DNA of 46,106 nt from Tissierellia bacterium. GTDB taxonomy: Bacteria; Bacillota; Clostridia; Tissierellales; Tissierellaceae. Under the pieces are notes generated by a model. It made no database searches. It was not told the DNA's origin and was given only the letters and a program-made list of their open reading frames with translations. The position numbers and the translations under genes were made by a program. Positions within the stretch are counted from its first letter, which is position 1. Every line of letters begins with the position of its first letter. Location of the stretch: positions 1-46,106 of the forward strand of contig JAAYFT010000150.1 of assembly GCA_012728125.1 (NCBI GenBank), written 5' to 3'. Positions 1 to 46,106 of this stretch are shown in pieces.

Positions 1-63
1 TAATGGAATAAATTAATTATATATGTCAATGATAATCCTTATAGCTTAGAAGGAGGTTAGTAA

Positions 64-1125
64 ATGAGTATTAGAAGAGTTTTTACAGGAGGGAATACTG
101 CTAATGGTTTTCACTCCTTTCATCATTATATAATATCCGATAAAAGAAAGAAGCTTTATATATTTAAGGGAATGCCTGGAGGAGGCAAATCTTCTTTAAT
201 GAGGGAAATTGGACAAAGATTATGGGATAAAGGTTATAGTATAGAATACCACCATTGTCCGTCAGACCCAAGGTCTATTGATGCTGTAGTCATAGAAGAA
301 TTAGGCATATGTTTGCTGGATGGGACACCACCCCATAGTATGGATCCAACCTATCCAGGCTTAACTGATAAAATAATAGATTTGGCTAGGTTTATTGATA
401 CTGAAAAACTCAAACCTATGGAAGAAGATATAAGAAGGGCAAAGTTAAATAACAAATATGCCTATGGAAGGGCCTTTAACTACTTTAAGGCAGCAAAAGT
501 CGTTTACAATCAAATATCAATTGAAAATGGAAGAAATTTAGATATAGTAGGTATAAATAAGGCAAGTCAAGAGTTAATGGAAAGAATCTTTTCCAAAGAA
601 GGGAAAGTAATAAAATCCAATGGATTTAAGGAAAGACATCTGTTTTCCACTGCTAACACCCCTGAAGGATATTTTGACTATACCAACACCATATTGAAAG
701 GAGTAGAAGACATTTACTATATAAAAGGAGAGATTGGTACTGGCAAGTCCACATTGTTATACAGAATCCTAGAAGAAGCAAAGTTTAAAAACTATCAAGT
801 TGAGATATATCATAACTCCCTAATCCCAGAAAAATTAGAATCCATCTATATAAAGGAATTGGACACAATAATAACATCCAATGACCATGGGAAAGAAGGG
901 GCAAAATTTACTCTAAACCTCAACGATTTCTTTGATGACAGCAAACTAAACCATGAGGATTATCAGATATTAAATTTATTAGTAGATAAGGGTATAAAGA
1001 GCCTAAATGGGGCAAAGGAAAACCATTTTATACTTGAAAAATCCTACAGGCCTTGTATAGATTATTCTCAGGTTGATAAGTTAAGAGAGGAAATATATGA
1101 GGAAATATTAAGCTTAATAGAATAA
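64..1125 (+). CDS. Tandem P-loop ATPase, PRK06851-like family (hypothetical NTPase)
   Basis: 353-aa ORF, RBS aaggagg; two Walker A motifs: GMPGGGKSSLM and GEIGTGKSTLL. Confidence 0.75.
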   Translation: MSIRRVFTGGNTANGFHSFHHYIISDKRKKLYIFKGMPGGGKSSLMREIGQRLWDKGYSIEYHHCPSDPRSIDAVVIEELGICLLDGTPPHSMDPTYPGLTDKIIDLARFIDTEKLKPMEEDIRRAKLNNKYAYGRAFNYFKAAKVVYNQISIENGRNLDIVGINKASQELMERIFSKEGKVIKSNGFKERHLFSTANTPEGYFDYTNTILKGVEDIYYIKGEIGTGKSTLLYRILEEAKFKNYQVEIYHNSLIPEKLESIYIKELDTIITSNDHGKEGAKFTLNLNDFFDDSKLNHEDYQILNLLVDKGIKSLNGAKENHFILEKSYRPCIDYSQVDKLREEIYEEILSLIE

Positions 1126-1146
1126 GGGCAGGTTATCCTGCCCTTA
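1123..1146. terminator. Shared bidirectional terminator between convergent genes
   Basis: Perfect 10-bp stem TAAGGGCAGG-TTAT-CCTGCCCTTA covering both stop codons. Confidence 0.65.
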
Positions 1147-2338
1147 ACTTGTCCTTAATGGTTTCAAAAAATCTAGTCAATAGCTTTTCCAAATCTTCAC
1201 TATTACATCCGCCTTGTACGGTATTGTTGCTGCCTCCACCTTTTATTTCAAATTCATTGGATAGGTCTTTTAATATGTTTTTTAAATTTATATCTAAGTC
1301 CTTAGGTACAGAGACTAAAAACTGTCCCTTATTATCTTTACTTGAGCCAAAGATATGGATTGAACTGCTTACATTGTTTAAAAATGTGGAGATAGCATTT
1401 ATTTCTTTCAAATCCTTATCTGTAAATATCTTGGATATAAAGGATCTATTATTTACTTTAAAGGAATTTCTTAATAGTTCCTTACCTTCATATTTAACTA
1501 TTTCTTCCCTAAGGCTTCGATTTTCCTTCTCCAGCTCTATTTTTTGCTCTAATAGGGTTTTTACTTTGCCATATATATCCTTGTCCTTAGAGGATAATAA
1601 TAGGGAAATATCATTAACAGCCTTGTTCTTCCAAGTATAATCCGATAAGGCCCTATTACCACATACAAATTCTAGCCTAATATTGCCCTTATATTTTTCC
1701 CATTTTCTAATTTTTATAAGGCCAATTTCTCCTGTCTGCCTCAGATGGGTTCCACCACATGGAGAGAAATCGATATTATCAATCTCCACAATTCTAATAT
1801 GGGAATTTACTGTGGGCTGCTTTCTTACGGGAATCTTACCTATATCCTGCTTCTCAATATAATAAGATTTTATATCGAAATTAGAATATATAATCCTATT
1901 GGCATAGATTTCGACTTTTTCAGCTTCCTCTTCCGTAAGATCAGGTAAGGTAACATCAATATATACATAATCCTCTCCAATATGAAAGCCGACGGTTTCA
2001 CCATTATATAATTTGTAGAAGGATGCCGATAAAAGATGTTGTCCAGTATGTTGCTGCATCTTATCTAACCTGTTATCCCAATCTATGTTGAGTATGACCT
2101 TGTCACTATGGATGTTGTCTTTTGTCACATGGATTATGTCCATATTATCTTCATAAACTTCTAATACTTTTACGCCATTTATAGTACCTTTATCACCTGG
2201 CTGGCCACCTGATAAATGAGGGTAAAATATAGTTCTATTAAGTTTAATATAGTATTTTCCATCTTTATAGATTTTCTCTACAATCCTTGCGTCGATTTCC
2301 CTAAGATAAGGATTGTTTAAATAGAGCTTTTCAGTCAT
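1133..2338 (-). CDS. Alanyl-tRNA editing protein (AlaX-L type with DHHA1 domain)
   Basis: HTGQHLLSA and CGGTHLRQTGEIG editing-site motifs, C-terminal GGGSNNTVQGGC (DHHA1). ORF open to 2377; MTEKLYLNN start at 2338 preferred. Confidence 0.85.
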   Translation of the reverse strand: MTEKLYLNNPYLREIDARIVEKIYKDGKYYIKLNRTIFYPHLSGGQPGDKGTINGVKVLEVYEDNMDIIHVTKDNIHSDKVILNIDWDNRLDKMQQHTGQHLLSASFYKLYNGETVGFHIGEDYVYIDVTLPDLTEEEAEKVEIYANRIIYSNFDIKSYYIEKQDIGKIPVRKQPTVNSHIRIVEIDNIDFSPCGGTHLRQTGEIGLIKIRKWEKYKGNIRLEFVCGNRALSDYTWKNKAVNDISLLLSSKDKDIYGKVKTLLEQKIELEKENRSLREEIVKYEGKELLRNSFKVNNRSFISKIFTDKDLKEINAISTFLNNVSSSIHIFGSSKDNKGQFLVSVPKDLDINLKNILKDLSNEFEIKGGGSNNTVQGGCNSEDLEKLLTRFFETIKDKLRAG

Positions 2339-2452
2339 ATTATCAATCCTTTCAATATTATAAATATATATTACCACAAAAATACAAAAACGATAAAAAA
2401 ATATTAAATTTCTATGTTATAATCATATAAACAATATGTAGGGGATGGTAAT

Positions 2453-2533
2453 ATGCCTGATGGAAGTATGTTTATTTTATTGGGCTTAATTCTTTTAATC
2501 TGGAGTTTAAATAGAATTCATAGAAAAAAATAG
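2453..2533 (+). CDS. Putative 26-aa single-pass membrane small protein (MPDGSMFILLGLILLIWSLNRIHRKK)
   Basis: ATG with upstream RBS aggggatgg, hydrophobic core plus basic C-terminus, TAG stop 11 nt before comEC ATG; TATAAT at 2418-2423. Confidence 0.5.
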   Translation: MPDGSMFILLGLILLIWSLNRIHRKK

Positions 2534-2544
2534 TGGGGGATATT

Positions 2545-5001
2545 ATGTATAGGCCTTTCCTCTATATAACTAGTCCTTTAGTTTTGGGGATAATATTGTC
2601 CTATTATTTTTCTTTGAACATTTTATTTTTATTGACTATTCTTGCTTTCCTTTTACTATTATATATTGTCAACCTTATTAGAGATAAATCCAACATAATA
2701 AGCTTGTTTCTTCTTTTTCTTTTTTTAGGGGCTGTTATGGGATCTTATCAGTTGGACAATAGCATTTTAAAGACTAAAACAGACAAAACTCTTATATTAA
2801 AGGGAGTAGTAGATAGTATTTCTTTTAAGGATGAAGACCAGGAGAAGTATACTATAATAGTGGAAAAGATCCAGGAAGGAAATAAGGTCATAAAACTTAA
2901 GGAGAAGACCATACTTAAAATCCTAGGTAGAAAAAACCTTCAGCTAGGAGATGAAATAGTATTTGAGGGCATATTAAAAGAACCAATGGAAAATACCAAC
3001 CCTAATTTGTATAATTATAAATTAAACCTACTATCTAACAAGATCTACACCACTATTAATATAAGAGAAAATGGGATATTAGATATTAACAGGGAGGATA
3101 GACCTCTTAAATATACCTTAAGAGATAGGTTTGAAAAGAAGGTTGCTTCAACTTTTAATAGATATCTAAATGAAAACAATAGTAGCTTAATGAAGAGTAT
3201 AGTATTAGGAGAATACTCCTATTTAGAAGAGGAGGACATTACAAAATACAGGGAACTGGGACTAGCCCATATCCTTGCAGTTTCAGGGTTACATATAGGC
3301 ATAATAGCAGGATTTATAGTTATTATCCTATCCCGTTTAGGGGTTAAAAGAAGTATAACTATAATGATTACATTGACTACTATTTGGTTTTATGGTTTTT
3401 TAATAGGTTTTCCACCATCATTATTAAGGGCTAATATAATGTTTAGCTTAATTTATTATGCCTTTTTAGCCAAAGAGCCCTATGACCCAATAAACAGCCT
3501 ATTTTTCTCAATGTTTATTTTACTTATTATTAATCCCTTTTGGATATTTAACCTAGGATTTCAATTATCCTTCATAGCTACATTCTCAATAATATACTTT
3601 ACACCAAAGCTTAGGGACTTTTTCTACTTATATAAGGGTAAAATATTTTCAATATTATATGGACTTTTAGCTGTTCATATAGGCCTTTTACCTGTACAGG
3701 CTTATTACTTTAATAGGGTATCAATAATTAGCATATTATCAAACCTAATCCTAGCTCCTATCCTTAGCCTATGCCTAGTATTGGGAGCAAGTATGGTTTT
3801 ATTGTCATTTACATTACCTTTATTAAATTTAATCCTTGGCAAAATCCTAAATCTAATATTGTCAATAGAGTTTTCTATTGTTGATTTATTATATGACATC
3901 CCCTTTGGCCAAATAAAACTCCATTCTCCTAGTATCTATGAATTTATATTGTATTATATCCTTGTATTCTTGATCTTTGGTGTTATAGATTTAAGGAAAT
4001 GGGATTTACGAGTATTAAAAGCTATTATGTATTTTTTAATCTCCTTAATAGTATTTAATTCAATATCTATTATGATGGACAAGTCCATGGAAATACATTT
4101 CATAGATGTAGGCCAGGGAGATTCTATTCTACTGAGGACTAGGTGGGATGATTATCTAATTGATACAGGGGGCAACATATTTGATTCCTTTGACATAGGG
4201 AAAAATATTACTTTGCCCTACTTAGAAAAATTAGGCATAAACAGGTTAAAGGCCATTTTCATCAGTCACTTTGATGAAGACCACAGCAAGGCCTTGCCTT
4301 TACTAATGGATAACATAAAGGTGGAAAATCTTATAATATCTTATGAGGATAATGGAAATACAATATATGAGGAAATAAAAAGTAGGAAAGTACCCATTAT
4401 AGTATTGAAGGAGAAGGATAGGGTAAATTTAGATACCAATGTCTATATGGAAGTATTAAGCCCCAATGAGGATATAAAAAACAGATGGAAAAGTGGGAAT
4501 AATTTGTCCTTAGTCCTTTTACTTAACTATTATGATAAAAAGCTACTCTTTACAGGGGATATAGAAAAGGAAGTTGAATGGGAAATAAAAGATAAATTTA
4601 GTGATACCATAGATATAATTAAGGTACCCCACCATGGGAGCAACACTTCTTCTACTGAAGAACTGTTAGATATAATAAGGCCTATAATAGGGATTATTTC
4701 CGTTGGTAGAAATAACCTTTTCAACCATCCCAGGGATGAAGTCCTTGAAAGATATGAGAAAATAGGTAGTCTTATCTATAGGACCGATATTCATGGCATG
4801 GTTAAAGTTATACTTAATAAAGATATTATATATGTAGAGCCTTTTATAAAGGACAAGATTAGCTTATTAGATTATCTAGATGAAAATATATTTGCTTTTG
4901 CTTTTTATGTCTTATATTATTTAATAGCCTATATTTTCATAAGACAATATTCACATTATAAAGAAAGGTTGGAAAAAAGTGAATTACAAGGAACTTATTA
5001 A
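2545..5001 (+). CDS. comEC: DNA internalization-related competence protein ComEC/Rec2
   Basis: Competence domain (LAHILAVSGLHIGIIAG, FPPSLLRANIM) and metallo-beta-lactamase domain (FIDVGQGDSILLR, SHFDEDHSKAL, KVPHHGSNTSS). ORF track starts at GTG 2533; ATG 2545 fits RBS gtggggga. Confidence 0.92.
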   Translation: MYRPFLYITSPLVLGIILSYYFSLNILFLLTILAFLLLLYIVNLIRDKSNIISLFLLFLFLGAVMGSYQLDNSILKTKTDKTLILKGVVDSISFKDEDQEKYTIIVEKIQEGNKVIKLKEKTILKILGRKNLQLGDEIVFEGILKEPMENTNPNLYNYKLNLLSNKIYTTINIRENGILDINREDRPLKYTLRDRFEKKVASTFNRYLNENNSSLMKSIVLGEYSYLEEEDITKYRELGLAHILAVSGLHIGIIAGFIVIILSRLGVKRSITIMITLTTIWFYGFLIGFPPSLLRANIMFSLIYYAFLAKEPYDPINSLFFSMFILLIINPFWIFNLGFQLSFIATFSIIYFTPKLRDFFYLYKGKIFSILYGLLAVHIGLLPVQAYYFNRVSIISILSNLILAPILSLCLVLGASMVLLSFTLPLLNLILGKILNLILSIEFSIVDLLYDIPFGQIKLHSPSIYEFILYYILVFLIFGVIDLRKWDLRVLKAIMYFLISLIVFNSISIMMDKSMEIHFIDVGQGDSILLRTRWDDYLIDTGGNIFDSFDIGKNITLPYLEKLGINRLKAIFISHFDEDHSKALPLLMDNIKVENLIISYEDNGNTIYEEIKSRKVPIIVLKEKDRVNLDTNVYMEVLSPNEDIKNRWKSGNNLSLVLLLNYYDKKLLFTGDIEKEVEWEIKDKFSDTIDIIKVPHHGSNTSSTEELLDIIRPIIGIISVGRNNLFNHPRDEVLERYEKIGSLIYRTDIHGMVKVILNKDIIYVEPFIKDKISLLDYLDENIFAFAFYVLYYLIAYIFIRQYSHYKERLEKSELQGTY

Positions 5002-6010
5002 TGATATTAAAAACGACAAGTTACTTACAGTTTATTTATTTACAGGTAGTGAAAATTACTTAATGGATAAGGCCATAGAACTTCTCAAGGATAAATATAT
5101 AGATAAGTCCTTTGAGACTTTAAACTATGTGGTTTTAGATGGAAAGGAAGTGTACTTTGATAACGTTTTAAATGCTTGTGAAACCCTTCCCTTTATGTCA
5201 CAGAAAAAAATAGTAGTTATAAAGGATATTAATGAAGTTATGGAAAATAAGGAAGTGGATTTTGATAAAAAGCTAGGTGACTATATATCAAAATTGGACA
5301 ATTACATATCCTTAATAATAATAGATAAATCAAATAGCTTAAAAAAGACCACAAGTATATATAAGGCTATAAAGAAACTATGTGGGGTAGTTGAATTCAA
5401 TAAATTAAGGGGCAAGGATTTAAACGCCTGGGTGGAAAGGAAATTTAAGGAATATAATAAAACCATCTCCTATGGGAATATACAATATTTTATTCAGTCT
5501 TCTACTTATAGCGATTATAACAGTGTGAAAACCCTTTATGATTTGGAAAACGAAATATTGAAAGTAGTTGATTTTACTCAAAATAAAGAAATATCAAAGG
5601 AAGATATTGACCTAGTTCTTTCAAGGACCCTAGATACCAATATTTTCAACCTACTTACCTACATAAATAGAAAGGATACTGAATCAGCCTTAAAGACCTT
5701 TAATGAAATGTATATATCCAATGAGCCAGTACAGCGTATTTTGGCCATGATCATAAGGCAAGTTAGACTAATGCTAAGCTACAAGCTCTACAGGGAAAGG
5801 GGAGACACGGAAGGCAGTATACAAAAGAAATTACAGATTAAGGATTATGAGTTTAAGAGAATTTCCAAGGAATCTTCCAGTTTCAGCACAGAGAGCCTAT
5901 TACAAGCCCTAGACCATATACTTAAACTAGATATAAAACAAAAGACTAGTTCTCAAAATGAAAAACTAGCCCTTGAAATGTTAATAATCCATCTATCAAA
6001 TTTAATGTAA
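4979..6010 (+). CDS. holA: DNA polymerase III subunit delta
   Basis: 343 aa, HolA-like (YLFTGSENYLMDKAI..., RQVRLML), GTG start overlapping comEC by 23 nt. Confidence 0.88.
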   Translation: MNYKELINDIKNDKLLTVYLFTGSENYLMDKAIELLKDKYIDKSFETLNYVVLDGKEVYFDNVLNACETLPFMSQKKIVVIKDINEVMENKEVDFDKKLGDYISKLDNYISLIIIDKSNSLKKTTSIYKAIKKLCGVVEFNKLRGKDLNAWVERKFKEYNKTISYGNIQYFIQSSTYSDYNSVKTLYDLENEILKVVDFTQNKEISKEDIDLVLSRTLDTNIFNLLTYINRKDTESALKTFNEMYISNEPVQRILAMIIRQVRLMLSYKLYRERGDTEGSIQKKLQIKDYEFKRISKESSSFSTESLLQALDHILKLDIKQKTSSQNEKLALEMLIIHLSNLM

Positions 6011-6110
6011 AAATTTTTTTTAAAGTGCTGTATATTAAGGAAGCTTACTTGATTCTCATTGGTTAGTCCACAACTATATAAGCAGTAGGACTTGCCTATT
6101 GCCATAAAAA

Positions 6111-6130
6111 AACTTCGGTCTGCCGAAGTT
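6111..6130. terminator. Bidirectional intrinsic terminator between holA and rpsT
   Basis: AACTTCGG-TCTG-CCGAAGTT flanked by A-tract and T-tract. Confidence 0.85.
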
Positions 6131-6133
6131 TTA

Positions 6134-6397
6134 TTACATTGCCTTATTTAATTGCTTAGCTAGGCGACTAATCTTCCTAGACGCATAGTTTTTATGAACA
6201 ACGTTTTTATGTGCAGCCTTTTTAAGCTTCTTGTCGATAGTCTTTAATAATTCTCTAGCTTCATCAAAGTTTTCAGTTGCTATAGCAGTTTCAAATCTCT
6301 TTATATATGTTTTAATTTCAGATTTTCTAGCCTTGTTTCTAGCTGTTCTTTTTTTAGTAGTTAAGATTCTTTTCTTAGCGGATTTAATATTAGCCAC
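6134..6397 (-). CDS. rpsT: 30S ribosomal protein S20
   Basis: MANIKSAKKRILTTKKRTARNKARKS; GTG start with RBS gaggaggtg. Confidence 0.97.
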   Translation of the reverse strand: MANIKSAKKRILTTKKRTARNKARKSEIKTYIKRFETAIATENFDEARELLKTIDKKLKKAAHKNVVHKNYASRKISRLAKQLNKAM

Positions 6398-6427
6398 GAT
6401 TTCACCTCCTCTAATCTAACACAAAAC

Positions 6428-6456
6428 ATTTTACCACGAAGAATTATAAAATGCAA
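6428..6456 (-). promoter_or_regulatory. Sigma-A-type promoter for rpsT
   Basis: Minus strand TTGCAT (6456-6451) - 17 nt - TAAAAT (6433-6428). Confidence 0.75.
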
Positions 6457-6486
6457 GGATAATTAGACTATATATAGAGAAAAATA
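6457..6486 (+). promoter_or_regulatory. Candidate forespore (sigma-F/sigma-G type) promoter for gpr
   Basis: GGATA (6457-6461) - 15 nt - GAGAAAAATA (6477-6486), approximate match to the sigma-F/G consensus. Confidence 0.35.
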
Positions 6487-6512
6487 TAAAAGAAAATAGA
6501 ATTGAAAGGAGA

Positions 6513-7493
6513 ATGAGCTTGTATAAAGTACGAACGGACCTAGCTGTTGAGAACAGAGAACTGTATAAGGAAGTTCATCAAGAGGATTCCAAAGGAGTAG
6601 AAATAGAAAAGGATGAAAAAGAAAATTATTCAGTTACTAGGATAAAAGTTTTAAACAAAGTAGGTAGTGACAATCTACAAAAGCCTATAGGAACTTATAT
6701 TACCATTGACGTACCCAGATTAAATATATCAGATGAAGATTTAAAAGATGAAATTTCTCAAGTAGTGGCTAAAGAAATTAAAGGACTAGGTAAGACCCAT
6801 CCCAATAGTAAAATATTGATAATAGGTCTTGGTAACTGGAATATTACACCCGATGCCCTGGGACCCAAGGTAGTTGAAAGGGTTTTAGTTACAAGGCAGT
6901 ACTTTGTAAACTATAAAAAGGAAACAGATGAAACTGTAGCCAATGTGGCAGCCCTGGCTCCTGGAGTAATGGGTATAACAGGTATAGAAACAGGGGAAAT
7001 CGTTAAGGGAGTAGTAGATAAGGTTAAGCCTGATTTAGTAATTGCCGTAGACGCCTTGGCATCAAGAAAAATGGAAAGAGTCTCAACTACGATTCAGATT
7101 TCAGACACTGGTATAAATCCAGGAGCAGGAGTAGGAAACAATAGGATGGAGCTTACAGAAAAAACCTTAGGAGTTCCAGTCATTGCCATAGGAATCCCTA
7201 CAGTAGTAGATGCAGCCACTATTGTAAACGATACTTTAGATTTAATCATAGATTCCTTAAAGAAGGAAGCTGAAGTGGGAACTGAATTCTACAATTTACT
7301 ATCTGAAATTTCATCGGAGGAAAAATATACTTTGATTCGGGAAGTATTAAATCCATATATGAAAAATGTAGTAGTCACACCTACTGATATCGATGCAGTT
7401 ATAGACGATTTATCAATAATAGTTGCCAATGGCCTAAATATGGCCCTTCATCCTGGGATAGACCTTCAAGATGTTAATAGATATATAAGATAA
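6513..7493 (+). CDS. gpr: GPR endopeptidase (germination protease)
   Basis: VRTDLAVE pro-region, GLGNWNITPDALGPKVV, VVATPTDID-like C-terminus; 326 aa. Confidence 0.95.
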   Translation: MSLYKVRTDLAVENRELYKEVHQEDSKGVEIEKDEKENYSVTRIKVLNKVGSDNLQKPIGTYITIDVPRLNISDEDLKDEISQVVAKEIKGLGKTHPNSKILIIGLGNWNITPDALGPKVVERVLVTRQYFVNYKKETDETVANVAALAPGVMGITGIETGEIVKGVVDKVKPDLVIAVDALASRKMERVSTTIQISDTGINPGAGVGNNRMELTEKTLGVPVIAIGIPTVVDAATIVNDTLDLIIDSLKKEAEVGTEFYNLLSEISSEEKYTLIREVLNPYMKNVVVTPTDIDAVIDDLSIIVANGLNMALHPGIDLQDVNRYIR

Positions 7494-7507
7494 ATCTAGA
7501 ATATTTA

Positions 7508-7554
7508 ACTCCCTAATAGAATATAATTTTTATATTGATAAGATATTAGGGAGT
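7508..7554 (+). promoter_or_regulatory. Nested hairpin sequestering the spoIIP Shine-Dalgarno
   Basis: ACTCCCTAATA (7508-7518) pairs perfectly with TATTAGGGAGT (7544-7554, contains the SD); inner AATATAA-TTT-TTATATT (7520-7536). Confidence 0.6.
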
Positions 7555-7560
7555 GTTAAT

Positions 7561-8628
7561 ATGAGAAAGTCCAGGAAAGCCGATTATATTATTATGGCAT
7601 TAATATGTATACTGATATTAAATATTGGCAATCTAGTAGTTAGGTTTTATAACTCTAAAAGAGGCTCCAACCCTTCACAGGAAAGTAGATTTGCTAGCTT
7701 TATTTCCACAATAAATTCTGTAGCTAAAGCATTTAAATTAGATGATTTTTTAAGTAAGACTATCAATTCTTTATTTCCAGTGGCAGAAGTCTTAAATACT
7801 AATGCCGATAATGAATTGGATATAGATATGGAAGAATTTAATGAAGTAGATGAAAATGACCATGACTCTGCACAAGATATTATAATAGAAAGATTAGATG
7901 AATATGAAAACCTAATTATCATAAAGGATTCAGATGGAGTAAACAGGGTTGAAAACATACCTGAACCCCTTAATTTAAACAAACTAAAAGTAGATAGAAA
8001 CAGTCCCTACATACTTATATATCATACCCATGCCACAGAATCTTACTCAGTTGCAGCCAAGGAAAACTATAGGAGTTCAGATAGAAGATACAATATGCTC
8101 AATATTGGCCAAATAATGTCTACTGTCCTAGAGGCCAACGGCCACAAGGTAGAACATGTGGAGATTTACCATGACCTGCCATCCTATAACCAATCATATG
8201 CTAGAAGTTATAATACTATAGTAAAGAAAAGAGAAGAATCCGATAATCTGAAAATATTGTTAGATATACATAGAGATGCCATAGTAGAAAACAGCCCAAA
8301 TATAGATAGTGTAAAGAAAAGATCAAAAATAGAAATCGATGGTAAGGAAGTAGCTACCTTTTCCTTAGTAGTGGGACCAGACTCTCCTAATTATGATCAG
8401 GTTTTAAGCTTTGCTAAATACATAAAAGCTGTATCAGATACCCTATATCCTGATTTATGTACAGGTATCATCATTAAGCCTGCAGGCAGGTATAATCAGC
8501 ATGTGTCCGACTACTCAGCCTTAATTGAAGTTGGATATAATTTCAACACCCTAGAAGAAGCCACTGAGGGAGCAAAGCTGGTAGCCGAAGTCCTTGCTTT
8601 GGCATTAAATAGTATCTTAGATGAATAA
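7561..8628 (+). CDS. spoIIP: Stage II sporulation protein P
   Basis: N-terminal TM, ILIYHTHATESYS, LLDIHRDA, SALIEVGYNFNTLEEA (SpoIIP amidase/endopeptidase); directly after gpr. Confidence 0.93.
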   Translation: MRKSRKADYIIMALICILILNIGNLVVRFYNSKRGSNPSQESRFASFISTINSVAKAFKLDDFLSKTINSLFPVAEVLNTNADNELDIDMEEFNEVDENDHDSAQDIIIERLDEYENLIIIKDSDGVNRVENIPEPLNLNKLKVDRNSPYILIYHTHATESYSVAAKENYRSSDRRYNMLNIGQIMSTVLEANGHKVEHVEIYHDLPSYNQSYARSYNTIVKKREESDNLKILLDIHRDAIVENSPNIDSVKKRSKIEIDGKEVATFSLVVGPDSPNYDQVLSFAKYIKAVSDTLYPDLCTGIIIKPAGRYNQHVSDYSALIEVGYNFNTLEEATEGAKLVAEVLALALNSILDE

Positions 8629-8632
8629 AACT

Positions 8633-8660
8633 TTGCAAAAGAAAATATAAGTGATATAAT
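8633..8660 (+). promoter_or_regulatory. Sigma-A-type promoter for lepB
   Basis: TTGCAA (8633-8638) - 16 nt - TATAAT (8655-8660). Confidence 0.7.
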
Positions 8661-8690
8661 ATTTTTAAGAAGTGTAGGAGGGAACTTTTT

Positions 8691-9239
8691 ATGGAAGAAA
8701 ACAATAACAAGGATGTTAAGAAGGAAGTTTTGGAATGGATAAAGAGCATAGGTTTAGCTATTGTTATAGCAGTATTTATAAAGACCTTTATATTTAATAC
8801 TACCTATGTATTGGGTAATTCAATGTATCCAACACTTCATGAAAGAGATAGATTGTTTGCAAATAAGTTATCTTTATATTTTGGTGGTCCTGCTAGGGGA
8901 GATGTAGTTGTATTAGAAGCTCCTGATGTGCCTAAAAAGGACTATATAAAAAGGGTAATAGGTATTGAAGGGGATATAGTTGAGATAATCGATGGTAAAG
9001 TATATTTAAATGGTTCCTTGTTACAGGAAGATTATATAGAAGAGGGTGCCTATACACATGTATATGATCAAAGTAAGTGGCTAGTACCTGAAGGCCATGT
9101 GTTTGTACTAGGAGATAATAGGGATGAAGGTGCATCAAAGGATAGCAGGTACTTTGGATGCATATCTATTAAAACCATAAAAGGGATTACTGGTTTTAGA
9201 TATTTTCCTTTTGACAGCAGGTTCGGGAAAATTAAATAA
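8691..9239 (+). CDS. lepB: Signal peptidase I
   Basis: N-terminal TM, GNSMYPTL catalytic Ser, DYIKRVIGIEGD catalytic Lys, VFVLGDNRDEGASKDSRYFG. Confidence 0.95.
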   Translation: MEENNNKDVKKEVLEWIKSIGLAIVIAVFIKTFIFNTTYVLGNSMYPTLHERDRLFANKLSLYFGGPARGDVVVLEAPDVPKKDYIKRVIGIEGDIVEIIDGKVYLNGSLLQEDYIEEGAYTHVYDQSKWLVPEGHVFVLGDNRDEGASKDSRYFGCISIKTIKGITGFRYFPFDSRFGKIK

Positions 9240-9297
9240 TCTAATATATAGTATAATAATTCAATAAAATGGCAATTCTAATCTTGGTGATAGTATG

Positions 9298-9594
9298 GAA
9301 ACCAGATTAGAAAGGAATCTAAGGATAAGAAAAGAAAAAAGGATTAAAAGAGCAAAAAGACTATGTATACTTCTTTTGTTTATCTTCTTATATCTAGGAC
9401 TTCAGATAGTAAACCAAAACATAGTAGAATTAAATTGCTTAGATAATCCTACCATATTTAGGTTAGATTTAAAAACTCGACAAATAGACATTTTTGGAGA
9501 TACTTATATAATTGATTTAGACATAATAAAAGATTTTTTGAAGACCAGTTTTTCTGGTCTTTTAGTTTTACATTGTGGGAATTATTTGCTATAA
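9298..9594 (+). CDS. Hypothetical small membrane protein (basic N-terminus, one TM)
   Basis: ATG start 9295 also possible (ORF track); LCILLLFIFLYLGLQIV TM. A terminator hairpin lies within the 3' end; the exact N-terminus is uncertain. Confidence 0.5.
   Translation, partial: ETRLERNLRIRKEKRIKRAKRLCILLLFIFLYLGLQIVNQNIVELNCLDNPTIFRLDLKTRQIDIFGDTYIIDLDIIKDFLKTSFSGLLVLHCGNYLL
9541..9568 (+). terminator. Intrinsic terminator located inside the preceding ORF
   Basis: AAGACCAG-TTTTT-CTGGTCTT followed by TTAGTTTTA. Confidence 0.7.
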
Positions 9595-9627
9595 TTGGTT
9601 ATTGGAAACTTCATAAGGAGGAAGAAT

Positions 9628-11442
9628 ATGGAGAGAATAAAACAAGAAAATATAAGAAACTTTTCCATAATAGCTCATATTGACCATGGGAAATCTACAT
9701 TAGCTGATAGATTAATAGAAAAGACTGGTATGTTAACTTCAAGGGAAATGCAAAATCAAGTATTAGATAATATGGATTTGGAAAGGGAAAGAGGTATTAC
9801 TATAAAACTAAAGGCTGTAAGATTGGTATATAAGGCAAAGGATGGCGAGGAATATCTTTTAAACCTTATAGATACCCCGGGACATGTGGATTTTACATAC
9901 GAAGTATCTAGGTCTTTAGCTGCCTGCGAAGGCGCCTTATTAGTAGTAGACTCTACCCAAGGAATTGAGGCTCAGACCTTAGCCAATGTATATTTGGCCC
10001 TAGATCAAGACTTAGAAATAGTTCCAATTATAAATAAAATAGACTTGCCAAGTGCAAGGCCTGATGAAGTTAAAAAGGAAATCGAGGACATAATCGGCAT
10101 CGATTGTGAAAATGCTCCTTTAATTTCTGCCAAGGATGGATTAAATATAGAGGATGTATTAGAGGCAATCGTAAAAGATGTACCTGCCCCAAAGGGAGAC
10201 CCAAATGCACCATTAAAGGCACTAATCTTTGACTCCTATTATGATAGTTATAAGGGTGTTGTTTGCTATATCAGAGTATTCGAGGGTACTTTAAAACCTG
10301 GTATGGAAATACAAATGATGTCAACAGGCAAGACCTATGAAGTGGTAGAAGTCGGCATAAACACATCTAAGCATGTGCAAGTGGATAAATTAGAGGCGGG
10401 AGACGTTGGTTACGTAACTGCTAGTATAAAAAATGTAAAAGATGCTAGGGTTGGGGATACCATTACAGACAAAAACAATCCAACAGCAGAACCTCTACCA
10501 GGATATAAAAAAGTAGTACCTATGGTCTACTGTGGAATCTATCCTGCAGAAGGTGAAGACTTTAACTCTGTAAGGGAAGCCCTAGAAAAGCTACAGGTAA
10601 ATGATGCTTCCCTAGTATTTGAACCTGAATCATCAGCTGCCTTAGGCTTTGGCTTTAGATGTGGATTTTTAGGCTTGTTGCACATGGAAATTGTTCAAGA
10701 AAGATTGGAAAGGGAGTTTGACTTAAACATTGTTACTACAGCACCTTCAGTTATCTACAAGATAACTAAGACAACAGGTGAGGTCCTTGAAATACAAAAC
10801 CCATCTAATCTTCCACCTGCATCGGAAATAGCTTCAATGCAGGAACCAATAGTAACAGCCAATATAATGACTCCTACAGATCATGTAGGGGCTATTATGG
10901 AATTATGTCAAAACAAGAGGGGCAAGTTTTTGAATATGGAGTATTTGGAAGAAAAAAGGGTTGTACTCCATTATGAACTGCCTTTAAACGAAGTTATTTA
11001 TGATTTCTTCGATGCACTAAAATCAAAGACCAGGGGATATGCTTCCCTTGACTACGAACTAAAAGGCTACGAAGAGTCAGACCTAGTTAAATTAGACATC
11101 CTAATCAATGGAGAATTAGTAGACGCCTTTTCACTAATAGTACACAGGGACAAGGCCTATGAGCGAGGCAGGACCATAGCAGAAAGACTAAGGGAAGTTA
11201 TACCCAGACACCAATTTGCTATACCTATCCAGGCTGCCATAGGTTCTAAGATCATTGCTAGGGAAACCATAAGAGCCTTAAGAAAAGACGTATTGGCTAA
11301 ATGTTATGGTGGAGACATTAGTAGAAAGAAAAAACTATTAGAAAAACAAAAAGAAGGAAAGAAACGAATGAGACAAATCGGTTCTGTGGAAGTTCCACAG
11401 GAAGCCTTCCTGACAGTCTTGAAATATGATGAGGATAAATAA
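9628..11442 (+). CDS. lepA: Elongation factor 4 (LepA GTPase)
   Basis: [53 protein letters not shown] 9628 with RBS aaggaggaag; the ORF track adds 11 residues. Confidence 0.97.
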
Positions 11443-11445
11443 TTT

Positions 11446-11470
11446 AGGAACGACCTATCGTTCCTATTTT
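11446..11470 (+). terminator. Hairpin/terminator between lepA and hemW
   Basis: AGGAACGA-CCTA-TCGTTCCT followed by ATTTT. Confidence 0.6.
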
Positions 11471-11485
11471 CATATGGAGGATAAA

Positions 11486-12622
11486 ATGAAAGACCTATCG
11501 ATTTATATTCATATACCTTTTTGTATACAAAAATGCTATTACTGTGATTTTACATCCTTTTCTAATATGAATGATAAAATCCCTAAGTATATGAATAGCT
11601 TAAAGGCCGAATTAAACCTATATAAGGAAAAATTAACTGATTCCACAATAAGGACCATATTCATTGGAGGAGGGACTCCTTCAGTCATAGATGGAAAATA
11701 TATCTATGACTTACTTGGTCACATATATAATAACTTAAAAATAGCTAAAGACTTGGAAGTAACCATAGAAGTAAACCCAGGAACCCTAGATAGGGAAAAG
11801 GTAAAAATATATAAGGAAGCAGGTATAAACAGGGTAAGCATGGGGGTCCAGAGTTTTAATAATGAGTTATTAAAATCCATCGGCAGGATCCATAAAGCAG
11901 ACCATGTTTATGAAAGCTATAGATTGTTGAGGGAAGAAAAATTTGAAAATATAAATATGGACCTAATGTCAGGATTACCAGGCCAGACCTTGGAAGATGT
12001 ATTATCTTCAGTCAAAGAAGCTGTAGATTTAGGGGTTGAACATATATCTCACTATAGCCTAATTTTAGAAGAAGGAACCCACCTTTATAACCAATATAAA
12101 AAGGGAAAGCTAAATTTGCCAGAGGAAGATGAAGAAAGGCTAATGTATCATAGAGCCACGGACTATTTAATAAAGAAGGGCTATAATCACTATGAAATAT
12201 CTAACTATGCCCTTCCTGGTTTTGAATGTGGCCATAACCTAGTCTATTGGGACCTTATGCCCTATCTAGGCCTAGGCTTAGGAAGCCATTCATATATGGA
12301 CAATAAGAGGTTTTATAATACTTCCAATATGCTAGATTATATTGAGAAAGTAGAGAAAAAATTTCTCCCCATAGAAGGAGAAGAGGAGATTAACTTATCT
12401 AGTGCAATTGAAGAGTTTTGTCTCTTGGGAATTAGGAAAATTAATGGCATAGATAAGGGCCAATTCAAAATGAGATTTAATGTGGAAATAGAAAATATAT
12501 ATGGGGACATAATAAATAAACATATTAAAAATGGCTTAATCATAGATAATGGGAAGGCTATTAAGCTGACAAGAAAAGGATTAGACCTATCAAACCTAGT
12601 GGAAGTAGATTTTCTCAAATAA
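11486..12622 (+). CDS. hemW: Radical SAM HemW-type protein (oxygen-independent coproporphyrinogen III oxidase-like)
   Basis: YIHIPFCIQKCYYCDFTSF, FIGGGTPS, GVQSFNNELLKSIGR; ATG 11486 after RBS tggagg. Confidence 0.92.
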   Translation: MKDLSIYIHIPFCIQKCYYCDFTSFSNMNDKIPKYMNSLKAELNLYKEKLTDSTIRTIFIGGGTPSVIDGKYIYDLLGHIYNNLKIAKDLEVTIEVNPGTLDREKVKIYKEAGINRVSMGVQSFNNELLKSIGRIHKADHVYESYRLLREEKFENINMDLMSGLPGQTLEDVLSSVKEAVDLGVEHISHYSLILEEGTHLYNQYKKGKLNLPEEDEERLMYHRATDYLIKKGYNHYEISNYALPGFECGHNLVYWDLMPYLGLGLGSHSYMDNKRFYNTSNMLDYIEKVEKKFLPIEGEEEINLSSAIEEFCLLGIRKINGIDKGQFKMRFNVEIENIYGDIINKHIKNGLIIDNGKAIKLTRKGLDLSNLVEVDFLK

Positions 12623-12644
12623 TTGAAAATTTTAGTAAAAACTA

Positions 12645-12673
12645 TTGACAAAATCTATAAGTAATGGTAACTT
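12645..12673 (+). promoter_or_regulatory. Candidate sigma-A promoter of the hrcA-grpE-dnaK operon
   Basis: TTGACA (12645-12650) - 17 nt - TAACTT (weak -10), directly upstream of CIRCE. Confidence 0.5.
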
Positions 12674-12686
12674 TAAATCATAAGGT

Positions 12687-12713
12687 TTAGCACTCAACGA
12701 CTTAGAGTGCTAA
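12687..12713. promoter_or_regulatory. CIRCE element (HrcA operator)
   Basis: TTAGCACTC-N9-GAGTGCTAA, exact consensus. Confidence 0.97.
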
Positions 12714-12748
12714 CAATGCGTCTAGTCAAGTGTAATAGAGGTGGTAAT

Positions 12749-13795
12749 ATGCTAGATGAAAGAAAACTGAAGATCCTTTATGCCATAATTAACTCCTATA
12801 TCTTAAGTGCGGAACCAATAGGTTCAAGGACCATAACTAAGCAATACGATTTAGGAGTTAGCTCTGCTACTGTTAGGAATGAAATGTCCGATTTAGAGGA
12901 TCTAGGATATTTAAACAAACCTCATTCTTCAGCAGGTAGGGTTCCATCAGACAAGGCATATAGATTATATGTGGACCAATTATTAAAGATGATAAAGCCC
13001 AAAATAGATTTTGATAGGAAAGAGGCCATTAAAAAAACGCTACTAAGAGAGGCAAGGGAAATGGACCAGCTGTTGCAAAACTCTGCTAGGCTTCTTTCTG
13101 CCATAACAAGTTATACTGCCCTTGCAGTATCACCTAAGATGAAGGGGGCCAAAATAAAGCTTATACAATTAGTTCCCATAGATGAGATACAGGTCCTCAT
13201 GACAATAGTCAGTGATACAGGAGTAGTGAAAAACTCTATCTTTAGAATGAATGGACCTATATCTGAGGATCAGATAAATACCATATCAAATATGCTAAAT
13301 GACAAACTAAAAGGCCTGCCAGTTGATAGAATTAACGATGATTTGGCCAATGAAATAATAATGGAAATCTATGAATATAAAAATGTCATAGATAAAATCA
13401 TTCCTATTATAAATAAATCCTTAGAGGATGTGCAGGATGTTGACATATATGCAGATGGCATTACTAAGATATTGGATTTTCCTGAGTATAAGGATTTAGA
13501 AAAGGCGAAAACTTTCATATCTTTTATAGAAGATAAGGATACCATTGTAGAACTACTATTAAACAACTCCTTAACTCAGGATATTGAAATCTCCATAGGC
13601 AGCGAAAACGTCTATGATCCTATTAAAGATTGTAGTTTGATAACTGCCAATTATAGGTTAGGTGATAGGGTTATAGGAAAGATAGGGGTAATTGGCCCTA
13701 CTAGGATGGACTATTATAATGTAATAAATAATCTCTATTTAGTATCTATAAATATATCAGAGATTATAGATACGTTATTAGGCAAAAATCGATAA
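12749..13795 (+). CDS. hrcA: Heat-inducible transcription repressor HrcA
   Basis: MLDERKLKILYAIINSYILSAEPIGSRTI, SSATVRNEMSDLEDLGYL; downstream of CIRCE. Confidence 0.96.
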   Translation: MLDERKLKILYAIINSYILSAEPIGSRTITKQYDLGVSSATVRNEMSDLEDLGYLNKPHSSAGRVPSDKAYRLYVDQLLKMIKPKIDFDRKEAIKKTLLREAREMDQLLQNSARLLSAITSYTALAVSPKMKGAKIKLIQLVPIDEIQVLMTIVSDTGVVKNSIFRMNGPISEDQINTISNMLNDKLKGLPVDRINDDLANEIIMEIYEYKNVIDKIIPIINKSLEDVQDVDIYADGITKILDFPEYKDLEKAKTFISFIEDKDTIVELLLNNSLTQDIEISIGSENVYDPIKDCSLITANYRLGDRVIGKIGVIGPTRMDYYNVINNLYLVSINISEIIDTLLGKNR

Positions 13796-13827
13796 TTATA
13801 AGTAAGTTTACTAAGGAGTGTGATTAA

Positions 13828-14346
13828 ATGCTGGAGGGAAACGGAACAAATAAGGAGCTAGAAGATATACAGGAAGAAGAAGTTCCTACGGAAGAAAATA
13901 CAGAAGGTATAATTGCCGATAAGGATAATGAAATTCAAGAATTAAACAATAGGCTGTTAAGGCTTCAGGCTGACTTTATAAACTATAGAAAAAGGGCAGA
14001 AAAAGAAAAGTTAAGCTCCATAAATTTTGCCATAGAGCCTTTTGTGTCTAGCTTATTACCAATTATAGATAATTTTGAAAGGGCATTAGATGCTGAAGCT
14101 AATAAGGAAGACAATTTTTATAAAGGCGTAGAGATGATATATGGCCAATTAATAAAGGCTCTAAAGGACAATGGTGTTGAAGAAATCGACGCTTTAGGCA
14201 AAGACTTTGACCCAAACTTCCACCATGCTGTATTTATGGAAGAAAATGATGAATATGAATCTGGTAAGATTGTTGAAGTCTTACAAAAAGGATATATATT
14301 TAAAGATAAAGTCATAAGACCATCAATGGTTAAAGTTGCAAAATAA
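13828..14346 (+). CDS. grpE: Nucleotide exchange factor GrpE
   Basis: LQADFINYRKRAEKEK, FDPNFHHAV, LQKGYIFKDKVIRPSMVKVAK. Confidence 0.95.
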   Translation: MLEGNGTNKELEDIQEEEVPTEENTEGIIADKDNEIQELNNRLLRLQADFINYRKRAEKEKLSSINFAIEPFVSSLLPIIDNFERALDAEANKEDNFYKGVEMIYGQLIKALKDNGVEEIDALGKDFDPNFHHAVFMEENDEYESGKIVEVLQKGYIFKDKVIRPSMVKVAK

Positions 14347-14367
14347 GAGTATTAGGGAGGAGTATAT

Positions 14368-16179
14368 ATGGGAAAAATAATTGGAATTGACTTAGGTACA
14401 ACTAACTCATGTGTTGCAGTTATGGAAGGTGGAGAGCCTACTATTATACCAAATCTTGAAGGAAATAGGACTACACCATCCATAGTAGCTTTTACTAAGG
14501 ATAATGAAAGACTAGTAGGTGAAACAGCAAAAAGACAGGCAATTACAAATCCTGATAGAACAATAATCTCCATTAAGAGAAAAATGGGTACAGATTATAA
14601 AGTTGATATAGATGGGAAAAAATATACACCAGAAGAAATTTCAGCTATGATTTTGCAAAAAATAAAGGCTGATGTTGAAAACTACTTAGGTGAGCCTGTT
14701 ACAGAAGCGGTAATCACCGTTCCTGCATATTTTACAGACAGCCAAAGACAGGCAACAAAGGACGCAGGTAAAATAGCAGGCCTTGAAGTTAAAAGAATTA
14801 TCAACGAGCCAACTGCAGCAGCATTAGCCTATGGTATAGATAAGGAAGAAGGTCAAAAGAAGATCATGGTATTCGACCTTGGTGGAGGTACCTTCGACGT
14901 TTCCATCCTAGAAATTGGAGATGGGGTATATGAGGTACTAGCAACTCGTGGAAACAACCATCTTGGTGGAGATGACTTTGATGAAAAAATAGTAGATTAT
15001 ATAGCCAGTGAATTTAAAAAGGAAAATGGCGTAGATTTAAAACAGGATAAGATGTCTCTGCAAAGATTAAAAGAAGCTGCAGAAAAGGCAAAGAAGGAAT
15101 TATCCTCAACTATGTCAACAAATATCAACCTACCATTTATAACGGCTACTCAAGCTGGACCATTACATTTAAATATGGATATAACTAGGGCTAAATTCAA
15201 TGAGTTAACAGCAGACTTAGTTGAAAAAACCCTAGGACCAGTAAGAGAGGCCTTAAAAGATGCAGGCTTAAATGCTTCAGACATAGAAAAGGTAATCTTA
15301 GTTGGAGGTTCCACTAGAATACCAGCTGTACAGGAAGCAGTTAAGAAACTAATCGGTAAGGAACCACAAAAAGACATAAACCCAGATGAATGTGTTGCCC
15401 TAGGTGCAGCTATTCAAGGTGGTGTATTGGCAGGAGAAGTTCAAGACTTGGTATTAGTAGACGTTACACCTTTATCCCTAGGTATAGAAACCTTAGGTGG
15501 AGTAACTACTAGATTAATCGAAAGAAATACAGCAATACCAACTAGGAAGAGTCAGATCTTTACAACTGCTGCAGATAATCAAACTGCCGTAGACATCCAC
15601 GTTCTACAAGGTGAAAGACAAATGGCAGCAGACAATACTACCTTAGGTAGATTCCAATTATCAGGTATACCACCAGCTCCAAGAGGAGTACCACAAATTG
15701 AGGTAACCTTTGATATAGATGCTAACGGTATAGTAAATGTAAGTGCCAAGGATTTAGGTACTGGTAAAGAACAAAAAATAACTATTACTGCTTCTACAAG
15801 ACTTTCTGATGAAGAAATAGAAAAGAAGATCAAGGAAGCAGAAATGTATGCTGAAGAAGATAAGAAGAAAAAAGAAAGAATTGAAACTAGAAACAATGCA
15901 GACACCTTAGTTTATCAAACTGAAAAGACCCTAAAGGATTTAGAAGGTAAAATAAGTGATGATGAAAAATCACAAGTAGAAGAAAAATTAAATGAATTGA
16001 AGAAGTCATTAGAAGGTGAAGACTACGACGAAATAAAGAAGAAAACTGAAGAATTAACAGAGAGCTTCTACAAGATTTCTCAAAAATTATATGAGCAACA
16101 AGCAAATCAAGGAGAAGGCTCATCTAATGATAATGATGATGTAGTCGATGCTGACTACGAAGTTGTAGATGAAGATTAA
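14368..16179 (+). CDS. dnaK: Molecular chaperone DnaK (Hsp70)
   Basis: [44 protein letters not shown]. Confidence 0.99.
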
Positions 16180-16193
16180 TAATTCTTTCCAAT

Positions 16194-16224
16194 TAAGCTA
16201 AATCATTTGATTTAGCTTATTGTT
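16194..16224 (+). terminator. Hairpin between dnaK and dnaJ (possible attenuator/processing hairpin)
   Basis: Perfect 12-bp inverted repeat TAAGCTAAATCA-TT-TGATTTAGCTTA, T-rich tail. Confidence 0.55.
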
Positions 16225-16265
16225 TGATATAATAGTTATAGTTTATATAAAAGGTTGGTGAAAGG

Positions 16266-17393
16266 ATGGCAAAGAGGGATTACTATGAGGTTTTAGGTGT
16301 AGCAAGGGACGCAACAGAAGCCGATATAAAAAGAGCATATAGACAATTAGCCAAGAAATATCACCCTGATTTAAATCCAGATAATAAAGAAGAAGCTGAA
16401 GCAAAATTTAAAGAAATAAATGAAGCCTATGAAGTTTTATCTGATAGTGAAAAAAGAGCTAGATACGATAGATTCGGCCATGCAGGAGTAGACCCTCAAA
16501 ATGGTGGAGCATATAGCCAAGATTTCGGTGGCTTTGGTGATATATTTGATGATTTATTCGATATTTTTGGTGGAGGCTTTTCTAGTAGTAGGAGAAGGCA
16601 AGGCCCTGTAAGAGGTGCAGATCTAAGATATGACCTAACCCTAGAGTTTAAAGAAGCGGTATTTGGTACAGAAAAGGAGATACAAATTAGAAGGACAGAA
16701 AACTGCACTACTTGCCAAGGTACAGGTGCTAAGCCTGGAACGGGAAAATCAACTTGTCCTACTTGTAATGGGGCAGGGGAAGTAAGATATGCCCAAAGAA
16801 CCCCCTTTGGTCAATTTGTCAGGACCACCATATGTAATACCTGTGGCGGGACTGGTGAGATAATAAAAGAAAAATGTAATACCTGTGACGGTTCTGGGAA
16901 AGTAATAAAGACTAAAAAAATCAAAGTCAAGGTCCCAGCAGGTGTAGATACAGGCTCCATTATCTCCATGAAAGGAGAAGGAGAAGCTGGAGACAGGGGA
17001 GGTCCAAGTGGAGACTTATATATTTATATAAATGTTTTAGAGGATAAGGTATTTAGTCGGTTAGGCAATAATATTCATGTAAATATTCCCATTTCCTTTA
17101 CTGAGGCAGCCTTAGGGGCAGAGATAGAAGTTCCAACCTTAGAAGGAATAGAAAAGTTCCAAATTCCTGAAGGTACACAAACAGGGACAGAGTTTAGGCT
17201 GAAGAATAAGGGAGTACCAAATCTTAGAGGTTATGGTAGGGGAGATTTGTACTTCACAGTAGACGTACAGGTTCCAACTAAGTTGACAGAGAAGCAAAAA
17301 CAATTATTGAGGGAATTTGCTAAGGAAATGGGCGATAGTTTTAAGGAAAATAAAAAGGGATTTTTTAAGAAGATGAAGGACGCCTTCAATTAA
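16266..17393 (+). CDS. dnaJ: Molecular chaperone DnaJ
   Basis: J-domain YYEVLGV...HPD; four CxxCxGxG zinc motifs. Confidence 0.98.
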
Positions 17394-17476
17394 GCAAAAA
17401 AGTAACAATACCTATTTTATTTTTTACTACTCTTGGGTATAATTAATTTAGATTTTATAAGATGGGAAGTGTAAAT

Positions 17477-18409
17477 ATGAATTGGGCTGAGGTTCAGATA
17501 AAAACTACACCAGAATATGAAGAGTTAATTTCTAGTATCTTATATGATGTGGGAGCTACAGGTTTAGCTATTGAAGATCCTAGGGACATACTAGAATTAT
17601 CTCAATCTCCAGAAAGTTGGGCTTTTATAGATCCAGACTTAATCAATGTTGAATCAGATGATATTGTAATAAAAGCATATTTTTCTGAGGCAGAGGATTT
17701 AGATTATAAGATCCAGGAGATAAAATATAAAATCAATAATAATGAGATTTTAAAAGAAGTCAATCCAGAAGTAACAGTTACCATGGTAGATGATGAGGAC
17801 TTTGCACAAAACTGGAAAAAGTACTACAAGCCTACTAAAATTGGAGAGAGAATAGTGATTAAACCTACTTGGGAGGACTATAGTCTTGAAGAAGGTGATA
17901 TTTTAGTAGAATTAGATCCTGGTATGGCCTTTGGTACTGGAACCCATGAAACAACTATACTGTGCACTGAAGCCCTTGAAAGATATGTAAAGGAAGGACA
18001 TACAGTCTATGATATTGGCTGTGGTAGTGGAATCCTAAGTATAGTAGCAGCAAAACTTGGAGCAAAAAAGGTAGTTGCAGTAGATTTAGATGAGGTCTGT
18101 ATCAATGTGTCAAATGAAAATATCAGATTAAATGATGTAGAAGATATTGTAGAAGTTAAAAAAGGCAATCTCCTTGATGTGGTAGAAGGTAAGGCCAATA
18201 TTATAGTTTCTAATATCATTGCAGAAATAATAGTAGAGATGATAAATGATTTAAAATCCCATTTAGAAGATAAAGGAATTTTTATTACATCAGGTATTAT
18301 TGAAGATAAAATCCCCATGGTGGAAAAAGCCCTTATTGATAATGGATTTAAAATATTGGAAGTTAGCAAGAAAAATGAGTGGGCATTGATTATAGCTACT
18401 AATGATTAG
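17477..18409 (+). CDS. prmA: Ribosomal protein L11 methyltransferase
   Basis: MNWAEVQIKT, DPGMAFGTGTHETT, VYDIGCGSGILSIVAAKLGA; alternative ATG 17462. Confidence 0.95.
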   Translation: MNWAEVQIKTTPEYEELISSILYDVGATGLAIEDPRDILELSQSPESWAFIDPDLINVESDDIVIKAYFSEAEDLDYKIQEIKYKINNNEILKEVNPEVTVTMVDDEDFAQNWKKYYKPTKIGERIVIKPTWEDYSLEEGDILVELDPGMAFGTGTHETTILCTEALERYVKEGHTVYDIGCGSGILSIVAAKLGAKKVVAVDLDEVCINVSNENIRLNDVEDIVEVKKGNLLDVVEGKANIIVSNIIAEIIVEMINDLKSHLEDKGIFITSGIIEDKIPMVEKALIDNGFKILEVSKKNEWALIIATND

Positions 18410-18418
18410 GTGAATTTT

Positions 18419-19159
18419 ATGCATAGATTTTTTGCAAATACAGATCAGTTAGTTGAAAATAATATTGAGATTTTAGGCAGAGATGTTAAACATATTAAAG
18501 ATGTTTTAAGGTTAAAACCTAAGGAACAAATTGAAGTTGTCATAGATGGCTATGTTTATCTTTGTGAAATAATTTCACTGGAAAAGGATAAAGTCACAAG
18601 CCAAATTATTGAAAAACACAAAGGTACCAACGAATCTCCTATTCATATAGTATTATATCAAGGACTTGCCAAGGGGAATAAAATGGATACAATTATACAA
18701 AAATGTACGGAAATAGGCGTAATGGAATTTTACCCAGTGGCATTGAAAAGGTCAGTAGTTAAGGTTAAGGATATTAAAAAGGAACAGACTAAAGTCGAAA
18801 GATGGAATACAATAGCAGATGAGGCTGCCAAACAGAGTAAGAGAGACGTACTCCCAAAGGTCCACAATATTATTTCCTTCCAGGAGATGGTGGAAATACT
18901 TAAAGGTGAGAAGAATATTGTAGTTCCCTATGAAGAAGAAAAAACCAGTTTCATAAAAGGTAAGGTAAAACTAGAAGGGAATAAAATTCATCTAATCATA
19001 GGACCCGAGGGAGGGTTTGAGCCTGAAGAAATAAATATATTAAAATCTATAGGAGCAAAGACCGTAAGCCTAGGACCAAGAATACTTAGAACTGAAACGG
19101 CAGGAGTTGTTGCAGCTACCATCCTATTATATGAATTCGGAGATTTAGGAGTGATTTAA
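18419..19159 (+). CDS. rsmE: 16S rRNA (uracil(1498)-N(3))-methyltransferase
   Basis: MHRFFAN, LYQGLAKGNKMD, IGPEGGFEPEEI, LGPRILRTETA; alternative GTG 18410. Confidence 0.93.
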   Translation: MHRFFANTDQLVENNIEILGRDVKHIKDVLRLKPKEQIEVVIDGYVYLCEIISLEKDKVTSQIIEKHKGTNESPIHIVLYQGLAKGNKMDTIIQKCTEIGVMEFYPVALKRSVVKVKDIKKEQTKVERWNTIADEAAKQSKRDVLPKVHNIISFQEMVEILKGEKNIVVPYEEEKTSFIKGKVKLEGNKIHLIIGPEGGFEPEEINILKSIGAKTVSLGPRILRTETAGVVAATILLYEFGDLGVI

Positions 19160-20463
19160 TGAACACTGTAGCTTTTTACACCTTAGGATGTAAAGTAAAC
19201 CAATATGAAACAGAAGCTATGGAAGAATTATTTGAAAAAAATGGATATAAAATAGTAAATGAAAATGAAGTTGCTGATATTTATGTAATAAATACTTGTA
19301 CAGTAACTAATCTTTCAGATAGAAAATCAAGGCAATTTATATCTAGAGCTAAGAAAAATAACAAAGACGCCTTAATTGCAGTAGTAGGCTGTTATTCCCA
19401 AGTAGCCCCAGAGGAAGTATCTAAAATTGAAGGGGTAGACGTTATTATTGGAACAACTGATAGGAATAAAATAGTAGAATTATGTGAAAAGGCAAAGGCA
19501 AATAAGGAAAAGATAAATATAGTAAGAAATATAAAGGCCCACAAAGAATTTGAATCTATAAAAATAAAGGATATAAAGTCCAAAACTAGGGCCTATATAA
19601 AAATACAGGATGGTTGCAACCAATTCTGTTCCTATTGTATCATACCCTATGCTAGGGGCCCTATTAGGAGTAGGGCTTTAGATGACATTCTAAAGGAAAC
19701 CAAAAACCTAGCAGAGGCAGGATTTAAAGAAATAGTCCTTACAGGTATACATGTGGCATCCTATGGTAAGGATATAAAGAATATTTCTTTAATAGAAGTG
19801 CTGGAAGAAGTAGGTAAAATAGATAAGATTGAAAGAATTAGGCTAAGCTCTATCGAGCCTACTTTAATAGACCATGAGTTTATGGATAGAATAGTTAAAA
19901 TAGGCAAAGTATGCGACCATTTCCATCTATCCTTACAATCTGGTTCTCCTACTGTCTTAAAGAGAATGAATAGGAAATATACACCTGAACAGTACAAGGA
20001 TATAGTCAATATAATTAGGCAATATATGCCTAATGCTGGTATAACAACAGATATAATAGTTGGATTTCCTGGAGAGACAGATGAAGAGTTTAACGAAACC
20101 TATGAATTTGTAAAAGAAATCGGTTTTTCCAGAATCCATGTATTTAAATATTCTCCTAGACGAGGAACACCAGCTGCCAAATATGAAAAGCAAGTAGATG
20201 GAAATGTGAAAAATATAAGGTCAGAAAGACTAATTTACTTAGGGGAAGAACTAATGAAGAGATTCAACTCTAATTTCATAGATGCCACTTTATCCGTATT
20301 ATTGGAGGAGAAAAGCAAGAAGGATAAGGATTTAATGGAAGGCTATACGACAAACTACATTAGAGTTAAGGCAAAGAAGGATTTAAGCCTTATTGGACAA
20401 ATAGTAGATGTAAAAATCAAAGAAGGAAAAGATGACTACTTAGTAGGAGATATAACCGATTAA
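19159..20463 (+). CDS. mtaB: tRNA (t6A37-C2)-methylthiotransferase MtaB
   Basis: TLGCKVNQYETEAM, radical SAM DGCNQFCSYCIIPYARG; RimO/MiaB family, MtaB-type. Confidence 0.92.
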   Translation: MNTVAFYTLGCKVNQYETEAMEELFEKNGYKIVNENEVADIYVINTCTVTNLSDRKSRQFISRAKKNNKDALIAVVGCYSQVAPEEVSKIEGVDVIIGTTDRNKIVELCEKAKANKEKINIVRNIKAHKEFESIKIKDIKSKTRAYIKIQDGCNQFCSYCIIPYARGPIRSRALDDILKETKNLAEAGFKEIVLTGIHVASYGKDIKNISLIEVLEEVGKIDKIERIRLSSIEPTLIDHEFMDRIVKIGKVCDHFHLSLQSGSPTVLKRMNRKYTPEQYKDIVNIIRQYMPNAGITTDIIVGFPGETDEEFNETYEFVKEIGFSRIHVFKYSPRRGTPAAKYEKQVDGNVKNIRSERLIYLGEELMKRFNSNFIDATLSVLLEEKSKKDKDLMEGYTTNYIRVKAKKDLSLIGQIVDVKIKEGKDDYLVGDITD

Positions 20464-20482
20464 GGATAAGGAGGTGGAAAGC

Positions 20483-20824
20483 TTGGATAACTGCATTTTT
20501 TGCAAAATTGTAAAAGGTGAGATACCTAGTACCATACTCTATGAAGATGAAAAGGCCATAGCCTTCGAAGATGTTAACCCTCAAGCTCCAGTTCATTTTT
20601 TAGTTATTCCTAAAGAACATATTGTTTCTGCTAAGTATATAGATGAATCCAATAAGGATCTAATGGGTCATCTTTTATTCATAGCTTCTAAATTAGCTAA
20701 GGAAAAAGGGCTTGAAGAAGGATACAGAATTGTAAACAACTGCGGGGCCGATGGGGGACAAACTGTAGACCATATCCATTTTCATGTTCTAGGTAAGAGA
20801 AAAATGTTGTGGCCACCAGGCTAA
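20483..20824 (+). CDS. HIT family histidine triad protein
   Basis: DNCIFCKIVKGEIPS, HIHFHVLG triad; TTG 20483 (or GTG 20474) start. Confidence 0.92.
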   Translation: MDNCIFCKIVKGEIPSTILYEDEKAIAFEDVNPQAPVHFLVIPKEHIVSAKYIDESNKDLMGHLLFIASKLAKEKGLEEGYRIVNNCGADGGQTVDHIHFHVLGKRKMLWPPG

Positions 20825-20831
20825 AAACTAG

Positions 20832-20860
20832 TTGAAATATTTGAAATAATAATGTATAAT
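20832..20860 (+). promoter_or_regulatory. Sigma-A-type promoter for rpsU
   Basis: TTGAAA (20832-20837) - 17 nt - TATAAT (20855-20860). Confidence 0.85.
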
Positions 20861-20930
20861 GGTCTAGTGCACAACCCTTGATAGGTATAGTATCGGGTAC
20901 TCTTGTAGTAGAGAGGGGAGGGAGAAGTCT

Positions 20931-21113
20931 ATGGCAGAAATTAGAGTTGGAGAAAATGAATCTCTTGATAATGCTTTGAAAAGGTTTAAAAGACAATGTG
21001 CTCGAGCTGGCGTTCTAGGAGAAGTCAGAAAAAGAGAACATTATGTAAAACCAAGCGTAAGACGTAAAAAGAAATCTGAAGAAGCTAGAAGAAAGAAATA
21101 TTCTAGATTTTAA
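20931..21113 (+). CDS. rpsU: 30S ribosomal protein S21
   Basis: [30 protein letters not shown]. Confidence 0.98.
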
Positions 21114-21128
21114 TGAGAAGGTGAATCA

Positions 21129-21572
21129 ATGTCTCTTAAAGATAAATTAATGGAAGACTTGAAAGACTCCATGAAGAGTAAAGACAAAGTCAAAAAAGAT
21201 ACTATAACTATGGTAAGGGCAGCAATCAAACAGAAAGAGATAGATGAAAGAATAGAGCTTTCTGATGAAGATATATTAGACATTATTGCTAAACAGCTGA
21301 AGGAAAAAAGAATGGCCATTGAAGATTTCAAGAAGGGTCAAAGAGAAGATTTGGTCAAATTGACTGAACAAGAAATAGATATTCTTTTACAATACTTACC
21401 TGAACAGCTTACAGAGGAAGAAGTAGAACAAATCGTTCTAGAAACTATAAAAGAAGTCAATGCGAAATCTGTTAAGGACATTGGAATTATAATGAAGGCT
21501 GTAATGCCAAAGGTTAAAGGTAGGACTGATGGCAATATTGTAAATAAAATAGTTAGAAAGATTTTAAACTAA
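21129..21572 (+). CDS. yqeY: GatB/YqeY domain-containing protein
   Basis: RAAIKQKEIDERIELSDEDIL, EQEIDILLQYLPEQLTEEE, MKAVMPKVKGRTDG. Confidence 0.93.
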   Translation: MSLKDKLMEDLKDSMKSKDKVKKDTITMVRAAIKQKEIDERIELSDEDILDIIAKQLKEKRMAIEDFKKGQREDLVKLTEQEIDILLQYLPEQLTEEEVEQIVLETIKEVNAKSVKDIGIIMKAVMPKVKGRTDGNIVNKIVRKILN

Positions 21573-21597
21573 CCTGGGTTATCCCAGGTTTTTTTAT
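21571..21597 (+). terminator. Intrinsic terminator after yqeY
   Basis: AACCTGGG-TTAT-CCCAGGTT followed by TTTTTATT. Confidence 0.92.
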
Positions 21598-21704
21598 TAA
21601 GTTTTTTGTTAAATATTTGTTTTACTCTTTAATTTTTCAAATTTTTGGGTAATAGTATAATATATATATTATAACTAATAATAAATAAAACAGGGGGTGG
21701 ATAA

Positions 21705-22985
21705 ATGCAAAAAAGATTTATTGTACTTCTTATTCTACTTATAGCTTTAGTACTACCAAGTATAAGTTTTGCAGATATAAATGATGTTTATGTTATTCCT
21801 ATAAAGGGTGACATTAATCGTGCAACTTATAACTTCCTTAATCATACAATGGATAAGGTAATTAAGGAAAACCCTAAAGCTATTATATTTGAAATAGATA
21901 CCTATGGTGGAGTAATCGTGGAAGCAGAAAAGATAAAGAATTTAATCATTTCTTCACCAGTTCCCACCATTGCCTATGTAAACAATAAAGCGGAATCTGC
22001 TGGGGTCTTAATAGCCATAGCAGCAGATAATGTTGTCGTATCTAATACAGCTACTATTGGTTCTGCTGAAACAATTCCCAACACTGAAAAAGTCCTATCT
22101 ATGTGGCGAGGTCTCCTTAGAGATACAGCCCAATACAGGAATAGGGATCCAGAAATAATTGAAGCTATGGCAGATAAGGATATTGAAATAGAAGGCTTGA
22201 TAGAAAAAGGCAAATTACTGAATTTAACTTCTCATGAAGCGGTAAAATACGGTATAGCAGATTTGGCCACTGATAGTTATGATGATATACTTGAGTTTTT
22301 CGATTTGGCTAATGTAAATATAAACCATGTAGAGGAAAGTTTACAAGTTAAACTAGCAAAATACATTTCAAATCCCTATATAAGCAGTTTGTTGCTAACC
22401 ATAGGATTTGTAGGTTTAGTAATTGAAATATTGACTCCAGGCTTTGGCATAGGAGGTACTATAAGTATTATAGGTTTTGGTTTATACTTTGGTGGAAATA
22501 TTTTAGCAGGTAATTCCCATTGGACATCTTTAATCCTATTTGTTACAGGATTAATACTATTGGTTATTGAGGCCATGATACCAGGCTTTGGACTACCTGG
22601 CATCAGCGGCATAATACTGGTCCTAATAGGTACAGTTCTGGCAATGGGCTCATTAAAAACTGCTGTAGTGTCCCTTAGTATAGCCATACTTATAACTACC
22701 ATAGTCACCATAGTCCTTATTAAGATGGGATATAGAAGCAAACTATTGAACAAGATAGTACTAGACACAGCTCATGAAGGTGAAAGGGGTTATTTAAGTG
22801 TAGATTCCCCAATAGACTATCTTAACAAAGAAGGAAAATCTATTACAGAACTTCGCCCTGCTGGGTTTATTGAAATAGATGGTGAAAAATTAGACGCATT
22901 ATCCGATGGAGGTTTCATACCAAAGGAAATGCCAATAAAAGTAGTAAGGGTAGAAGGATCAAAAATATTCGTAAGGAGGTTGTAA
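21705..22985 (+). CDS. NfeD family membrane-bound serine protease (ClpP-like, long form)
   Basis: Signal peptide, [31 protein letters not shown], multi-TM then soluble NfeD OB-fold domain; followed by floA. Confidence 0.88.
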
Positions 22986-22986
22986 C

Positions 22987-23967
22987 ATGCCATTTTTTGT
23001 ACCAGTGGGTTTAGCCCTAATCATTATTATTCTTGTTATTCTTTTCTTCACATTTATACCTGTAGGACTTTGGATAACAGCCTACTTTTCAGGGGTTAAA
23101 ATTTCCATGGCAACACTAATAGGTATGAGACTTAGGAGAGTTGCCCCATCAAGAATTGTTAATCCAATGATTAAAGCAACTAAGGCAGGACTAGTGATTA
23201 AGATCAATGAACTGGAAGCCCATTACCTAGCTGGAGGTAATGTAAATACCTTAGTTGATGCTTTAATAGCAGCCCAAAGAGCTAATATACCTTTAGTATT
23301 TGAAAGGGCAGCTGCTATAGATCTAGCAGGTAGAAATGTGTTAGAAGCAGTACAGGTATCTGTTAATCCAAAGGTAATAGAAACCCCTCAAATAGCAGCA
23401 GTTGCTAAAGACGGTATTGAAGTAATAGTTAAAGCAAGGGTTACTGTAAGAGCAAATATTGAAAGACTAGTAGGAGGAGCAGGAGAGGAAACTATAATAG
23501 CTAGAGTAGGGGAAGGTATTGTAACTACAGTAGGTAGTTCTGAATCCCATAAGGATGTACTGGAAAACCCAGACAGTATATCTAAAACCGTATTAGATAA
23601 GGGATTGGATTCAGGAACAGCCTTTGAAATCCTATCCATAGATATAGCCGATGTTGATGTAGGAAGAAATATAGGTGCAAAATTAACTATGGATCAAGCT
23701 GAAGCTGAAAAGAGAATTGCTCAAGCTAAGGCAGAAGAAAGAAGAGCCATGGCAGTGGCAAGAGAGCAAGAGATGAGAGCAGAAGTCCAAGCCATGAAAG
23801 CCAAGGTAGTAGAGGCAGAGGCAGAAGTACCGTTGGCTTTAGCAGCAGCCTTAAAAGAAGGGAAACTTGGTGTAATGGATTATTATAACATGAGAAATCT
23901 ATTGGCAGATACAGATATGAGATCCGCCATATCTAAGATAGTTGACGAAGACAATAAGCAAGAATAA
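22987..23967 (+). CDS. floA: Flotillin-like protein FloA (YqfA, SPFH)
   Basis: N-terminal membrane hairpin, [51 protein letters not shown]. Confidence 0.95.
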
Positions 23968-23978
23968 GGAGGGATTAT

Positions 23979-24455
23979 ATGCCCAGTCCTTTACTGTTCT
24001 TTATATTCATCATAATAGTAGACTTAATACTTAAATCCCTCAAAGATAAAAAGAATATAGATATGGCTAAGGAAAGAAGGCAAAGGGAGTTAGGGAAAGG
24101 TCAACCTTCTAAAACTAGGCCAATTGCAGATTTAAGGAAGATTTTAGAGGAAGAAATTCAAAAGGAAAGACAAAGAGCTAGGCAAAGTGAAATTCCTAGG
24201 AGAAGAATAGAAAGCCAGCCAAAAGCTACAGTTCAAGCTACTAGGGATGTAGAAGCACCAATGCCCAGTAGTGTGGAACCCGATTATTCAGTTAGTACAA
24301 AAACTGAGAAAGTTTCAGATTATGGTGAAAAAAAAGATAAAGAATCAAAATCTAAAGTAAAAATTAACCCTAGGGAAGAGATTATTAAGGGGATAATTTT
24401 TTCAGAAGTATTATCTAAACCAAAGAGTTTACAAGGTCAGAGAAGAAGTCTGTAA
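23979..24455 (+). CDS. Hypothetical membrane-anchored, charged low-complexity protein
   Basis: 158 aa; N-terminal TM LLFFIFIIIVDLIL, charged linker, C-terminal EEIIKGIIFSEVLSKPKSLQ; RBS aaggaggg. Confidence 0.75.
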   Translation: MPSPLLFFIFIIIVDLILKSLKDKKNIDMAKERRQRELGKGQPSKTRPIADLRKILEEEIQKERQRARQSEIPRRRIESQPKATVQATRDVEAPMPSSVEPDYSVSTKTEKVSDYGEKKDKESKSKVKINPREEIIKGIIFSEVLSKPKSLQGQRRSL

Positions 24456-24475
24456 TTTTTACAGGCTTCTTTTTC
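24444..24475 (+). terminator. Terminator overlapping the stop codon of the hypothetical gene
   Basis: AGAAGTCTGTA...TACAGGCTTCT (one G-T) followed by TTTTC. Confidence 0.8.
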
Positions 24476-24479
24476 ATTG

Positions 24480-24508
24480 GTATAGTCTATATTTAAGGGG
24501 CATAGAAT
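24480..24508 (+). promoter_or_regulatory. Candidate sigma-E promoter for yqfC-yqfD
   Basis: GTATAGT (24480-24486) - 14 nt - CATAGAAT (24501-24508; 7/8 to CATACAAT). Confidence 0.5.
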
Positions 24509-24525
24509 TTATTGGAGGGGTTAGG

Positions 24526-24804
24526 ATGAAAAAAAAGATAGAGAATATGAAATATAATATCTCTGAAGCTTTCGAACTACCTAGGGATATAATAATGGAT
24601 TTGCCCAAATTAACAGTTTTAGGAGATAAGGAAGCCTCTTTATTAAACCATAAGGGGATTATTGAATATACCAAAGAAACTATTAGAGTTAATACAAAAA
24701 GCGGAATATTTAAAATAACAGGAGAGGACTTAGAAATTAAAACCATACTTGCTGAAGAAATTATTATTGTAGGCAGGATCAAGAATATTGAAATAATAAG
24801 CTAG
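24526..24804 (+). CDS. yqfC: Sporulation protein YqfC
   Basis: FELPRDIIMDLPKLTVLGDKEASLLNHKGIIEYT...; precedes yqfD. Confidence 0.9.
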   Translation: MKKKIENMKYNISEAFELPRDIIMDLPKLTVLGDKEASLLNHKGIIEYTKETIRVNTKSGIFKITGEDLEIKTILAEEIIIVGRIKNIEIIS

Positions 24805-24815
24805 GGAGTGTTAAT

Positions 24816-26018
24816 ATGCTAGCTATAAAAATATGGAATTATTTTAAAGGATATGTTATTATTAGGGTTGAGGGATTAACTCTTGAAAGATTATTGAATT
24901 TAGCTGCTAGTCATGATATATATCTGTGGGACGTTAAAAGAATTAATAATATAGTCCTAGAGATGAAGTCTACTACAAGAGGCTTCAAAGAACTAAAAAA
25001 AATTGTAAAAAAAGTAGGTTGCAGGGTAGAGATCACAAATAAAACCGGATTTCCTTTTTTACTAATGAAGCTAAGAGAACGAAAAATGTGGGTAGGAGGA
25101 TTTTTATTATTTTGGGCAATAATATTTTTCCTATCCTCTTTAATATGGAAGATAGACATTGTTGGCAATGAACAAACCCCAAGGGAAGAAATAATTTCCC
25201 TATTAAAAAACAATAATATAACTGTAGGAAAAATTAAATATAGGCTAGATAAAGAAGATATAAAAGACCTATTAATAGAAAACTATGACTACTTCTCCTT
25301 TGTTTCAGTAAATATAAAGGGGACTAAACTAACTATAGAAGTAAAAGAACAAGACCTGCCACCAGAAAGGGTAGATAAAAATTATCCCTGCCATATTGTA
25401 GCTAAGAAAAAGGGAGTAATTGTAAAAGTAGTACCTAAAAATGGGAAAGCGGTGGTGGAAAAGGGTAAAGTAGTAAATCCAGGTGAAATTCTAATTACAG
25501 GCATAATCACCAGTGAATTTGGTGGTGAAACCCATCTTGTTCACGCTGAAGGAGAAGTATTGGCCCTTACTAGATATAGTAGTATTATTAGAGAACCAAT
25601 AGTAAAAAATGAGGAGAGGTTTACAGGAAAAACCTTTACCCAAAAAGGAATTAAAATTGGAGATAAGGGTATTCAATTTATGAAAGGCGACATACCCTTT
25701 GAAAACTATAAGGAATTTGTTGAGGAAAAGAGCCTCATAAATTTAGAAAAATATGATATTGATTTTCCTATTAAGATAGTAACCTATGAGTATAGGGAAG
25801 TTGAATTAAAGGAAGTTAAGCAAAATATAGATTTTTTGAAAAATGCAAACCAAATAGCAGCTACTAAGGAGATAAACAAGGAGCTGCCACCTAATGCACA
25901 AATACAGTCTAAAAACATAAGACATCAGATAGATGACAACATATTGACAACTCAGGTTATAATAGAAACCATAGAAGATATAGGAAAGAAACTAATTATA
26001 AATAACAGGGAGGATTAG
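24816..26018 (+). CDS. yqfD: Sporulation protein YqfD
   Basis: GYVIIRVEGLTLERLLNLAA, single TM, VKEQDLPPE, KKGVIVKVVPKNGKAVVEKGKVVNPGEILI. Confidence 0.92.
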   Translation: MLAIKIWNYFKGYVIIRVEGLTLERLLNLAASHDIYLWDVKRINNIVLEMKSTTRGFKELKKIVKKVGCRVEITNKTGFPFLLMKLRERKMWVGGFLLFWAIIFFLSSLIWKIDIVGNEQTPREEIISLLKNNNITVGKIKYRLDKEDIKDLLIENYDYFSFVSVNIKGTKLTIEVKEQDLPPERVDKNYPCHIVAKKKGVIVKVVPKNGKAVVEKGKVVNPGEILITGIITSEFGGETHLVHAEGEVLALTRYSSIIREPIVKNEERFTGKTFTQKGIKIGDKGIQFMKGDIPFENYKEFVEEKSLINLEKYDIDFPIKIVTYEYREVELKEVKQNIDFLKNANQIAATKEINKELPPNAQIQSKNIRHQIDDNILTTQVIIETIEDIGKKLIINNRED

Positions 26019-26020
26019 AT

Positions 26021-26986
26021 TTGTCAAACAATTTACATGATAATTCCATAGCTATTGAAAATACACAGATTATTCGAGAAATCTTTGGAGATTTTGATGA
26101 AAACATTCATATTATTAGGGAAGAATTAGGAGTGGATATCCATATAAGAAACGGAGAAATCAAATTATATGGAGAAGAGATAGCTATAGACCTAGGAAAG
26201 AAATTAATTTATAATTTAATTGAAATCATAAATAAACAAAAGAAGTTAGATAAACAAGATTTAAGATATGCTATACAACTCTTGCTAAATGGCAAAGAGG
26301 AATATGTAAAGGAGCTGTTAAAAGAAGTAGTATGCGTAACTGCTTCAGGGAAAAGTATTAAACCTAAGACCATAGGACAAAAAAGATATTTAGATGCAAT
26401 TAGAAAGAACGATATTGTATTTTGTATTGGGCCTGCAGGTACTGGAAAGACATATTTAGCCATGGCCATGGCAGTACAGGCTTTAAAAAACAAAGAAGTT
26501 AATAGGCTTATACTTACAAGGCCAGCAGTGGAAGCAGGTGAAAGCTTAGGTTTTTTACCTGGAGATTTACAAGAAAAGGTAGACCCATATCTAAGACCTA
26601 TCTACGATGCCTTATTCGATATTCTTGGAGCAGAATCTTATGCTAGATATATAGAAAAGGGCTTAATAGAAGTGGCACCACTGGCCTATATGAGAGGTAG
26701 AACTTTGGACTCATCTTATATAATCTTAGACGAAGCTCAAAATACTACTAATGAACAGATGAAGATGTTTTTAACCAGATTAGGTTTTGGGTCCAAGGCA
26801 ATAATTACTGGCGATATTACACAAATTGATTTATCAAAGGGAAAGGAGTCAGGCCTAAAAACTATTACCAAAATATTAGATAATGTAAAGGGAATTGATT
26901 TTATATATCTTACAAAGCATGATATAGTAAGACATCCGTTAGTTCAAAGGATTATAGAAGCCTATGATAAATACGAAAGTAAGTAA
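26021..26986 (+). CDS. phoH: PhoH family ATPase
   Basis: FCIGPAGTGKTYLAMAMAVQAL, LTRPAVEAGESLGFLPGDLQEKVDPYLRP, DEAQNTTNEQMKMFLTR; TTG start. Confidence 0.96.
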   Translation: MSNNLHDNSIAIENTQIIREIFGDFDENIHIIREELGVDIHIRNGEIKLYGEEIAIDLGKKLIYNLIEIINKQKKLDKQDLRYAIQLLLNGKEEYVKELLKEVVCVTASGKSIKPKTIGQKRYLDAIRKNDIVFCIGPAGTGKTYLAMAMAVQALKNKEVNRLILTRPAVEAGESLGFLPGDLQEKVDPYLRPIYDALFDILGAESYARYIEKGLIEVAPLAYMRGRTLDSSYIILDEAQNTTNEQMKMFLTRLGFGSKAIITGDITQIDLSKGKESGLKTITKILDNVKGIDFIYLTKHDIVRHPLVQRIIEAYDKYESK

Positions 26987-27008
26987 CTTAACCTAAGGGG
27001 GGGTTCCT

Positions 27009-29057
27009 ATGGCTACTAAAGATAAATTTTTTAAAGAAAATAGAAGATTATATAATGGGTTATTGCTTGTAATTTTTACAGCAACCCTTTTTTTTATAAC
27101 TATTTACAAAGTGGAGCAGGATAAATTAGACTTAAAACTTGGAGATATAGCCCCCATAGATATAAGGGCAACCAAGGATTTAGAAGATATCCATACTACT
27201 GAAAGGCTCAAAAAGGAAGCAGCAGAAAAAGTAGAGCCACGGTATAGAATCCATCCATCTGTTCAAATGGGGATGAAAAACCAAATAAAGGACTTTTTAG
27301 ATACTACAAGGGATATTAAAGCCATCGAAAACTTAAGTACAAGTAAAAAAGCAGAGCAGTTAATGGAAAGCCAAAGTCTAGGCTTAACCGATAATGAAAT
27401 ATTAATGGCTGTGAGGATGGATTATAAGACATTAAATAACCTAGAAAACAACTTATTTGACTTAATAAATCAGATTATGGGAAATGGCATAAGGGAAACG
27501 GAAATAGAATATGAAAAGAACAATCTAAAAAGCACCTTCGAGTCACTGGAAATGTCTGACCAAGAAAAACAATTGGGACTTGCATTGATGCTGGCCACTA
27601 TTAAACCTAATGAATTTATAGATGTGGCTGAAACCCAAAGAAAACAAAATGAAGAAGTAGATAAGATAGAAACGGTTATACTAAAGGAAAATGAAATCAT
27701 TGCTCCCCAAGGTTCAACCATTGGAGAGAGGGAGCTGGATTTAATCAGGGAATCAGGGCTTTTAAAAGAAGATAACAAAATCCCAGTTGTAACTATATTG
27801 GGAATAGTCATATTAATCTCTTTGATTTTGCTCATTATAATTGGTTATATATATTATTATAATAAAGAGATCTTGTACAATAATAGGCTATTGATAGTGC
27901 TCATTATTACTTTGGCTGTAATATTGATAAGTAAAGAATTGTACAATATTTCACCCTATATAATGCCCATAGGAACAGCAGCCCTATTAATATCCATCTT
28001 AATTGACCCTAGGTTAGGCTTTGTGATTAATATTTTCCTATCCTTCTATTTGGGATTTTTACTAAAATTAGATGGAAGCCTATCTACCATGTATATCGTC
28101 TCTGGCAGTATAGCTTCCTTATTGGCAATTAAACAAGATCAAAGATATAATATTTTAATTAGCGGATTTATTATTGGGATCGTTAATATACTAAGCTTAA
28201 CATCTTATGGCTTAGCCTTAAATGTGGCTGGAATAGAGTCATTTTCCCAAGCCGGCTATAGTTTTTTAAACGGAATCATATCTGCCATTTTAGCCTTGGG
28301 TTCATTACCCCTATGGGAAAATGTATTTTCTGTTTTGACTACTATAAAACTATTAGAACTATCTAATCCAAACCAGCCATTGCTAAAAAAACTATTGTTA
28401 GAAGCTCCAGGTACCTACCACCATAGTATTTTAGTTGGGAATCTGGCTGAATCTGCAGCAGAGTCTGTGTCAGCTAACCCCCTATTAGCAAGGGTAGGAG
28501 CATATTACCATGATATTGGAAAAACCGTAAGACCATTTTACTTTGCAGAAAATCAATTTGGTATGGAAAATCCCCATGATAAACTCCAGCCTATGCAGAG
28601 TACATCCATAATTACATCCCATACTACTGATGGGGTAGCCTTAGGCAAGGAAGAAAAACTACCTGAGGAAATACTAGATATTATAGAACAACACCATGGG
28701 GATACTATAGTAGCCTACTTTTATCATAAGGCCAAGGAAGAAAACAAGGATATTGAAATTTCAATAGATGAATTTAGATATAAAGGAAGAAAACCTCAAA
28801 CTAAGGAAGCTGCCATAGTTATGTTGGCTGATTCTTCAGAGGCAGCTGTTAGGAGTATGAAAGACATTAATAAGGAAAAGATTGAAGATATGGTAAGAAA
28901 AGTTGTAAAGGGAAAGGTAAAGGATGGCCAGTTAGATGAATGTGATATAACCCTAAAGGAAATAGAGGTTATTATCAATTCTTTTGTAAAGGTCTTAACT
29001 GGAATCTACCATGACCGAATCGAATATCCTAAAACTGAAGAAAAATCGGAGGCATAA
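27009..29057 (+). CDS. pgpH: 7TM-HD family phosphohydrolase (PgpH/YqfF-type c-di-AMP phosphodiesterase)
   Basis: Extracellular domain, 7 TM, APGTYHHSILVGNLAESAAE, YYHDIGKT, EQHHGDT. Confidence 0.92.
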   Translation: MATKDKFFKENRRLYNGLLLVIFTATLFFITIYKVEQDKLDLKLGDIAPIDIRATKDLEDIHTTERLKKEAAEKVEPRYRIHPSVQMGMKNQIKDFLDTTRDIKAIENLSTSKKAEQLMESQSLGLTDNEILMAVRMDYKTLNNLENNLFDLINQIMGNGIRETEIEYEKNNLKSTFESLEMSDQEKQLGLALMLATIKPNEFIDVAETQRKQNEEVDKIETVILKENEIIAPQGSTIGERELDLIRESGLLKEDNKIPVVTILGIVILISLILLIIIGYIYYYNKEILYNNRLLIVLIITLAVILISKELYNISPYIMPIGTAALLISILIDPRLGFVINIFLSFYLGFLLKLDGSLSTMYIVSGSIASLLAIKQDQRYNILISGFIIGIVNILSLTSYGLALNVAGIESFSQAGYSFLNGIISAILALGSLPLWENVFSVLTTIKLLELSNPNQPLLKKLLLEAPGTYHHSILVGNLAESAAESVSANPLLARVGAYYHDIGKTVRPFYFAENQFGMENPHDKLQPMQSTSIITSHTTDGVALGKEEKLPEEILDIIEQHHGDTIVAYFYHKAKEENKDIEISIDEFRYKGRKPQTKEAAIVMLADSSEAAVRSMKDINKEKIEDMVRKVVKGKVKDGQLDECDITLKEIEVIINSFVKVLTGIYHDRIEYPKTEEKSEA

Positions 29058-29059
29058 GT

Positions 29060-29524
29060 ATGGAGATCTATATTGATAATAGGCAAGATAAGATATTAAT
29101 AGATGATAGTATTCATGGATTAATAGAAAAAACTATTGAAGAAGTATTATTATCAGAAGGTGAGTCCTTAAACTGCGAAGTCAGTATATCTTTCGTAGAC
29201 AATGAAGAGATTAGGGAATTAAATAGGGAATATAGGGGAGTAGATAAGGAGACAGATGTCTTATCTTTTCCCTTAGGAGATAGCCTGTTGGCAGATGGGC
29301 CAAGACTATTAGGAGATATAATTATTTCCTTGGAAAAGGCCCTAGAACAATCCAAAGATTTTGGCCATTCCATAGAAAGGGAAATCGCTTATTTAACTGC
29401 CCATTCCATGTTACACCTATTAGGCTATGACCATGAAGAAGAGGAAGAAAAGCTTATTATGCGAGGAAGGGAAAAGGAAATAATGAGAAGGCTGGGTATT
29501 TTTAAGGATGTAAAAGGAGAATAA
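29060..29524 (+). CDS. ybeY: rRNA maturation RNase YbeY
   Basis: LNREYRGVDKETDVLSFPL, LTAHSMLHLLGYDHE. Confidence 0.97.
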   Translation: MEIYIDNRQDKILIDDSIHGLIEKTIEEVLLSEGESLNCEVSISFVDNEEIRELNREYRGVDKETDVLSFPLGDSLLADGPRLLGDIIISLEKALEQSKDFGHSIEREIAYLTAHSMLHLLGYDHEEEEEKLIMRGREKEIMRRLGIFKDVKGE

Positions 29525-29526
29525 TA

Positions 29527-30228
29527 ATGAGGAAATCTCTAATAGATAGCTTTAATTTTGCCGTCAATGGGATTATATCAGCCCTTAAAACCGAAAGGAA
29601 TATGAGGATCCATTACCTCATTGCCATCATCGTTATAATCCTAAGTCTCTTTTTTGATTTTTCACGAACAGAACTCTTGCTACTCATCTTCGCCATATCC
29701 TTAGTAATAGTTGCTGAATTATTTAATACTGCTATAGAGAAGGTTGTAGATTTAATTACAGATAGATATCATCCCCTGGCAAAACTGGTTAAGGATATAT
29801 CTGCTGGAGCTGTACTTATTGCAGCCATAAACTCCATAGTAGTTGGATACTTGCTATTCTTCGACAAGCTTAGCTATTATACGGATTTTTTATTAATTAA
29901 AATATCCAATTCATCTACCCATCTAACCTTCGTGGCATTATTTGTGGTAATTCTTTTGACTGTAGGACTTAAAGCCTTGTTTTATAAAGGAAAGGGTACC
30001 CATTTCCAAGGTGGAGTTGTAAGCGGACATTCATCAGTAGCATTTTGCATAGCTACCATTGTGTCCTTACTGGCAAAAAATATGCTAGTAACTACTTTAA
30101 CCTTCGCTCTAGCAGTTTTAGTAGGTGAAAGTAGAATAGAAGGAAAGATTCATACCTTCATAGAAGTCTTACTGGGTGCTATTTTAGGCATATTAGTAGG
30201 TATAATCATATTTAAAGTCATCGGATAA
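29527..30228 (+). CDS. Diacylglycerol/undecaprenol kinase (DgkA) fused to a PAP2-like phosphatase domain
   Basis: DgkA motifs ELFNTAIEKVVDLI and KDISAGAVLIAA; C-terminal VSGHSSVAF and SRIEGKIHTFIE (PAP2 C2/C3-like). Confidence 0.88.
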   Translation: MRKSLIDSFNFAVNGIISALKTERNMRIHYLIAIIVIILSLFFDFSRTELLLLIFAISLVIVAELFNTAIEKVVDLITDRYHPLAKLVKDISAGAVLIAAINSIVVGYLLFFDKLSYYTDFLLIKISNSSTHLTFVALFVVILLTVGLKALFYKGKGTHFQGGVVSGHSSVAFCIATIVSLLAKNMLVTTLTFALAVLVGESRIEGKIHTFIEVLLGAILGILVGIIIFKVIG

Positions 30229-30239
30229 GGGGGATAAAA

Positions 30240-31298
30240 GTGAAACTGAAGATTAAAATAGGATTATTAACAATATTTATAGCCCTATTGGCAAGTAGTT
30301 GTAAAAATGAAAAAGCAGAGGAACCTGTAGTAGTGGTGGAAGAAGAACCTATAGTTATTGAAGAGGAGGAGCCAGTAGAGCTAGAAGAGGAAGTACCTGA
30401 AAAAATAGGTATACCATCACCATTAAGTGGTATATATGCAGAGGAGGAGAAGGTAAATCGTAGGCCTGTGGCAGTTATGTTTGATAATCATAATAGGGCT
30501 AGGTGGCAAGCAGGCCTTAAAGATGCAGAAATAGTCTACGAGTTTTTAGTAGAAGCGCCCTATACAAGATATTTGGGGATATTTTTGATAAACGACCCTC
30601 CATCTATTGGACCAATTAGGAGTGCTAGACCATATTTCGTAACTACAGTATTGGAATACGATGCTGTTTATGTAAGGGTTGGTGGTAGTGAAGCAGCTAA
30701 GCAAGATGTAAAAACATTAAAAATAGCTGATATAGATGGACTAAGTAGTTCAAATAAGGTTTTTTGGAGAGTATCCCATAAGAAAATGCCACACAACCTA
30801 TACTCTAGTATGGAAGCCATAAGGACAAGCCAAGAAGAAAGAAAATATAGGATGGTAGGTGAATTTACACCATTTAAATTCCATGAAGATGAAGTGGATA
30901 TGGAAGGTAGTGTAGCCAATAAGGTTATAATAAATTATAGGAAGGACAATACTACTGAATATATTTATGATGAAGACAAAAAGATTTACATAAGACATAA
31001 AGATGGCAAGTTACATATAGACGAAATAGATGAAAGTCCAATCATTGCTAAGAATATTATAATCCAAGTAGCAAAGACTAGAGTAATAGACAATGAAGGA
31101 AGATTAGATATTCAATTAGTAGGAGAAGGAGAGGGAAAATATATTACCAATGGAAAAGCAATAGATGTGAGATGGGAGAAGAAGTCTAGACATGAAAAAA
31201 CAATTTTTTATGATTTAGATGGGAATGAAATAATATTAAATCCTGGGGTTACTTGGATTCAAGTAGTAGAGCCTAGGACAGAAACAATAATAGAGTAA
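30240..31298 (+). CDS. DUF3048 domain-containing (YerB-like) putative lipoprotein
   Basis: LLASSCKNE lipobox, acidic linker, RPVAVMFDNHNRARWQAGLKDAEIVYEFLVE, IGPIRSARPYF, PGVTWIQVV. Confidence 0.88.
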   Translation: MKLKIKIGLLTIFIALLASSCKNEKAEEPVVVVEEEPIVIEEEEPVELEEEVPEKIGIPSPLSGIYAEEEKVNRRPVAVMFDNHNRARWQAGLKDAEIVYEFLVEAPYTRYLGIFLINDPPSIGPIRSARPYFVTTVLEYDAVYVRVGGSEAAKQDVKTLKIADIDGLSSSNKVFWRVSHKKMPHNLYSSMEAIRTSQEERKYRMVGEFTPFKFHEDEVDMEGSVANKVIINYRKDNTTEYIYDEDKKIYIRHKDGKLHIDEIDESPIIAKNIIIQVAKTRVIDNEGRLDIQLVGEGEGKYITNGKAIDVRWEKKSRHEKTIFYDLDGNEIILNPGVTWIQVVEPRTETIIE

Positions 31299-31334
31299 TA
31301 CTAGCTAATATACTCTTTAAAGAGGGAGGTTTAT

Positions 31335-31748
31335 ATGGATAAGAAGGAATTGATTAGAAAAGCTTTAGAAGCTAAGGAAAAAGCCTATGTCCCATATTCT
31401 AATTTCCACGTAGGGGCAGCCTTAATTACAGAAGATGATGAGATTTTTACTGGATGTAATATTGAAATATCTTCCTATTCTCCTACCATATGTGCAGAAA
31501 GGACGGCTATTTTTAAAGCTATTTCAGAAGGCCATAAGAAGATAAAGGCAATAGCAGTAGTTGGAGATAGCGATTTTACTTATCCCTGCGGTGTTTGCAG
31601 GCAAGTTATAAGGGAATTTAGCAAGGATGCTACTATTATCGTTGCCAATTCTGAAGATAACTATAGGGAGTATAAATTAGCAGACCTATTACCCCATAGC
31701 TTTGGACCAGAGGATTTAGAAAATAGTAGGAGTGAAGAAGATGTATAA
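31335..31748 (+). CDS. cdd: Cytidine deaminase
   Basis: AYVPYSNFHVGAAL, CAERTAIFKAISEG, CGVCRQVIREF. Confidence 0.96.
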   Translation: MDKKELIRKALEAKEKAYVPYSNFHVGAALITEDDEIFTGCNIEISSYSPTICAERTAIFKAISEGHKKIKAIAVVGDSDFTYPCGVCRQVIREFSKDATIIVANSEDNYREYKLADLLPHSFGPEDLENSRSEEDV

Positions 31749-32625
31749 ATCAGGATTTGTAACTATTGTAGGCAGACCAAACGTAGGTAAATCAACCTTA
31801 CTTAATAGGATAATAGGTGAAAAGATCTCAATTATATCTGATAAGCCTCAAACTACAAGAAATAAAATTCAAATGGTGTATACAGAAGAAAATTGCCAAA
31901 TCGTATTTCTTGATACGCCAGGCATACAAAATCCCAAGAATAAGCTTGGGGAGTATATGTTGAAGGTATCTAAGAGTACCTTGGAAGAAGTTGATATAGT
32001 TACTTTTATGGTAGATAATAGTATGGAAATCGGACCTATGGATAAAATGATAATAGAAGATTTGAAAAAGATATCTACTCCAATAGTACTAGTAATAAAT
32101 AAAATAGATATGCTAGAGGGAGATGAAGTATTACAGTTAATAGATAAATATAGGAGGCTTAACTTATTTGAAGAAATAATACCTTTATCTGCCCTAAACA
32201 ACGACAATGTTAACAGGTATATAGAAGTATTAAAGAGCAAATTACCAGAAGGACCCCAATATTTCCCCGAAGATATGATAACAGACCAGCCTGAGCGATT
32301 TATCATTGCAGAGATAATAAGGGAAAAGGCCTTACTTAGTCTAGATGAAGAAGTACCCCATGGTATATATGTTGAAATCCAAGGCATTAAGGAAAGGGAA
32401 GACAAAGATATAATAGATGTATTTGCAAATATATACTGTGAGAAGGAGTCCCATAAAGGAATAGTAATTGGAAAAAGAGGGGCAAAGCTAAAAGAAATAG
32501 GCCAAAATGCCAGAATGGATATAGAAGCCTTATTAGGCAGCAAAGTTAACCTTCAACTATGGGTAAAGGTAGAAAAAAACTGGAGAGAAAGGGAAAGCAA
32601 AGTTAGATACTTTGGATATAAATAA
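31741..32625 (+). CDS. era: GTPase Era
   Basis: GFVTIVGRPNVGKSTLLNRIIG, DTPGIQNPKNKLGEYM, NKIDML, KH domain IVIGKRGAKLKEIG; ATG 31741 (ORF track uses GTG 31732). Confidence 0.97.
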   Translation: MYKSGFVTIVGRPNVGKSTLLNRIIGEKISIISDKPQTTRNKIQMVYTEENCQIVFLDTPGIQNPKNKLGEYMLKVSKSTLEEVDIVTFMVDNSMEIGPMDKMIIEDLKKISTPIVLVINKIDMLEGDEVLQLIDKYRRLNLFEEIIPLSALNNDNVNRYIEVLKSKLPEGPQYFPEDMITDQPERFIIAEIIREKALLSLDEEVPHGIYVEIQGIKEREDKDIIDVFANIYCEKESHKGIVIGKRGAKLKEIGQNARMDIEALLGSKVNLQLWVKVEKNWRERESKVRYFGYK

Positions 32626-32638
32626 TTAGGGGAGGACT

Positions 32639-33385
32639 ATGTTAAGAACAGAAGGAATAGTTTTAAAAGAAATGAGATATAAGGATACTAGCAAGATCCT
32701 TAGTATCTACACGAAAAAATATGGAAAGATTACTGCCATGGCAAGAGGGGCTTATAGGCCCAAATCTAAGATAATTGCCAATACACAACTCTTTTCCTAT
32801 AATGAATATCAACTGTACAAGGGAAGAAATTTTTATTATATTAACCAGGCAGATATAATCGATTCCTTCTATGATATAAGGGAGAGAATCGAAAGGGTTG
32901 TTTATGGACAGTATATGTTGGAACTAATTGAAAAATCCATGGAAGAAGGACAAGAAAATCCGAAACTCTTCATGCTTCTATTAAAGGGGCTGAAGATCTT
33001 GTCTAATATGGACGGGGATTACTTAAAATTCATCATTGCCTATGAGTTGAAATTTATTTCTTTTTTAGGATATAGGCCATTTCTAAACAGGTGTGTACTA
33101 TGTGGTAATGAAGATATCAATAATATAAGATATAGTCCTAAGGAAGGAGGTATTATCTGTTATAAGTGTTTTAGCCTTGATTCTTCAAGTATTTATCTAA
33201 ACGACAGTTTATATAAAGGCATAAATGAATTATTATACATCCCCTTAGATAAAATCCATAGAGTTCAACTTTCCGCAGAAAACTTAAAAAGAATCCATGA
33301 AATTATAGTAGAGCATATTCTTTATAATATAGATAGAAATAAGTTAAATACCTTAAATTTTATACAAGCCTTAGAGTCAACTTAA
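32639..33385 (+). CDS. recO: DNA repair protein RecO
   Basis: TEGIVLKEMRYKDTSKILSIYTKKYGKITAMARGAYR, zinc motif CVLCG...CYKC. Confidence 0.95.
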   Translation: MLRTEGIVLKEMRYKDTSKILSIYTKKYGKITAMARGAYRPKSKIIANTQLFSYNEYQLYKGRNFYYINQADIIDSFYDIRERIERVVYGQYMLELIEKSMEEGQENPKLFMLLLKGLKILSNMDGDYLKFIIAYELKFISFLGYRPFLNRCVLCGNEDINNIRYSPKEGGIICYKCFSLDSSSIYLNDSLYKGINELLYIPLDKIHRVQLSAENLKRIHEIIVEHILYNIDRNKLNTLNFIQALEST

Positions 33386-33389
33386 ATAC

Positions 33390-33418
33390 TTGACAAGAAA
33401 ATATATTTTTGCTAAATT
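33390..33418 (+). promoter_or_regulatory. Sigma-A-type promoter for the glyQS T-box transcript
   Basis: TTGACA (33390-33395) - 17 nt - TAAATT (33413-33418). Confidence 0.7.
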
Positions 33419-33424
33419 ATAACG

Positions 33425-33631
33425 TAGAATTGTACATAGTATACGATGACGAAGAATTATCAATTGTAATTATTTAAGAGAGTCTAGGCTGGTGGGATCT
33501 AGATATAATTACTATTGAGGGATGGCACTTCGGAGTATATTTTTTAAAGGGAACACCTACTATTAGGTGTTAAATAGGGTGGAACCGCGGAAGTTAACCT
33601 TTCGTCCCTATGGGGATGACTAGGTTTTTTT
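33425..33631 (+). promoter_or_regulatory. T-box riboswitch (glycine-type) upstream of glyQS
   Basis: T-box TAAATAGGGTGGAACCGCGG, stem III AACACCTA-CTAT-TAGGTGTT, terminator CCTTTCGTCCC-TAT-GGGGATGACTAGG-TTTTTTT, candidate GGC specifier at 33524-33526. Confidence 0.95.
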
Positions 33632-33667
33632 GTTATTTGTCATTAATTGAAATGAGGAGGTTGTTTT

Positions 33668-34546
33668 ATGTATTTCCAGGATTTAATGTTGAAATTACTG
33701 GAGTATTGGGGAAATAAGGGTTGCATAATATTAGAACCTTACGATACAGAAAAAGGCGCAGGTACTATGAGTCCTTACACTTTTCTTAAAGCATTAGGGC
33801 CAGAACCTTGGAAGGTGGTTTATGTGGAACCTTCAAGAAGGCCTGCAGATGCTAGGTATGGGGAAAATCCCCATAGGGTGTATCAACACCATCAATTGCA
33901 AGTAATCTTAAAACCTTCACCAGACGATATACAAGACCTATATCTAGACAGCTTAAAAGCCATAGGAATAGACCCATTAAAGCATGATATAAGATTTGTT
34001 GAAGATAACTGGGAAGCCCCAACCTTAGGTGCTTGGGGATTAGGCTGGGAAGTATGGTTAGATGGTATGGAAATTACCCAATTTACCTATTTCCAACAGG
34101 TAGGCAGCATCAACTGTGAAATAGAATCTGCTGAGTTAACCTATGGATTAGAGAGAATCGCCATGTACCTACAAGACGTGGACAATATTTTTGATATAAA
34201 GTGGAATAAAGATTTTACTTATGGAGATATATTTAAAAAAGCGGAATATGAACATTCAGTTTATAGTTTTGAAAAGGCAGATATAGATACATTAAAAGGC
34301 CTATTTAACACCTATGAAGAAGAAGTTAAAAAGATCTTAGACGATGGCCTTGTTTTACCTAGCTATGACTATGTTCTAAAATGTTCCCATACCTTCAATA
34401 TATTAGATGCCAGGGGAGCAGTATCAGTATCAGAGAGAACAAACTATATAGGCAGAGTAAGAAACTTAGCTAGATTAGTTGCAGCTAAATACTTGGAACA
34501 AAGAAAAGAAATGGATTATCCTCTATTGAAAAGGGAGGGTCAGTAA
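33668..34546 (+). CDS. glyQ: Glycine--tRNA ligase alpha subunit
   Basis: [51 protein letters not shown]. Confidence 0.99.
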
Positions 34547-36624
34547 TGAGCAAAAAATACTTATTAGAAATAGGGGTAGAAGAATTACCTGCTAGGTTTA
34601 TAGGTGATGCTTTAAATCAATTAAAGGAAAGTACTATTAACCTTTTAGGTGATGAAAGAATAAAATATGAAAGTATAAAAACTTTTTCTACACCAAGAAG
34701 ATTAACTATTATAGTTGAAGGATTAGATGAGAGACAAGAGGATATAGAAGAGACAGTAAAAGGTCCAGCTAAAAAGATAGCCTTTGATGAAGAAGAAAAC
34801 CCAACTAAAGCTTTACTGGGCTTCATGAGAGGTCAAGGCGTTGATATTTCTTCAATCTATGTTGATGACCATAATGGAGTAGACTATGTCTTTGCTAGAA
34901 AAAAGATAGCAGGAAGAACCATAGAAGAGATTCTAAGTTTAAATATGCCTAAAGTAATTAAAGGCATTAATTTCCCTAAATCAATGAAATGGGGCGGAAA
35001 AAACTTAAGGTTTGCTAGACCTATTAGATGGATAGTATCTTTATTAGAAGATAAGGTACTGCCCTTTGATTTAGAAGGAATTCAGGTTTCCAATATTTCA
35101 AAGGGACATAGGTTTTTAGGTAGCAGCGAGATTATCATAGAAAAAGTAGATGATTATGCTAATCTTCTTAGAGAAAACTTCGTTATAGTAGACCAAGAGG
35201 AAAGAAAAGAGATAATAAAATATGGTTCAGAAAGATTAGCAAAGGAAAGAGGAGGAAACATCCAAAAGGACGAAAAACTTCTAGACGAAGTAACAAACAT
35301 AGTTGAATACCCAACTCCTATAATAGGTAGAATTAAAGATGAATATTTATCATTACCTCCTGATGTAGTAATAACCCCAATGAAGGAACATTTAAGGTTT
35401 TTCCCAGTACTAGATGATAAGAACAGATTACTCCCATATTTTATTACCGTAAGAAATGGTAACAAGGACTTTATCGAAACAGTAATCAAGGGTAATGAAA
35501 AGGTCCTTGGTGCAAGGCTAGAAGACGCCAAATTCTTCTATATGGAAGATATACAAAAACCATTAGAGTCCTATGTTGAAGACCTGCAAAAAATTACTTT
35601 CCAAGAAAAACTAGGAACCTTATATGATAAAACTAAAAGGGTACAAAAACTAGCTGAAAAAATTGGAGAATACTTAGAAGTCGGAGAAGAAACAGAAAAG
35701 AATATAGAAAGGGCCGGCTATTTATGTAAGGCAGACTTAACTACTAAAATGGTAACAGAGTTTACAGAACTTCAAGGTAAGATGGGTATGGAGTATGCCC
35801 GCAACTCAGGAGAAAATGAAATAGTTAGCTTGGCCATTTTCGAACAGTATTTACCAAGATTTTCGGGAGACGACCTGCCTACAACTACTGCAGGGTCAGT
35901 TTTAAGTATTGCAGACAAGATGGATTCCATAGCAGGCTTATTCGCCATAGGTATACATCCTACTGGGTCACAGGACCCCTTTGGGCTTAGAAGGCAAGCT
36001 TTAGGAGTAATCAATATAATAATAGATAAGCAGCTTAACTTATCAATAAAAGAGCTTATTGAAACAGCTCTATATATCTACGTAGAGGTAAATGGATTGG
36101 CCTTTGATTACGACAAAGTTAAAGGGGAAATTGAAGAATTTTTCAAAGGCAGAATAAGAAACATGTTCATCGATACTGGCATAAGATATGATATAGTAGA
36201 TGCAGTATTGGCAGCTGATATTGATGATATCTATGATATGAAGATAAGGGCAAATAAGCTTAATGAATGGTTGAGAAAAGAAGGTTTAGCTGAAATATTA
36301 ACTGCCTTTAATAGGGTAGCTAATCTAGCAGAAAAAGCAGAATCTGATGAAGTACAAAGAGACTTACTAAATGAAGATGAGCTTGAACTATATGAAAGCT
36401 TCTATAGCATCGAGGAAAAAGTAGAGAATTTTATTAGCAAAAAAGAATATGATAAAGCTTTAGATAATTTAGTAACCTTAAAAGACCCAATAGATAATTT
36501 CTTCGACAAGGTTATGGTTATGGTAGAGGATGAAGTAATAAGAAATAACAGACTGGGATTACTGAGAAAAATCTACAATATGATGATTAAAATCTGTGAT
36601 TTATCAAAGATAGTTAATAAATAG
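34546..36624 (+). CDS. glyS: Glycine--tRNA ligase beta subunit
   Basis: LLEIGVEELPARF, FPKSMKWG...LRFARPIRWIVSL, GSQDPFGLRRQALGV. Confidence 0.98.
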   Translation: MSKKYLLEIGVEELPARFIGDALNQLKESTINLLGDERIKYESIKTFSTPRRLTIIVEGLDERQEDIEETVKGPAKKIAFDEEENPTKALLGFMRGQGVDISSIYVDDHNGVDYVFARKKIAGRTIEEILSLNMPKVIKGINFPKSMKWGGKNLRFARPIRWIVSLLEDKVLPFDLEGIQVSNISKGHRFLGSSEIIIEKVDDYANLLRENFVIVDQEERKEIIKYGSERLAKERGGNIQKDEKLLDEVTNIVEYPTPIIGRIKDEYLSLPPDVVITPMKEHLRFFPVLDDKNRLLPYFITVRNGNKDFIETVIKGNEKVLGARLEDAKFFYMEDIQKPLESYVEDLQKITFQEKLGTLYDKTKRVQKLAEKIGEYLEVGEETEKNIERAGYLCKADLTTKMVTEFTELQGKMGMEYARNSGENEIVSLAIFEQYLPRFSGDDLPTTTAGSVLSIADKMDSIAGLFAIGIHPTGSQDPFGLRRQALGVINIIIDKQLNLSIKELIETALYIYVEVNGLAFDYDKVKGEIEEFFKGRIRNMFIDTGIRYDIVDAVLAADIDDIYDMKIRANKLNEWLRKEGLAEILTAFNRVANLAEKAESDEVQRDLLNEDELELYESFYSIEEKVENFISKKEYDKALDNLVTLKDPIDNFFDKVMVMVEDEVIRNNRLGLLRKIYNMMIKICDLSKIVNK

Positions 36625-36669
36625 ATACTACTTAAATTATCAAAGCCTAAATGTTAGGGGGAGTTTACT

Positions 36670-37296
36670 ATTCAATTAAACGAGAGACAGGAAAAGATAA
36701 TAGAAATAGTTAAAAAGAATCAACCCATTACATCAGAGGCTATAGCAAATAAATTAAGCCTAACTAGGGCAACCCTACGACCAGATTTAGCTATTTTAAC
36801 CATGGCTGGCATATTGGATGCAAGGCCAAAAGTTGGATACTTTTATACAGGCAAGACAAAATTCTCATTTATTTCAGAGAAGATTAGAGATATAAAAGTA
36901 TCAGAAGTTAAATCTGTACCCGTTGTTGTAGATGAATCTACCAGTATTTATGATTCCATTGTATTAATGTTTTTGGAAGATGTAGGTTCTATCTTTGTAA
37001 CAAGTGATGGATTTTTATCAGGAGTAGTATCGAGGAAAGATTTTATTAAGTCTGCCCTAGGTGGCGTAGATTTAAATAAAATGCCAATTGGGATGATAAT
37101 GACTAGAATGCCAAATGTAATCTATATAAAAGAAGATGACGATATTTTAGAAGCTGCCGTAAAACTAATAGACCACGAAATAGATAGCCTGCCTGTCGTG
37201 GAAGAGGATAATGATGGTAAGGGCTATAAGGTAATTGGCAGAGTAACGAAAACAACAATTACTAGATTGTTTGTTGAACTAGGAAAAGAAGATTAA
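36670..37296 (+). CDS. ccpN: CcpN/YqzB-type HTH + CBS-pair transcriptional repressor, apparent ATT start
   Basis: Extending the 36802 ORF upstream gives IQLNERQEKIIEIVKKNQPITSEAIANKLSLTRATLRPDLAILTMAGILDARPKVGYFY, the family HTH. SD AGGGGGAG at 36656-36663; in-frame TAG at 36655-36657; no ATG/GTG/TTG between. Confidence 0.85.
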   Translation: MQLNERQEKIIEIVKKNQPITSEAIANKLSLTRATLRPDLAILTMAGILDARPKVGYFYTGKTKFSFISEKIRDIKVSEVKSVPVVVDESTSIYDSIVLMFLEDVGSIFVTSDGFLSGVVSRKDFIKSALGGVDLNKMPIGMIMTRMPNVIYIKEDDDILEAAVKLIDHEIDSLPVVEEDNDGKGYKVIGRVTKTTITRLFVELGKED

Positions 37297-37309
37297 AGGG
37301 GGGAAAATA

Positions 37310-38137
37310 ATGAAAAACACTTTGACTGTATATGTATTATCAGATTCCATAGGCGAAACTGGTGAACTACTAGCTAAAGCAGCCTTAAGTCAATTTAATT
37401 CAGGTAAATATCATATTAAAAGATTTCCTTTTGTTAATGATAAAGAGCAGATATTAGAAGTATTCAGTGAAGCAAGAAAAGAACCAAGTATTATTATTTT
37501 CACCATAGTCATTGAAGAGCTTAAGAAATTTATAGAAGAATTAGGAAAGGAATATAATATTCCTACAGTAGACCTAATGACACCAGCATTAGATGCAATG
37601 TCTTCAGTGTTACAGTTTCAGCCAAAAAGAGAATCTGGACTAATCAGAAAACTAGACGAGAATTATTTCAGAAAAGTAGAAGCAGTAGAATTTGCAGTTA
37701 AGTACGATGATGGTAAAGACCCGAGAGGTATAGCCAAATCCAATATCGTATTAGTTGGTATTTCTAGAACATCTAAGACACCCCTAAGTATGTATTTAGC
37801 GCATAAAAACTATAAAGTAGCCAATGTACCATTAGTCCCTGAAGTACCACCACCAAAAGAATTGTTTGAAAAGGACAATCGTAGGGTAATAGGTTTAATA
37901 GCTAATCCAATTAAGTTAAATGAAATCAGGCAGGAGAGATTAAAATCCTTAGGATTAGATAATAGTGCAAATTATGCAAACATAGATAGGATAAATATGG
38001 AATTAGAATATTCTAAGGAGATTATGAAAAAAATAGGTTGTCTAGTAATAGATGTATCTTACAAGGCAATAGAGGAGACAGCAGGCATAATTATAGAGCA
38101 TTTAAAAGAAAACTTCGGAGACAAGGTCTTCGATTAG
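37310..38137 (+). CDS. ppsR: Pyruvate, phosphate dikinase regulatory protein (kinase/phosphotransferase, DUF299)
   Basis: VYVLSDSIGETGELLAKAALSQF, VLVGISRTSKTPLSMYLAHKNYKVANVPLVPE. Confidence 0.94.
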   Translation: MKNTLTVYVLSDSIGETGELLAKAALSQFNSGKYHIKRFPFVNDKEQILEVFSEARKEPSIIIFTIVIEELKKFIEELGKEYNIPTVDLMTPALDAMSSVLQFQPKRESGLIRKLDENYFRKVEAVEFAVKYDDGKDPRGIAKSNIVLVGISRTSKTPLSMYLAHKNYKVANVPLVPEVPPPKELFEKDNRRVIGLIANPIKLNEIRQERLKSLGLDNSANYANIDRINMELEYSKEIMKKIGCLVIDVSYKAIEETAGIIIEHLKENFGDKVFD

Positions 38138-38168
38138 AAGTGTTAGTTTAGCACTTCTTTTTCTTTTG
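38136..38168 (+). terminator. Intrinsic terminator after ppsR
   Basis: AGAAGTG-N9-CACTTCT followed by TTTTCTTTT. Confidence 0.7.
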
Positions 38169-38200
38169 TAGATAAAAATTTTTAAAAAAAAGAAGGATAA

Positions 38201-38225
38201 ATACAACTTATGTTGTATATATAAT
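38201..38225 (+). promoter_or_regulatory. Dyad operator candidate plus TATAAT -10 upstream of dgt
   Basis: ATACAAC-TTAT-GTTGTAT (38201-38218) followed by TATAAT (38220-38225). Confidence 0.45.
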
Positions 38226-38277
38226 ATATACAAAGGTTATTGCTAAAACTTTATTCCTGATGAAAAGGGGTAAATAT

Positions 38278-39291
38278 ATGATAAGATTGAGAATCGAAGA
38301 ATTAGAAAGAAACCTGTTATCACCCTATGCAGCCCTAAGTTCTAATTCAAAGGGGAGAAGGTTTCATGAGGAAAAATGTAGTATTAGAACCGATTTTCAA
38401 AGAGATAGGGATAGGATAATCCATTCCAAATCATTTCGCAGGCTAAAACACAAAACCCAGGTGTTTATAGCCCCAGAAGGGGACCATTATAGGACAAGAC
38501 TTACCCACACATTGGAAGTAGCCCAAATAGGTAGAACATTAGCAAGAGCCTTGAGATTAAACGAGGATTTAGTAGAAGCCATTGCCCTAGGCCACGACTT
38601 GGGACACACGCCCTTTGGTCATACGGGTGAAAGGGTATTAAACCATTTAAATCCTAAGGGCTTTAAACATAATGAGCAATCCATAAGGGTAGTAGACTTT
38701 CTAGAACATAAAGACAATAAAAAGGGGTTAAATTTGACCTTTGAGGTAAGGGACGGCATAAGAAACCATTCAGGTGATGGCAAGCCTCAGACCTTAGAGG
38801 GACAAGTTGTTAAATTTGCAGATAGGATAGCATATATTAACCATGATATAGATGATGCCATTAGGGCAGGAGTCATAAAAAATGAGGACTTACCTAGGGA
38901 AGCCATAGAAATCTTAGGAAATAGCCATGGAGAAAGAATAAATAATATGATTTTTGATATAATTAACAATAGTATGGAAAAAAATACTATTAGTATGAGC
39001 CAGGATGTAGGTAAGGCAACTAATACATTAAGGAAGTTCATGTTTGAAAATGTTTATCTTAGTAAAAAAGCAAAATCTGAAGAGGCTAAAACGGAGTATA
39101 TAATTGAGCAATTATACAATTATTATTATAAAAATATAGATGCCCTGCCTAAGGAACACCTAGAGATCTATAAAGATATGGATACTAGTGTAGAAGATAT
39201 AATATGTGATTATATAGCAGGTACTACAGATAGGTTTATTATAAATCTTTATTATAATATTTTTATTCCTAAACCATGGCAAAAATATTAA
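38278..39291 (+). CDS. dgt: Deoxyguanosinetriphosphate triphosphohydrolase-like HD protein
   Basis: [62 protein letters not shown] open from 38260. Confidence 0.93.
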
Positions 39292-39298
39292 ACAAAAA

Positions 39299-39327
39299 GA
39301 AGGATTTTTAAAATATTTGTCGAATAT
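39299..39327 (+). promoter_or_regulatory. Predicted sigma-H promoter upstream of dnaG-sigA
   Basis: GAAGGATTT (39299-39307) - 11 nt - GTCGAATAT (39319-39327); matches RnAGGAwWT / RnnGAATww. Confidence 0.7.
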
Positions 39328-39380
39328 ATATCATATTGACAACTAGATAGGCATGGTTGGTGAGATATTAGGGTGATTAC

Positions 39381-41204
39381 ATGACATTATATATAAATGA
39401 TGAAACAATAGAGAAGGTTAGAGAAGCCTCAGATATAGTAGATGTTATATCTGAATATGTTCCTTTGAAAAGATCAGGCTCTAATTTTGTAGGTTTATGT
39501 CCTTTTCACCATGAAAAAACACCATCCTTTACTGTTTCCCACACTAAGGATTTTTTCCATTGTTTTGGATGTGGTGAAGGTGGAGATGTTATAGCCTTCA
39601 TCATGAAAAGAGAAAACTTATCCTTTCCTGAAGCAGTAAAGTTTTTAGCAGATAGAGCTGGTATCACCATTGAAGAAAGAAAACCTAAAGATAACAAATA
39701 CTTAGAAGAGAGAAACAAGGGATATGAAATAAATAAAGTTGCTGCTAGATTTTTTTATAACAATTTAATAAAGAATAAAACTGCTTTAGAGTATTTATAC
39801 AAAAGAAAAATTAATAATAAGGTTATAAGACAGTTTGGTTTAGGTTATGCTTTAGATAATTGGAACGCCTTATACAATTATCTAAAGTCTCAAGGCTTTA
39901 AAGATGAAGAAATATTGAAGGTAGGACTAATTCGCAAAAGATCCAATAATGATGGATATTATGATGTATTTCGTAATAGGATAATTTTTCCCATAATAGA
40001 TATTAGGGGAAGGGTTATTGGATTTGGTGGTAGAGTCCTAGATGATTCTATGCCTAAATACTTAAACTCACAGGAGACTTATATTTTTAGCAAGGGAAAT
40101 AATCTATTTGGATTAAACCTAGTGAATAAGCTTTCTGATAGGAAAAAAATCATAGTAGTGGAAGGTTATATGGATGTTATCTCACTGTTTAACCATGGCA
40201 TAAATTATGCTGTAGCAAGTTTAGGCACTGCTCTTACTGAACAACAAGGCAAGTTGTTAAAGAGATATGGACAAAATATATATATTTGCTACGACACAGA
40301 TAATGCAGGTATAAAGGCAACTTTAAAAGCTATAGAAATACTAAGAAAATTAGATATTGAACCTAAAATAGTTATCTTAGACGGTTATAAGGATCCAGAT
40401 GATTTTTTAAAGGAAAATTCTACTGAGGACTTTGAAAGGAAATTGAACACTGCATATAACCATGTAGACTATAAAGTTTTTATCTACAAAAACAAATTTA
40501 ATATTAACCAAACCGAAGGGAAAATTGGATTCACAAAGGAAATTGCAAAGGTTATTAGGGGATTAAAATCACCTATTGAAAAAGATGTATATATAGATAA
40601 GATTTCTAAGGAAATGAATATTTCAAGGGAAGCAATAGAGAAGGAAGTATTTGGCAATAATAATAAAGTGGTAACAAACAAGAAGCCAATAGAAAGGAAA
40701 AATATTTCTCCAGTAAAAGTATCCTTGCCTACAGCAAACATCAGAGCTGAAGTAGATTTGCTGAGGCTTATGGTTTTCAACAAAGAATACTACGATAAAA
40801 TTATGCAGGAGCTTTCCTTAGATTATTATGAAAACTTGGAGTGTAGAGAAATTTTGAAAATAATATCAGATTTATATATAGAGGATGAGATCTTAAATGA
40901 AGATATGCTTTACGAAAGAGTAAAAGGCATGCCTAATCTTAATATGACATTAGTTGATGAAATAATAAAAAAACCAATTAACTTTTTACCTGAAACCGTT
41001 GATCAGATGATTAAAGACTTAGTAACTACTTTAAAAACAAATAGGTTGGAAAATGAAAGAAATAGAATAAAGAAGAAAATAGAAGAGATGGAGAAAAATC
41101 AAAATAGAAGTCCTCTTCAAGAAAAAGAATTTATTCAACTATGTATGGAACTAACTAACTTAAATAAAGAACTAAACCTCATTAGACATGAGGAAGGGAG
41201 GTAA
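39381..41204 (+). CDS. dnaG: DNA primase
   Basis: Zinc finger CPFHHEKTPSFTV...FHCFGCGEGGD, FPIIDIRGRVIGFGGR, TOPRIM VVEGYMDVI. Confidence 0.98.
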   Translation: MTLYINDETIEKVREASDIVDVISEYVPLKRSGSNFVGLCPFHHEKTPSFTVSHTKDFFHCFGCGEGGDVIAFIMKRENLSFPEAVKFLADRAGITIEERKPKDNKYLEERNKGYEINKVAARFFYNNLIKNKTALEYLYKRKINNKVIRQFGLGYALDNWNALYNYLKSQGFKDEEILKVGLIRKRSNNDGYYDVFRNRIIFPIIDIRGRVIGFGGRVLDDSMPKYLNSQETYIFSKGNNLFGLNLVNKLSDRKKIIVVEGYMDVISLFNHGINYAVASLGTALTEQQGKLLKRYGQNIYICYDTDNAGIKATLKAIEILRKLDIEPKIVILDGYKDPDDFLKENSTEDFERKLNTAYNHVDYKVFIYKNKFNINQTEGKIGFTKEIAKVIRGLKSPIEKDVYIDKISKEMNISREAIEKEVFGNNNKVVTNKKPIERKNISPVKVSLPTANIRAEVDLLRLMVFNKEYYDKIMQELSLDYYENLECREILKIISDLYIEDEILNEDMLYERVKGMPNLNMTLVDEIIKKPINFLPETVDQMIKDLVTTLKTNRLENERNRIKKKIEEMEKNQNRSPLQEKEFIQLCMELTNLNKELNLIRHEEGR

Positions 41205-41210
41205 CTTAAG

Positions 41211-42365
41211 GTGGACCATTTAAATAAGGACAATGATAAGGCAAAGATGAGTCACATAGAGGCCGTTAAGAAATTGATTGAAAAAGGTAGAAAGGAAGGT
41301 TTTTTAACATATAATGAAATCATCGAATCCCTAGAGGAAATACAATTAGATGCAGAGCAGATAGAGGAAGTTTATCAAAGATTTGAAGATATGGGAATCG
41401 ATGTGTTAGGTGATAAGGATGATGAAGTATTATTAGATAGTGATGATCTAGACGAGGATATAGACAAAATTGACAGTGTTGATGATGATGATGAAGAGGA
41501 TGATTCAAAAGAAGATTTATCAGTACCTAAAGGTATCACAGTAGATGACCCAGTTAGGATGTATTTAAAAGAAATTGGGAAAATACCTTTATTAACAGGT
41601 GAAGAAGAAGTAGAATTGGCAAAAAGGATGCAAGAAGGAGACGAAATAGCAAAGAAGAAACTTGCCGAGGCAAATTTAAGGTTAGTAGTAAGTATAGCCA
41701 AAAGATATGTTGGTAGAGGAATGCTTTTCCTTGATTTAATTCAAGAAGGTAACTTAGGTCTTATGAAGGCTGTAGAAAAGTTTGATTATAGAAAGGGCTT
41801 TAAATTTAGTACTTATGCTACTTGGTGGATTCGCCAGGCAATTACTAGAGCCATAGCAGACCAAGCCAGAACTATTAGAATACCTGTCCATATGGTTGAG
41901 ACCATAAATAAACTAGTAAGAATTCAAAGACAACTGGTGCAAGAATTAGGAAGAGATCCAAGCCCTGAAGAAATAGGGAAAGAAATGGGCATGGAAGTAG
42001 AAAAGGTAAGAGTGATTATGAAAATTGCACAAGAGCCAGTATCCTTGGAAACTCCCATTGGTGAGGAAGAAGATTCTCACTTAGGAGACTTTATTCCTGA
42101 TGAAGAAGTGTTAGCACCAGCAGAAGCAGCTACTTTTACAATGCTGAGAGAGCAGCTAATAGATGTATTAGAAACCTTAACTCCAAGGGAACAAAAGGTC
42201 CTGAGACTTAGATTTGGATTAGATGATGGCAGAGCTAGAACCTTAGAAGAAGTAGGTAAGGAGTTTGAAGTAACTAGGGAAAGGATTAGACAAATAGAAG
42301 CTAAGGCCTTAAGAAAGTTACGCCATCCTAGTAGAAGTAAAAAACTAAAGGATTTTCTAGAATAA
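41211..42365 (+). CDS. rpoD: RNA polymerase sigma factor RpoD/SigA
   Basis: [77 protein letters not shown] start. Confidence 0.99.
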
Positions 42366-42399
42366 TTAAAGATTCGCCTAGCTGCGAATCTTTAATTAT
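42362..42399. terminator. Long perfect hairpin after rpoD
   Basis: 16-bp perfect arms ATAATTAAAGATTCGC-CTAGCT-GCGAATCTTTAATTAT, no clear downstream U-tract. Confidence 0.65.
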
Positions 42400-42421
42400 C
42401 CCTAAAGAAAGGAAGAAGGAC

Positions 42422-43117
42422 ATGAAATTATCAAATAGATTAATGGCTATAGCAAATTTTGTACCTAAAAACTCCATTGTTGCAGATATAGGTACTGACC
42501 ACGGATATATACCAGTTTATTTAGTGGAGAATAATATATCTAAAAAAGTTATAGGAACAGATATTTCAAAGGGTTCATTGGACAAAATAATTGAATACAT
42601 AAAAAACCTAAATTTAGAACATAAGATAGATGCAAGACTGGGCGATGGTCTAGAGGTAATAAAGCCCTACGAAATAGACACAGTTATTATAGCAGGAATG
42701 GGCGGTTTATTAATAAGGGATATTTTGGAAAAAGATAAAGAAGTAACTGACTCCATAGTAAACTTTATACTACAACCTATGGTAGCAGCTAAGGAATTGA
42801 GGGAATATTTGGTAGAAAATAGTTTTGAAATAATAAAAGAAGAATTAGTCAAGGAAGATAATAAATATTATGAAATAATCTTGGCAAAAAAGGGTAAGTC
42901 ATATATAGATAAGGAAATATATTATGAGATAAGCCACTTACTAATCAAGGAAAAACATCCCTTATTGAAAGAACTTACCCAGTTTAGATTAAGAGAGTTG
43001 GAAAAAATAGCTGAGGATATTAAAGACATTGATACTGAAAAATCTAAAGAAAGATATGTAGAGGTTACCAGTAAGATCAGGGACTATAAGGAGGTACTAA
43101 AAGAGATTGAAAGCTAA
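42422..43117 (+). CDS. trmK: tRNA (adenine(22)-N(1))-methyltransferase TrmK
   Basis: VADIGTDHGYIPVYLVE, IIAGMGGLLIRDILE, LQPMVAAKELREYL. Confidence 0.93.
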   Translation: MKLSNRLMAIANFVPKNSIVADIGTDHGYIPVYLVENNISKKVIGTDISKGSLDKIIEYIKNLNLEHKIDARLGDGLEVIKPYEIDTVIIAGMGGLLIRDILEKDKEVTDSIVNFILQPMVAAKELREYLVENSFEIIKEELVKEDNKYYEIILAKKGKSYIDKEIYYEISHLLIKEKHPLLKELTQFRLRELEKIAEDIKDIDTEKSKERYVEVTSKIRDYKEVLKEIES

Positions 43118-43889
43118 AGATATAATAGAATTAATGAATAATTGGGCACCTGCAGAATTAGTGGATAAATGGGATAATACTGGATTTCAAATAGGCAACC
43201 ATGAAAAGGAAGTTAAAAGGATAATAATAGCCTTAGATCTAGATGACAAAGTATACAAAAGGGCCTTAGATGGAGAGTTTCATATGATCATAACCCATCA
43301 CCCAATTATTTTTAAACCTATTTCAAGTATTACAACATCAACTTACAAGGAAAGGCTATTATTCAATTTAATTCAAAAGGATATAGTAGTCTATAATGCC
43401 CATACGAACCTAGATAGGACTCATAAGGGAGTAAATGATGAACTGGCAAAACTACTGGGACTAAAAAATCTAGAAGTACTGGAACTAGTAGAAGAGGGGG
43501 ATATTGGGTATGGAAGGGTAGGTGATATTGAAGAACAAAGTTTAAGGGATTATTTAACCTTTGTAAAGGAGAGGTTAAATACAGAATTTCTAATAGTATA
43601 TGGAGATCTGGAAAGGACCGTCAAAAGGGTTGCTGTATGTGGTGGAAGCGGCAGTGGGTTAATTTACGACGCTTATAAAAGAGGGGCCTCAATCTATATT
43701 ACAGGAGATATAAAATACCATGACGCCCAATATGGGGCAGAACTAGGCCTAACCATAGTTGACGCAGGACATTATCATACTGAAAAGGTTATCTTACCAG
43801 TAATAAAGGAATACCTAGAAAAAAACACACAGGATCATATCCTTATAGAGGTTTGGAGGGAGCCAAGTCCATCATACGGCATGTTTTAG
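43107..43889 (+). CDS. Nif3-like dinuclear metal center protein (YqfO/DUF34)
   Basis: APAELVDKWDNTGFQIG, HHPIIFKP, NAHTNLD, GGSGSGLIYDAYKRGASIYITGDIKYHDAQ; TTG start overlapping trmK. Confidence 0.94.
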   Translation: MKAKDIIELMNNWAPAELVDKWDNTGFQIGNHEKEVKRIIIALDLDDKVYKRALDGEFHMIITHHPIIFKPISSITTSTYKERLLFNLIQKDIVVYNAHTNLDRTHKGVNDELAKLLGLKNLEVLELVEEGDIGYGRVGDIEEQSLRDYLTFVKERLNTEFLIVYGDLERTVKRVAVCGGSGSGLIYDAYKRGASIYITGDIKYHDAQYGAELGLTIVDAGHYHTEKVILPVIKEYLEKNTQDHILIEVWREPSPSYGMF

Positions 43890-43906
43890 TCTTTGGAGGT
43901 GAGGTT

Positions 43907-44614
43907 ATGGTACAACTAGATTTGTTAAGTAGTTTAGAGACTCACCATGATTTGCTTAAATCCTACGAAAAGGAATTATTAGAACTAGAAGACAAACTAA
44001 AGCTTAAGGAACTGGTAAAAAGAATAAAAGTCAATGAAGCGAAATTAGAAAAAATTAAACTTATAAGGGATGAAACTAAGAAAAAGTTAAAATCATGTAA
44101 TAGTATGTTAGCCGAGTATAACTATAAAATTGAAGAAGTAGATAAAAATTTGTATAATGGCAGTACAACAGATGTAAAACAATTGGAATACTTAAGCAGG
44201 GAAAAGGATAGGCTTAAGGAGCTTGTTGGCAATAAGGAAACAGAAATTTTAAGCCTAATGGATGAAATGGAGTTAATAGATAAGGAGATCCTTCAAATTG
44301 AGGAATTCCTTCAAAAGTACAAGGAGAAAATCACTATACAAAGAAAAAAATATAGGCTACTAGAGCAAAAAATAAAAAATAAAATAGAAGAAGAAAGACA
44401 AGAAATCCTAACCATAGAAGATAATATGAGTAAGGGTTTACTGGAGAAGTATTACACTATAAAAAAGATTAAAGGCAGTGGAATATCAATCCCTCAAAAT
44501 GGAGTTTGTAATAGATGCTACATGGTTATACCCATGATGTTATTAGATAGGTTAAATAAAGGTGAACTTGTTTATTGCGAAAATTGCGGTAGAATATTAT
44601 GTAAACAAGACTAG
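43907..44614 (+). CDS. Coiled-coil C4-type zinc-ribbon domain protein (CdsZ-like)
   Basis: Long coiled coil; C-terminal GVCNRCYMVIP...VYCENCGRILC; ATG 43907 after RBS ggaggtgagg. Confidence 0.88.
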   Translation: MVQLDLLSSLETHHDLLKSYEKELLELEDKLKLKELVKRIKVNEAKLEKIKLIRDETKKKLKSCNSMLAEYNYKIEEVDKNLYNGSTTDVKQLEYLSREKDRLKELVGNKETEILSLMDEMELIDKEILQIEEFLQKYKEKITIQRKKYRLLEQKIKNKIEEERQEILTIEDNMSKGLLEKYYTIKKIKGSGISIPQNGVCNRCYMVIPMMLLDRLNKGELVYCENCGRILCKQD

Positions 44615-44623
44615 ATTTAACCA

Positions 44624-44652
44624 TTGAAACTTAGTTCTAATTATGTTATATT
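44624..44652 (+). promoter_or_regulatory. Sigma-A-type promoter for rnpB
   Basis: TTGAAA (44624-44629) - 17 nt - TATATT (44647-44652). Confidence 0.85.
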
Positions 44653-44657
44653 ATTTA

Positions 44658-45063
44658 GGAGTAAGTTGAATGGTCGCGTGCGTAAGCATGAGGAAAGTCC
44701 GTGCTCCATAGGGCAGGATGCTGGATAACGTCCAGTGGGGGCGACCCTAAGGCTAGTGCAACAGAGATATACCGCCAGAACTCTTACTTAGTTTATAATC
44801 TAATTTATAAACTAGGTTTGGAGTGAGATAGCTGATGAAAATTATTGAGGCTATCTGGCAAGGGTGGAAAGGTGAGGTAAGAGCTCACCAGCATTTAGGT
44901 GACTAAATGGCTATGTAAACCCCATCCGGAGCAAGACCAAAATAGAACGTAAAAAGATGGTTGCCCGCCATCGTTCAAATGGTAGGTCGCATGAACCTAT
45001 TGGTAACAATAGGTCTTAGATAGATGACCATTTAAACAGAACACGGCTTATAGACTTACTCCT
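44658..45063 (+). ncRNA. rnpB: RNase P RNA (appears A-type)
   Basis: GAGGAAAGTCCGTGCTCC, GTGCAACAGAGATATACCGCC, GGTGAGGTAAGAGCTCACCAG, 3' ACACGGCTTATAGACTTACTCC pairing with the 5' GGAGTAAGTT. Confidence 0.97.
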
Positions 45064-45070
45064 ATACATA

Positions 45071-45107
45071 ATGAAACCCAGCTTTATGCTGGGTTTCATA
45101 CTTTTTT
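45071..45107 (+). terminator. rnpB intrinsic terminator
   Basis: ATGAAACCCAGC-TTTAT-GCTGGGTTTCAT followed by ACTTTTTTG. Confidence 0.93.
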
Positions 45108-45147
45108 GATATCATCTATAAGGTTTATACTAGTACAATATTGTAGC

Positions 45148-46104
45148 TTATCTTGGAGCTACAATTTGCTTAAATCTTCCAATACTTGTCCAAGGCCAAA
45201 TTGAAATCCTTGGAATTTCATATTTTTCAGTATTTGGACTTACATATCCTTCCTTTACGGTAAATCCTAGCTTATAACCGGCCTCTATTAGTGCTTCAAT
45301 TGTAGTGTCATTATATCCACCAAAGGGATATGCTAAATAATCAGTGCCTAAGTCTTCCCTTATTTTACTTATGTCTTCAAGAATATCTTCCTTACTTAAT
45401 ACTGTTAGTGATGGCTCATCACCTGTATAGTTATGTAGATTATAGGTGTGGCTGTGGAATTCAAAAACATCTGATGTGTTTTTTATATCTTCATATCCTA
45501 CCCCTTTTAACTTAGTAGGGCTGAGAGTTCCTTTAGTAACATCTTCAACATTCTTTCCTATGACGAATATAGTAGCCCTTTGACCATGTTTTTTTAGGAT
45601 TGGATAAGCATATTCAATATTTGAATAATACCCATCATCAAAAGTTATAACAACTGTTTTCTTAGGTAAATCTATTTCTTTTGCTATAAACCTTTCTAAC
45701 TCTTCTAAAGTTGCTGTATAATAGCCATTATCTTTTAAATACTTCATCTGTTCTTTGAAACTATCAACACTAATAACAACACCATTCCCATTGTATGGAC
45801 TGGTTTTCAGGTCACCATCATATAAGTGGTGGTATAATAAAACAGGCACTTGTTTAGCTATACCTTGTTCTATTATCTTCATAAGCCTTACATTGTCTTG
45901 TTTTAGTTTTAAATTATCCTTTTCTAAGGCCCTTACTCTTTCAATTAGCCCTTCTATTCCTTGTAGGATCTCTGTATAATTACTTTCACTATTTTCTTTG
46001 GCATAAACAGCTTCTGGTCCTATGAGTGCACTAAAAAATATTAAAAAGACTAAAATTCCAACAAAAAACCTTTTGTAAATATGTATACATTTATTCTTAT
46101 TCAT
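45148..46104 (-). CDS. Polysaccharide deacetylase (NodB domain) with N-terminal signal/TM and coiled coil
   Basis: VPVLLYHHL, VVITFDDGYYSNIEYAYPILKKHGQRATIFVIG, FEFHSHTYNLH, AYPFGGYNDTTIEAL. Confidence 0.92.
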   Translation of the reverse strand: MNKNKCIHIYKRFFVGILVFLIFFSALIGPEAVYAKENSESNYTEILQGIEGLIERVRALEKDNLKLKQDNVRLMKIIEQGIAKQVPVLLYHHLYDGDLKTSPYNGNGVVISVDSFKEQMKYLKDNGYYTATLEELERFIAKEIDLPKKTVVITFDDGYYSNIEYAYPILKKHGQRATIFVIGKNVEDVTKGTLSPTKLKGVGYEDIKNTSDVFEFHSHTYNLHNYTGDEPSLTVLSKEDILEDISKIREDLGTDYLAYPFGGYNDTTIEALIEAGYKLGFTVKEGYVSPNTEKYEIPRISIWPWTSIGRFKQIVAPR

Positions 46105-46106
46105 AA

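Follow-up and report, generated by a model that had tools for sequence, protein, structure and literature searches.

The ccpN gene of a Tissierellia bacterium probably starts at AUU, one of the AUH codons that apparently prevail at this position across Bacillota

A ccpN gene encoded by a Tissierellia bacterium (assembly GCA_012728125.1, contig JAAYFT010000150.1, forward strand; the window, throughout, is the whole 46,106-nt stretch analyzed) has only one possible start for its full-length protein, the AUU codon at window position 36670. We consider it highly probable that ccpN starts there and that weak initiation keeps the repressor scarce in a condition-dependent manner. Ribosomes would bind the Shine–Dalgarno (SD) sequence AGGGGGAG, whose good placement would permit AUU initiation, and would initiate with fMet-tRNA at AUU 36670; the codon–anticodon mismatch at the third base would invite discrimination by IF3 and slow initiation, leaving the repressor scarce and its level tied to initiation conditions. 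The dependence on IF3, the low level of CcpN, and any metabolic role or benefit in the Tissierellia organism are predicted.

The gene occupies positions 36670 to 37296 on the forward strand (208 codons plus stop). Its frame is bounded upstream by an in-frame TAG at 36655 to 36657, contains no ATG, GTG, or TTG between that stop and an ATG at 36802 to 36804, and is open down to the TAA at 37294 to 37296. The SD lies at 36656 to 36663, and the six-base spacer TTTACT, giving an aligned spacing of 6, separates it from the ATT start codon at 36670 to 36672. The product translated from this ATT carries an HTH_11 domain at residues 6 to 57 (36685 to 36840) followed by two CBS domains, of which the second (37096 to 37272) scores best, and it matches the NCBIfam CcpN model NF053704 with 332 bits over residues 1 to 206, above the curated cut-off of 260 bits. 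The closest solved structure by sequence is 3fv6, which covers the CBS portion of YqzB (another name for CcpN). The gene order in the window is glyQ-glyS-ccpN-ppsR-dgt-like-dnaG, the dgt-like gene encoding an HD protein and ppsR (Kinase-PPPase, 37310 to 38137, forward strand) being the next gene after ccpN; ppsR lies downstream in 120 of the 133 loci with flanks. Domain content, score, and the ppsR/yqfL neighbor are all those of the CcpN family, and by homology the gene is ccpN, the catabolite repressor of gluconeogenic genes; that repression would carry over from B. subtilis, the species for which it is described (as cited in PMC13009471).

A preliminary description of this DNA had recognized a CcpN-type repressor and had placed its start at ATT 36670, with the TAG upstream and no canonical start ahead of ATG 36802; the identity and all of these coordinates were confirmed. 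It had also held that an ORF caller restricted to canonical starts truncates the gene, and indeed ATG 36802, the first canonical in-frame start, yields a 164-residue protein that lacks the HTH and scores 244 bits, below the family cut-off. That this shorter form is the true protein has next to no probability, since every orthologue conserves the HTH residues and a start at 36802 would cut the domain in half.

We gathered 233 ccpN loci from relatives, a phylum-wide draw, and named genomes, 227 of which remained after removal of duplicates; the sample is weighted toward high-scoring and window-like loci, and B. subtilis, known from the cited paper, lies outside it. The homologous codon is ATT in 73 loci, ATC in 49, ATA in 48, ATG in 35, TTG in 11, and GTG in 8, with CTT, GTC, and TGT found once each. 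Conservation of ATT, ATA, or ATC (together AUH) at this position, which the preliminary description had proposed to look for in related genomes, was therefore seen in 170 of 227 loci, and AUH is found in 69 of 89 family-level groups. An AUH, AUG, UUG, or GUG codon stands at the position in 224 of the 227 loci, and chance is excluded because the homologous codon is nearly always AUN, UUG, or GUG over so many loci. An ordinary coding Ile would be expected to give way to Val and Leu codons of every kind. At the start position, 54 of the 57 non-Ile codons are ATG, GTG, or TTG, compared with 17 to 37% of the changes at six internal Ile sites. Where the codon specifies Val, it is GTG 8 times out of 9 (background 0.23, p = 5e-5), and where it specifies Leu, it is TTG 11 times out of 12 (background 0.16, p = 2e-8), the backgrounds being codon usage in the same ccpN genes and both P values ignoring shared ancestry. 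On this comparative evidence Bacillota use the position as a start codon and have mostly retained AUH there. With no canonical start available for its full protein, and with AUH behind a spaced SD in its relatives, the window gene apparently belongs among the genes with a conserved AUH start. One genome of the sample encodes a second CcpN-like gene (L199, G236:C23:108841-109464) with ATT at the start, its first copy having TTG. No CcpN match came from G011, G017, and G023, genomes of a single genus (g10) within the family of the window, where the gene has likely been lost.

Among named relatives, Tissierellia MAGs and Tissierella pigra come closest; T. pigra has ATG at exactly the start position, where three further loci from its genus group carry ATT. 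The same 36 upstream bases and the same ATT recur in two more species of the window's genus (92–94% protein identity), which makes a sequencing error very unlikely, and an error or frameshift in the sequence at the start was rejected on this ground. Two of the observations that the preliminary description had set against its own reading were not borne out: the codon is identical in the sister species, and orthologues keep the HTH. Initiation might instead occur in another frame at ATG 36651 (36651 to 36653, forward strand), 5′ of a run of five Gs, with a slip at that run into the ccpN frame to give a protein beginning M-L-G-E-F-T-I. Loss of one G would indeed join the two frames, but no SD precedes this ATG, which is common only to the genus, whereas the AUH position with its SD is also kept beyond it; we regard slippage as very improbable.

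A different alternative concerns the relatives, many of which have an in-frame GTG three codons upstream that could be the start, making the AUH merely an internal Ile. In 43 AUH loci, the frame contains no ATG, GTG, or TTG from the upstream stop down to the AUH (a TAG stop immediately precedes the ATA of L139). A further 91 have a lone canonical codon at most five codons from the start, in or adjoining the SD; this codon is typically the GTG within GGTGA and has no SD of its own. The other 36, with a canonical codon further upstream, are less informative. Many loci with AUH lack the GTG or have it out of frame: in several Clostridium species the SD is GGCGA, so that the GTG is lost and the AUH stays, and in three loci (L013, L014, and L020) the SD falls in another frame, the GTG being out of frame and the AUH again staying. 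The GTG is absent from the window, changes at the AUH position are confined to start codons, and Ribo-Ret in S. aureus maps to the AUA (PMC13009471), all of which make initiation at the GTG very improbable. A GTG inside the SD core is, as judged from these alignments, probably an annotation trap for callers of canonical starts. Canonical calling can shorten CcpN or put its start in the SD, and the N-termini of database entries and of cloned CcpN constructs may therefore be wrong.

The AUU start of the window gene is accompanied by an SD whose position and spacing, 6 nt before the ATT, are as first described, although the strength ascribed to it did not stand. Mean SD pairing with the 16S tail is −14.9 kcal/mol in AUH loci versus −11.9 kcal/mol in ATG loci (p = 3e-8, ignoring phylogeny), and the window SD, at −10.2 kcal/mol, falls short of the AUH mean, with other genes in the window ranging from about −8 to −17 kcal/mol; it is clear and well spaced but of average strength. 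Of the 170 AUH loci, 124 have an aligned SD spacing of 6, and spacing is more even among them all than in the AUG versions. Across the loci, SD strength appears to compensate for the AUH codon, and the stronger SDs of AUH loci fit the extended SD reported for S. aureus noncanonical starts (PMC13009471).

How the start has evolved bears on whether its weakness has a function. On a tree built without the start codon, a parsimony count of the fewest changes, with direction not inferred, gave at least 15 changes between AUH and canonical codons, so the weak start is not indispensable. Third-base changes involving G number 11 at the start and 17 to 38 at nine conserved fourfold control sites, and start-codon states are thus stickier than silent sites; the tree gives modest support to selection on the start codon. 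The AUU could be the real start and yet be a weak codon with no regulatory role, a relic that is tolerated because the SD compensates and little product is needed. The third base has drifted freely, with 49 changes among T, C, and A; ATG, TTG, or GTG has been substituted in several lineages; and the seemingly compensatory SD strength would also fit such a relic. Its persistence in most family-level groups and the rarity of third-position changes involving G, relative to the silent control sites, speak against this, as does the medium-dependent reporter output of the S. aureus ccpN AUA (PMC13009471), and we judge a start without a role unlikely, if still a serious contender. The idea that adjacency to ppsR explains the AUH was abandoned because Clostridium species without an adjoining ppsR keep it. 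A crude score for other noncanonical starts in the window picked out ATA 11687 and ATA 45957, and both were rejected, their ORFs having ordinary upstream ATGs.

We also looked for control elements around the start. In 93 of the 227 loci (for example L036, L042, L069, L091, L119, L157, L174, and L202), compared with about 2 expected, a box resembling TRTGHYATAYW, which we take to be the consensus of a CcpN operator, lies no more than 90 nt upstream of the ccpN start; it is often AGTATRNCAYA, about 30 nt 5′ of the start. We did not detect such a box upstream of ccpN in the window's genus. The box suggests that ccpN represses itself in the loci that carry it, and some of the forward copies may be extended −10 promoters; CcpN self-regulation was predicted earlier for Lactobacillales (PMC3616900). 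No RNA structure hiding the start region was found, the folds being no more stable than shuffles, and no Rfam element was detected near ccpN, the only one in the window being RNase P RNA (bacterial class A, 44658 to 45066). Tentatively, and at somewhat less than even probability, we propose that the AUH start is ancient and has been selectively kept in Bacillota, where it would let initiation capacity (IF3, initiator tRNA, and one-carbon status) set the level of the gluconeogenesis repressor, that some lineages switched to AUG, UUG, or GUG, and that many Clostridia add transcriptional self-repression through the upstream CcpN-like box.

The gene for IF3, infC, starts at AUU or AUA and is autoregulated. 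Like ccpN, it has a near-cognate AUH start of the kind discriminated against by IF3, but infC forms a direct feedback loop, whereas CcpN has no action on initiation. In the window's own genome, infC (L234, G000:C172, about 5420) starts with ATT after AGGAGGTG. The closest precedent is S. aureus ccpN, whose AUA start was mapped by Ribo-Ret by Kohl et al. in 2026, with conservation in B. subtilis noted; output from the AUA relative to AUG was ~10% in poor medium and ~30% in rich medium (PMC13009471). It shares with the window the gene, the AUH codon class, and a properly spaced SD. It differs in that the AUA was mapped experimentally whereas the AUU is known from sequence, with AUU, AUC, and AUA found through Clostridia and Tissierellales, and in that the window SD does not reach the length of the extended SD of S. 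aureus (PMC13009471). In Streptomyces, sigR has a GTC start with demonstrated IF3 repression (PMC5472188); there too a noncanonical start holds a transcription regulator low, as we predict for ccpN, but codon, gene, and phylum are different. Mutants of Listeria monocytogenes rsbW starting at ATA or ATT have lower output, in the order ATG > ATA > ATT (PMC13068326); those AUH starts are laboratory-selected mutations, whereas the AUH of ccpN is a conserved state.

Because the effect was shown experimentally for S. aureus ccpN in 2026, the present finding extends a known phenomenon, with good support, and does not reveal a new one. What is new here is the AUU and AUC versions across Clostridia and Tissierellales, the phylum depth, the SD compensation, and the annotation trap. 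The switches between AUH and canonical starts, at least 15 in number, would serve as natural experiments on whether repressor levels are set by weak initiation, and AUH starts, a class normally tied to infC and a few other genes, are apparently the norm for a central carbon regulator throughout a phylum.
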